Part shown: positions 1 through 64,000 of the stretch, piece after piece
How the letters are laid out: each line of letters begins with the position of its first letter
Numbering within the stretch: the first letter of the stretch is position 1
Assembly: GCF_003473485.1 (NCBI RefSeq)
Contig: NC_053047.1
Span: 40,472,972 to 40,536,971 of the forward strand
Source: Medicago truncatula
Taxonomy: Eukaryota; Streptophyta; Magnoliopsida; Fabales; Fabaceae
Length of the DNA stretch: 64,000 nt
Direction: 5' to 3'
Program-made: the position numbers and the translations under genes
Notes under the pieces: model-generated
What the model was told of the DNA's origin: nothing
What the model saw: only the letters and a program-made list of their open reading frames with translations
Databases searched by the model: none

Positions 1-260
1 ATTGATATTATTTCTTCTGTTTTTAAAATTTAATTGATTTTTTCCTCAAAAAAAATAATACTTGATTTTGTTCTTTATGTTCATTAATACTTGATTTTCC
101 TCAAAAAAAAAAAAACTATTTTTATCAAGCAAAAAAGCATAGAAACACATGAGTGACACTTTTAATGATTAGATTATTTTGTGTTATCTTGCGCTGTAGA
201 TTTGTCTATTCCATGTGGTAGTAGCATGAGTAAAAAGGGGAAATATTTAGTTAGTTGCCA

Positions 261-291
<31 letters not shown>

Positions 292-1394
292 CATGAATGA
301 AAGGTGAAGATAATGTTGCTGATAAAGAATAGAGAATTAGTGAAAAGAATTGACTATCAAACAGTTATTATTTATCTCAAAATGAAAAATATTTAGTTAG
401 GAACTATGAGCATATTCATATCTGAGTAAAATCTCACAAAATATTTATCCAATTGCATAGCTCAAAAAAACATAATATGCTTGACTTTCAATAATTTGGA
501 TAGACCGATTATTACAACCAAACATCACAAAAGTTGGAAGTAGTAAAAAAATACACCATTAAAATTTACATCACATGACAGTTGACAAAATTTGAAAAAA
601 AAATATAACTCCACACATAAAAGAGAGTTCCAAATCATTGTTTGATCTAATTTTCGTTCAAATCACTACTGGTTGGCAATATGGTTACAAAAGCAAAGTA
701 GCACCAAGCACCATCTATCTCAAAATCATCTTAGAGGTGGAGAGTGATTAGACTCAAAACACAATTCAATTCATAGAAAAGGAAAAGCTATTACCTTGAG
801 AGAAACTTTGCAAAATTAGCAAATCTGAACAGCGATGGCTTCTTTCTCTTTATCTGGAGTGGCAGGTTTTAGGTGGAAAAATTGTGTTGTTCTTTTTGTT
901 TGCCTGGATGATACGATGCCGCAGACGACAACGACGAAGGTGATGTTGGAATCGAGAGCATTGGTGAAGGGCGACGACAGGAGAGAGCTGCGGCGACGAC
1001 AAAGAATTTTGTTTGAATGTCTGAGAGTGAGGTTGAAGATGAACAACTCAAAGGGGGAAGAGATTTTTTTGAGTAAAAGCAATCTGAATTCCAACACATA
1101 AAGAAGGAATAATGGGAGAGGAGACAAGAGAACTTAAAAATGAAGGAGAAAGAGGTGGACATCGATAAGTGTGGAGTCAATTTGGGAATTGGAGGATAAT
1201 TAATGAGTCAAAACTTGGATAAGTGCATAGGAAATATACATCAAATTTGAAAGTTTGACTCAGATTAGATCAAAGGATGAGATGCATGCTTAACCAAATG
1301 ATGAGATCCAACGGCCTCCCTTATTTTGGAGCCAAAACCATTTAGGTTTAGGGTTTGCAAAGTCATTAGCAATGTTAACAAAGATTAGATATAA
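1..1394. other. AT-rich intergenic stretch, no supported gene
   Basis: Mostly A/T-rich non-coding DNA. A slightly more GC-rich patch near 835-1190 is open on both strands (88 codons on plus, about 100 on minus), but neither reading shows a domain, splice pattern or compositional reason to prefer it, so no gene is called. Confidence 0.5.
264..291. repeat. (TA)n microsatellite
   Basis: About 14 uninterrupted TA dinucleotides. Confidence 0.9.
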
Positions 1395-1425
1395 CTAGAC
1401 CATTGACCCGTGCTAACGCACGTGT
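1395..1425 (-). other. Helitron 3' terminal hairpin and CTAG
   Basis: On the minus strand a 9-bp stem with one mismatch and a GTTA loop is followed by TCAATGGT and then CTAG at the element edge. Rolling-circle Helitrons use such a hairpin as the transposition stop signal. Confidence 0.75.
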
Positions 1426-1629
1426 CATTTAAAAAAATTAATACTCACTGAAAAAATAAGACACTGTAGTTCGCTTGAATGTAAAAATTGTCGTGAATCA
1501 AAGCAAAATGACAATTACCATAGACTTTGTTATTGTTCCATAATTCTAGTACGTAGTTCCTATAACTGAAGTTCGTTGACATGCAAATACTTTCAATAAG
1601 TAAGAAAATGAATAGTACCCAAAAAAGTC

Positions 1630-1785
1630 CTACACATTACGGAAAACTTCTCTGTAGACCACACTTGATGCAACATCGGTATCATCGCCGTCGTCGTCAT
1701 TAATCAATATCTTTAAACCACCCCTCGAAGTAACCTGTGATATTGCAATGTACAACTGTCCATGTGAAAAATAACAAAGATGAAT
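1630..1785 (-). pseudogene. Helitron Rep/helicase C-terminal remnant
   Basis: A minus-strand reading gives SHGQLYIAISQVTSRGGLKI, then a stretch ending SSVVYREVFRNV and a TAG stop at 1632-1630. This matches the C-terminal motif VI region of the PIF1-type helicase in plant Helitron Rep/Hel proteins (QLYVAxSRVTSRxGLKI). About 40-50 residues remain of a protein normally over 1000 aa; the Rep domain and helicase motifs I-V are absent here. It lies directly downstream of the RPA-like exons, and transcripts may join the two, but no clean junction was found. Its place 235 bp before the 3' hairpin is where the helicase stop is expected. Confidence 0.75.
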
Positions 1786-1825
1786 CCAAAACGACATCTA
1801 AAAATTTCAATAAATAGATAGCTAC

Positions 1826-3188
1826 CTCAGTTGACTCAATCATGCTTTCAATTGTCATTCGGTTAGTGTTGAGCAAGTCATCTGATAAAGACGCGGAGCT
1901 GTTCGTTGAAATTTGGCTGACACTTCGGGTGAACTGTATTGATGCATTTTTCATTCTAATAAAATGGCACCAATGTTAATAGAAGAGTGGTGAGACCTCC
2001 AGACAACTTAATTATGACCAAAAAAACTTGTCTTTATTCTAAAGCATATGAAAATATAAATGGTTACCGTGTCATGTACGCAGCGACATCAGGCAAATCG
2101 CCATTAAGTATCAGCTTAGTCCCATTAAAGGCATTAACAACTCCCATAGCACCTAATTTTTTTAAAAATCAACAGCAAGTGAACATAATTTCCCATTTCA
2201 TTGTTGATATCAGCAGAAAGCAAAAACTTAAAACACGACATACCTAAATACACGCGTGTCTTGCAAAACTGCAATATCAATATAGTAGGTGTGTCGTTGT
2301 CATGGTTGCCAAAAAAGGTCACAATTTTGTCGCCATGTTCACCCCAAAGAGAGCAATGCAAGCGGTTGTTTCTGTAATAAAATATTACCAAAATATCAAT
2401 TCAGAAACATAAGGTATATTAAAATTATATTACAACCAGGTACAAAGAAAGAGACAAATCTTACTCAAGATCTTCTAAAGTGAGATCAATAACCCTGCTT
2501 TTCCTTCTGTCCTTTTCAGTTTCCCTTATATCACCTCTTTCAATTACATGACCAATAACATCTGAAATTACGTATACAAAAGCAAAACCAAATGTATGAA
2601 ATTCCTAAACGAATGCTTATAGGTAGAAATAATGTACAACACACATTCAGAATTCAAGTCCTACCCGTAGATACTTCCTCGACAGTTGAAGAGAGAATTT
2701 CATTGAATGGCTTGAACTCAAAAACGTTCATAGGGATAGCAGGCAAGTGTACTTTGGTAAAAGTTGAATTGTGCATCATACTAAGCTTATGTTTGTGTGA
2801 AGTTACCTTATAAGGACTTTCATTAAAATCTACAATTGCATTTTCAAGCTGATATGTACCCCCTTCTTGAACCATGGACCTGAACTTTGCCACCAAATCT
2901 TTTCTAGCTGTGGCGTGAATACGTCCACCCTGTTGACGACAACAACAACATTAAACAGCTGGTTAAATTACATAACTAAAAAACAAAAATGACATTACTT
3001 TAATTTTAAAGTTAAGAGTGCAAACATGCAGAAACCTTTTCATCGACCAGTAACATGTTCATGAAAATGATGCTAGTGGGGACCTTCTTTTCTCGAATCA
3101 ACCAAATGTGAGCAACTCGCACACACATCTTGAGATTCTTTCTTCCTCCAGAAACAGCTGAGATTGGAGTGTATTTGGCAGACATCAT
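1826..3188 (-). CDS. Helitron-borne replication protein A 70-kDa-like (OB-fold) gene
   Basis: Six exons can be read on the minus strand, from an ATG at 3188. Exon 1 (3188-3036) gives MMSAKYTPISAVSGGRKNLK. Exon 2 starts at 2929 and gives GGRIHATARKDLVAKFRSMV and VHLPAIPMNVFEFKPFNEIL. Later exons give DVIGHVIERG, TLEDLE, the tryptophan-glycine stretch CSLWGEHGDK and GVVNAFNGTKLILNGDLPDV. This is the layout of plant RPA1-like proteins: an N-terminal OB fold, then the DVIG...L.D..G....TLWG block of the second OB fold. Such proteins bind single-stranded DNA, and plant Helitrons often encode them. GT-AG splice sites keep frame where checked. The C-terminal zinc-ribbon domain is absent: after exon 6 (ends 1826) the sequence passes into the helicase remnant, so the protein is probably truncated or fused. 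Confidence 0.7.
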
Positions 3189-3489
3189 TGGCTTGTTTTT
3201 TCCTTTCCAAGAAAGAGGATGCTTATTTAGATTGAGATGGTTTGGCTAATAGGTTATGATATATTTATAGGAAAAAAGTGGAATATGTGTGAGTAGGATA
3301 TGTCGGTTGAGCAATAAAGAGTATTAGTTATCAGGATAAGCACAAAATAGTGGAACAAAATTAGGAAGTGGCCAACATTTTAGGATAAAGATTAATATGA
3401 ATAAAATGAAATTAATATTGTTGATGGGGCACTTTGTTTTAATTAAGAATTTACATTTTTTTTTTACTTAAGAATTACCATAGTTGATT

Positions 3490-4580
3490 CGCCAAAACAT
3501 ATTTTAGAGATGTGGATGAAATGTGTAATAGTTACTTGAATGAGATGAATTATGATTTTTAGTTTGTTTCCACCCAAAACATATTTTAGATATGTGGATG
3601 AAATCCCCTACTTATTTGAATGAGAGAAATAAGGATTTTCGTTTGTTTCCACCAAAAAGTTACTTTAGAGATGTGGATGAAATCTCTTAGTTACTTGAAT
3701 GAGAAGAATTAGGATTTTTAGTTTGTTTCCACCGAAAACATATTTTAGAGATGTGGATGAAATCCCCTACTTATTTGAATGAGAGAAATAAGGATTTTAG
3801 TTTGTTTCCACCAAAAAGTTAGATTAGAGATGTAGATGAAATCTCTTAGTTACTTGAATGAGAGAAATTAGGATTAGGATTTAAGTTTGTTTCCACCCAA
3901 AACATATTTTAGAGATGTGGATGAAATCTTTAGTAGTTACTTGAATGAGAGGAATTAGGATTTTTAGTTTGTTTCCATCCAAAACATATTTTAGAGATGT
4001 GGATGAAATCTTTAGTAGTTACTTGAATGAGAGGAATTATGATTTTTAGTTTGTTTCCACCCAAAACATATTTTAAAGATGTGGATGAAATCCCCTAATT
4101 ATTTAAATGAGAGAAATAAGGATTTTAGTTTGTTTCTACCAAAAACTTAGTTTAGAGATGTGGATGAAATCTCTTAGTTACTTGAATGAGAGAAATTAGG
4201 ATTAGGATTTTAGTTTGTTTCCACCCAAAACATATTTTAGAGATGTGGATGAAATTCCCTAATTATTTGAATGAGAGAAATAAAGATTTTAGTTTCTTTC
4301 CACCAAAAAGTTAGTTTAGAGATGTAGATGAAATCTCTTAGTTACTTGAATGAGAGAAATTAGGATTAGGATTTTAGTTTGTTTCCACCCAAAACATATT
4401 TTAGAGATGTGGATGAAATTCCCTAATTATTTGAATGAGAGAAATAAGGATTTTAGTTTCTTTCCACCAAAAAGTTAGTTTAGAGATGTGGATGAAATCT
4501 CTTAGTTACTTGATTGAGAGAAATTAGGATTAGGATTTTAGTTTGTTTCCACCCAAAACATATTTTATAGATTTGGATTA
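3490..4580. repeat. Minisatellite, about 13 units of about 80 bp
   Basis: Thirteen or so units of 77-87 bp, each with GTTTGTTTCCACC, then a TTTTAGAGATGTGGATGAAA block, then ACTTGAATGAGAG. Two variants alternate in much of the array (ACATATTTT with CCCTAATTATTTG, and GTTAGTTTA with TCTTAGTTACTTG), giving a dimer of about 163 bp. It lies inside the Helitron, between the RPA-like gene and the 80-codon gene. Confidence 0.9.
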
Positions 4581-4975
4581 GTAATTGTTAGTAATAATGT
4601 TAAGAGGAGACGTTACACAACTATGCTACTAAATTGATTCTAGTAATTGTTACTAATAATGTTACTAAAAGCCATGTTACTAAAATGCTTCAGTAACACA
4701 ACCATGCTACTAAATTGATTCAGCAACACAAAAACAAACACAAATATATAAATCAAAAAGCAAAGCAAGCAAGGCTAAATTATTTATGAAATTCAAGGGA
4801 CATTTGCTAAATTCAAAGACAAAAAAAATAGATGCTTCCAAAACTTTAAGAAACTAAAACTTAAAATTCAAATTGAAAAGGTCTTGCACAATTTATCTAA
4901 ACATGGACTAATTGTAAATAACATCAAGGTAGATGGTATCATGTGACCCAACCATCGGAGCATCCCCTCTGATCT
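4581..4975. other. Non-coding spacer within the Helitron
   Basis: AT-rich DNA with three short near-repeats of the form ATGCTACTAAATTGATTC plus GTAATTGTTACTAATAATGTTA at 4580-4730. No coding signal was seen. Confidence 0.5.
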
Positions 4976-5421
4976 TCACACCTTGTTGGACTTAGGATCA
5001 GTCAATATTGCATAGCGCCCAATTTGATCTCCGAAATCACCGCCAAACATGTTTGGCAAGCATACTGCACCCTAAAAAAATAACAAACAAAAACATCACA
5101 AACATTGATAAAATAGAATGCAAATAATTAAGAATAGGTATATTTCGCAAAAAACACATACAACATCAATGTCATATTCAACGATATATGATCTGTATTT
5201 CAGTCTGAGCTTGTTGATTGCTTTGTCAAGATCGGAAAAAGGGTTTTTCATCAACGGACCTACAAAAGATTGAAAGGGATTGAAAGAATGATTTATACTT
5301 TAAAACAGCGAGGAATAAGAGCAAAAATCTATATATTTAGTTTAAACCAGAGTGGAATGAAGATATGGTTACCAGTGAGGTAGTGGTATGACAACAAAGT
5401 TTGAATGTTTCTGGAAGCCAT
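4976..5421 (-). CDS. Unrecognised small three-exon gene (80 aa)
   Basis: I do not recognise this protein. Three minus-strand exons (5421-5373, 5259-5162, 5071-4976) have GT-AG borders and join in frame to 243 nt, an 80-aa protein ending with TGA at 4978-4976. It starts MASRNIQTLLSYHYLTGPLM, has a basic helix-like middle (LDKAINKLRLKYRSYIVEYD) and ends GGDFGDQIGRYAILTDPK then SNKV. No signal peptide or membrane segment is seen. It lies on the same strand as the Helitron RPA-like gene, about 1.8 kb upstream, so it may be element cargo. Intact reading across two introns argues for recent function or a recent copy; a chance ORF is unlikely but not excluded. Confidence 0.55.
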
Positions 5422-7208
5422 GTTGATTAAGAAATTTCGGTTTAAGAGAAAGGTATGGTTTTAGAAATAGATTTCGGTTTAGGAGAAAGGATTTAAATAT
5501 ATTGGTGAGGGTTTGGAGGAGGGGAGTTAGGAGATATGGTTTATGGAAATCAATTAGATAGGTTTTAGGGGGAGTGAAGTTAGGAAATCATGGTTAGGGT
5601 TTCGAGGAGGGGAATTAGGAAATATGGTTAGGTTTTGAAGGAGGGAAAAGTTGCTAAAATATTAGGTTAAAATTAGGGCAACCAAGCTTTGTTTAGGAAT
5701 AAGAGATTATGATAAACAGGCTTTTTAAAAAGTCTATCTATTAAACAGACCATACCAAAACAGGTCGTAGGCCGACCTGTCGGCCTATTCCAAACCCTAC
5801 CCTTTATAAACCCCAACCCTGGCTCTCACATTCACAATCTCAGAAATCACAATCTCAGAATATTTGATCCTCTCAACAATGTTAGTTTCAATTGTCCATC
5901 TTTGGTAGATCTGTAGACATGTCGAAAAACCCTTACTTTCTCAAATCGTAGAAAAACGTTAATCCGCTTATTCAACTCCCGATTCACTTAGCCAAACCTC
6001 AATTAATAACTTAGTTAGTTAGTTAGTGTATGATTGGCAGCTATGTTAAGGACTCCAATGAATTGGGTGATTGATATTGATACCAATCAATCACTAACTT
6101 ACTAACTTCTTGGGTTTTCGATTCCTCTTTAAAGTTTTCGTTTTTACACTTTTTTGGTTTATTATCATATTCTTGGTTTGTTGTTTGAGCATCTAATTTT
6201 TTGTTTTTTGTTGTTATAAACATGATTTTATTAATTTTCTAGACACTGATGAATACTGTGACAGGTCTCGTTCGTCGTAATGGTAAATTTTTACCTTGCC
6301 GACCATTCTGTTATATCACCACCCATATTCTGAGTCTTTTCATTAACAAATTTTTTTCATTTTTTTATTTTTACTTTTAGTTAATTAGTTGTGTTTTTTC
6401 ATGTTGATTTTGATTTTTCATGTTGATATTTGTAGTTAATTTGTTGTGTTTTTTACTGTTTTGATTTGATTGAAGTTTGTATATTTTGGCCAATGATTAA
6501 AATATTTAAAAAAGACAAGCATATGTCTGAAGTTTAACATGTAGACTAATCTAATCTTCTCAATAAGGCCAAATATAATACAAATGTTCACTTATTTGTA
6601 ACAATGATCCACTGTTTTAGCAAATCTCATTATCTAAGAAAAAAACTATGTTTCTCAAAACATTCGCAGTGGCCGCCTAAGAGCTTTCGCCTTTCGCCTA
6701 GCTTGAGAGTTAATGCTGCTCTATCCTTCCTTGGATGCCTGAGGTCAAATTATTCTTCTGTAATTTTACCAATGTTTCTTAGGTATATCCAAGTTGGATT
6801 TAATTTAGTGTCTTTATGTTTCAAATTTATCATTGTTGGTTCAAACTTGTGTGTTATGTACGGTGTATCAATGTTGCATTGTCCTATAGTTTTTTCTCAG
6901 ATTTTTTCTCAATTACATGTTACTTTGAAATGTATTTTATGGGCTGTGATGAGTCATAGAGATAGTCATGCACCACTCTCATGTTTCAATGCTGATAATT
7001 TTCTCATACCCAATATTTTTCTGAGCCCTTCATTATCACACCCTTTGAGTTTTTGCAGCTATATCTAATTTATATACTTTTTATTTCTTTGAGAAAATGT
7101 TAATGACAGTGGTGATGGTATTGATCCAAGAAATTTGGATGATTCTAAATGAAAAATTTCCATTTTAAAGAGGTTTAAAAATAAATTTTGTATACGTGTT
7201 ACAACTAA
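5422..7208. other. Intergenic, possible promoter-like leader, no supported gene
   Basis: At 5775-5880 a CGTAGGCCGACCTGTCGGCC block precedes TTTATAAACCCC and a pyrimidine-rich leader containing a doubled ATCTCAGAA, which looks like a captured plus-strand promoter and 5' leader, but no long reading frame follows. A 154-codon plus frame at 6604-7068 has no recognisable domain and is not called. Confidence 0.35.
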
Positions 7209-7240
7209 CTAGAACTTTTATCCGTGCTACCGCCCGGGTC
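7209..7240 (-). other. Second Helitron 3' end
   Basis: On the minus strand an imperfect hairpin (GACCCGGGC, loop GGTA, GCACGGAT) is followed 8 nt later by CTAG at 7212-7209 and then T. The element would extend rightwards; its 5' end was not found. Confidence 0.55.
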
Positions 7241-7559
7241 ATAAACAATGGAGAAGGTAATATGTTGCAATGTGGGAACAAGTTTTGGATTTTTTTGAAA
7301 AAAAAAATCTATTTTTGTTAACTAAAAAATCACTTTATTTTTATTTTTTTTAGTGTTTGTTTTAGATTTATAAAAAATCCTTCTTGCTAAAAAAGTCATT
7401 TTTAGTCTCAAAATGAAAAGCTAGTTAAAGTAGCTTTTACTATTTTTTTTTTTTAATAAATGCAATGAACTAAAAATGAATTTTATGATAGTGAACAAAC
7501 AGAAATAGTTTTAAATTTTTCTTAAAATCTGTAAAAAAATACATATAATTATGATTTTC

Positions 7560-7594
7560 CTAGATCGTCTACATGTGCTACCGCACGTGTCATA
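7560..7594 (-). other. Third Helitron-type 3' end
   Basis: On the minus strand an ACACGTGC, loop GGTA, GCACATGT hairpin is followed 6 nt later by CTAG at 7563-7560. The next base is G rather than T, so this may be a decayed or internal end. Its spacing from the 7209 end (about 350 bp) suggests nested or tandem short Helitrons. Confidence 0.45.
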
Positions 7595-7599
7595 TACAT

Positions 7600-8289
7600 C
7601 TAACATTATAAAATAAATGCATTATTATATATTAGGTAAAATTACAAATGTTATACATTGACATATTAGCCTCTTCATATTTTAGTAGCTAATACTCCTC
7701 AGTGGTGGAGGAGCACCCATTATGATCCATCACATATCAAATAACAAATTCATCCTTTGTTTTGAAGTCTCTAAACTTGAATGAAGGCATTCAACCCAAT
7801 GTTGATGTGTTTCACTTTGAACTTATGTGTCTGAGTTACAACATCAAAGGGTGAGAGATGTTTAGAATAAATACACCAGAGCAAAAATGTACCTAAAACA
7901 AACAATTCAATTCATAAATACTAAGAATAAAGATGGTTGTTAAATGTTCACCCAAAAATAGATGATTGTTGAATGAAAATGCACCACATACAGTGTTTAC
8001 AAAAACATGTTCTTGTTCATTATAAATAAGAGTCTTCATTTTCTCTAAAACTCTTATTGAGGGTTACTAATTCCAAATTAAAATCAGGTTCATTATTTCC
8101 CAATCTTTGTATTATTACTATTTGAAAGATTCATGTTAGAATAAGATTTACATTGTATCACAACAATAAGGGCACATAAATAATTTTGGAGTTAAAACCA
8201 TATAAATTTTGATTTGATACTAAATTGCAACCATTCCAATACTCCATAGTATACGCAGATAATTGTACTACCTAGGTAACACGCATAAC
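7600..8289. other. AT-rich intergenic, nothing recognised
   Basis: No gene, terminal repeat or conserved motif seen. Confidence 0.5.
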
Positions 8290-8290
8290 T

Positions 8291-8342
8291 TATGGAAAAT
8301 TATTGTATATACATGTTATGGAAAATTATTGTATATACATGT
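8291..8342. repeat. 26-bp exact tandem duplication
   Basis: Two adjacent identical copies of a 26-bp unit beginning TATGGAAAATTATTG and ending ATACATGT. Confidence 0.9.
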
Positions 8343-8381
8343 TGTTTGGCTGAGAAACACATGTAAAAAACGAAAATGTTT

Positions 8382-8458
8382 CTCGGCAGTTAACTGTCGA
8401 GGAAAATAAAACCGTCTGCAGTTAACTACCGAGAAAAATCTCGACAGTTAACTGTCGA
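8382..8458. repeat. Cluster of three GTTAAC-centred palindromes
   Basis: CTCGGCAGTTAACTGTCGAG at 8382-8401 (near perfect), TGCAGTTAACTACCGAG at 8417-8433 (half decayed) and TCGACAGTTAACTGTCGA at 8441-8458 (perfect 18-bp palindrome). Repeated spacing suggests a terminal structure of a small mobile element or a binding-site array; function unknown. Confidence 0.75.
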
Positions 8459-8644
8459 AATTCAATTCCATGCCGCAGAGCATTTATTCCATCATTAATG
8501 CATTATCCTTTAATTCCGCCCACGTTGATTTTTATTTACGATTTTGAGTTATGACTATATATACTGCATTGCCTTAGCATTGATAGTATTTGATTTAGTC
8601 AATTTTTGTCATTACTAATACTAATACCAACCGTTAAACAAATA

Positions 8645-8771
8645 CTCCATCCGGTCCTATTTATAAGAGAATTTTGGGTCAATAAAAGTTGATGTATCTA
8701 GTTAAAAATTCAGTCCAAATACATTCACTTTTGTTGACCTAAATTTCTCTTATAAATAGGACCGGAGGTAG
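8645..8771. mobile_element. Stowaway-type MITE
   Basis: A 127-bp near-palindrome with ends CTCCATCCGGTCCTATTTAT and its inverted partner, flanked by TA on both sides. The CTCCxTCCG terminus, TA target duplication and size fit the Tc1/mariner-derived Stowaway group. Confidence 0.85.
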
Positions 8772-8796
8772 TATTCTCCTATAAAGTGACTATATG

Positions 8797-9370
8797 ATTT
8801 TTTTTATGACAAAAACAAAACGATATTCATTCATTCAAATTGATAGAGTACATCAAATACAAACATTGCTAAAAACGTAAAGGGTGAATATGCGAACAAA
8901 CTCACAGCATCCAAGTTAATAGCATACAACGGCAAAATGCCTACAAATAATATGATAAAACTTAAGTCACTGAAATACCCATGCTTCCGGATCTGCAACG
9001 TTGACGTTCAAATCATTGGTTGAATTTGTAATTGACTGATGTAGATCTTTCAAGAGGAACTGAACAAACACCGCGACAAAACGCGAAATCAAACGCCGCA
9101 CAAGACGACGAACAACACAACGCCGCACTTAGACGACGAAATCACAAAAAACACAAAAGGAAAAACTTGATAGATGTGAAAACCACTTATTTAGATTGAA
9201 AGAAAAGGGGAAAAAAGATGTAGAGGGATGATTCTAGGTCAAAAAATGACCTAAAACCACCCCTCCTCGATGAACGAAGGAGAAAGAAAGTTTAGAGAGA
9301 AGTTGGAGTTTCTCCCACTAGAAAACTAGGGTCGGCTAGGGACTATATGATGATGAAATTTTGTTTTTGA
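8797..9370 (-). mobile_element. Probable LINE 3' end (minus strand)
   Basis: Read on minus, the stretch ends ATGAATGAATATCGTTTTG, then TTTTTGTCAT and an A-rich run, resembling the 3' end of plant non-LTR elements. No coding domain is visible inside, so its extent is uncertain. Confidence 0.3.
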
Positions 9371-9606
9371 TGAAGAAATTTAACAGAATTATTTCCGTCA
9401 CATATATTATAAATAATTCTTCAGTGAATACTAATAAAGAACTATCCTTGTAATTATATGCAATACGTTTTTTTTTTTTTGTATTTATATCAAATATGTT
9501 TACAAGGATTAAATCAAAAGTTGACTAAAGTACCAAAGTGCTGATTTTGTAATAAAGAAAAGAATATATTTACAAGGAATGGCTAGGTGCGTACAAACTA
9601 ATTACA

Positions 9607-9727
9607 TACACCCTCCGGTCACAAATATAAGAAAAAATCTATGTTTTAGATTCATTCAATAAATGATGTATGTGATCTTTATTGTAGACAACATACATCA
9701 TTTATTGAATGTATCTAAAACATGAAT
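9607..9727. mobile_element. Stowaway-like MITE lacking one terminus
   Basis: The left end (ACACCCTCCGGTCACAAATA) and the paired inner arms (TTCATTCAATAAATGATGTATG and its complement) are present, but the matching right TIR is missing. Confidence 0.6.
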
Positions 9728-9739
9728 TTTATATATACA

Positions 9740-11124
9740 CTCACAGAAATCATATGCCATAAAAGCACCTTGCATTGGTACAACACATATGTATGGGAAA
9801 GTATAAGCCAATTTAATGTGATAAGGGAAGTTGGAAAGGAAGCACAGTCTGCATTATGTGGCGTAAGGTAAGGAGGGAAAATTTGAAAATTTTCCGTGTG
9901 TTGTGATTTGTGCTAGCCATAAGCAAGATTAGATGTAGGGCTCATAATTAAGTGGTGCCCAAAGATGTTGATCCAAGGGTTAGGATTGATTGGCGCCTAA
10001 AAAAGTAGGTTTAGGGTTTTAAGTGTTAATTGTAGTGTTAATTAGGATTAGGAATAAGTTAGATTAGATTTGTTTACGAGAGTTTTACAAAATCGAGAGA
10101 AATCAATAGAGTTTGACTTGTATATGAAAGAATTTGATAGGATATTTTATTTTTGTTGTTAAGTTTTTAAAAAATGGATTGTTGGAGCTCAATTAACTAA
10201 TGAGGTTTTTAAAGATTGTCACATATTGGCGAAAAACTAATGTTTTACTTGGGAGTTTGGAAAAGAATATGAAGGGAGGACTTTGAGAGTGGAAAAATAG
10301 GAGAAAATGGTAAGAGTGTTTGTTTTTTTAAGGAATGATAAATTAACATTTTTATGATTGATATATTTTTAATTTTAAGAATATTATAATAACATAGATA
10401 ATATTGTACTTTCAAAAAAAAAATTGTATTAAAAAAAAATGAATCCAACTTTTCCCTCCTAAGCTTCTATTTCTTCAACTCGTTCTTTCCTTTTTTCCAA
10501 AGTCATATCCTCCCTTCCCTTCCAAACTTGAAAACAAAAGCTTTGAGAGTATGATATTAATGTAGAACATGTTAAGAATATGACTACTTTGTCAGGGTTG
10601 TAATGTGACAAAGACTTCAAAAACATATATGAGATTATTTCATAAAATAAAATGACTCGGAGTGATTGTGAAGAAAAAGAAGGAAAAAAAAAGTTGGAAA
10701 ATGTTTTTAAGAAGATTTTTTTTTTTTTTCAAAAGTAAAGTTCATTGCAAAACTTCTTTGATCTTTCATGGTTCTAACGAGAGATTTAACCAAAATAGCC
10801 AAGATGATTTTTTGGGTTTTAATCAAATGTTAGCAAAAACACGGGTAGAATTTTACTCTAAATAGCAAAGACTCTTGAATGCATTGCATTTCTTATGTTA
10901 GCATTGAGAAATCTTTTTGGATTTTTAAATGTGAAATATACAATTGGTCGATGGCTTTATTTTTTGACGTATTTGTTATCTTTTTTGACCTATTTTGATG
11001 TTCGAAGATAATTATGATAATGAGACCAAATGAGAAGAGAAAACAATGTGTACAAAAAGAAACTCTTAGACATAAGTATAAAGGTTTTTTAGAGTTTATG
11101 GTTTTAGACTTTACCGTTAGATGG
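9740..11124. other. Intergenic, nothing recognised
   Basis: AT-rich, with poly-A/T runs. The short open frames at 10245-10448 and 10662-10865 are low-complexity and unsupported. Confidence 0.5.
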
Positions 11125-12181
11125 AGCCGCCCCTATGGAAGGGCCGCCATTAGGAGGAAAGGGCTATCAATGAGAGGTAAACTCCCTAATTGAAAATGTT
11201 TTACACTTTGTTTTGAGTCGAGAGAAAAGAGCTATCCGTTAGATGGAGCCGCCCCATGGAAAGGCCACCATTGGGAGGAGAGGGCTATCAACAAGATGGA
11301 GCTAGTTCTCGATTCACCCATTTGATTATTTTCACCAAAGTTAAATTTCTATACTTTATTTAAAGTTGATTATTTTGGTATTATGAAATTGAATATGATT
11401 TTATATTTTCTTTGAAGTGATTATTTTGATTCCATTTCATTAAGCCCGATTTTTATATTCTATTTGGATTTGATTATCTCGATTCCTTTTCATTATAATC
11501 GATTTATATATTTTCTTTAAAGTTGTGGATTTGGTTTCACCTCTTGACAACATTGAAATTTTGATATAGTCTTATTTGGTTTGATAAAATTACAAAGTTT
11601 TATGAATTTTCATGGTACACTTTGTGAATTTATTATATTTTTATTCAGTTATTAGCCTTGTAAGTTAAAAATTAGATTTGAGAAAAATAAATAATCGTGC
11701 CCATATGTGTTTCCCTTCTATTTGGTGGTGATTGTTGTCTCCTCACTAAGTCTTTATGACTTACCCCTTCTTCTTACATTTTTTCAGATTCAAAGTCAAG
11801 TGCGTAGAAAGCTTGTAGCAGAATTAAAGATATGTCAATGTCATTCTTTTGGTAGGTCTCATCTATGTATAAACTGAATGGTCGATGTATCTGCAGCTAT
11901 TGGCAGTCGACAAATGTTTTGTTTTGAGCTGTATAAACATCTAGTTATGTCACTTTGAGATTCTGTTGATAATACAAGTATATAGACAAGATTCATATCT
12001 TGGAAAGTATTCAAAATATAGAGGATACTCTGTCGAAATCTCAATGGATATCATTTTAAGTGAAAGTCAATTTAAAAATTGTTTAAATTATAGTTTGTCA
12101 AGTGTCGTCGTCAATAGGCTTACCGGACTAGGGTACTCTAGTTCGTGCGCCGGTCACGATATTGAATTTTGGGTCTTGACA
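11125..12181 (-). mobile_element. LTR-like copy 1 (probable Ty3/Gypsy type), truncated
   Basis: About 1.06 kb closely matching a second copy at 18499-19658, in the same direction. Read on minus it begins with a TGTCA...GACCC end, typical of plant LTRs. Both copies share a duplicated block of about 120 bp (GTTAGATGGAGCCGCCCC twice) and a TTTTTTCAG-like stretch. No gag-pol region lies next to it, so it is a solo or partial LTR fossil. The high similarity suggests a fairly recent common origin. Family placement is an inference. Confidence 0.55.
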
Positions 12182-12772
12182 TAAATAAACACAATTAATC
12201 AGTTATGAAAAACAAAAAATACCTTCATGGTTTAAACTTTGAAACTAAAAATATTCAAGGCAATGAAAACTCAGTTATGGAAAGAAAAAAAAAAAACTTT
12301 CAAAATTCAAACTCAGTTAATGAAAAATGACACATTCAATTCATATAATTGGCAAGGTCGTGAAAACGTAAGCACTTTTTTTTTCTTTTCAAAATTAATT
12401 AACTTATTGAATTAACTGCAATTGAGCATTCTGTTCCGATTTAATGAAATACAAAAAGCACGTTGTTTTCAAAATTAACACAATTAAGTTAACTAGTGAA
12501 GAATTTAATTGCAATTGAGCATTCAGTTTCAATATCAAACACAGTGTAATAAGAATGCAACAACGAGATGAAATTTCAACGAAGCTTAATAAAAATTCAT
12601 GGGAAGCTTCGATTTCCAATTAAGAAACTTCAATTTTCAACTTAGTAAAGTTAAATAAACACAATTAACTCTATGAATTACCACATAAAAAAAAAAAAAA
12701 AAAAACTTCATGGTATGAAACAGAACATACACCCATGAAAATATGTTGGTGACATTCTTATCTGTGAAGTAG
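12182..12772. other. Intergenic 3' flank of the TNL gene
   Basis: AT-rich. A short local duplication (TGCAATTGAGCATTC at about 12417-12540, twice) is present. It probably contains the TNL 3' UTR. Confidence 0.4.
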
Positions 12773-15700
12773 TTATGGTTGCGGTTCTGGTTGTGTCTCA
12801 TCTTCAATTGTCAAAATTTTGCACTTTGGAGTTAAGGAATTTTTGTGATTCATGATTAAATTGAATTCTTGTATATCTTGTTTACATACCCAACGATAAC
12901 CGCAACTCTCGACCTCCAAACCTTCCACCTCAAAAAATTTTAATTCTATTTTTCCAAATTCATGACAGGAATACCCGGGGTACTCTCGGGGTAAGTAGAT
13001 AATCCATAGGTGACTTGATTTGGTCGTAACAAGACTGAGCTTTACTGGAACTCTCATTTTCAACAACCTCTCATTGGAATCAATACGCTTGAAAGCCAGA
13101 TTCATCAACTCCGAGGAATAAAAAATTTCACGATAGGGTGCCATCGTAAATGCTGCACAACATACAATACCAATGATATTATTGTCATTGTCATGCCTAA
13201 TAGGAGATCGGTCTATTGCTATTGAATAACCCATCCTCTGATTGTTGATCCAACTTGGTATTTCACTTCCTGGATTAACTATTTGAATCTCAGAAGAGGA
13301 ACGTGGGTTTGCCTTAATGAATTGTTTCATCCATAAAAGTGTCATGCTCCTGCAATGTTCCCTCTCACCCAATTTTGGACAGTTGAAAATGAGCAATCCT
13401 GCACCACAAAAATAGTCGTCGTACTCACGATGAACCTCCCCAGTATTGGTAGGAAAAGGAAGTTGAGGCAAAGATTCCAACAATTTGCAATGCTCCAAAT
13501 TTAAATATACAAGTTTGGATAGCTTCCTCAGGCTAGGTAATGTCACAAAATCGTTTCCCGCTAAATTTAATCTTTCTAGCCAATGTAAACATTCAATTGC
13601 ATCAGGCACATGGCTTAGATAGCAAAAGCTTATGTCAACCTTACGCAAACAACATAAACTATGCAAGGAAGGCAACATATGTGATGAATCGTGAGCCAAA
13701 ATGATCCATTTTAGGCCAGGGAGGTGATGTGATGCACTTTCACGTATATCATGCTGCTGCTTCTTTTCTGAGGATATACCAGACTTCATCAAACGCCTTG
13801 GGTTGTTAAATACTTTGGAACAGCCACACATATTTAGGTATTGAAGAGAGCTAAGACCGAATATGTTGTTGGGTATGCTAACTAGACTTTTGCAATCTTT
13901 TAGGTTCAAGTAAACAAGCTTTCTTAGAAGTCCAATAGATGGATCCAACTCAACAAGGTTTATACATCCTTCCAAATCTAAACGCTCAAGATTCGGGAAC
14001 TCTCCAAAATCTATTATCTTTTCTAGATTTCTGGAGTGACGTAGATCCAATGTTCTCAAATTGGGAAGATACTGTGACGTGAAAAACCAACAAAGTTAGC
14101 CATTACTTTGATTGTAAGAGAATTGTTTTGAATTTGTTTATATTTCTAAGATGATAAATATTAATAATAATAGAATTTATAGTACCTTCTTGTTTTTCCA
14201 TAGTTGTTTAATGTTGCTCTCCGTCAAGATCAATTCTACAAGTTCATTGGGGTGAAAATTTGATGGCAAATACTTGGAAGGATATCTAAACCAGTGAACA
14301 AATCTTAATTTGTTCGAAAGACAGCTTGGGAATCCTAACATCGTTGAAATATAGTTGGCGATGAAGAGCAATCTGAGATTACTCATTTTTGACAAGTGTT
14401 CAAAGTCCGCCTCTTCATCTTCTTTGTAATACAAAACTATGGCTTCAACATGCTTTTCCTAAAGCATTGCAATAAATAAAATAAAAAATAAATTACTTTT
14501 AATATTTTTAGTTTTATAAAAATGGAAATATGTATTTTTATTTCAAAACATTAACTTTACCATATTCTCCAACATAACATCGTAGAGTTGTTCTGTGGAC
14601 CACAACCTGCTCCATTTTCTTGGTTCTTTGCTTGAACTATTTTGCACAATTTTTCTGCCTAGCTCTTCCAACAAAGAATGCATGTTAATAATTGAATAAC
14701 TAATGCTTACAAGTGATTTATCAATGAGAACTCTTAATCCAATATCAGCATGAAATCCACAACAGTTTAGAATGTTTTTAACATCTTCCTCCGAATCGTT
14801 GTTGAAAAAACAAGCAATATGAAGAAATATGTCTTTTTCCGTTTCATTGAGCCCATCAAAACTTAATTGCAGCACATCCATGACATCTTTAACTGGACTT
14901 TGTCTCAATCTAGTCAATGCACTCTTCCATTCAGTCACATTACGACCAAACAAAAACGAGCCCAATACTTTAATTGCTAGTGGTAGACCTTTAGCATAAT
15001 GTAGTATCTGATCTACCAAATTTTGATAATTACTCATAATAATTTTCTCATCTTTGAAAGCTTTTCGACAAAATAACATGTGAGCTTCATTCCAATCCAA
15101 TAGTGAAACTTTGTAAACTACATCCACTCCATACGCTTTCAATACATGCTCATCTCTAGAAATGATAATAATTCTACTACCTGGACCTAACCATTCACGA
15201 TGCACCGCTATTTTCTCCAATTGTTCAACTTGGTCCACATTATCAAGAATCATAAGGGTTCTTTCATGACATAGCTTCCTTTGTATCAAAGTAGTTGCAT
15301 GGTAACGATTGCATATTTGTTGGTGTTCTATGCCGAGAGTTTGAAATAGGATTTGTTTTTGTACATCGAGTGGATCATCATGTAATCCATAAATTTTGGT
15401 TACATCGTCAATAAAACAAGATGCACTAAATTGATGAGATATTTGGCCATATAAAGTCGTAGCAAGGGTTGTTTTCCCTATTCCTCCCATTCCACAAATT
15501 CCTATAGCACGAACACCATCAACTGAGTTCAAAAGCAAATGATTTTGTAATGCTTGTATAGGAGAATCAATCCCAACTAAATCTTTTGAAACACATGAAT
15601 ATTTGCATTCCAATATATTGATTATCTTTTGAACAATCTCTTTAATTTCTCTAGCTAGTGGCCTGAAAGTTCAAAAAATTGTTCAGTAACATTATATCAT

Positions 15701-16351
15701 CGTGTATAAAAAAAAAATTAGTTTGAACACCAAATATTTGTTCTAAAGGGAAAACAAAAAAAGTACTCTTTGAATTTATATCGTAGACTCATGCATCATC
15801 TCTTCACATTCACCTTATATTTTCTACCAAAAAAAACTATAAATTACTTACTCATCACGTAGATCCCAACCAGATATACTCCCCACTTGCTCTAGAGCTT
15901 CTCTCCATCTTGACACCTTCATAGAGTCTTGTTGGAATCTTTGTTCATGTTTGACAAAAGCTTCACTATAAATTCCACTTTGCTTCCGCACCTCAGAAGG
16001 ATCAACATCATAGAAAACAGGAAGAACATGTTTTCCCGACCCCTTAATGCATTCACATATCTTTTCTAATTCTTGCAAGCACCACGTTGAGGAAGCATAG
16101 TTCTTTGAGAAGATCGCAACGTAAACCTGAGATATTTCGATTGCACGAAAAAGCTCAGGTCCTATGCATTCACCTTTTTGAAGATTAATGACATCCCGAA
16201 ATACCATAATGCCTTTTGTTTCAAGGGCATCAAAAAGAAAATCAGTGAAATTGTTGCGAGTATCTTCACCTCTAAAGGTGACAAACACATCATAATGATT
16301 TTTCTTTGAAGAAGTCACAAGAGCTGAAGATGATTTGCTGCTGCTAGCCAT
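12773..16351 (-). CDS. TIR-NBS-LRR disease resistance protein (TNL), 1057 aa
   Basis: Intracellular immune receptor of the TNL class, which senses pathogen effectors; the TIR domain acts as an NADase in signalling. Four exons join in frame: 16351-15852 (TIR), 15662-14561 (NB-ARC), 14458-14186 and 14071-12773 (LRR and C-terminal domain). The TIR begins near residue 19 with YDVFVTFRGEDTRNNF. The NB-ARC has P-loop GMGGIGKTT (about 224-232), kinase-2 LMILDNVD, RNBS-B GSRIIIISR, GLPLAIKVLGS and RNBS-D FLHIACFF. The MHD position reads MHS (about 494-496). LRRs span about 570-760. The end carries NPGSEIPSWINNQ, typical of the post-LRR C-JID domain. The ATG at 16351 starts MASSSKSSSA; an upstream in-frame ATG exists but precedes the usual TNL start. 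It appears intact. Confidence 0.93.
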
Positions 16352-16439
16352 CTGAATATACAAGTGTTTAGAGGATTGGATATGGTAACGTGATTTTTTT
16401 TTTTTTTTGGTTAGAATATGGCAACGTGAATGCATCACT

Positions 16440-16465
16440 TCAAAGAAAGCATATATATATTAATA
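16440..16465 (-). promoter_or_regulatory. Putative TNL core promoter (TATA region)
   Basis: On minus an AATATATATATGC run lies about 100 nt upstream of the chosen ATG at 16351, a plausible TATA box; the transcription start is not visible. Confidence 0.35.
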
Positions 16466-16639
16466 TTATGAACAATGAACTTCAAGCGTTGATTTCGTGG
16501 CACTTTCTTCACGCGTTGAAATTTTAAAGATTGGTACATATGTCTGAGTTCACAGCTTGGTTTCTTCTTTTCAATAATGGAGCTTGGTTGCTTCTTCACA
16601 GCTTCCCTAAGGGCCATATGGTGGTTTAGTCACTTCAAG

Positions 16640-17940
16640 GATGCCCCACTTCAATGTACGAAAATCTTAAAAGCTGAAAAAGTATTATTAACTAGTATAG
16701 TTGTGACAATTTACCATTCAGTTAAAAATATCTTATTGGATGTGTTAAGGATTCCACAAAGAATAAAATATTTGATATGTGTCATAATGGATTGACACTG
16801 TTTAGATTTTTAATATATAATTTTTAATATGTGTTCTTATGAAATTATGGATCGATACATATAATTTTTACTTTTTGTATATTAATATGTGCTCTTACGA
16901 CATATATTAAATTTTCCTACGTTTAATTGAAAGTGTAAAATTTCTTTACAATTTACGATGATTGTCTATATAAATTAAATTTGAAAAACAAAGTTTTTCA
17001 AACAAAATATAAATTTAATACACTGATTGGATACTCCAATTTTTCAAAGTGTTTTTAAGAAATAAGCTACTCATTGTTTTTATTTACCTTTAAAAATATT
17101 TACAATGTTGAACCAACTTCATCCTTAACCTACTTCTGTAACAATTTTTGTACATAATTATTTAATCTTTAAATATTTTTCTAATCAAATCAGTCCCTTT
17201 GTAACAAAATATTATGTCTTCTAAATAATATATATTATGGCCAAACTAAGTACCAAATCTATCGTTTTGGGTTGTCACTTTTATCTGCCCTCTATTCAGA
17301 TGAAGTCTGACCACAAATTAATTTTGTAATTTTGAAAAGAAAAAAATTCCTTGAATGATTATAATGAGACTTTATTTTTTTTTAGGAGTTCATTGAGATT
17401 AAAATATTAAGGTGGTCACATTACAATATTTTGAAGACTAAGTATAGAATTTACTTAAAAATTAACTACATTTAATGAAAGGGGGGTATCTACACATAAG
17501 GATGAGAAAGTGAAGATCAAAAGTTAAACAACTGACTAAACTCTAAATTACTATGACAACTTACCCTAAGAATCAAAAGATTAACGCAAAAGTTAAACAA
17601 ATAAGTAAACCACTATATTCCCTCCTCTTTATATTTTAAAGCATCATCAACATACAATACGAATGGCTATCCTTTATATTTTAAAGCATCCCTCTCCTTT
17701 TGTGACTAATAAAAACATACATACAATGCACAAAAATCATAAATATTCTAAGTTCATAATATCATTCTCAAGCCACATAAATTATTGTAACCAAAAAAAA
17801 AAGCCACATAAATTATAGGTGTTGGGCATGGCAATGGGGCGGGGTAGGGATGAATTTTACCTTCCTCGTCCCCATACCCGATTCTCATATACTTACCCGT
17901 TACCCTACCCATACCCAATGGGGAACACACCCTTTGAACT
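16640..17940. other. Intergenic, nothing coding
   Basis: AT-rich. A GC-rich patch at about 17825-17930 (GGCATGGCAATGGGGCGGGG, then ACCCATACCCAATGGGG) resembles a dispersed repeat end; no element boundary could be fixed. Confidence 0.4.
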
Positions 17941-17972
17941 TTTTCTTCTCAATGATGCTCATGTTTAAAGTC

Positions 17973-18425
17973 ATCGATATTATTATGGTCTCTGTTTGAA
18001 TTTATCTATGATTTGTTGGGCCAATGGTTGAAATTGAGATTTAGTTGCATATATTATGACATGTGTGTTGGAGATATGGGAAATACGGTTTGAAAATATG
18101 TTTTTGGAAACTTTCGATATTAATATGCGCTCTATTTGGATTTGGATTTTACTTGCGATTTATAAAGTAGAGGGATTGAAATGGAGAATTTGATTGTATG
18201 TATTTTCATAGTAGTTTTGATATGTTGTGATACGTGGTTTTGAAATATGCGTCTTTGAAAGGATTCGATATTAATTTGTACGCGATTTGGATTTGGATTT
18301 GAATTTGGATTTACTTATGATTATAAGTAGTGGATTTTCGATTGAGTTTTGATGATACATACTTTGAAATAAGTTTTGTTATGTTGTGAAATATGGTTTT
18401 AGCATTGTGTTTTAAGAATGGTGTT
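17973..18425. repeat. Three degenerate tandem units of about 150 bp
   Basis: Units begin at about 17973, 18113 and 18264 with TCGATATTA(T/A)T, then TTTGGATTTGGATTT-like runs and a GATATGTTGTGA(T/A)A...GGTTTTGAAA block. They directly abut LTR-like copy 2 and may be part of the same LTR. Confidence 0.65.
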
Positions 18426-18498
18426 TTGAAAATTATGGTTATAATGACGACGACCTAGTTGCACCTAGTATGTGATTTCAATTAGGTAGAATTACCCC

Positions 18499-19658
18499 GT
18501 TAGATGGAGCCGCCCCTATGGAAAGGCCGTCATTAGGAGGAGAAGGCTATCAATGAGAGGTAAACTCCCTAATTGAAAATGTTTTACACTTTGTTTTGAG
18601 TCGAGAGAAAAGAGCTATCCGTTAGATGGAGCCGCCCCATGGAAAGGCCACCATTGGGAGGAGAGGGCTATCAACGAGATGAAGCTAGTTCTCGATTCAC
18701 CCATTTGATTATTTTCACCAAAGTTAAATTTCTATACTTTATTTAAAGTTGATTATTTTGGTATTATGAAATTGAATATGATTTTATATTTTCTTTGAAG
18801 TGATTATTTTGATTCCATTTCATTAAGCCCGATTTTTATATTCTATTTGGATTTGATTATCTCGATTCCTTTTCATTATAATCGATTTATATATTTTCTT
18901 TAAAGTTGTGGATTTGGTTTCACCTCTTGACGACATTGAAAGTTTTATGAAGTTTCATGGTACACTTTGGTTTGATAAAATTACACTTTGGATTTGATTA
19001 TCTCGTAATATGATTTGGTTTCATGGTACCTCTTGACGACATTCACCCATCTATTTGGTTTGATAAAATTACAAAGTTTTATGAATTTTCATGGTACACT
19101 TTGTGAATTTATTATATTTTTATACAGTTACTAGCCTTGTAAGTTAAAAATTAGATTTGAGAAAAATAAATAATCGTGCCCATGCGTGTTTCCATTCTAT
19201 TTGGTGGTGATTGTTGTCTCCTCACTAAGTCTTTATGACTTACCCCTTCTTATTACATTTTTTCAGATTCAAAGTCAAGTGTGTAGAAAGCTTGTAGCAG
19301 AGTTAAAGATATATCAATGTCATTCTTTTGGTAGGTCTCCTCTATGTATAAACTGAATGGTCGATGTATCTGCAGCTATTGGCAGTCGACAAATGTTTTG
19401 TTTTGAGCTGTATAAACATCTAGTTATGTCACTTTGAGATTCTGCTGATAATACAAGTATATAGACAAGATTCACATCTTGGAAAGTATTCAAAATATAG
19501 AGGATACTCTGTCGAAATCTCAGTGGATATCATTTTAAGTGAAAGTCAATTTGAAAATTGTTTAAATTATAGTTTGTCAAGTGTCGTCAATAGGCTTGCC
19601 GGACTAGGGTGCTCTAGTTCGTACGCCGGTCATGATATTGAATTTTGGGTCGTGACAA
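18499..19658 (-). mobile_element. LTR-like copy 2 (probable Ty3/Gypsy type)
   Basis: About 1.16 kb, the same sequence and direction as 11125-12181. It begins on minus with TGTCACGACCC exactly where the secreted-protein reading frame breaks off. It differs from copy 1 by an extra internal stretch of roughly 85 bp and appears to extend left into the 150-bp units, unlike copy 1. No internal retroelement genes are present, so it looks like a solo or partial LTR fossil. Confidence 0.6.
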
Positions 19659-19861
19659 ATAGCCTTTAAATGACCGTAAGTCACCGAACATGACACATTG
19701 GGAACATGCCATTCAAGATTTTGTCCTGGTTTTGTTTTTAACTTTCCCACAATCTTATTGTTATTTGTGGTTTGGTTTTCTTGACACTTGACACCATTTG
19801 AAGCATTGCATGGAGAAGATATAAGAGCAAGAACTAGGGCAATGTAGCATTTGGTTAGCAT
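19659..19861 (-). pseudogene. Small secreted-protein gene cut by the LTR-like insertion
   Basis: From the ATG at 19861 the frame gives MLTKCYIALVLALISSPCNA, a clear signal peptide, then SNGVKCQENQTTNNNKIVGK and HVPNVSCSVTYGHLKAI. The next codon falls in the LTR-like sequence (TGTCACGACCC), so host coding sequence stops after about 67 residues. Two cysteines and one possible N-glycosylation site (NQT) lie in the mature part. I do not recognise the family. A TATA box and leader remain upstream. If transcribed, about 18 residues would be added from the inserted repeat before a stop. No continuation of the gene was found left of the insertion. Confidence 0.6.
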
Positions 19862-19925
19862 TTTTGAAATTTCAGTGTGAGGAATTTCTAAAGTTGATTA
19901 AAACATGAATGATCAGACAAATGTG

Positions 19926-19950
19926 TGTCTCTATATATATAGACACACAC
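19926..19950 (-). promoter_or_regulatory. TATA box of the truncated secreted-protein gene
   Basis: CTATATATATAG lies inside a GTGTGTCT...AGACACAC inverted repeat, about 70 nt upstream of the ATG on minus. Confidence 0.5.
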
Positions 19951-20029
19951 ATGATTTGTAAAATCATTGCAGCATTAAAATGAAAATTCCTTCTATCATG
20001 CATCTATTACAAGAATCATGTCAATGAAT

Positions 20030-20771
20030 TCAATGGTACTGATCAAAGGATTAATTACAGGGAAAATTAATACTCAAAATATTTTCTTTTCTGTCCACTA
20101 GAAGCTCCAACGCCTTTTTATATAGACGTATTCATTTATTTCTTTAACACCAAAGAGTTGCAATATGTATATAACCAAAGAGACGAAGAAACAAAAAATA
20201 AGGGGGCATCAAGTCAATCTTTTCCCTAATAACCAAGGGAAGATCGATCATACCAAGACGTACCAAGATTAATCTTAACAAAACTTTCCCAAATACCAAA
20301 TAGTGAAATCATTAAGAGCGCATCTGCACACCGGTTCCCTTTTCTATACACATGAGAAACGAGAAAATCCATATTTTTATAGATTATTTTACGGTTGTTC
20401 CATCTGTTTCTTAGATTCTAAGAAATTAAGGAAGATGACTTTGAATGCTAGAATTACTAGAGAGAAATCAGTTTCAAAGCAAAAGGGGCTATAATTGGAG
20501 ATACCATTGTTTATGGTACAAAAGTTCCTATAAAATGGGAAATGCCCTACCTTTGAGTGTGATTTGAACTATTGATTTATGTAATTGGAAGTAACCAATT
20601 AAGATTACGGCGAAATCTATCAATCGATCACGGATCCAATTTGAGTACCTCTACCGGATAGACTTCAACAGAAAACTAAAGAGTAACGACAATAAGTGAT
20701 TGAGTTCAGTAGTTTCTCATATAAATTTTTTGACCCTAAAGATATAGTAATATGGAGAAGGCAAAATTGTT
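20030..20771. other. Intergenic, nothing recognised
   Basis: A 63-codon plus frame at 20303-20494 has no domain or supporting signal. Confidence 0.45.
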
Positions 20772-21035
20772 TCAAGCACCGACAAAACACGAAGCGTTCC
20801 TTATCCAATTGTTTTGAGAAGTAATCTTTATTGTTCTTATTGCACTAGATAGCTCAGCACGATAAGCATATCCAAAGCATGTGTCACTTGGGAAACAACA
20901 TAAAAATTGGGCATCATTATTTTTGAATATGCCTCCATAAGATGAAGAAATTGAAGCAGTTACGCCATTTGTATTAAACTTTATCTGATCAACTAATGGA
21001 GGCCGATAAATCATTTCCTTAAATGATGAAGTCAC
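20772..21035 (-). pseudogene. LINE RNase H domain fragment
   Basis: The frame reads PPLVDQIKFNTNGVTASISS, then GGIFKNNDAQFLCCF and AYRAELSSAIRTIKI. This is the N-terminal half of the RVT_3-type RNase H domain at the end of plant L1-like LINEs. The usual catalytic Asp of NTDG is Asn (NTNG), and the domain stops after about 80 of 120 residues. No reverse transcriptase remains nearby. It is a degraded fragment, not a host gene. Confidence 0.65.
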
Positions 21036-22388
21036 TCATAGAGTACATATTAGTCATTGACGAGAAGTAATGATCATCTTTATCTCTTATAAAAATAAGG
21101 GTTAATAAGTAAATGGTATCTATAAATATTCAAAATTTTGTTTTAATTCATACAAAAAATCGCACTTTTTTAGTCCACGTAAACTTTTCCTTTAACATTT
21201 TATGAACTAAAAATGCTGATAAATTTTTTTACAAAGACTAACAAATGTTGATGGATAATGTTACTGCGATTTTTTTTTTTGTAAGAACCAAAAATAAAAT
21301 TCTAAATAATTTATATGGATAAATTGGTTAATAAGTTATATAGAACAATCGAATAGACTAAAAAATAGGAGGATCTTAACTCAAAACACACCCGCATTAT
21401 TACTTAACAGATGAAGAGCCACACCCTCTTAAAAAAAATGAAGAGTCACGTATGCTAATCATGGTTCAAAAGCAGAGAAAAATGACCGGTTTGGTAAAGA
21501 AATCGACTGAAAAACTTAAGGTTTGTTTGTGAGTTTGGAGGGGACGGGGCGGTGATGGCTTTCGGGGGTTGAAAATATATACAAAAATAAAAAAATCTTT
21601 CACATTTTTTGAAAGAACGATTTTTAAGTGAAAGATAAATTAATGATTATGATTAATATATTTTAAATTTTAATAAATATCATCACAACATAGATTAAAT
21701 TTTAAAAATTCATATAAATCCTTCAAAACTCTCTTCCAATAGAATTTAAGGATTCCCCAAATAATGGGGATTTTGTATTATGAATAAAAAATTAACATAA
21801 AAAATCATCTCTTTTCAATGTCTTTTATTTCTTCCACTTACTCATTTTTATTTTTTTTCTTTTCAAAATCCTCTCCTCCCTTCAAAATTTCCAACCAAAG
21901 CATTAATGTCTCGATTTACTTTCATAAGAGAGTAAACAAGTTTTTTTTTTTTTTTTTTCCCTGTTGAAGACTAATTTGTGCATCATTTCTGAGAATTATC
22001 ATCAATTTCTGAGAATTTCCATCAATGCTCATCAATGCTGAGAATTTATGCATAGAGAACATGAAGTTCTTTTTTTTCCAATTATCATCAATGCTTCACT
22101 CCACTTTCCCATGATCCCAATTCTTCACTTCCTCTTCAACTCCACTTCTCACCTTTCATTCTGTCCAAATTCTCAAATCTCAATTCCTTCAAAACCCTAA
22201 CCCAAACCCTGATAAGGGTTTTGAACAATTTCTCTAAATTCATCATTTCCTCCATCAAATACCAAAATTTCTTCCCAACCCACAAAAATTCAAACCAAAA
22301 GCTTGCATTTTTCTCATCTGGGCACCATTAATTTTTCCATCTTTCATCAAGTCACAAACGTGCTTATTCACTTAATCACTTTTTCAAC
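21036..22388. other. Intergenic plus the LEA_2 gene 5' leader
   Basis: AT-rich with T-runs. From about 22080 it becomes pyrimidine-rich (repeated CTTCAC, CTCAAT, AACCCTAACCCAAACCCTGA), fitting a plant promoter and 5' UTR just ahead of the ATG at 22389. Telo-box-like AACCCTAA is present at about 22194. Confidence 0.45.
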
Positions 22389-25229
22389 ATGCACATAAAA
22401 ACTGATTCTGATGTCACCAGTTTCGACCCATCATCACCAAGATCACAAAAACAAACCCCTTATTACGTTCAAAGTCCTTCAAGAGAATCTTCTCATGATG
22501 GTGACAAATCATCAACAATGCAACCAAGTCCAATGGATTCACCTTCACACCAATCCTATGGTCACCATTCAAGAGCTTCTTCTTCAAGTAGAATCTCTGG
22601 TGGTTATAATAGCTCCTTTTTAGGTAGAAAAGTGAATAGAAAAGTGAATGATAAAGGGTGGATTGGATCTAAGGTGATTGAAGAAGAAAATGGTGGTTAT
22701 GGTGATTTTGATGGTGATGGAAATGGAGTTTCGAGGAGGGTTCAGTTTTTCGTTGCAGTTGTTGGGTTTGTGTTGGTTTTTAGTTTGTTTTGTTTCATCA
22801 TTTGGGCTGCTAGCTTGCATTACAAACCTCAGCTCAGTGTCAAGGTATAAGAATCTTCCTTGCATTGGCTGTTTGCTTCACAATTGTGTTTAATAAGGCT
22901 CTGTTTGGATAAATAACTTAATTAAGTGTTCATTATAAAAGTTTTTATGTATAAGCTATTACTATAAGAAAAGCGAAAATAAAGTCGAATTGTTTTCATT
23001 TAGCTATAAGTTGTTTTCATAAGCTATCTTGGAGAGCTTGTAGAAATAAACTGAAAACGATTTATGGACATTTCCTAAACTGTTGCCATAAGCTCTCCCA
23101 ATCAGTCTTACAAGTGCTTATGTCAGTAGATAAATTCACATAGGTCAATCCATATAGTCCTAAATGGTAGACTTTTTAAGGTATATAACATTAATTATAA
23201 CTGTCTAATTGTTTTTTAATCAAAGGACAAACATTTAGCTGTTTTTCATTATAGTTATAAGGAAACTATTATTTATGTTATTTTTTAAGATAGTCTTCTG
23301 GGATTTGGCATGATGGTTGAGAGAAAATATATGATCATGTGGTGTGATTGACGGATTTGTGTGACTGAACTTGATAGTCAAGTCATACTAGGAGACATGA
23401 TTCGCCAAAATGGAATTACTAGCGTTGGCTGTAGAGTATATATTACAGATTCATGTCACCGTTCTGTTTTAGTTCTTGCTTGGATTGGTGGTGAGTTTGG
23501 CAGAATCACGGTGTCACATTTTGGAGTTTCAACAAAATCACGCCGTCATTGTGATTTTGCCACTCAATGTCAATCCCAATACACACTTAGTGGTGTATAT
23601 TTTGCCGGTGTTGACTTATATTGGTAGTACTTTAGTAGCATGGTAAAATATGGAGTTTGAGTAAAATTTGCATAATCTGCTTCATAGGGCATTGTATGGG
23701 TTGTAGATACCCTTCCCAACTTCTTTATATTAAATTTCTCCCTGGCAACTTTTCGTGCTACTGTAGATGCCTTGTTACAAGCTTGCAATCGCGGGTCGCA
23801 AAAAATAGCAGTTTGTTCAAATTATTCTACGCAACAGTGCTATAACACTAATGCCGCTATTTGACAACATTTTGTACATAGTTTATCACAGAACAATAGC
23901 GATTTGTTCTAATTCTGCTGCACTATAGCGCCACTATAGCTACTAGTTAACAACACTGGTTTAGTGGTTTATCTATGTTATGTGAAGAGTGAGATATTCA
24001 AATTTTCTGTATAAGAATGAAACTTTTAAGTATCATATATTTGTTTGTTATTCATCTCTATGTTATATGTTATTTATAATGAATCACTTGTTGAAGAGTT
24101 TGACAGTACATAACTTCTACTTTGGAGAAGGGTCAGACGTCACTGGAGTTCCAACTAAGATGCTTACAGTGAACTGTTCGATGAGAATGTTAGTGCATAA
24201 CCCTGCAACCTTTTTCGGCATTTATGTCAGCTCCAAGTCGGTGAATCTTATGTATTCTGATCTTACAGTTGCGACTGGTGAGGTAAATATTCTAACAACG
24301 CCCAGTCCTTGTTGATTTAGAAACAATTTTGATAAAGTTCTCAAGAAGCAGTAACTGAAAACTAGTCTGTTTGGATTGGCTTATTTGAACTTATCTACTG
24401 ACATAAGCACTTGGAAAAGTGTTTGGGAGAACTTATGTATGTAAGCTCACCAGGACAGCTTATGAAAAATAGCTTATATCTTATTTGAAAACAGTTTGAT
24501 ATTATTTTATCTTTTGTTATAGAAATAACTTATACATAAGCATTTATTTGATAAGCGCTTATGCTATAAACACTTAATTAAGCTGTTCATCCAAACAGGG
24601 CTAGAACTTTTTTGATGGACAGAATGCAAATACATTTTTAGACAGAAGATTAAAATAATTTTCATAATGATTTTTTCAAACAAAAACTTTTCTAATAAAT
24701 TGAAATTAGCCCGTGTCTCAATTTTTTAAAAAGTTTTCTCTAACTTTTCCTAAACATCTACAAGTTTATTAAGACTTTTTTGTAAATGTAAACTGTTGGA
24801 CTTACTTTAATTAAGAAGCTCCCATAAGTCAAAAGTGAGTTCAAAATTGGCCTTTGAAGGAGTGGCTTAAATGTAAAGAAGCAGCTTTTTGCTTCTGATG
24901 TCTGATGATGATCACCATTCTTACTCTCAAATTCCATAATGCTGCAGTTGAAGAAATATCATCAACAGCGAAAGAGTCGCCGAACAGTGTCTGTGAATAT
25001 ACAAGGAAGCAAGGTTCCATTGTACGGCGCTGGTGCAGACGTAGCTAGCTCGGTAGACAACGGTAAAATATCGTTAACGCTTGTCTTTGAAGTTAAGTCG
25101 CGCGGAAATGTTGTAGGCAAGTTGGTGAGGACTAAACACACACAGCGTGTCTCTTGCTCAATAGCCGTTGACCCCCACAACAACAAGTACATCAAACTTA
25201 AAGAGAATGAATGTAGATACAACATCTAA
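22389..25229 (+). CDS. LEA_2-family (NDR1/HIN1-like) membrane protein, 307 aa
   Basis: Single-pass membrane protein of the late-embryogenesis-abundant hydroxyproline-rich glycoprotein group. Exons 22389-22844, 24097-24282 and 24948-25229 join in frame to 924 nt with GT-AG borders. The N-terminus (MHIKTDSDVTSFDPSSPRS, then YYVQSPSRESSHDGDKSST) is the conserved cytosolic signature of the Arabidopsis At5g42860/At1g45688 subgroup. A hydrophobic segment at about 119-141 spans the membrane. The LEA_2 beta-sandwich follows, with NFYFGEGSDVTGVPTKMLTV, NPATFFGIYVSS and LKKYHQQRKSRRTVSV. Molecular function is not settled for this subgroup. Intron 1 holds a MITE and a dispersed repeat, intron 2 another MITE; coding sequence looks intact. 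Confidence 0.93.
22896..23161. mobile_element. TGTTTGGAT-type MITE, copy a (LEA_2 intron 1)
   Basis: Starts GGCTCTGTTTGGATAAATAA and contains the family core TAAGCTATT, AGCTTGTAG, AAGCTCTCC and CAAGTGCTTATG. Right end partly decayed. Confidence 0.75.
23757..23952. repeat. Dispersed repeat with ATAGC-rich units
   Basis: Contains GTCGCAAAAAATAGCAGTTTG and TTTGACAACATTTTG, then a second degenerate unit (AATAGCGATTTGTTC...GCACTATAGCGCC). It resembles the duplicated repeat at 32098-32430. Confidence 0.5.
24363..24604. mobile_element. TGTTTGGAT-type MITE, copy b (LEA_2 intron 2)
   Basis: Inverted ends CTAGTCTGTTTGGAT and ATCCAAACAGGGCTAG, about 15 bp; the best-preserved termini of the family in this window. 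Confidence 0.85.
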
Positions 25230-25301
25230 GTGGTTTTGGTATAACAGTAACAAGTTTCTTGTGAGCTATTTCAGTTCATTCTACTGGCTTGAGATATATT
25301 A

Positions 25302-25566
25302 AGGGTTTGTTTGGATCAACTTATTTGAGCTTAGTTATGACAATTGTGAGGGTGCTTAGGAGAGTTTATGAAAACAATTTATGAATGTCCATTAGCTGTT
25401 TATAGTCTATTTTCATAGAGGATACCATATGAAAAAAACTTATAGTTTATATAAAAATATATCGACTTTATTGTGTTTTTGTTATAGAAATAGCTTATAC
25501 ATAAGAATTTGTATCATAAGTTTATACTAGTAGCGCTTATTTAAGTTGTTTATCCAAACATGATCT
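25302..25566. mobile_element. TGTTTGGAT-type MITE, copy c
   Basis: Begins AGGGTTTGTTTGGATCAACT and ends TTTATCCAAACATGATCT, just after the LEA_2 stop, so it may lie in the 3' UTR. Confidence 0.8.
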
Positions 25567-25569
25567 AAA

Positions 25570-27060
25570 GGTGAAAGAAAATCTACTAGAGATTCGTGGA
25601 AAAAATATAGGCTGTTGGTTAACATTGAGCAAGAAAATTCTCAATTTTAAATTTGATTTTGTGTTGTGGGTGCTTACTCCTTTATTATGAGTCAAGATCT
25701 TCTCTATTTTGTATCCTCTCCATTTCTCCATTTGGAGAGATATAGACTCAAAAAAATTTGGTGATGCACGTCTCTTCATTAAAATTTCTCTAAGAAAAGC
25801 CTCCTTTCTTGCTTTTTAGACCAGAAAAAAAACTTAGGTTGTTCGATTTTTTGGACCAATCATGAGACTAATTTTCGCTGAAGTGTTTGGATGCTTAGGT
25901 TTTAGTTTAAAGTTCTTCGTCCCTCTTTAAGAGTTTGTTTTGCGAAGATCAAATGCATTCCTCCTTCACAAACTTAGCATTGTTCAAGTAACTGGATAAA
26001 CCATTTGGTACTTTATTCTCAAGTTGCATTTCAGTTTCATGTCATGAATATACATATATCTGGATTCTGGGGTACTCATCAAATTAAAGTTAAAAAAATT
26101 GTATCTGCTGTATTGGAGAATAATATAATAACTGAGTTAAAGTATGACTTGTGAATTACTTGAAGTTTATGGATCCCTTTCTAAAATCAATTTGCCCATA
26201 AAAAATTCGTTCTCACATCATCAATTTTATTCACTATATAATTGATTTTTGAAACCAACAAAACCTACGAAACAAATGTTATTTTATATTATGTTATGGT
26301 TTTAGTTGTTGCAAAGGGAGAAATTCAGCTCACATTCATTGTTAATTTGAATTCCAATCTAAAAAACTTCGGTTGAAATGTTACACGTGAATTTTATCAT
26401 AATTTTAATGAAGTCTATGGTTCCCTCTGTCCTTGCATAGGAGTGTCTTTCACCTATCTAAATTTTAGAGCGATGACGACAAAAAAAAAAACATAAATTT
26501 GATTTGTAAGAGCATCCACATCTGTCATACACATACGGGTTCTTTAAATGAGTCCCGCTTGCTTTTATATATTATTTTACATCACTTCTCTCTACAGACA
26601 CGCTCTTGAGTCAGAGAACTCATCACAAAGCCAAATATCCATGTGACCCCGACATATGTGATTTGGTAACCAACTATGAACTCAATAAAGCAACCAATAA
26701 TGGTGCTATAAAGTGTCTATTTAGAAGGCAGTTTTACAACCCCAGAAATAAAACCAGATGTCCCTTTACGGGGCTACCGATTCGAGGGATAGCTGAACAA
26801 TGGTGGGATAGCTGAACAATGGTTTTGAATGATCTAAGTCATGGAAATACTTTCACTTTTACAAACAACAAACCAGAGGAAAAGATTAGAAGGAATGAAT
26901 AAAACCAATGTACCATGCATTTCAATACTATCAAAATGTTTTCCGATGGGTTAGCCCCATAATGAAGATTCATGAACTAACCTCTCAAACTCTACATAGC
27001 TCAATATCTAATAATGAAAGCTAAACATTACATCACAAAGTACATTTCATTAATTAATCA
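25570..27060. other. Intergenic, no supported gene
   Basis: AT-rich. At 26510-26600 a GAGCATCCACATCTGTCAT stretch resembles the end of a dispersed MITE also seen at 55363. A 69-codon plus frame at 26606-26815 contains CDPDICDLV and a doubled GGATAGCTGAACAATGG at its end, but no recognised domain. Confidence 0.4.
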
Positions 27061-27067
27061 CCTTCAG

Positions 27068-30000
27068 CTAATACATTCCTCCAATTCTGTCACGTCCCAC
27101 ACCACCACGCCTATCATCTCTTCCACCACGACTCATGACCGGATCCCTTCGATAGTCTTTTGCTGGTGGACCGCCTCTTATGGGAGAACGGCTTCTATCT
27201 CTCACGTCGCGAGACCAGCGATCACCGCCGCGATGAGGAGGAAGTGAAGGCAAAAGAGGTGCAGAAGGTGACAGTGGCCTCCTCTCAAATCCTTTCCTTT
27301 CATTGGAGAAACCGTCTCTACCACGATCTCTGTTGTCCCAGTCCAATGGAGGTGGCCTATCAAACTTACCTCTCCCTCTGTAGGCATCATCCATGTAATC
27401 CATACGCTCTCTATGCAGATGAGGATCTGGAAATCTACCTTCATGTCTGAGGGGTGGCAGAGCAGCGGCGGCAGGTCCGTAGTCTCTAAGGCCATCCCTT
27501 CCCATCAGACGAGGAGGAGGAGATCTGTAGCCATTCATAGGCCTTTCTGGGGAGCGGTCAAATGGAGGACCAGGATAGCGTCTAGGAGGAGCATGAAGTG
27601 GTGGAGAACCCCTCCTAGGAGGACTTCCAGCAGCAGCAGGACGAGGCCTCTTACATTGGTTACAAAAGTCTCGCCTAGCAAAATTCAGATTACCACATCT
27701 GCAAGAAAGTAAAGCGAAAAACGATAAGATATGCTTGGAATGACGCCACTGTATAGACTTTCGATATTTACCAACCAGAATCCTAAATTTTAAGAATTTA
27801 ATTCAAATAAACTGTCAATGTAAGGATGTTTCACAGTCAGTCAATCATACTAGTAAGATCATTAAAAATATGACTTTTACCATAACTATTTTTAAATTCG
27901 TATATCTGAACGGTTTTGATTTGCTCAGTGTGAAATGTTCTACACTGACAGTGTTTCAAAATTAAACTCAAATTTCAAAACTACCGAGCTAATTAGAAGA
28001 ATGGTAAAAGGCAAAACGACAGGTAATTCCAATGAAAATGAAAACCTAGTCACAATTAGACAGACTAGCACTTACAATGCATCGGGACACATCCAATCTC
28101 CCTCCCTAGGGCGCACATTGGGATTGTTTCTGCCATGAAGACCTTCCCCTCTTCCATGTCTATGACCGTACCCAGGTCCATCAAAAGCTCTACCAAATGG
28201 CCTGCCACCTGGTCTACCTCGAGCATACGGGTGTGGAGGGTCTCGAAATCTGCCAAAATCTCTCCCGCCACCAAATCCACGGTTCCGCGGAAAGTGATTA
28301 TAATCAGAAGGGAAGCGATGATCAGCATCTCTACGGTGGTGAACAGGAGACGAGGAACCTGCACGGAATCTATATCCTGGGAAAACAAAGACATTAGAAT
28401 TTAGTATTGCAAACTACGGCAGGCCCAAAACATTTGATAATGCAACTTCCATATAATCAGTTTAACATTACAAATGAAGTTTACCAGCGTATAGGGAACT
28501 AAAAAGGTGAAGAGTGCAGGAAGTTTACATAACAGTAACACCTTCAATAATTCAATGTCTTATACCAAAAACCTGATCCATATTACCATGATAAAAAAGG
28601 CTCTATGAGCAAGTATTTCCACTAACATAAAAGTTACCTCCTGTATAATCTTGATCACAATTCTTTCTGTCTGAATGTTATACCATAGACCCTTATATAG
28701 TTAATTATACAAACCACTAACCTAAGCATCTGAAATATTAAATCCATAATCAAGTTTTGGAGTCAAGATTAAGAGCTAATTTCTAAAAAAAGCTAATCCC
28801 ACATGATAAAGTATAGACCAATGTCATATCACCATTTAGAAAGAAATCAAACTCCTGATCCCACAATCAGAATATACACCACAAGAAAATAACCCGCAAA
28901 AACCACCCCCGAAGCGCAACAAATCCAGACGTTTAATATCCTGCTCCCATCAATAACTTGTTAGACTCCTCTTGGGACCATATTTGTTAGTCTGCTGTGA
29001 TAGCCAAGGGTCAATTCAGGAAACATAATTCATGAATTAGCAGCAAGCTGAGCAAAAGAATGGCCCAGGCACCAAAAACCCATTGAAGCCATGCAAAATT
29101 ATCCCGGCAATCAACCTTCTTCTGGAATAAACTGTGTCCCCAGATAACTTCAAAACAGGAGAAAAGATTTCAGGCATGGAGAAGTGCATCAGTTCATTGT
29201 TAGAAGGTGTACCGCGTCAAATTATCAATGGTCCCAGTTAATGCATCGATATTAAAATTGGTAAGGATTCAGCTGAAGCTATACAGCCACATGATAACAG
29301 AAGTTCCTAAATTACTACTCTGAAATCAGTGTTCCATGTTGTAAAGAAATAACCATCTGATATCCCTCTAATTAACCAACCAAAGAAGAAAAAACCACAG
29401 AAACTAAAATGACAACCACCATCCAAAACAATCATTGCAAGGAATATACCACAAGTAAACCATATACATGTAGCTGAAATTGAAATAACCAGGAGTCGAA
29501 TAACAAAAAACCACATATAACCCATGACACCATGAACATTTTCATCAGTAAATATTATCTTTCCACAAAGTCAAGTCAGCTTCTGCAAGATGGCAAAACC
29601 AACTCACACACCCACGCATTTCTTTTAGCAGAACCTACATATACTAACCAAATATCGGATACACCCTACAAATCCTGTAACCACGTTGATGTTCTAGCGC
29701 ATTTGCCCATGCAATACCATGTATGGCAATAGCCCAAATTCCATTAAACTTGACTCTGTCTTTACGTCCACAAAAACCCAAAACCCAAACCAAACATATA
29801 CCCACGACCCTGCAAAATGATAACCCATGCAGCAGATATTGTGCTGCAAACCCACCCATATGCTCATGCAGAATGAACAATTTCCATTATTCAACACATA
29901 TTAACACTTCCTCAAGCTGAGTTCAAAGCAACATGCCTTCCTCAAAGCCCAAAAACTTGAGGCAGCATCTGAGCTGTAACACACAAATTCAAAATTTACT

Positions 30001-32901
30001 CATTGTTGAAACTCCATAATCGTTAGGGCATCCATATGTGTGTTATGCATGAAATGAACAGACAGCAGGCCTAACAAAACCGACATCCATATACATAATA
30101 TCAGTAAAAAAAATCAAGTAAAAGGCATCATGATGCCATATATCCAATCATAGAGGGATCCAATGATAACCAAGACCCATGGTAGATCTATTATGAGTAA
30201 TCTTACTTTGCATTTGCAAGAGACAAGGAATTAAAAAATAACTAATAATTCCTGAGTCATACAAGAGCAACTCCACCCATTAGCATAAAAAAAAACAAAG
30301 GGAAATTTTCACCTAACTCCCAAATAAACTGAATACAACAAATTCAACGACTCAATTCTACTTCAAAACCACGCTTTCACCTATTTGAACATTAAAAAAA
30401 AAAGACATGGACCATATTTCAATTTTCACAGCCACAACGAACATAAAAGTCATTCCCTCAATTTGTTGTCATCAACGAACAATGTATGACCCTGAACTAT
30501 TGGTGTTAGCAGTAGTCAAGTTGAAATTTCAATCAAATCCAATGCTAATAATTACACGTAAAAATATATCATTTCATTTGTTCCCATATATGTCATCATC
30601 AGTCATCACCCAATAAAGAATGTCCCGAAACTATTAGTAATTAGCAGAGTCAAGTTGATATTTCAATCAAATCCAATTCTAATTACACGCAACAAAAAAA
30701 AAACAACAAAGACATTAGGCTTATTTGGATTTGTTTATCTGAGCTTATCTATTGCCATGAGTTTTGTGAGACTGTTGGGGAGAATGTATGAAAACATCTA
30801 TTAACATTGTTCATAAGTTGTTTTCAGCTTTATGTTAACAAATTCTCCAAAATAGCTTATGAAAACAGCTTATTGCTTATAGTTTATACCAAAACCAATT
30901 TAACTTTTGCTTTAGAAATAGGTATATTTAAGCACTTATAATGATAGGGGTGCGTTTAGCCCAACTTTTTTCAGACATAGAAGCAACTTTAAACTTAAAG
31001 TTAAAATTATTAGCTTTAAAAATGAAGTTAAAAGTTGTTTGGTAAATGTTGCTTTTCATTTCAAAATATTTTTTTACGTCAAAGTGTTTGATAATATTTT
31101 TTTATACCAATAAGTTTTATGTTTTATACCAAATAAAGTGCTTGATAATATTTTTAAATAAAATGAATTTATTTTAAGAAATGTCATATTTTATTATATA
31201 TTACGACAAATAAATATTTTTAAAATGAAACAAAAATTTAGAAAAGAGAATGTAATTATATTAAAAGTTTTGAATAATAATAATTCTTATTTCCTTCAAA
31301 AAAAATAAACATTGATTAAGTATATAAATATTGGACCTTTAAATTTACATCATAATTTTTTTTTTTTTTTGAAGAATCATAATGTTTTTTAAAAGTCATA
31401 ATAAAATGCTAATGATATCATTAGAAAACATTATTTAAATACTAATATACCATTGCCAGTAAAAAGTACCACGATACCAAATTGTGAATGGTAATTTTTT
31501 TAGATGTTTAATAAAAAGATAACAAATTTTTAAATAAACAAATTATAGAAATTAATTAACAAAAAAAATGCGGTAAAAAAAACCAATACATATCAATTGA
31601 AGAGCACATGATTTGGTAAACAAAATTGAGTTTATGAGCACATGACGTCAACAAAACCAATTTAACGGTAAGAAAGAACTTCAGAAAAATTGCTCTCAAA
31701 ATAAAAATGTCAGAAAAATAAAAAATGAAACATAAAATATGTGCGTGGAGCAGGAAAAATAAGTCACGCGTGCCTGGTAGAAGTAACTCTCATCACCTTA
31801 TTTTAAAAGTCCTATTTTCTTATTTTTCTTCTTTATAAAAAAGTCACTTTTTAACTGAAAAAGCTTAATATAAATGTTGTTTGGCCCTGCTTCTACTTTG
31901 AAGTAGAAGATAAGTCAATAAAAAGGCAGACCAAACAGGACCTAGATGCCGCAAGAAAAAACAAACAAACAAAATCTAAAACTTCAGACCTCAATATTTA
32001 AAAACAACTATAAAAAATATAAACCAAACAACATATCAAAAAATTCCCAATTTTTATCATCCAAATAATTTCATTACGTTCTCAAATCATAGCCTAGTGT
32101 TGTCAATTGTGGTTCGCCAAAAATAGTGGTTTGTTCAAACTCTCACAACGTAACAATAAAATAGAAACTCCTCTTCCACTATAGCAAATATTTAACAACA
32201 TTTTACAAACCTATGAAGCATAGACATAGACACCGGACACTACGCTACCATGTCCACTAAAATAATAATTTGAGAAAATGACATAATTGAATGTAATATT
32301 GTAACAATAGTGATTTGTTCAAATTCCCCTAACAACATTTTATCAACCTACGAAGCATAGACCCAGACACAGGACACTAAACTCATACATAGACTAAAAT
32401 GATAATTTGAGAAAAATGACATAAATTAAATGTAACTTTTGGATACGAATTACCTTAACAAACAAATCAAGTATATTATCCCTAATTCCGAAATAAAAAA
32501 TTGTAAACACCTAATTTGAGAAAATGAAATTGAATTGAATGTAATCACATGAGTCAGTAATCAGACAGACATGCCTTCAATCAGAGGTACCATAAAACTA
32601 ACAAACAAATCCAGTATATAATTAAAAATTAAAAAAACCTAAATCAGAATAGAATAGCGAAGAGAAATTGGAGCGAAGGAACGAATTACAAACCAGCGTC
32701 ATCGGAATAGCGATCAGAGCGAGAATAATTGACGGGAGGAGGATCACGACGGAGTTCACCAGGCTCGTAATCATTGGAATGAGCAGCAGCACCGGGAGGT
32801 GAATTTTCGGTGAGGGAAGGACGGACGACGAGGCTGCTTAAGAGAGGTTGGTGGTGATGATGGTGAGATGGTGGTGATTGAGATGGAGATGTTGAAGACA
32901 T
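27068..32901 (-). CDS. RanBP2-type zinc-finger RNA-binding protein, 379 aa
   Basis: Probable nuclear RNA-binding protein. Exons 32901-32694, 28376-28076 and 27698-27068 join in frame to 1140 nt. The N-terminus is Ser/Pro/His-rich (MSSTSPSQSPPSHHHHHQPL). The middle is Arg/Gly-rich (RGRPGGRPFGRAFDGPGYG). One zinc finger spans exons 2-3: DWMCPDALC and NLNFARRDFCNQC, with Cys at about 166, 171, 182 and 185 and the family's conserved Trp and Asn. The C-terminus is rich in RG, RD and RS (DVRDRSRSPIRGG; GGRDDRRGGVGRDRIGGMY), as in TAF15/ZRANB2-like proteins. It is similar to Arabidopsis At4g28990 by memory. Intron 1 is unusually long (4.3 kb) and holds a MITE and other repeats. No coding damage was seen. 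Confidence 0.88.
30478..30690. repeat. Local duplication in RanBP2-gene intron 1
   Basis: Two diverged copies about 138 bp apart, sharing TTTCAATCAAATCCAAT(G/T)CTAAT and TAGCAG(T)AG(T)CAAGTTGA. Confidence 0.6.
30718..30947. mobile_element. TGTTTGGAT-type MITE, copy d (truncated)
   Basis: Starts GGCTTATTTGGATTTGTTTA and has the family core, but stops at CACTTATAATGATAG where the next element begins. Confidence 0.7.
30950..31946. mobile_element. hAT-like non-autonomous element, about 1 kb
   Basis: The left end GGGGTGCGTTTAGCCCAACT, followed by AGAAGCAACTT, is inversely matched by the right end ACTTTGAAGTAGAAG...CCAAACAGGACC. The interior is AT-rich with no ORF. Target duplication unclear; it appears to have cut MITE copy d. 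Confidence 0.45.
32098..32430. repeat. Two tandem copies of a unit of about 178 bp
   Basis: Each unit contains TTTGTTCAAA, AACAACATTTTA(C/T)AA, GAAGCATAGAC, then a CGGACACTA or AGGACACTAA stretch, ATAATTTGAGAAAA and ATGACATAA. A third partial copy lies near 32508. Related to 23757-23952. Confidence 0.65.
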
Positions 32902-32962
32902 GATTGGAAAAAGAAGATTGGTGGTGAATGAATTTGTTTGTTTCAGATCCCGGCAAGAGGTG

Positions 32963-32976
32963 TTTATAAAACCCTA
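32963..32976 (-). promoter_or_regulatory. TATA box with adjoining telo-box-like motif
   Basis: TTTATAAA lies about 65 nt upstream of the RanBP2-type gene ATG and overlaps AAAACCCTA (plus strand), a telo-box motif frequent in plant promoters of growth and translation genes. Confidence 0.5.
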
Positions 32977-33417
32977 CACCGTGTGTGCAATGAAATGAAT
33001 ACTTTTTTTTTTTTTTTTTTTGAGGTTGGTGTTTATAATATTATTATTTAAATTTTTAATTAATAGTTTTGTTAAGTTAGGTTCCATAATAATAGAAACA
33101 ATTTCACTAGGATTTTTTTTTGGTTACATAAAATCAAATAATTATTTATTTAATTATATTATATTGCAAATAGGATAAAATAAATATAGTTAAGTACAAT
33201 AAAAATGGGAAAAGATCTTGGGTGACGATAGCAATCTATACTAATATACACATCACTTTTTATGGCTTTTTACCCTTCACTTACTTATAAGATAACAAAT
33301 TTTTCTTTTTACAAAAATTAAATTAGTTCACTTAAATTAACATCAGAAAGAATCGAATATGTAATTTTAAAAATGACTACACACTAAGTTTCAATGACCA
33401 CAAGACCTTACACTTAC

Positions 33418-34208
33418 GGTGCCGTTTAATTTGGGAAAGGGAAGTTCTTTCCCTTGATGGAAAAGTTTAATAATAGTCATTGATTTAATATTTTTTTATG
33501 TGGATGGTTTGGATCTATTACCTCATAATGGTTTGAAACTTTTTGTTGGCTATTGTGTAACAAAAAAACTGACCCCACCAGACTATTAAAAAACAATTAT
33601 GCATTTATTTTATTTATTGTTTTATTTTAATAAAGACAAGGCATCTTGATCCAAAGCAAATTGGATTCACTATGCCAACAAAAATTGGTGGTGTCAAAAA
33701 ATGACAGATATCAAGGTTTACACATGAAGGATCGTTTGGTCTATGAGTGTACTAAATACAATTTCCTTTGTTGGTGTGAGCCCATTGAAGGAGAAGCAGA
33801 AATCGGACAAAAGATGGGAGTAGCTAGACAGGGTTCAATTGTTCGTTCCTTAACCATGGAAGAACAAATTGAAACCTTGATTGATGTATATGATTGATGA
33901 ATTGAAAAAAAAAAATTAGAAATTAAGATCTCCTCTATGAACAAAATTATGGAAGCTGAGGTAAATTCCTTGAGGAAACCAGATGAAAAAAATGGCAGAA
34001 ATGGAACGCGAGAAGAAGAAGAACAAATTTTCATGTTTTAATCAATCAATAGTGTGTGACGTGTACTTTGTGGTGTGCTGAAGAAATGAGGAGGTGCAAT
34101 AACTAAGTTTTTTTTTTTGTTTTGCCAATTCAAAACTGACAGGTGTCCTGGGTAAAGGGACTGTCCCATGGTAAAAAAAAAGTCTCATTTTCCAAATTAA
34201 ACGGCACC
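33418..34208. mobile_element. hAT-like transposon with 8-bp target duplication, carrying an ORF
   Basis: A 791-bp element with perfect 17-bp terminal inverted repeats (GGTGCCGTTTAATTTGG and complement), flanked by the 8-bp direct repeat ACACTTAC at 33410-33417 and 34209-34216. An 8-bp duplication fits the hAT superfamily. No transposase is present. Inside, an 83-codon plus frame at 33646-33897 looks like captured host coding sequence. Removing the element restores a single ACACTTAC site next to the XLG-like fragment. Confidence 0.82.
33646..33897 (+). pseudogene. Captured coding fragment inside the hAT-like element
   Basis: Reads KLDSLCQQKLVVSKNDRYQG, LVYECTKYNFLCWCEPIEGE, GQKMGVARQGSIVRSLTMEE and QIETLIDVYD. 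The balanced, non-repetitive composition looks like real protein, but I do not recognise the family. It ends in tandem TGA stops, then continues in an E/K-rich reading (EKMAEMEREKKKNKFSCF-like in another frame). It could be a piece of a host gene or of a lost transposon gene. Confidence 0.4.
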
Positions 34209-34366
34209 ACACTTACAGTTCCAATGTGGTTACAACAACGGTTCCACGAAATAGTTCACAAGCTCCTCTTAGTTGGTTATAGTGGTCCTGGGACAATCAC
34301 TATTATTAAGCAGATGGTTTTTCAAGCACTACTTCACAATATTATGTGGCTACACAATCATGGTTA
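34196..34366 (+). pseudogene. Extra-large G protein (XLG)-like fragment
   Basis: The frame reads VPMWLQQRFHEIVHKLLLVG then YSGPGTITIIKQMVFQALLH and ends in TAG. The KLLLVGxxGxGTxTIxKQ pattern resembles the first nucleotide-binding loop of plant XLG proteins (KLLLLGxEGSGTSTIFKQAK). Family Gly/Ser are partly changed (SGPG for EGSG). A stop lies in frame upstream across the transposon site, and no other Galpha motifs were found, so it is a short relic of about 55 codons. Confidence 0.4.
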
Positions 34367-36207
34367 GCCTTCTTTAACTTATTCATAGTTGGATATATCA
34401 CATCACATATTACATATACGCAAGCACTTGTACAAGCATTATTGAGTTCAAACTACTATGAAGGTGTTTTCGACCAATTTAAGACTTATCAACATGCTGT
34501 TACATATGATTTCTAACATTTAGTATAAAGATTTGTTAACAATAAGGCTTTGAATTCATTTTGTTATCGTAGGTTCTATTGTCATGAAAAAAATCCTAAA
34601 ATAAAATATTTAATGTTAAATTGTCCCTTGAAGAACCTAGTTAAAGAGCCAAAAAAACAATTAAAAAATAAAATTATATTAAAATTTAATTTTTTAAGAA
34701 ATTAAGTAAAATATTATAGATATATTTTTTATATTGAGTGAGATTTGAACCTCAGATATTGTATATATGTATATATTATACATTGTCCATACCAACTTTA
34801 TTAAGCTCACATAGACCAAAAATTACAGATGTATAACTAAGCAAACTAGCATTTCAACAAAATCAATAAATATCCCTGTGTTCATGAAAGTTGTTACTAG
34901 TAATGAAAATGAAACAAGATTTAAATCAAGATTCCATCGACATCGAGACCATTGGTCTCTATGTGGCCCCATATTGACCAATAGGAAACTAACACCTTTT
35001 AAGACCTCACAACATACGACAAAAAAGAGACACATGTCCTCGTCTTAGTACAGAACCGTGTCCCACCATTCACTAAATTATAATCACCTTTGTCCAAAAA
35101 AATTCACATTATTAATTTATCAAATGAAAAAAAAAAACGTAACGAATACTGTTACTTTTAATACACGAGTGGCATTAAAGCTCTCGTTCCTTCTTTCTTT
35201 TACCCCGCAAACCAACAACCATCATATTCATCACTCATCAATCGGTACGTACCAGATTCTTCTCATTTCCTTCATAAACCAGCAACAACACCCCCCTCGC
35301 GCACGTTAGCACCTCCCCCTTCGTTTCTCCGTCGTTTATCAATAACCGTTTCCTTTTCACCACCTTCTCTTTCATTCCGTTTCAAAGAGAGAGACAAAGA
35401 GAGCTCTGTCATAGATCGGAGCTCTCTGTTCATTGGTACGTAATCATCATAACCTACTTTTTCATTTCATTCTCTTTTAAACATCGATATTTCTGATCAG
35501 AGACGTATCCTGTGTCTGATACATGTTCGTTCGTGTCCGACACATGTGATTACATTCAATTTATTTGTTATTATTTATTTTCTTATATTACTACCGGTTT
35601 CAACGTGTCATGTAGTTATTTGCATCGGTATCTGTGTTTGTGATTCATAGTTTATAGTTTATTTTCCTTGTGATTTTTTTTTCTGCTTTCTATTTCTCTG
35701 TTTTAGTGATCTCGATTTAGTTAGTTTTCTTTTTTCGATTTAGTTAAACAAATGTTCATAGATTCAGTTTTTTTATTTATTCTTTTACGTTTTTTTCTCT
35801 AGATATTTTGTTTCCTTTGAAAAACAGAGCAATTTGATATCTTCAGTGTGTTCAGTAGAGTAGTATAAATCTGAATTGAAATTAAGAAAGAAATAAAGTT
35901 TGTTATTAGATTTGGATATTGTTTGTGATGAATGAACATATTGATTTGCAGAGTAATTGTGTTTCTATCCTTACTGATTCGTTTTTAGTTATTTTGTATA
36001 GATTAGTGATGATGAAGTTATAATATAGTGATTTGAAAGTTCTATGAGTTATGAGTTATGAGTGATGTTGGAATCTGAATCTGATTTTGATAATGCTAAA
36101 ATTGCGAAGTTTTATAGTTTATAGTTTATCAGTTGGCATTTTGTGTTTTTGAGTGCTTGAAACTTCTAGAGATTAATGAGTTGTATCGAAATATGGTTTA
36201 TGATATA

Positions 36208-36290
36208 ACATTATATTTATGGCGTATTTTGATTCATATAGCCAACCACAATTAGTGGGATATAGCTAGGTTGTTGTTGTTGAGTGCTTG
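36208..36290 (+). mobile_element. RTE-type LINE (or derived SINE) 3' tail
   Basis: TTTTGATTCATATAGCCAAC, then CACAATTAGTGGGATATAGC and TAGGTTGTTGTTGTTG. This is the typical plant RTE 3' end with a (TTG)n tail, also seen complete with coding tail at 39805-40075. Confidence 0.6.
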
Positions 36291-36337
36291 AAACTTCTCT
36301 AGCTATTTTCACTTCGGTAGAATGCATTTATGTGTTT

Positions 36338-36608
36338 GGGCATGTTTGGATAGGCTTATTTGAGCTTATTTACTGGCATAAGCACTTGTGAGATTGTTTA
36401 ATAGAATTTCTGAAACCAACTTATGACATGTTTATAAGTTATTTTCAGTTTATTTCTATAAGCTCTCCAGGATAGTTTATGTAAATAGCTTATTTATAGA
36501 CCATACAAAAACAATTTGACTTGAATTTATCCTGTGTTATAGAAAAAGCTTATTCATAAGTGCTTATGCTATAAGCTGCAAAATAAACTATTTATCCAAG
36601 CATGGTCT
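36338..36608. mobile_element. TGTTTGGAT-type MITE, copy e (transporter 5' UTR intron)
   Basis: Ends GGCATGTTTGGATAGGCTTA and TATTTATCCAAGCATGGTC; the family core is well kept. Confidence 0.8.
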
Positions 36609-36629
36609 TATGTAGGATTAGGGTAAGAA

Positions 36630-36960
36630 TATTCTCAAGACTCCTCTAGTTCTGATACGTAGCTGTTCCTGCACCGAATCACTGTAAAAAAAAAACAGAG
36701 AGGAGAGATGAAGTACCATTACATGCAAGGAGGTATCATGATTTTAGTGGGAATAATATATTAGATGATATAAGTAAAGAAGATAACTTGCAGAGCAAGT
36801 TAGCTAGTGTAGCTTAGTTTCTAGTTTCTATATGCTATTGCTATCCTATCATAGTTATCATAAGCTTTCAGTTTATGTATATATATGATTGTAACCTCTA
36901 ATTTCATCAATAAGAATCATTTTTCTATTGTTCATAATATAATAGCTGCTATTAGAGGAT
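36630..36960. mobile_element. Possible Copia-type LTR remnant
   Basis: A stretch ending in a TATATATATGATTGTAACC, TCATCAATAAGAATCATT run resembles the polyadenylation region of Copia LTRs. No internal domain or clear ends; a weak call. Confidence 0.25.
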
Positions 36961-37388
36961 TATTTTGTGTGTTAGTGTGTTTAGTACGTGTTGAGTTACA
37001 TTGAGCTTTGAATTTTGATAGATCATAGTTCGTTAAGATTTTAAATTTGTTCCTTGTATGTTATATAGATAGCCCTGCCTCCCGAATTGGAAGAGGATTG
37101 TTTGATAGGCTGGTGAAACACTGTATTAATTATAATCAAGAAATATATCTTGGTTCTCAGATAAAGAAGATAGATATATTTAGGAGCTTCGGTTGTTTTT
37201 TAATTTGACTTCCTACAGGATAAACAATATTGTTAGTGTCTCATAAGACATTGGTTTATTTAGCTTCGATTTTTTTTCAGTTTGCTGATATTTCTTGTAA
37301 CCTATTAGTTATATTGTTTTCTACACTCACATAAACCGAATCTTTTCAGTAAAGCTGATTTGGGCAAGCTGTAAGGTGAAATTTTGGC

Positions 37389-40300
37389 ATGTGGGGGCAT
37401 CACCGTGAAAGTTCTATTGTGTACAAACGCACTCCTTCAAAAGATAATTCAAATATGGAAGAAGACGTGGAAGAAAACTTAGGTATCTCTTCATTTAACA
37501 TTTACAAATTGTACTTCAGATTACATGACGTCTTTTAACTCGTTATTCTTTGTTGTGAAATATTGCATCTAACCTGAACCTGAATACCCCCTCATAGAAA
37601 TAACCTACTTCTGAAATCATTGCTACCTTTTCAACATATTCCTTTCAACATTTTATTATTCAAAAGAAAAGCAAATCATCTAATTTTGCTTTTGTTAGTT
37701 TCATAGTTTCATCTAATCTGGCTTTCATAGTTTCATTTATATGTTATTGCTCTTGTCTCTATTATTGATAGTTTGCAGTCGACTGCAGTGCTGAATCTAA
37801 TAACTGAGAAGTGTCTTTTTCGTGATGTACTGCATATTTTTTATTATTTCTTCAACCATGGTAAATACTAATCATGCTGTATATATGTCTGATAGATCTT
37901 TTGGACAACTTCATTGATAAGGAAACCACAAATCCTTCATGGAAGCTTTCTTTACCACATGTACTTGTGGCGACTATTACTTCATTCCTATTTGGATACC
38001 ATCTCGGGTTTGTGCTTCCTTAGTTTCCATTTCTCCATGCCATCTCTTGGTTTTATGGCTTTAATTGGGAATTATTTAAATATTTCAGTTTTGATCCTTT
38101 GATTTTTGGGCTCTACAGAGTTGTTAATGAACCACTGGAGAGCATTTCTGTGGATCTTGGATTCAATGGAAATACCTTGGCAGAAGGTGAAAAATAAGAT
38201 TCCAAAACCTGTACTTCGTTTGATACTATCATGTTATAGTTAAATTTCTTATAATTAGATTTTTTGGGGTTGATTTCAAATGAAGGTCTGGTGGTGAGCA
38301 TATGTCTTGGTGGTGCATTGTTTGGATGTTTACTGAGTGGCTGGATTGCTGATGCGGTGGGGCGACGCAGGGCTTTCCAGTTGTGTGCTTTGCCAATGAT
38401 AATTGGTGCTGCAATGAGGTTATACTTCCAGATTCAATATACATTGTTTGATTCATTCTTTTTTTTTTTCCTTTTTTGTGAGGAATAAATGAGAATTTTC
38501 TTTGCAACTTTTCTTAGATTTTACATTGTTTTTAGTGTTGACGTTCTATTAGTTAATTTTAAAATTTGAATTTATACATTGTTCCTTTGCAAGGAGCATA
38601 ATTAGTATTAGTCTTTGAGGTTCTTTCTATTGATAAAGCAAGTTTATCCTTGTCAATTTCATGCTACTATAGTACAGCTAAGATATGTCGATATCTATTA
38701 TCCATGTGATCAACAGAACTAGTAAGGTTAACAATGTTCTATGAATTTATTCATGTGCTAGTACTCAGTTTTATTTGTTAACGTTCTAGTTTAAAGGTTG
38801 ATCTCTTCGCTATTGTGGAAGCATAGAATATATAATTTATGGTTTCCACTGGGGGCTCTTCTCCCATTATGATATTGTCATGCTACCTTGTAAGTTTTAG
38901 AAAAGAATATATATCTTTCATCTTTCATATATTCTTAAGTATATGCTAATGATAATGTTATAACAACAGAGAAAATCACCCATTTTATGAGTTTCAAAAT
39001 CATAGGTGAAAGGTTATTCTGTTAGCTGACCCTTAGGTTTGATTTTAAGGTGCAAGACTTAGATTTCCTCACGAAAGTTAGTGTATATATATTATACTGG
39101 AGTTAGTATGCTTTTCAAGTTGCTTTTGCCGAAACATCTGACCCCTGTATGTATTTCTTTTCAGTTTGGTCAGCGAAAGTTTTTACATTTTAGTGTTTTA
39201 TCTCTATGTTTTCAAGTATAAGTTCTTATGGATAATTATCTCATTCGAAATTCTGAATATTCAGTGCAGCAACAAACAACTTGTTTGGCATGCTTGTAGG
39301 AAGATTATTTGTTGGAACTGGCTTGGGCTTGGGCCCTCCCGTTGCTGCTCTCTATGTGACAGAGGTATGTAAATTGCCTCTGTTTCACTGGCAAAGATAA
39401 AAGTATAGTGGTTATTCATGTGATTGCTATCTTGAATGATAGGTTTCTCCCGCTTTTGTGCGTGGTACCTATGGGGCGTTAATCCAGATTGCAACATGCT
39501 TCGGTATATTGGGATCGTTATTTATTGGAATCCCTGTCAAAGAAATTTCTGGATGGTATGATATAAATCTTAAATTCATATTATGTGATATTTATACTTG
39601 ATCTCTTTTATAATATGCCCTGAATTTGTTAACTCAGGTGGCGGGTTTGTTTCTGGGTATCTACCATACCTGCAGCTATACTTGCTCTGGCTATGGTCTT
39701 CTGTGCAGAGAGTCCACATTGGTTATACAAGGTTGACACCTAACACTATTTCATCTTGGACATCATCTCTTATTATGATTATATTTATAACTTGTTATAT
39801 TTACGAACATAAAGTAAGCGTAGCAGAAATGAGGATGCTGCGTTGGATGTGTGGTAAGACTAGATGGGATAGAATTAGAAATGACGATATTAGAGAGAGA
39901 GTTGGGGTAGCACCTATGGTAGAAAAGATGGTAGAAACTAGACTTAGGTGGTTTGGGAATGTAGAGAGAAGACCTGTGGGTTTTGATAGAATACTATGGC
40001 GTCGTTTGATTCATGTAGCCGACCCTACTTAGTGCGATAAGTGCGATAAGGCTTGGTGGTTGTTCTATACTTGATTGATTATCTTGAAATCTCTATGTTA
40101 ATGAAGTTGTTAGTTCTTGGTTCTTATTAATTAGCAAGGCAATGTGTAGTGCACGGAAGTTTCTTATCTGTTCATCCCTGCATCTCTTCAACTCCTCATC
40201 CTTTGATAGTCCTTGATCACTTCTCTCTGTTGTCATACAGCAAGGAAGAACTGCTGAAGCAGAAGCTGAGTTTGAAAGACTTCTGGGTGTATCCGAAGCA

Positions 40301-42254
40301 AAATTTGCGATGTCACAGTTATCCAAGGTAGATAGAGGAGAAGATACTGACACTGTGAAGTTCTCTGAATTGCTTCATGGCCATCATTCTAAAGGTATAT
40401 AATTCTATGTCCATCTCTAGGATATTTGTGTCGTTGTGTCTATATGTCATTGTCGTTAGCTTGTCACTAGTTTCTTTAGGTATCCAAAAGTCAATTTGTA
40501 TTCACGAGTTCGTTTTGCAGTTGTTTTTATTGGATCAACCCTATTTGCTTTACAACAGCTATCTGGTATAAACGCTGTGTTTTATTTCTCTTCAACTGTT
40601 TTTAAAAGTGCCGGAGTGCCATCGGATTTTGCAAACGTCTGCATAGGAGTTGCGAATTTGACAGGTACAGTTTCATGTTCATTCTGACAGTATTGAGTTG
40701 TTCAATCCTCAAATGCTAATTTTTTTTTTTTCCGCTTTCCTTAGGATCTATCATTTCGACGGGTTTGATGGATAAACTTGGAAGGAAGGTTCTACTCTTT
40801 TGGAGTTTCTTTGGCATGGTAAATTATGGATAGATGTTCTATTATTTTTTTTCTTCCTTTAATAGCCCAGTTGTCGCATATCATCATACTAAGGGCGACT
40901 TTCACACACATCAAAATATGCATGTCAGGGACAAGTTATCCTTTTTCAAGTCCTGGCTTGGTGTTTATTGTAAAACTTGAAAAATATGGATGACTGTATT
41001 ATTATTTTTATAATGAATATCGACAACTATGAGACGTAATTAGAATTCCTCATGATAGGGAGCCAAACAATAACACAGCTAAACTATCTATAGAAACTAT
41101 ATCTAATAATCGAGGAAAATAAATAAATGAGGGGACTATAGTTTGGATTGTCAACCAACACAAGCACATAACTAAGCATAACTGTGGGAAACTCCCTTTG
41201 TTGTGCTAGTGTTTTGATTATTTAAAAAAAAATATAAAGATCAATATGGTCTTTAATCAGAAAACGTTTTTAACTATATATTTTTTGTACGGTATAGGCG
41301 ATATCAATGATCATTCAAGCCACAGGAGCAAGTACACTTTTACCAACCGCAGGAGCTCTGTACCTATCCGTTGGTGGCATGCTACTGTAAGTATGCTGTT
41401 ACTATGAACACAGATCTTGATTCTTGACAGATGCATCTGTAGTGAAAATTATGAGTAAATTAAATTCATATTTGTAGAAATAGTGATGTGACATTTTCTT
41501 TGCTGAAGAGAAGTTTATTCTACTAACGAATTAAGGTCACTAGTAGATGATGTTTCAAAAGAGAATTTTTTAGGATGTTTTCCACTAATTTTGTTCATCT
41601 TTCATGCAGGTTTGTCTTTACATTTGCTCTCGGAGCTGGCCCAGTTCCGGGTCTACTTCTAACAGAAATTTTTCCCAGTCGAATCAGAGCCAAAGCCATG
41701 GCATTCTGTATGTCTGTTCATTGGGTAATTTCCTTCTGCTTACTTATATAATTTCTGCTGCGTCCTATGACAAATTCGTTATAGTTTATGTAATACCGAT
41801 ACTTCTAATCAAAAGTGTGTCTGGTGTCCGTCATTGACACCTGTGATACATTCAATTAATTCATTTTTCTTTCTTCAAATTATTAACAGCACGCGTCTAG
41901 TGTCTGTGTTTGTTTTCATAGGTTATAATTATATTTGCTGCACACCATTTAGTCTAGATAAGTTTGATAGGTTCTGTTATATGGTTTTAATTTAATCTCT
42001 TGTATTCCAGAACTTTACCATGGTTAAATTAAGAAATGAAGCCTTCTAAAGTTTCTTGCAATCTTGTACAGGTCATTAACTTCTTTGTTGGGTTACTGTT
42101 CTTGCGTTTACTGGAGAAACTTGGTGCACAACTGCTTTACTCAATGTTTGCTACATTCTGCATCATGGCAGTAATTTTTGTAAAAAGAAATGTGGTGGAA
42201 ACCAAAGGGAAATCACTTCAAGAAATTGAAATCGCACTTCTTCCCCAGGAATAG
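37389..42254 (+). CDS. SGB1 / plastidic glucose transporter 2-like hexose transporter, 490 aa
   Basis: Sugar transporter of the major facilitator superfamily. Thirteen coding exons (starting 37389, 37896, 38119, 38286, 39265, 39443, 39638, 40241, 40521, 40745, 41298, 41610 and 42072) join in frame to 1473 nt. MFS motifs: [11 protein letters not shown] after helix 2, [60 protein letters not shown] and the C-terminal [12 protein letters not shown]. Twelve membrane helices are expected. The N-terminus [17 protein letters not shown] and the [11 protein letters not shown] loop match Arabidopsis SGB1 (At1g79820), reported as a Golgi hexose transporter; databases also call it plastidic glucose transporter 2. 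No obvious chloroplast transit peptide is seen. For exon 9 the acceptor at 40520 was chosen because it gives VVFIGSTLF in frame. Confidence 0.93.
39805..40075 (+). mobile_element. RTE-type LINE 3' fragment in a transporter intron
   Basis: The plus frame reads [20 protein letters not shown], then [20 protein letters not shown] and [10 protein letters not shown]. This is the C-terminal end of plant RTE-clade LINE reverse transcriptase proteins, followed by TCATGTAGCCGACCCTACTT and a GATAAGGCTTGGTGGTTG tail. It is 5'-truncated, as is usual, and lies in the intron between the exons ending 39731 and starting 40241, in sense orientation. Confidence 0.8.
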
Positions 42255-43724
42255 AGCTTCTTACAGAGTTCAATTCACTGCAATAATTTTGCATAATTTG
42301 GGCTATCATAGTTTCAGCTATGGTCATATACGTTTTTTGTCCATCTTGGTCTACATAGTACAAGGAGAAGCTCAAGGTAGGAACTATGTATTGTTTAAGT
42401 GTAACATAGTATGAATAGGTTTAGTATATTGATACTACTACTAGCATCTCATGTTGGGGTCCAGTGATTCCATGTCCATGGATAGAGAAATCTGTACAAC
42501 GAGAAAAATAATGGGGGAAATCCATGTTTTCCATAATATTTGTCAACACGTAACGTATTTATTATGTAATATAGTATTTTTCTAGGATTGTAATGGCTTG
42601 TATTTTGTCTTCAAAATGTTACTTTAAATTCTTGAAAATAATGTAATTCTCAAAGTACTATTGACCTTATTCACCAGAGTAAGCAACAAAATCGGTAGGT
42701 AATCAAAACCACATTATTTGGTGGAGTGGTAGCTCCTCTCTCAGTTCCTTACAAAGATTTCCATATTTATTGTCAAGTCACAATTCACAAATTCCATTTC
42801 ATATTTCAAGAAGCAATTTCTCAAATAATTCTTGGGAGAAATATTAACTTTCAAGAATGTGAAAATACTCTCAAAACCCTATTACAAATTCCACGCGGTC
42901 TTTTAAAACAAATATACATTATGCAATCACTTGGCCTTTATTTCAACTCCAGGAAACTGAGAAAAAAGGAGTCAACAAAGGTTGATCTACATAATGATTC
43001 AAATCATTCTAGAGAATTCTAGTTTGAATCTCGTTGTTAATGTAAGAAATTTGTATGTAGATAATATATACCTAACATTAGTGAGTGAGTCATGAAATTC
43101 AACTCACGTAAACTTTGATCTATTAGCACATTTTGGTGGACACTGCATTGGTCGTGAGAATCTTTCATCTTTCTAACTAGGTTGAGTTGCATACCATTGG
43201 CACTTGACAACACAACAAAGTTCTACATTAATTATAACTTAATAATTTGCTAAACTATGCTTGTTATTCAACAATGCATTCTAAATTCTGTTTTTTAACC
43301 ACACAAAAATTCCAACCGCAGATTTCACAAGTGAAGTGCAGCAAATAGAATACCAATAGAAATACACAAATGCCAAATTCAATTCCATGCATATAATGCT
43401 CCCAGAATTCACTATATTTGTACACATGAATATTAAAATATTGCCTATCCCTATAAATTGTCAAAAAAATGTATTTTCAGTCCTCGTCCCCCAGACTAAA
43501 AAACACACAATTTTGTAATTTCAGGAACAAATAAAACCTTTCAGAAGACAAGAATCAATTTTTTCCAATTTCACAGGGATCATAAATATATTTAACAATA
43601 ATTAAAAAAATAGAATTCAATATGCAATCATATCTTCGAGTGTCAGTCCTCAAAATTAGAATCACAATCCTTTCATTTGTTTGTTACCATCAAACCCACT
43701 TGAAGAATCTCATTCTTGTCCATT
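42255..43724. other. Intergenic between convergent genes
   Basis: Holds the 3' UTRs of the transporter (plus) and the kinase (minus). A 98-codon plus frame at 42726-43022 has no recognised motif. A TTTGGTGGAGTGGTAGCTCC stretch at about 42718 looks tRNA-like only by chance; no cloverleaf could be built. Confidence 0.45.
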
Positions 43725-46624
43725 TTAAGTTGAAGGAACTCTTAGCTGAGAAATAGGAACAGGAAGTTGTTCTTCAGAGAAGTACTTGTCATGAAGTAAC
43801 TCCGCCGCAGTGGCTCTCTGAGCTGGATCATAACAGAGCAATCTTTTGACCAAGGAAACTTCATCTTGCAAACAATTTGGCATGCACGCGTCAAGACCAA
43901 TAGGGTTTTCCACCTTATTAAAAGAAATTCTTGCATAATCAGGAAGTTTAGAACAACCACTCCAAGCTTCCTCATCGAGATTACCCAAAACACTAATGAT
44001 TCTACTAATCTGATCAATATCACCTGTTCCAGGAAACAAAGGCTTCAATGTTAACAACTCAGCGAAGACACATCCTAATGACCAAAGATCAACCTCTAAA
44101 CCATAATTAGTTGATCCATAAAGTAGTTCAGGTGCCCTAAACCATCTAGTTCCAACACATGATGTGAGGAAACCATCTAGTTTTTCATCCCTCTCTTCAT
44201 TTGCTTCATATGGCAAAGAATTCTTCCAAGCATCATCGTCGTCGTCACTAGTTGTGCATGTTGCACGGCACGAGTTGTTACCGTCATGCGTGTTGGTGTC
44301 CTTATCATCAGTGTCATATGTGTGACTCTGAATTTTCAGCTCATCTAACACTCTAAAATATTCATCATGAGTCATTCTTTCCTCCTCGTCTTGATTTTCA
44401 TATCCAGTTTGGTTTGCATTGTCTGATAAGGGAATAACATCATGAGGATGTTGGGAATGGGATGAACTTCCATGATTTGTTGCATCAAATCCAGACTTCA
44501 CAAGTATCCTTGCCTGAAAAAAGTAATCAAATTAAAAACGTTCATAGTAGATCAGGAAGCCAATCCCTCTAAAAACAAAGAATCACCTTAGAATGCGTCA
44601 AAGTAAAATTAAACACAAGCAAACACACCCCAAAGAACACAATAAAGAGCTATATGGAAAACACTAAAATCATTGTGGGAAATCACGGTGGACATTGAAA
44701 CTTCTAAAAATCACGATGTGATAACTCTAAACTAATGGTGGCGATTTCCCATCACTCAACCAAACACACACAATCATTATTTCTTTAATCTACATCCAGA
44801 ATGTGGATTTGTACCAACAATCGACCCAAATAACACATCTCTGTCCAAAACTTTAAGAAAACGATCATATGGATCATCTATCCTATATACTATTCATTTA
44901 ACTTATTTATAGTCAAACCTAAGTTTTCACACTTGAGTTTCAACATATGATAGTGTATGTTTGGATTAACTGTGAATTTGGAGAAATCATAGCGTGCTAC
45001 CGTGATTTTAAGAAAAACTACGCATTGAAGCTTCAACCAAACTCAACGTGAATCCAAACATGCACTAAAATTGCAACATTCAGTGGAAGCTAAGCTAATG
45101 CCACAAATTGCAATAATCCATGATTAACCCAAATCACATTACACAAGCAAATTCTAAAACGGTACATTTTGAAACTATAACCACACTCAACATCCCTCCA
45201 AACATGCACTAGGGTCATTTTTGGATAAACAACTTAATTAGCAACTTATACCATAAGCGCTAATCATGTTAACTGTTAAGCATGTATGTATAATCTATTT
45301 CTATAACAATTAACAAAAGAGAAAATAAAGTTAAATTGTTTATATCTAAACGATAAACTGTTTTCATAAGCTATCTTGGGGAGCCTATGAAAATAAGCGT
45401 AAAACAACTTATAAACATGTCCTAAGCTGTTTTCATAAGTTCTCTGAAATAGTCTCACAAATACATATGTCAGTAGATAAGCTCAAATAAGTCAACCCAA
45501 ACATCCTAAAATTGTGTCATTCAGTTAAAGATCAGCTATTGCCACATAACTGCAATAATCCATGAACACAAACCACATTACACAAGCAAATTGCAAACAA
45601 AAAATATCAATAAAGTGAGTCACCTAACAGTGAATAAGCTCATAACTCAAGTAGTTAATAAACTTCATTCAACAACAAATCATTCGGAAAAACTCGGGTT
45701 CAAATCCTGACTATAACAACTAACTATTAGTCAAACTTTACTTACCTCCTGACCTTAGTCTGGATTACCAGAGCCCAAAGCCCAAGAAACACACTCATAA
45801 AACCAAGTGATTTGTAGTTAATAAACTTCACTGGCCGACAAATCATTTGAAAAAACTCAAATCCTGACTAAAACTATTCTTAATCAAACTTTACTTATCT
45901 CCCAAGCCAACTCCAGATTAACGTAGTCCGAAAAACACACTCATTAAAATCAAGTCATTTAACTCAAATAGTTAATAAACTTCATACCCGAATTCAAATC
46001 CGGACTAAAACAAGTCTTAGTCACACTTTACTTACCGACTAACCTAACTCCGAATTACCAGAACCCGATAAACAGACACTCATTAAAAAGCAAACAACAT
46101 AAAACAAAACACACAAATGAAGTAAAAAAACACAAAGATCAAAACTTTATAACAAAAACCTGTCCAAAATCAGCAATTTTCAAAACCCCATTTTCCGAAA
46201 CCAAGAAATTCTCCGGCTTCAAATCTCTGTGAACAATCCCATTCCTATGACAATCATAAACCCCACTAACAATCTGCATCATCCACCCTTTCACTTCACC
46301 ACCACCAAACCCATCTCTGATCACAGTACCCAGATCACTCTTCAAAAACTCCAACACAATCACAGCATCTTCATCCTCTCTCCAGAAGAACTCATGCATG
46401 AAAACCACGTTTTCGGAGCCCCGAAGAATGCGTAAAGCGGTGATTTCTCGTGATGCTGATTGGTGATCGTGGATTTCTTTCAACGCGACGGGTGTTCCGT
46501 CGGAGAGACGGCGGCCGCTGTAGACGTCGGAGTAGGTGCCGGAGCCGATGTGGGTGAAGATGGAGTATTTGGTTGTGATTTCGGGTCGGGTATGGATGCT
46601 CCAACTTTTTGTTGGAGGATCCAT
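43725..46624 (-). CDS. CDKF;1: CDKF;1-like CDK-activating kinase, 417 aa
   Basis: Plant-specific CDK-activating kinase that phosphorylates T-loops of other CDKs, including CDKD. Two exons (46624-46160 and 44513-43725) join in frame to 1254 nt. Motifs: Gly loop IGSGTYSDVY (about 26-35), catalytic Lys in VALKEIH (49), HRDLKPENF (132-140), DFG (152-154), GTRWFRAPELLYGSTNYG and DLWSLGCVFAELL. Between DFG and GTRW lies an acidic, Ser/Thr-rich insert of about 110 residues (with SDDDDDAWKN), the hallmark of CDKF in which the activation segment is lengthened. The PSTAIRE-type helix is replaced by SASREITAL. Arabidopsis CDKF;1 is longer (479 aa from memory). Its single 1.6-kb intron holds a MITE and a triplicated repeat. 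Coding sequence looks intact. Confidence 0.92.
45211..45507. mobile_element. TGTTTGGAT-type MITE, copy f (CDKF;1 intron)
   Basis: Left end AGGGTCATTTTTGGATAAAC and right end AAATAAGTCAACCCAAACAT, with the same core as copies a-e. Confidence 0.8.
45645..46100. repeat. Three tandem units of about 150 bp in the CDKF;1 intron
   Basis: Each has TAGTTAATAAACTTCA, CAAATCC(T/G)GACTA, AGTCA(A/C)ACTTTACTTA and AACACACTCATAAAA-like blocks. The first unit has GGGTTCAAATCC, which resembles an RNA polymerase III B box, so a SINE that became tandem is possible. Confidence 0.65.
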
Positions 46625-46951
46625 GTTCAATTTTCTCAAATATTGAAAAAAATTAATTATAACAAAATGAAAATAAAAGAAGAAATTTTGAGTTTTGGAG
46701 AATTTTTGTGAATGGTGTGTGACTTTCAACTTTTAACACTCTTTGATTTCTCTTTGGGTTTTCAACTCTTTATGTTATTGTTTGTCTTCATTAGTCGCAC
46801 AGTTTGTTATTTTCTATTATTTTTTTCTTCTTAATATTTCTAAATTATTATTCAATTCAATTGATTCTATTAATGGTATAGGACCACATGATGTTATGAA
46901 CTCATTCACTTTCTTTTAATTTGCCTAAGGCTATGTTTGGATTGATGGGTT

Positions 46952-47050
46952 GTAGTGGAATGGAATGGAATGAGATGGTATATAATAAAATTCCATTGTT
47001 TGGATTGATGGGGATGTACGTGGAATGGAATGGAATGCAATGGAACCAAT
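46952..47050. repeat. Left subterminal TGGAATGGAA repeats of the Harbinger element
   Basis: Repeated TGGAATGGAATGGAATG blocks at 46955-46972 and 47020-47045. They mirror the ATTCCATTCCGTTCC array at the right end and are candidate Myb-like/transposase binding sites. Confidence 0.75.
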
Positions 47051-47874
47051 TCCATTCTATACCACTCAATCCTTCAATTTCTCATTCCCCCCAATTTGGG
47101 AGGTATCCAATGGAATGAAATTTGTGTCTTGAAATTTTACTATTCTACCCTCCTTTTATTTGCCTCTTCCTCTACTCAATCACAATTTTCAACACGTTCT
47201 TTTCTCTATTTCTACTGACTGCATTTCACTTTCATCTTCTTTGTACTGCTGACTGCTCTTCTTCTTCTCCTGTCTTCTCATTTCTACGATTTTGCTTCAC
47301 AAGGTACCTCATTTCTACCCCATTTATTTTTTCACCGTATGCTTCTATGCATGTTTAGTTATGTGTATCAAATTTTATTTGTCACGTGATCTTTTCATTT
47401 TTATTATGTGTATCATAACATCAATCCTTTGTGAGCCATTTATTTTGTGAACTAGCGTCAAAATTTTCATTTATTTTAGGTGATCGTGATAAATTTATAC
47501 ACTTGCTCTGTTTGGGTATCCTATGATTTTGTCATTTTTGGTAGTGTGGAGTATCTCTATGTAGATAGTTGATGAATGTAAAATAGAGGGTGTGTTCTTT
47601 TTATTTGTTTATTCTAGTTTCTTATATATGGCATATGCATGTCATTTGATTTTTTTTCCTGGAACTGAGATTATGTCTATATGCTAGTTGTATAAAGTAA
47701 CCATCATTAGAACAGTGAAGACTTGTGAGATTTTGTCTATATATGATTTTTTTTGCTTAGTTATTTGTGGTACTGGGTTTTTGTCTATATATGATTCTTT
47801 GCTTTGTTATTTGTGGTACTGAGTTTTTGTCTATATGTGATTTTCTTTTCTTTTCTTTTTTTGCTTTGTTATAG

Positions 47875-49199
47875 ATGATTAATGAAGACATGAGAACAAA
47901 ACATTTGAAATTGCTTCAAATGATGATTGTTCAAGTATCCATCATTATAGTTCTAATATTTCGCCTAAAAAACAAGTCTAGATCTCAAATACCCTCTAGA
48001 ATCATAGAGCATAGAGAGAAAGTTAGGAACGAACTAATGAAACATATAATAGGTAGTGACCGATGTTATGATATAATTCGTATGAGTCCCAAAGCTTTCG
48101 TAAACTTGTGCACCTTATTACGAGATCACGGTGGGCTTACACATACACGAAGAGCATCTATCGAGGAACAAGTAGCCAAATTTCTTCACACAGTCGGACA
48201 TAACGTCAGAAATCGTGTGTTGTCCTTCTTCTTTAGACGCTCAGGTGAAACAATTAGTCGTCATTTTCATAGAGTATTAGATGCTTTGATAGAATTGGAA
48301 GACAAATTTTTGAAACAACCTGATGGAACACAAGTGCCTCCAAAGATACGTAACAACAATAGGTTCTACCCATATTTCAAGGTAAGAATAAGTTTGTCTT
48401 ACACTTCGATAAGTTATGTTATACACTTTTAATGGGATAATTGAATGCCAGGATTGTATCGGAGCAATTGACTGTACACATATACGTGTCAAAGTTCCAA
48501 CAGAACTTGCACCTAGATACCGTGGTAGAAAAGATTACCCTACACAAAATGTACTCGCTGCGTGCACATTTGGCTTGAAATTTACATATGTCTTGGTTGG
48601 ATGGGAAGGAACAGCATCAGACTCAAGAATAGTAAAGAGTGCTTTGACACGTCGGTATCCTCTTAAAGTCCCGCAAGGTAACGAAAAAATACAAAAGCTT
48701 TTTATAAGTATGTAGCTTATCCAAACTAATAGACTCATTATTTTCTATAGGAAAATATTATCTTGCTGATGCGGGGTTTCCTTTAAAGGCATGTCTCATC
48801 ACACCTTATAGGGGAGAACGTTACCACTTACAAGAATATTCTAGAAATCCACCTCGAAACCCTCGCAAGTTGTTCAACAATCGACATTCATCGTTAAGAA
48901 TGTCTATTGAATGTGCATTTGGAGTGTTGAAGAAGATATTTCCAATTCTGCAAACTTCAACTGAACCCACATTTGAAATTAAAACTCAAAATAAAATCAT
49001 TGTTGATTGTTGCATCTTACACAATTATTTGATGACTGAAGACCCTAACCAGAATCTAATAGACGAGGTGCGTCACGAGCTCACAAATGAAAGCGGTTTG
49101 CAAGAGGGACATCAAGCTCAAAGAGAAAACAATGATGATACCGCTAGAGGAGAGCTAGTTAGAGCTGATGTTACTGGTTCAATGTGGATAGCTTACTAA
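47875..49199 (+). CDS. Harbinger transposase (DDE_Tnp_4), 393 aa
   Basis: Cut-and-paste transposase. Exons 47875-48381, 48452-48677 and 48751-49199 join in frame to 1182 nt with GT-AG borders. The N-terminal part has SDRCYDIIRMSPKAFVNLCT and the helix-turn-helix-like FLHTVGHNVRNRVLSFFF with SGETISRHFHRVLDAL. The nuclease triad is complete: Asp176 in CIGAIDCTHI, Asp226 in GWEGTASDSRI and Glu298 in SSLRMSIECAFGVLKK. LADAGFPL and CCILHNYL are further family motifs. Length fits the family. The start at 47875 is the first ATG after a likely 5' UTR intron acceptor. In this superfamily it acts with the Myb-like protein encoded downstream. Confidence 0.93.
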
Positions 49200-49490
49200 A
49201 AAAGTGTTTGAAGGCCTCTCTTTCAAATATGGAGTGTTCTTAGGCTATTTAGGCTAGTTTATTGGTGTTTGTTTTGATGTTTTGGGCTTATGTTTTGAAG
49301 CTTAACGTGTTGCCATTTGTTTGAGTATGAAAACTGACACTTTGTTGATACTAATGTGAACTTGGGGAATCTGTTTGCAATCTGAATCTTAATTTTTAGT
49401 GCTTGGAATCTTCATATTTCAACTTGTGCTTGAGTTTGTAATTTGTGCTTGAATTATTATATATGTCGTTTGTTTTTTTTAATATTAGAT

Positions 49491-50539
49491 ATGGAAGAAA
49501 GTGCAAAGAGGCCAAGGAAATGCAAAGGTCCTGATACTTGTAATTGGACTTTAGCTATGGATGAGGTATTGATTGATGCATATTTGCATCAACATACTCT
49601 GGGAAATAAAAATGGTAACAGTCTGACATCATTTGCAATGGATAGTATTTTTCAAGAGCTGAAAACTCACTTTCCAGACAAGCCAATTACTAAAGACAAG
49701 ATTAAAGATCACATGAAAAATATCAAAGCAAAGTTCAATCCTTGTTATGATGTTTTCAAGAATGGTCTGAGTGGGTTTGCATGGAATGCAGAGACAAATA
49801 TGTGGATTGCTGAAGATGAAGTCTGGGAAAGTCTAATTAAGGTATTATTTACTTCAACTGAAGTATTTTTTTTTTATCAAGTGTACATGATAAGTTTTTT
49901 TTTTTTTTTATGTAACACTTTGTTTAATTTACGAAATTGTAGACAAAACTCGTAGCTGCTGAGTGGAAAAATAAGCCTATTATGTTTTATGATAAACTAG
50001 CAACTCTTTTTGGGAAAGATCGAGCAACAGGAGATGATGAAGATACAGGATTTGAAATGAGAGCAAAAAAAGCTGCTAGTGCTAAAAAAAATTACGGTCC
50101 AACCATTGAGGATATAGACCATTTGGTTGAAACCAATGAAGTTACTTTGGAGGGATTTGAAGTTGATGAAGAATTTGATCCCAATGGTTCTCCTAAAAGA
50201 CCTTCTATTAGGAAGCCTCAAGATGTACCATCATCTAGGAATAAGAAACGTGCAAGAAAGGTGGATGAAGATGAGACAAGCATGAGCGAAATTGCTAAGA
50301 CTTTTAAGAAAATGGCTGAGATGTTTGAACTGAACACTGCAGAGTTGGTCAAACAGAATAAGAGTTCTAGTGCTGAAGATGTTTGGGCTAACTTGGTCGA
50401 GATTGGTGTTGAAGAAGCTTCCTTGCCTTGTGTCTACATGCACCTTGTTCAACATCCAGAAGCATTGAAAGCTTTTAATGGAATTCCAGTTGATAAGCGT
50501 AAGGAAATGTTACCTTACATTGTGCCGAACTATCCTTGA
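49491..50539 (+). CDS. Harbinger Myb/SANT-like DNA-binding protein, 315 aa
   Basis: The second protein of plant PIF/Harbinger elements, thought to bind element ends and bring the transposase into the nucleus. Exons 49491-49841 and 49943-50539 join in frame to 948 nt. The Myb/SANT-like domain has NWTLAMDEVLIDAYLHQHTL, DKIKDHMKNIKAKFNPCYDV and WNAETNMWIAEDEVWESLIK. A basic stretch (RKPQDVPSSRNKKRARKVDE) is a probable nuclear signal. The C-terminus (SLPCVYMHLVQHPEALKAFN, VDKRKEMLPYIV) is typical of plant L10-interacting Myb-like proteins. ATG 49491 directly follows an AATATTAG acceptor-like site. No damage is seen. Confidence 0.9.
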
Positions 50540-51029
50540 AGAAGAGTATTATGATCTGCAGTGAACCCATGCTTTACTTATTTTGTTATTAACAGCTAAT
50601 GTTGGTTGAAAAGAAACTCTTTTGTTTGTTAGCTTTTTGAGAGGTTTAAAAAGCCATTTTTGTAGAAGCAAGAAAAGCTTGTTTTGGTGGGAAAAAAAAA
50701 AAAAAAAAGACAAGCACTGTTATTTTGTTCTGTTTGGGTTCTAACATTACTCATGCAAGTACATGTTAATTATCAACTATTGCGTTTTGACAGGATAATG
50801 TTTCTTGTCTATGATGTTTTCTTTATTAGTCTATGATGTTTCTTAGTCTATGATTTTTCTCGTTACATTCAGTCAGTGATATTAGCCATTGTTTGATACA
50901 TATATGAATAAATAATCATAATATGGAACTTATTTTATAAGGGTAAAAATGGAAAAAAAATATTGTAACTTATTTTATTCCATCCATTATCTAAACAATG
51001 GAGTGGGAACCTTGTTCTATTAAATTGTA

Positions 51030-51130
51030 AAATATCCAAACAATGGAATGGAATCCATATTCCATTCCGTTCCGTTCCGTTCCATTCCATTCCGCTCATT
51101 TAAATACCGTTCCGTTCCACTCTCTTCCAT
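51030..51130. repeat. Right subterminal ATTCC/GTTCC repeats of the Harbinger element
   Basis: Runs of ATTCCGTTCCGTTCCGTTCC just inside the right TIR, complementary to the left GGAAT repeats. Confidence 0.75.
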
Positions 51131-51294
51131 CAATCCAAACAGAGCCTAAATGTAAATGATTAAAATGCTTGGTCAAATACAATGAGATTGGGTGTATCAT
51201 GAAAAAAACTAGTTTCTCATTATTTCAAAAATTAAAGTTGGAATCTAGATAGAAAGAATTGTTCATGCTTGATATATTTTTTTTAAGACATAAA

Positions 51295-51475
51295 AATGTA
51301 ATATATATTAACGACGACAAAGAACCTCCTAAGTACAAGATGTACTAAGGAGCCACCCCGATAAACAGTCAGTTAAATAAGGAAATACAAAAAGAATGGT
51401 CAGTCGATACCTAGACATAACAAAGGGTCCGACCACCATCTTTGAGAACCGTACACAAAAGTGGCATAAAATATT
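51295..51475 (-). mobile_element. Probable LINE 3' end fragment
   Basis: On minus: CGGGGTGGCTCCTTAGTACA, then TCTTGTACTTAGGAGGTTCT and TTGTCGTCGTTAATATATAT. This resembles the 3' UTR of plant L1-like elements. No coding domain is attached. Confidence 0.4.
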
Positions 51476-51558
51476 TGGTATAAAATAATAATTCATACTT
51501 AATATTTGATTGTAATAATAATAATTCAAAGTAAGGTAGGAAAGAAGTAAAAAAAAAA

Positions 51559-52001
51559 GACCTTAATTGCACTTTTGGTCCTCGCATTTTTATCAGCTCG
51601 CGAAAATGGTCTCACCTCTTTCAAATCGAACAAAACCGTCCCTAAACTATCATGTTTTTTGCAGTTTTAGTCCTACCTCCTATTTTCACCTCCAAAAACG
51701 CACAGTTCACCATCTGCAACAAGCTCTAACAGTTCACCAGCATCCAAAATTCTCATTTAAGCGTGGACTTAAGCCTCTAAACAATGATGGTGAACTGTTT
51801 CTTTCAACAAAAAAAATGACGGTGAACTGTTGGAGCTTGTTGCAGATGGTGGTCTGTGCGTTTTTGGAGGTGAAAATAGGGGGTAGGACTAAAATTGCAA
51901 AAAACATGATAGTTTAAGGACAGTTGGTTTTGTTCGATTTGAAAGAGACATGACCATTTTCATGAGCTGGTAAAAATGCGAAGAACAAAAGTGCAATTAA
52001 G
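51559..52001. mobile_element. Long-inverted-repeat MITE (about 440 bp), CTTAATTGCACTTTTG type
   Basis: Left arm from CCTTAATTGCACTTTTGGTC to about 51800 pairs with the right arm ending CAAAAGTGCAATTAAGCC, with arms about 200 bp long (GCACAGTTCACCATCTGCAA pairs with TTGCAGATGGTGGTCTGTGC). A-runs on both sides hide any target duplication. Such foldbacks give double-stranded RNA if transcribed. Confidence 0.85.
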
Positions 52002-52587
52002 CCAAAAAAAATATAATACTTTTGTGTTTCTAATATAATATTTGAGGATTCTTGAGCACACCTTGTGCTTGAGGATCCTTTTGTGTTTCTAATATATTCC
52101 ATTTTTGCTTGTTAAAAAGAAATATATATAATACTTGGTATAAAATTTTGTAAAAAAAACTTGGTCAAATATGTAAACATGTTTTTTTTTTCCTTCATTT
52201 TAAAAAAAAACACAAGGGATAAATAATAAACATCGTTGGTGCTATTAGTTTGGTAAAAAATTGATTAATCTTTTTTTTGAGAGAATAAAAAAATTGATTA
52301 ATAAATTACATAAATAATAAGTAGTTGTATTTTTTTAAGAAGTCAAATTAATCTACCAAAATAATAAGTAGTTATTTTGATACGTAAATCGATTTTAAGA
52401 AATACGCAGTTCAAAATCTTAAGTCAACATCATCAAACTAACTTAAATGAATTAGTATTAGTATTCCATTTATAGGGGAAGTAGTAGTAATTTTATAGTG
52501 TTGCATTTTCGTCTTATCTTATTTCGATAATGGTTATATTTTTTAAAATATTAATTAAAGCAACGTCAACAACTAAACTATAACATA

Positions 52588-52788
52588 TAATTAATCCAAA
52601 ACGCTTAGATGAGATGACACGAATGTCTTCTAATTTAACTAAGGTTCTGAGTTCGAATTCAACTTTGGGTGTGCAGCAACGTTAAAATTCTAAAGGAGAG
52701 TTTGTGATCTATTTGAGTCTCACAAAGCTCGAGTGATTACTATTTACAGTTGCACGCAGAGGATACTTGGATACACAAAAAAAAAAAA
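52588..52788 (+). mobile_element. tRNA-derived SINE with 13-bp target duplication
   Basis: A body with a degenerate B-box (TTCTGAGTTCGAATTC), the family block AAAGGAGAGTTTGTGATCTA, TTTGAGTCTCACAAAGCTCG and a GGATACTTGGATACAC end, then an A-tail. It is flanked by AAACTATAACATA at 52575-52587 and 52789-52801. Confidence 0.85.
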
Positions 52789-52812
52789 AAACTATAACAT
52801 AAAATTTATAAT

Positions 52813-53180
52813 TGGCTTAAATGTATCGTTGGTACCTGAAATTTTGGTCTTATTTCAAAATTCAGCTTTTTTATCTCCTATTTCAACTATTTTAACTTTT
52901 GATCCCATCCTAATTCAATGTCAACTTTGATGACGTTTTCAAGTCACTAATGATGTGGGAGAGCACATGTACACGTATTGAATTTAGTAAGGTGTTCACA
53001 TGTGCTTTGTTACATCATTAATGACTTCGAGATGTCATTAAAGTTGTACATAAATATGGTGGAAGATCAAAAGTCATATTGAAACATGAAGACCAAAAAA
53101 CTAAATTGTAAAGTAGAGGTACTAAAACTTCATAAAAATGAAAATATGAGTACTAAAAGTGCATTTGGGCAAGCTATAAG
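52813..53180. mobile_element. Degenerate inverted-repeat MITE
   Basis: Left end GGCTTAAATGTATCGTTGGT; the right end is a decayed complement (TACTAAAAGTGCATTTGGGC). Inner arms GTGGGAGAGCACATGTACAC and GTTCACATGTGC pair near the centre. Confidence 0.65.
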
Positions 53181-53219
53181 TCTCCCAAAATCTGAAATTT
53201 TTTATAGTCAAAATGTTCA

Positions 53220-54925
53220 GCAGCAGCTCCAACAAAATATAACTCATATTCTCTGAGTACAAGCGGTGATGGGTACCAGTAAATACTTGGGGCCACCGTC
53301 TATGGTAGGACGTAGTAAAAAGGCAACCTTTAGCTTCATTAAAGACAGCGTGTGGAAAAGAATTAATAGCTGGAGAAGCAAGTGTCTATCTAGATCCGGA
53401 AGGGAGGTTATGATTAAGTCCATCATTTAGTCAATTCCCTCATATGTGATGAGCATTTTTCGACTTCCTAATTCCTTGCTAGACGGAATTGAGAAAATGT
53501 TGAATGCCTTTTGGTGGGGGCATGGAGGTGCAAGTAATAAAGGAATTCACTGGTTAGCGCGGGACAAATTGTCAGTTCACAAGTGGCATGGTGGAATGAG
53601 ATTCAAAGATCTTGCGGTGTTCAATGTAGCAATGCTTGAAAAGCAAGGGTGAAAATCTCAAACTGAACCAGACACTCTAGTTTCCAAGGTTTTCAAGTCA
53701 AGGTATTTTCCTCATGGCAATTATCTCGGGTCAAAATTAGGACATAATCCTAGTTTTCTTTGGCGGAGCATTTTTAACGCAAAACTGGTTGTGAGGCATG
53801 GAGCAAGATGGAAGGTAGGAGCATGTTATGGCATTCCTATTTTAGGGGAACCTTGGCTCGGTGTTGGCACTAGTATCCCTCCGGTGAATCTAGCACAACA
53901 TATGGCTCTACAAGGTTATTCGGTTGGTCACTTGATTCATCGTGGAGTTGAGTGTTAGAATGAAGAGCTTGTGAGACATGTTTTTGAAGAAGGAACAACA
54001 CAACATATTTTAAATACACCACTGTTTCCACAGGTAAATGATGACAGACTAGTGTGGAAATCAGAAAAGAACGGACAATATTCGGTAAGAAGTGCGTACT
54101 GTTTGTGTATTGAAGACATAGTGGATAATTCTCATCTTAGGAAGAATGGTCATTGGAGTGGCATGTGGAGATTGAAAGTGCCTCCGAAAGTTAAGAGCAT
54201 GGTTTGGAGAGTGTGTAGGGAATGTTTACCTACACGTGCAAGACTAAATCGTAGAGGTGTTATGTGTCCGTCATTGTGTGCCAAGTGTGATGATCCGCAT
54301 GAAGACATCTACCACATTTTCTTCCATTGTTGTACAACAGTAGGCGTGTGGAGAGCTGCTGGTTTATGGGCTGTCATTGAGCCGTTGCTGCACAGATTTG
54401 ACGATGCACATGAGATTATTTTTGCTGTGTTATAACACGCGACAGTAGCGCAACAAGAATTGTTTGCTACAATTTTATGGAGTATTTGGAAGAGCAGAAA
54501 CCTTAAATTATGGCAGCAGGATAGTGAGAATTATCACAACGTTATTGAAAGAGCAAAGCATTTGCTGGAGGGATGGAAATCTGCCAACAGAAAGAGGCAA
54601 GTGGCGCAGCAAACTGTTACAACAGCTGCTGTCACGCTGCCATCTGCTGTGCAGAATGCGAACAACAACATTGCAGGTACCCTATGGTAGAAACCGAGAC
54701 GTGGAAGAGTGAAATGCAATGTCGATGCCTCTTTTTCGATTTCTATGAATAGGTGAGGTATTGGAATATGCATTCGTGACGAAGAGGGGCAGTTCGTGCG
54801 TGCCAAATTTGTATGGTTCTCACCAATGTGCTTAATGGATGTCGGAGAAGCTCTTGGATTGTATCATGCTATGCGGTGGGTTAATGAATTACGGCTACCA
54901 AAGGAAAAGATATTCTTACCTTATT
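53220..54925 (+). pseudogene. Degraded L1-like LINE (RT C-terminus, zf-RVT, RNase H start)
   Basis: Read in the plus frames, about 1.7 kb matches the 3' half of a plant LINE ORF2: SIPSYVMSIFRLPNSLLDGI, then FWWGHGGASNKGIHWLARDK, FLWRSIFNAKLVVRHGARWK, VWKSEKNGQYSVRSAYCLCI, and the zf-RVT block MWRLKVPPKVKSMVWRVCRE with CAKCDDPHEDIYHIFFHCC. The RNase H domain starts with VKCNVDASFSISMNR and fades by 54925. At least four in-frame stops (near 53651, 53957, 54433 and 54688) and a frame change near 53260 show it is dead. The 5' half and poly-A tail are absent. Confidence 0.85.
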
Positions 54926-55359
54926 CTACGGGTTTCTAACTCATCTCCCCTGCAAGATTAAAATTTTACTATAGACACATAATATGATAGACAACATAAT
55001 TAATTTATCATACTATAATGGTTTATCAAACTTTATTGAGACGTGATAGTTTATCGTATCCTATTTCATTTATTCTACCCATCAAACAACCGTAAGTTAT
55101 TGTTTGTGAATTTGATTCCACCAATCGGGGTATCGTTGATTCTATTAAAATAATGTAGACGTCAAGTCTATTTAGATTTTGTGTATATTTAAAACAATAG
55201 AAAGTTAATTTTACTAGTTTAATTAGTTCCATCAGTGTACAATTATTTTACACATTCATCTAATGATATCGCATCTCAATGTAGATGTCTCTTATTTAAT
55301 AGAATTGACTTTTTAGTGTTGTATGTTTGGAGAGAAACAAGTATGATTGCTCATAGTAG

Positions 55360-55655
55360 TGTTAGAGCATCCACAATGGAGACCCTCAATTTTGAGGTCT
55401 TAAACGGGTCTCATATGTATACGTCACTCTTTATCATTTACATTTCAACAAAAACAACTCAACAATGATTATTTTAATAAAAAATGGCATGGGGTCCACT
55501 TAAGAATGAGTGTCTTAAGTGAGATCATTGGTCTTAAGAGATCCTCAAAAAAAATTTCCTCAATGGAAGTACCTATTAAGTATCGGATCTTAAATGGTGA
55601 AGACCTCACCATTAGAGATGATCTTAATGCTTCATTTTCCCAACCTATCCCCCTA
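55360..55655. mobile_element. GAGCATCCAC-type MITE
   Basis: Begins TTAGAGCATCCACAATGGAG; the interior has TTTTGAGGTCTTAAACGGGT and related inverted pieces (CATTGGTCTTAAGAGATCCT, ACCATTAGAGATGATCTTAA). The right end pairs weakly with the left. Confidence 0.5.
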
Positions 55656-55824
55656 TATTTTTCATGATGTGTCGTCTATTTGTATCCATTAACTTTGAAT
55701 GAAGTGATTTAACTTTACTTTTTCCAAAAAAAAATATTATTAACTCATCTTTAACTTTAACGACTTTTTGTTAAGAAACATAAATTATTTTGCATGGGCA
55801 CATGTCCTATGATAAAACAAATAT

Positions 55825-55920
55825 ACTCCCTATAGTCATATATAAAAAAAGGAAATTAAATCAAGAAAAAGTTGATGTATTTAGAATAAATTTTAGATGA
55901 AATACTTAAATTTTTGTCGA
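55825..55920. mobile_element. Stowaway-like left-end remnant
   Basis: ATACTCCCTATAGTCATATA, then AAAAAGTTGATGTATTTAGA resembles the left half of a Stowaway MITE; no right end found. Confidence 0.4.
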
Positions 55921-56099
55921 CTCAATTTTTTTTAATACATTGCCTCCCTATATCACACAAAGTTATACTATTACTACAGTTGCACAAAATTGCTGACATA
56001 GAAACACACTCACCCGCAACATTAAAAAAAAAAAAAAAAAAAAACTCAAACAAGACACAAATAAAACTACATAATTCTAAACTCAAAATAAACAATGTA

Positions 56100-56930
56100 T
56101 TCATCATTAGATTATCAAAATAGAGGAAACAGAAATAAAGAGGATTAAGGAAAGAGATAAAATTATCCAATGGCTAACCACCGTAGTTGTCGCAATTCCC
56201 TCTGCTAATGAGGATAACTGATCCTCATCTGAATCTTCTTCTTTAGTGACTTCCATCTCACTAACTTCTTCATCTTCGTCATTGCCTTCTTTAGTATCCT
56301 TTTCATTTTCCTTTTCGTTTGTCAAATGCACTGAATTAGGAACTCAACCTGCAAGCTAATCCAACTCCTTTGATGTTCTTGTCACTCAAATGAAAATTTA
56401 CATTCAAACTTTGACACATTATTGACAAAACCTTCAATTTAGCAAGATATATGGAAGCCTCGCACATTTCTTTCCAAAGCTTCTATTTTCTCCTCAAGAG
56501 GGCCAACTCTTTAATTGAGTAGCCGAAAATTTATGCGACCATGTTGAGAAGATGAATTCATTATGTGAAACTCAATTAGTTGTTATTTTGACTTGAAAGT
56601 CATTTGGTGCAACTACGTTGAAAAATATATATTATATGTGTTTTAAATTCATTTTTCTCGATTGTTTATTTGACCTTTGCTTGTAATATTTTTGTTCTAC
56701 TTTGTAGACTCTGCCTTGACAACAAAGGGAAAAATTAAAGCCCCCACATGTACACAACAGTCTGCTGCTAAAAAGTTATTATCTCTAGAATGTGTAAATA
56801 TAAGAGAGTTAATTATTTCTCAGACACATCAATCTAGAAGGGTGATGTGTGAGCCAAAGGAAACTCCGCTGAAATTGATGAGCAGATACACAACAGAGGA
56901 TGCGAACAATTGGTGACTTATTCAAACATA
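56100..56930. other. Unresolved coding-like remnants
   Basis: On minus at 56331-56170 an acidic run (NEKENEKDTKEGNDEDEEVS) precedes a hydrophobic stretch; low-complexity composition makes this weak. On plus at 56710-56916 the frame KAPTCTQQSAAKKLLSLECV and ELIISQTHQSRRVMCEPKET looks like protein, possibly a last exon, but no family or splice partner was found. Confidence 0.3.
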
Positions 56931-56944
56931 CCTGTAGTGAACTA

Positions 56945-57975
56945 TGATTTGTAATTCCCATCGTCCAAGTAGAGTGAACAAACAAAAAAAAGTCGCATGA
57001 AAGGAGAAACATATGTCTTTTGATGCACAAACAATTAACTTTGTTTTGAATACAAACAAATCTGCAAAGACAACCAGATCAATTACTATCATACTTGAGG
57101 AAAAGTTGACACGAGTCATTAAGAGAGTTGTGTATTCAAAATTCCCATTGGGTCCTGGACTCCGCATGGATAGATTTTTTTTAAAAAAATTTGGACCATT
57201 CATTCGTCTCCAAAAAATTGGACAATCAACACCAACATATTTCTATGTTAAAATGTCTTAGATGAAGTGAGAGAAAAATGATTTTATTTTTGCTACTATA
57301 AATGGGAAAATGATAGACATCAGAAAACTAATCCATAAGCAAATATATTCTAAGCAAAATCTTGGTTTTCCGTGACTTAATCACACATTTTGTGTGAGAA
57401 TGCAAAGGTCAACATTAGCTCCCTTATTCCAATGAAAAAGGTAACAATATGATTGATATATCTTATGTTCGGAAACATCATGGAAAGGATAAAGATAGTC
57501 GAATGACAAAAAAGAAAAAGGCTATTGGCGAGAGCTCCCCTCGCATGACAAACACCAAGCATTTTTCTTTCTCGTCCTATGATTATTATTTTACATTTTG
57601 CCACTGCAGTCCACAGTATTGTTAATTAAAGCAACCTTTTTCATTGGAATACGGGAGATCATCAGAGCATGAAAATATATTACCGCTTATATAATATATG
57701 TTTTCCAAATTTTTCGAGATAACTGAAGGGTACAATATACTAATATTTTTGGTAGTCTTGATGAGTCCAAAGTTGAAATCTTCCACAAACAACCCTCTTA
57801 ATAACTCATCAATTTTAACTTCCTCGAGTATGGTGGTATCTGATTGCCTTTTCCAATTTATTTTTCAAGCAGAGTCGACTCTTTCTGGCTCAAAAGATAC
57901 ATGTTTTCCTTCACATGACTTTTTCGGTTGGCTCGGGCTATTTTGAACAATGAGAATTACAATAGAACCCAACAA
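56945..57975. repeat. Inverted duplication with arms of about 170 bp
   Basis: Plus 56945-57125 matches minus 57975-57815 imperfectly: TTGTAATTC(C/T)CAT, AAAAAGTC(GC)ATG(T)GAA, ACAT(A/G)T(G/A)TCTTTTGA, CAATCAGAT, ATACT(T/C)GAGGAA and GTTATTAAGAG(G)GTTGT. The minus arm reads VKIDELLRGLFVEDFNFGLI, so the unit may derive from an unknown gene. Confidence 0.5.
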
Positions 57976-57979
57976 TGAG

Positions 57980-60780
57980 ATCAGTATAAGAAAAATTTAG
58001 ATAAATCCACCAATTGTGTCCATTCTTTGATGCAAATATACTAATCTATTTCACCCACAAGTTTCCTGACTCGTACAAAACCCGTAGAACTAAAAAAAAG
58101 GTCATATAAACTTCCCACAAAAATAAATTTAGTTATATTATGATCTATTTTTCAACTTAGTTGCACCAAATGACTTTCAAGTCACAAACTCAGTTCCATG
58201 CAAGAAATTCACTCACTTAACAAGGTTGCATAAATTTTATGTTACTCAAACAAAGATAGACATAACATCACTTAAAACAATTATAAAACACCTATAGGTC
58301 AACACAATAAATGCAAAACCTAATCCTAATCTAATACTACATGCAATTTAAGCTTATAAACACAAAAACAACACAACAAGACATCACACTAACAACCAAA
58401 TTAAATGAACGGTGAGGTTCCTCAACAAAATTTGCATTTAAGAAAAATCCTAAAGATCAAAATTCCAAAAGATTGGGGTTCCACCATTACAATAATTCAA
58501 AGTTTTAAACTTTATCAAATTCCCAAGCAAAATTAGAGTACTACCTAAAGAATAAGAATTTGAAGAATGAAAGTATTATTAAAAATTAGGAACATGCATG
58601 TGGAAACAATAAACAACAAAATGCTTTTAAGACAAGGAATGACAAAAAATGCATCAAGGTGTTTCTCAGGGAGGGAGACAAAGACAATTTTGGGGTCTCC
58701 TTTTGGTTTGAAGGCATGAGAGAGAAAGAGGTGAATTTGTGGGTGTTGTGAGGGTTTCTCAAGTGAGGGATTTATTTTTATCTTTGTTTCCTCTCTTCCG
58801 CATCCTCCTTTGCTTTGTTTTTCTGCTTCTATTTATGCTTAAAAATTAGGCTAAGGTACCTTGTTAGAATGTGACAAAATTGCAAGGTTGTTATTGTAGC
58901 AGAGATAAAAAAATGAAGAGAAATGTAGAACTATGGAGTAGTGCCAAAATTGGTTGCATTAAAATGAAAAAAGGAAAATGTAATGGTAAAGAGAAATTGG
59001 ATGATACTGAGAATAACAAAAGCAGTTGGAGTGCTGATGATAGAGGGTGAACTTAGTCCTTTTTTTTTTTATTCTAATTTTGAATAATATTTTTTGTATC
59101 ATTTTTTTAAAATCTAAGATTAATATATAAATGTATTTTTTTTTGGCCACGCATTCATCACATAAGGATCATTCACTACAAAAGTTTAATTAATCTAATC
59201 TCAAATTAGTCATCTAGCTTACATAATTAATCCAAGTGATCGATAGTGCATAACATAATCCTTTGTGTTGTGGGATATAGCAAAGCAAAAATAAGAAATA
59301 ATTTAACGGTTGTTATTGAAATAGGTTAATAGGGTGCGGAAAAAAAGAAGTTGAAATAGCGAAAGCAATAGGACATTTATAGCTATTTCAACTTTATATA
59401 ACAGCAAAACACAAACATCAATGCTGAAACTTAGGTTTTACAATTACATGTTCATAGTTTACTTACTTGAAACACACCCCTAATAAGATTTCTGAAAACG
59501 AAAGCATCGTTTATTTTCCCTTTCCCTTCAACCCTGAACCAGTTATATCAAGACCAATCTCTAATTTCAATTAAATTCAGGAGAGTTTACTGCACCATGT
59601 TTCACACCAAAAACAAGTAGCAATGGCAGTAAAGTCTCTATTCACCCTTCAAATACAATCTCATTTCGATCCACAAAAGTTCCCTTGTCTGTTTCAACCC
59701 AATTGGAATTGAAGAACGAGAAAGAGGTTAAGAGGTTCATAACCATATCAATTACGTTAAAGTATAAGTCATGAATCTTGGTCATCCGCAGTAGTTTATG
59801 AAATAATGAATTATGTTGGTAATCAAATATGTAAAATATTTACCTTCAAAAGCAAGTATAGTTTACCTATATAATTATATATGTGCCTAGTTTAATTAAT
59901 ATGATAATATGTGAATTCTTAATCTTGAGAACAATATGTGTAAGAGGATTTTTCTATGGTTAGCACATCGGCATAGCTGGAAACATCAAAATATTTTTTT
60001 ATATAAATTCTATGTTAGTGAGTTTTACTCACTATATTTTGGGTTGATGTTTTCAGGTTTATCTTGACATTGGAATATTGAAAAGTATGTCCGGACTACT
60101 AATCAACAGTTCAATGTGAAGTATTGTCGATATCAGATCACAATCGGAGTCGTAGATTAGAGTGTAGTTTTTCTTTGTTGAAGTGCTATATTGATCATGT
60201 ACGAGCTGTATAAAATGTTTTTTGGAAAGCATTCTAGTTCTATCAAAATTTCAAGTTTTCAATAAAGTTATTTATGTCGCTATTACCAAATTCAAAGTGG
60301 TTGTTGCATTTTTGTGTATAAACAACTGTCTTTTGCTCATTATTTTAAAAATCTCATTGCCCATAGTGAAACCAACGCACTCCAAACATGCACCTGGTGC
60401 TATTCAAATAAAAATCATTTGGGTCTGTTGAAGTTGATTTTGAAGTTGTTTGTAGTTTGTTGAAGTTGATTTTGAGGTTTTCGAGTTGTTGTGTATAAAT
60501 ATGCTTGAATACCCTCATCCAATTTGATCTAATTTTTGGGATGAGATCCAAACCTATTTAACAGGGCCAACTTGCCGACACGTTCCAAGTGACATAACAC
60601 ACCCACACCACACCAAATAAAAAAGTAACATCGACGTTGAGAGTTAATTTAAGTCAAATAAAAAAACAATGCGCCAAATAAAAAGGTAACATCAACATTG
60701 AGAGAAAATAAAAGAACAATGCTATTAAAAGGGAGAAAATAAAATACATGGGTGAAAGGCGTCAAGACTAGGATTAGGAG
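57980..60780. other. Intergenic, no supported gene
   Basis: AT-rich. A pyrimidine/purine-biased patch at 58650-58820 resembles a minus-strand promoter/leader, but no gene follows on that strand that I could recognise. At about 59990-60230, TTTTACTCACTATATTTTGG, a TTTTCAG-like stretch and ACGAGCTGTATAAAATG recall the LTR-like copies at 11-12 kb and 18-19 kb, possibly a very diverged LTR fossil. Confidence 0.35.
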
Positions 60781-60900
60781 TACCAAAGTAAATGAATTTT
60801 TCTATTCACACCCCATATATTTTTGGTTACACCCAAATTTTCTTAAACGTTTTTTATAATACAAAAATTGTCTTTTTATATAGAAAAATTGCCTTTTTAT

Positions 60901-62098
60901 AAGAAAAATCATCGTTCTTCTTCTTGAGACAATGAACTGTATTAATTTTTTTTTCTTTTCAAAGAGCAAGAATCGTTGATCTTTAACTCTATGATGATTG
61001 ATGGTTCGAATTGGAACTTTTGTGTTTTGGTAGGTAGGGTCTCTAGTTTGATTTCATTGCTGATATTAGATTTTTATTTTTTGAGCAAAATTATATATAT
61101 TTTTGTGAGATTCAATGGTGATCTAGGGTTGATTTTTACTTAAATAAGTGGTTTTTACTTATTTGTAGTTGGATTTGTGTCATTTCGCCGTCTTAGCATA
61201 GCCCTGTTTGTGTTTGATTTTCTGTTTTTGTACGGTGTGTTTTTTAATCCCTGCCTTGTCTTTGTGCGATGTGTTTTTTATTTCATGTTGAAATGTTAGC
61301 TTTGATCAATTGCATATTTAATCATTGGCTTTCACATCATCAACACTGCAGATTCAAAGACATGAGCATTTCGTTTTATGCTTTAAGATAGATGTTGTGA
61401 GTTTGTTTTAACGAATGAAAATTTATATTGCATCGACATAATGTATCAATTTAAATGCATGAATATAGTTTATGTTGTAAAAACAAACGTTTCACTAGTT
61501 GTTCTAAAATACACGATCATGATCTTCTTATTTTGGGATTATTTCTGCAAGGATTATTTCTAGTAAGGGTGTTCTCATTACCGTAATTTATTTTGTTTTT
61601 AGAAGGTTATTAATATCATGTTAATTATTTATACATATTCGATGCACTTGAAGGTAACTTTGCTTGAGTTTAGGAAATAAGATTTCACAAACTGCATTTA
61701 ACAAGCTATATCTTATTTGCGTTCCATCAGAAATTTTCCATTAGTATTGCCTAGCTCTGCGTTTTTCAAGCAGGTTCCATTGTTATGGCTTAACAAGGAT
61801 AAGGAATAAGCCATAACAATTATAAGTGTATTATATGACAATAAATTACAGACATTTGCATAGCTTAACTGATTACCAAAAATGCCTCAATTACTCTAGG
61901 TCATGAATTCAAATTTTGGTCTCCACAAAATTGATTTTATATAAACATTCTATTAAAAAAATATTTTTAAAGACCACATTAAATTTTTAACTTTAAACCT
62001 CTTAATATGTTGGGTCAGCCTTAGACATAGACAATCATATGCATTAAACTAACTATAGAAAGACCAAAATTATATGGTTAAAAAACTGTTCTGTCTTC
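60901..62098. repeat. Long copy of a mosaic repeat
   Basis: Three blocks (60901-61007, 61557-61611, 61969-62098) recur in the same order and direction at 63719-64000 without the DNA between them. No coding domain; element class unknown. Confidence 0.6.
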
Positions 62099-62771
62099 TA
62101 AATTCTGATGATTTTAGCTTTCCACTTTCTTTTTCATGTTTGCATGTTACTAAATACTAGTGTACAATTTTCCATACACCATCTAAATGCTAGTATGATA
62201 CTTTGAGTAGGTTATGAGAATTTTATGCATAGTTTCTTTTATCTTGTCACGTAACTTCAAGAACATTTTTGTGTAGTTTTTGATGCAAGTTCTTTCATCA
62301 TGATTCTCCTGTATAAAATCTTCATGTTTGATAGACAAGAATTTTACCGCTTATTCCATGCATCTTCACTAAGGAAGCTGCTTATTCGTCACGTAACTCG
62401 GTGCAAGAAGATAGAGAAACATGAAGGAAAAAAAAATGGTATGTTGTCTGTCAAAAGCGCTTACAAATCGTGCACTTGTAATATTTTGATAACAATTTGG
62501 TAACGACACTTCTTTCTCTCACAAAATGTTTATAAACACTTTTTTTTAAGTAGTATAATGTATCAATAGTTGACATTTTGACCATATGATTCACACTTAT
62601 CACAAATTATTTCTCTCTTGGCCTACACATATAGTCATATATATCAAATTCTTTCTTGATAATATGATTGTTTAGTTATTTATATAGAGAAATATATTTT
62701 TATTGATATTGAAAATGAGAAATCATTCAAAATTTACATAATATAAAAATCGTAAAGGATAATTTTATATA

Positions 62772-63295
62772 GGATTAAATATGTTTTTGGTCCCTACGTT
62801 TTGCACGATTTTGAGAATTAGTCCTTACATTTCAATAAATGTTTTTAAAATCCCTACATTTTTCCTGAGTTAGTGTAAATAGTCCCTGTTGTCAAATTTC
62901 TAACGTGATGCCAATGTTGGCGGTTCAATCTCGCCGGAAAACGGTGGAGAACTTCACCACGATCTTTCTCCGCAGCTTCGTAGATGCGGATCGCCGGTGT
63001 TCGTCACACTTCCGGTGAAATATGTTGGTTTAGAGGGGAAGATTTGGAGGCCGAAAGCGATGATGTTATCGTTGAAAGCGCTTGTTGTTGCGGGTGTGGA
63101 AGGTGTTGTGGTGGAGATTTGGTGGGGTGGGGTTGAACTTGTTATGATGGCCTGTGTTTCATCAACATGGCACTGATGGCAGGGACCAATTGCACTAACG
63201 GAGAAAAAATGTAGGGATTTTAAAAACATTCATTGAAATGTAGGGACTATTCTCAAAATCGCGCAAAATGTAGGGACCAAAAACATATTTAACCC
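62772..63295. mobile_element. Pack-MULE (524 bp) carrying a beta-amylase fragment
   Basis: Long terminal inverted repeats of about 120 bp (GGATTAAATATGTTTTTGGT at the left; GGGTTAAATATGTTTTTGGT inverted at the right) are flanked by an exact 9-bp direct repeat TTTTATATA at 62763-62771 and 63296-63304, the Mutator-type target size. The roughly 280 bp between the arms are markedly more GC-rich and encode part of a host beta-amylase. No transposase is present, so it depends on a MULE elsewhere. Confidence 0.88.
62946..63137 (+). pseudogene. Captured beta-amylase exon fragment
   Basis: An open plus frame of 64 codons reads GELHHDLSPQLRRCGSPVFV, TLPVKYVGLEGKIWRPKAMM and LSLKALVVAGVEGVVVEIWW then GGVE. 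Plant beta-amylases (glycosyl hydrolase 14, starch breakdown to maltose) have SPVFVTLPVxxVxxEGKxxRPKAMMxSxxALxxAGVEGVVVxxWWGxVE near the start of the catalytic barrel, as in the chloroplast BAM1/BAM3 type. The WWG motif is kept. Catalytic glutamates lie far downstream and are absent. It has no start codon or partner exons here. Non-element identity is clear from composition and the flanking arms. Confidence 0.85.
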
Positions 63296-63309
63296 TTTTA
63301 TATATGGTG

Positions 63310-63530
63310 CCCCCACCATTCAAAAATCATGGATTCGTGACGGCTTTGTGTTGACGTGGAAAAAGGTTAGGCTGTAGGCCTTTTACAGGCTTTGCAAAGA
63401 GCTAGGGTTGAGCAATGTGGATTTTGAACTTGACTCGCAAACAGTGGTGACCAAGTTCAAAAGCCAAGGGAAAGACGTGTCGAAGCATGAAGCTAACCAA
63501 GTTCAATAGATATCGATCAATCTCTTGTTC
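63310..63530 (+). pseudogene. LINE RNase H remnant
   Basis: Plus-frame pieces ELGLSNVDFELDSQTVVTKF and KSQGKDVSKHEA match the second half of the LINE RVT_3 RNase H domain (catalytic Asp in FELDS). The frame shifts near 63405 and a stop lies near 63506. The following frame (HGYVLSTTLPLSHDDYKDRL-like, to 63720) is not recognised. Confidence 0.5.
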
Positions 63531-63718
63531 ATCTTCTTCACAAATTCAGGATCCATTCATGGATATGTATTATCAACAACGTTGCCACTGTCGCATGATG
63601 ACTATAAGGATAGACTGATAGTCTCGATCAAGTGGGATAGGGTGGAAACATACCCCTAGAGCAACGAACTACCACCAATCAAAGAATTGAAGAACCTTAG
63701 CTTGGAGGACGAGGAAGA

Positions 63719-64000
63719 TAAGAAGAATCATCGTTCTTCTTCTTGAGATAATGAACTGTTTTTTCAAAGAGCAAGAATCGTTGATCTTTTACTCTATGAT
63801 GATTGATGGTTCTCATTAAAATTTCTAGTAAGGGTGTTCTCATTACCATAATTTATTTTGTTTTTAGAAGGTTATTAAGACCACATTAAAATTTTTATTT
63901 TAAGCCTCTTAATATGTTGGGTCAACCTTAGACATGAGAATCACATACATTAAACTAACTATAGAAAGACCAAAATTATATGGTAAAAAAATTGTTCTGT
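63719..64000. repeat. Internally deleted copy of the 60901-62098 repeat, cut by the window end
   Basis: Blocks at 63719-63813, 63822-63876 and 63876-64000 match the three blocks of the long copy in order, omitting about 550 and 357 bp. Confidence 0.65.

Follow-up and report, generated by a model that had tools for sequence, protein, structure and literature searches.

A MITE-sized, high-copy Mutator-like element of Medicago truncatula, very probably a shrunken Pack-MULE, with pieces of a beta-amylase-type exon

In the stretch of Medicago truncatula DNA analysed here (64,000 nucleotides, hereafter the window, located at C6:40472972-40536971 in a genome of 430 Mb comprising 42 contigs, eight of them of 43-65 Mb), positions 62772-63295 hold a Mutator-type element of 524 bp. 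Comparison of its sequence with the rest of the genome makes it very probable that this is a Pack-MULE, non-autonomous and Mutator-like, which has shrunk to the size of a MITE and has spread to at least 67 copies. The element is a well-documented case of a known kind of element and not a new kind.

The element is bounded by an exact 9-bp target-site duplication (TSD), TTTTATATA, at 62763-62771 on the left and 63296-63304 on the right, just as a preliminary description of this DNA had reported. Inside the duplication lie a 5' terminal inverted repeat (TIR) of 117 bp (62772-62888, plus strand) and a 3' TIR of 116 bp (63180-63295, minus strand), which are identical in 105 of 117 aligned columns: the limits of the element and the arms of about 120 bp given in that description are borne out by these measurements. 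G+C content is 0.316 and 0.362 in the two arms, 0.509 in the core (62911-63179) and 0.331 in the window. Subterminal sequence (62889-62910, plus strand), for which no match to the donor gene was reported, leads from the 5' TIR to the core; the match to a longer relative, L103, covers element positions 1-146 and the match to the donor begins at 140. Long TIRs together with a 9-bp TSD are the marks of a TIR-type MULE; a fragment of a cellular gene with a traceable donor, taken up as genomic DNA, and the lack of a transposase of its own are those of a Pack-MULE; and the short and uniform length, high copy number, TIRs and A+T-rich targets are those of a MITE. As to the transposase, the element is only 524 bp long, and of two frames (90-91 codons) compared with Pfam only the beta-amylase (BAM) frame found a match.

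The core is made up of three pieces of a BAM exon, all on the plus strand. The first (62911-63137) aligns with positions 3260-3498 of the reverse complement of locus L090, on the minus strand of contig C8, with 204 of 239 columns identical (85% DNA identity, 12 gaps, E 1e-78) and a 12-bp deletion near 62951. Before the second (63138-63154; donor 3541-3557) 42 bp of the donor are missing, with the joint at a TGAA repeat, and before the third (63155-63179; donor 3590-3614; 26/27 identical) 32 bp are missing, with the joint at a CTTGC repeat; TGAA and CTTGC each occur twice in the donor. The 12-bp deletion is located at a GAACTTC repeat, as seen in L060, which – like copies L068 and L089 – retains those 12 bp. 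These joints mark the 524-bp form as a deletion derivative, one of a set to which longer Pack-MULEs also belong; its internal deletions would have arisen during repair or replication of the element. Across the core runs a BAM-like open frame of 90 codons (62904-63176, plus strand), the first in-frame ATG of which is at 63060. The frame matches Beta-amylase 1 of PDB entry 8j5d with an E value of 2.9e-9; its Pfam GH14 match (E 9.6e-4, 18.7 bits) falls below the Pfam cut-off of 27. The likeness of this GC-rich frame to beta-amylase, first noticed from the letters alone, is confirmed by the 8j5d match and by the DNA identity to a gene of the same genome; the best match of the core is a beta-amylase gene. 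What had been called a Pack-MULE carrying a beta-amylase exon is indeed a Pack-MULE, but one with an exon fragment: the exon is in pieces, with deletions of 12, 42 and 32 bp relative to the donor. Part of one exon only is present, and a complete beta-amylase coding sequence is absent.

The donor, a gene of beta-amylase type, lies on the minus strand of C8; the part retained by the element corresponds to C8:46386387-46386741. This gene was identified, along the line proposed in the preliminary description, by alignment to BAM genes of the same genome: a profile search gave 39 BAM exon matches, and the 30 that had loci were checked against the element. Among these 30 loci the C8 gene alone gave a strong DNA match (the alignment above, followed by the two short pieces), and the runner-up reached 78% over 49 bp. 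The frames of the first and last donor exons are open, and the three donor exon pieces compared with NCBIfam gave zero matches. The gene reads FHQHGTDGDDPN, has GTDGDD instead of GGNVGD in the flexible loop, and contains GELRYPS and CFEMQD, which we take to hold the catalytic glutamates. According to the part of the BAM literature consulted, BAM10 is a plastid BAM of most angiosperms with a substituted flexible loop for GGNVGD and a mostly conserved Glu-380 (PMC6394054). Our best guess – unproven, and made by matching this published description rather than from a tree – is that the donor may be of the non-catalytic BAM10 type. A BAM4-like label was dropped, because the same part of that source reports BAM4 to be absent from Fabaceae (PMC6394054). 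The donor had been expected to be a starch-degrading gene; it is of beta-amylase type, and "starch-degrading" is doubtful because the gene resembles the non-catalytic BAM10 type.

Three longer relatives, L103, L095 and L124, hold parts of the same donor exon. L103 (C6:29243532-29244801, 1270 bp) has the same arms and a 9-bp TSD, TTTATTCTT, read by eye. Its donor sequence begins at the presumed start codon, covers exon 1 and enters presumed intron 1, the end of exon 1 being placed from the reading frame and a GTATGT rather than from annotation; since L103 continues beyond this presumed exon end into the intron, it was genomic DNA that was captured. L103 also contains some 400 bp of other sequence (L103:1267-1680) that matches C1:9071660-9072075 at 83%, and L095 (on C1) and L124 (on C4) hold the 5' part of the donor exon only. 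From each of the three, almost the same ~47 bp (donor about 3147-3196) are missing, which suggests that they derive from one capture event. L103 was considered as the direct parent of the 524-bp type and was rejected: it lacks ~36 bp (donor about 3585-3622), 25 of which are kept in the 524-bp type, and on this sequence pattern it is a sister of the 524-bp type and not its parent.

Genome-wide, the 524-bp type together with close variants is represented by at least 67 copies, a lower bound composed of 59 pattern matches less one longer relative (L070/L103), plus two copies from the DNA search and seven met through the TIR pattern. A search of the genome for a 27-mer of the core, allowing up to three mismatches, gives 59 occurrences; since the reversed 27-mer used as a control gives 0, the recurrence of the core is not due to chance. 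The best 40 of 297 candidates in the DNA search are all copies that span most of the element. Computed length is 521-525 bp in 62 of the 67 copies (a few damaged ends were extrapolated). Perfect 9-bp TSDs flank 55 copies, six copies have TSDs with one or two mismatches, and six have none, several of these last being visibly truncated or interrupted. The 55 perfect TSDs comprise 53 distinct sequences, are 94.5% A+T compared with 69% in the flanks, and belong to copies distributed across all eight large contigs. The recurrence of the arms as MULE ends elsewhere, a point that the preliminary description had left to be checked, is thus evident at many loci with 9-bp TSDs; its reading of the element as a capture survives so far as the Pack-MULE is concerned, whereas a single capture without spread is ruled out by the copy number. 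In one copy, L041 (L127, C2:22658900-22661500), an insert of ~2.4 kb interrupts the element at position ~473; it has no long open frames, looks LTR-like and has CCTAC at both of its joints.

Element-free relatives of the window site were sought – as had also been proposed – within the same genome, and were found. When the two flanks of the window copy were joined (TSD at query 152-160) and used as a query, the best match was C6:19742698-19742841, which crosses the joint with 92% identity over query 47-190. By eye, 22 of 62 matches cross the joint, at 70-92% identity; 15 further matches, likewise counted by eye, do not cross the joint but end on it or shortly ahead of it (query 145-161), and count against an empty site. 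The joined flanks match elsewhere without the element, so the window copy sits within another repeat.

Grouping of the copies was based on 56 of the 60 then known (L041, L062, L077 and L088 were left out as damaged) and gave groups of 23, 13, 5, 4 and 3 copies together with eight singles. Mean distance to the consensus is 1.25% in the 23-copy group and 0.62% in the 13-copy group. At substitution rates of 6.5e-9 to 1.08e-8 per site per year these distances correspond to ages of ~1.2-1.9 and ~0.6-1.0 million years, respectively, which fast decay of CG sites would inflate. In the two largest groups transitions per CG site amount to 0.375 and 0.208, those per A/T site to 0.030 and 0.006. The copies are probably methylated, but this reading is no more than suggestive, since CHH sites (0.268) change as fast as CHG sites (0.269) in the 22-copy group (the 23-copy group less L060). 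In a tree of 63 of the 67 copies (without the same four, and drawn with no support values), L060, L068 and L089, which have retained the 12 bp, fall with the 23-copy lineage; given this branching, these 12 bp may have been lost on more than one occasion.

Could the structure be something other than a transposon – a chance inverted repeat, or a BAM pseudogene copied by segmental duplication? Nothing was found in favour of either. The 53 distinct TSDs over 55 copies on all eight large contigs, together with the existence of element-free sites for the window copy, exclude both, and we give them essentially no weight. Less remote, but still very improbable, is that the 90-codon frame is translated, either by itself or within host transcripts, and is under selection. 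Of the 56 tabulated copies, 50 have a frame of at least 85 codons that includes the BAM motif, but its openness fits the youth of the copies, and there is no in-frame ATG before 63060. Purifying selection on the frame was not seen in the largest subfamily (22 copies, L060 excluded): the distinct transitions in the frame are synonymous in 5 cases, non-synonymous in 25 and stop-producing in 2, versus 80, 165 and 9 possible, without an excess of synonymous change, and changes at codon positions 1, 2 and 3 number 12, 18 and 12. The older branches are less clear. When changes were polarised among the donor, L103 and the 524-bp family (258 columns, two three-state columns being uncounted), the donor differed from the state common to L103 and the family by 9 synonymous and 2 non-synonymous changes, which fits the pattern of an intact gene. 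Changes private to L103 comprise 24 non-synonymous, 5 synonymous and 1 stop; 15 of these 30 lie from column 497 onwards, where the tail is misaligned, and leaving them out reduces the counts to 10, 4 and 1. The stem of the 524-bp family carries 6 synonymous and 3 non-synonymous changes (3 of the 9 common to all 11 family rows), and is not clearly neutral. On the preferred reading the captured fragment would be a passenger without a coding role.

A further alternative takes up a suggestion of the preliminary description, namely that the element could give rise to small RNAs against its donor. In principle this is possible on sequence grounds: the donor exon shares 41 exact 21-mers with the window copy and 28-48 with each of five subfamily consensuses, and the predicted fold of the element RNA is strong (-256.5 kcal/mol, z -17.7). 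That the fragment has been kept because small RNAs from the long TIR hairpin tune the donor BAM-type gene is, however, improbable. The fold is chiefly due to pairing of the arms and a comparable one is expected of any element with arms this long; moreover, among the multi-copy groups it is the 13-copy subfamily that has diverged least on average, yet the 28 21-mers that it has in common with the donor are the lowest count, whereas selection for targeting would predict the opposite.

The deletion-derivative Pack-MULE would have been mobilised in trans by a Mutator-type transposase that recognises its TIRs, as we infer from the TIRs, the length of the TSD and the pattern of copies. A 40-bp stretch of the TIR (up to three mismatches) is found at 94 ends in the genome, all in BAM-bearing elements: 81 belong to copies already known and 13 to copies met through the TIR list, and no transposase-bearing partner is present among these 94 close ends. 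Nor do any of 147 listed TIR positions lie within 35 kb of any of 148 MULE transposase hits (the best 150 of 923 candidates, less two on small contigs; for the 25-bp ends, 100 of 1675 positions were listed). The terminal 25 bp, by comparison, occur 1675 times with up to one mismatch, and recognition may depend on these ~25 bp alone, which are common to another abundant family. Every member found through the TIR carries the same gene fragment. It is conceivable, if rather unlikely, that the lineage has outlived its autonomous partner and been moved by the transposase of another family through the shared terminal ~25 bp only; if true, gene capture would be a route to the birth of new MITE families. 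The abundant short elements in question (for example C1:11290146-11290645) share the terminal GGGTTAAATATGTTTTTGGTCCCTA with the element described here, but 15 fetched loci with that terminus match the element over no more than 25 bp and show no match to the BAM exon. Elements of this abundant family are ~500 bp long with internal subrepeats of the GGTCCCT type, and are found at C1:11290146, 15728633, 16475780, 30037177 and other positions.

Long TIRs, a 9-bp TSD, a captured GC-rich gene fragment and the absence of transposase are traits shared with Pack-MULEs in general. In tomato, the one species compared for copy number, the consulted part of the literature gives 14 copies for the Pack-MULE PM-ZIBP (13 tandem-TIR, 1 single), 29 for the element type 2-46 and 1-14 (mean 3) for other single-TIR SLMULE46 elements, from a study that looked for TSDs of 9-10 bp (PMC3310237); the family described here has at least 67. 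The MuTAnT elements of Medicago truncatula are likewise short and Mutator-like, with 218 copies and a foldback structure, but they target TA microsatellites rather than A+T-rich sites in general and have a known putative autonomous element, whereas none was found here; the part of that report consulted mentions no captured gene (PMC4486113). KI-MULE of Arabidopsis, as far as its published account was consulted, is also a high-copy MULE with captured cellular sequence, but it is a non-TIR MULE with a protease domain of 200 residues, as opposed to a decayed small exon piece in a TIR element (PMC2528002). In the literature searched, no paper contains both Pack-MULE and beta-amylase and none the TIR string, and no such family was seen among the entries listed.

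The transition from a gene-carrying element to a high-copy MITE is seldom visible. Here one assembly holds the donor, three longer relatives, the two states of the 12-bp deletion and datable copies, so that capture, shrinkage and spread can be placed in order. There is also a caution for annotation: this BAM-like frame, which recurs in dozens of copies, is not a gene.

Several other features were seen in the window. Just to the right of the element (63378-63509, plus strand) there is a weak RVT_3 match (E 0.006, below the cut-off), and a zf-RVT fragment is located at 53959-54435 (plus strand). A DDE_Tnp_4 transposase fragment, presumably of the Harbinger type, occupies 48708-49199 (plus strand), with adjoining open frames from 47875 to 50539. 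On the minus strand, a protein kinase domain is divided between separate frames at 43725-44531 and 46139-46732, and a disease-resistance-type gene of the TIR-NB-ARC-LRR class is present in pieces at 12773-16459, comprising a TIR domain, an NB-ARC with a Roq1-like winged helix, and LRRs.
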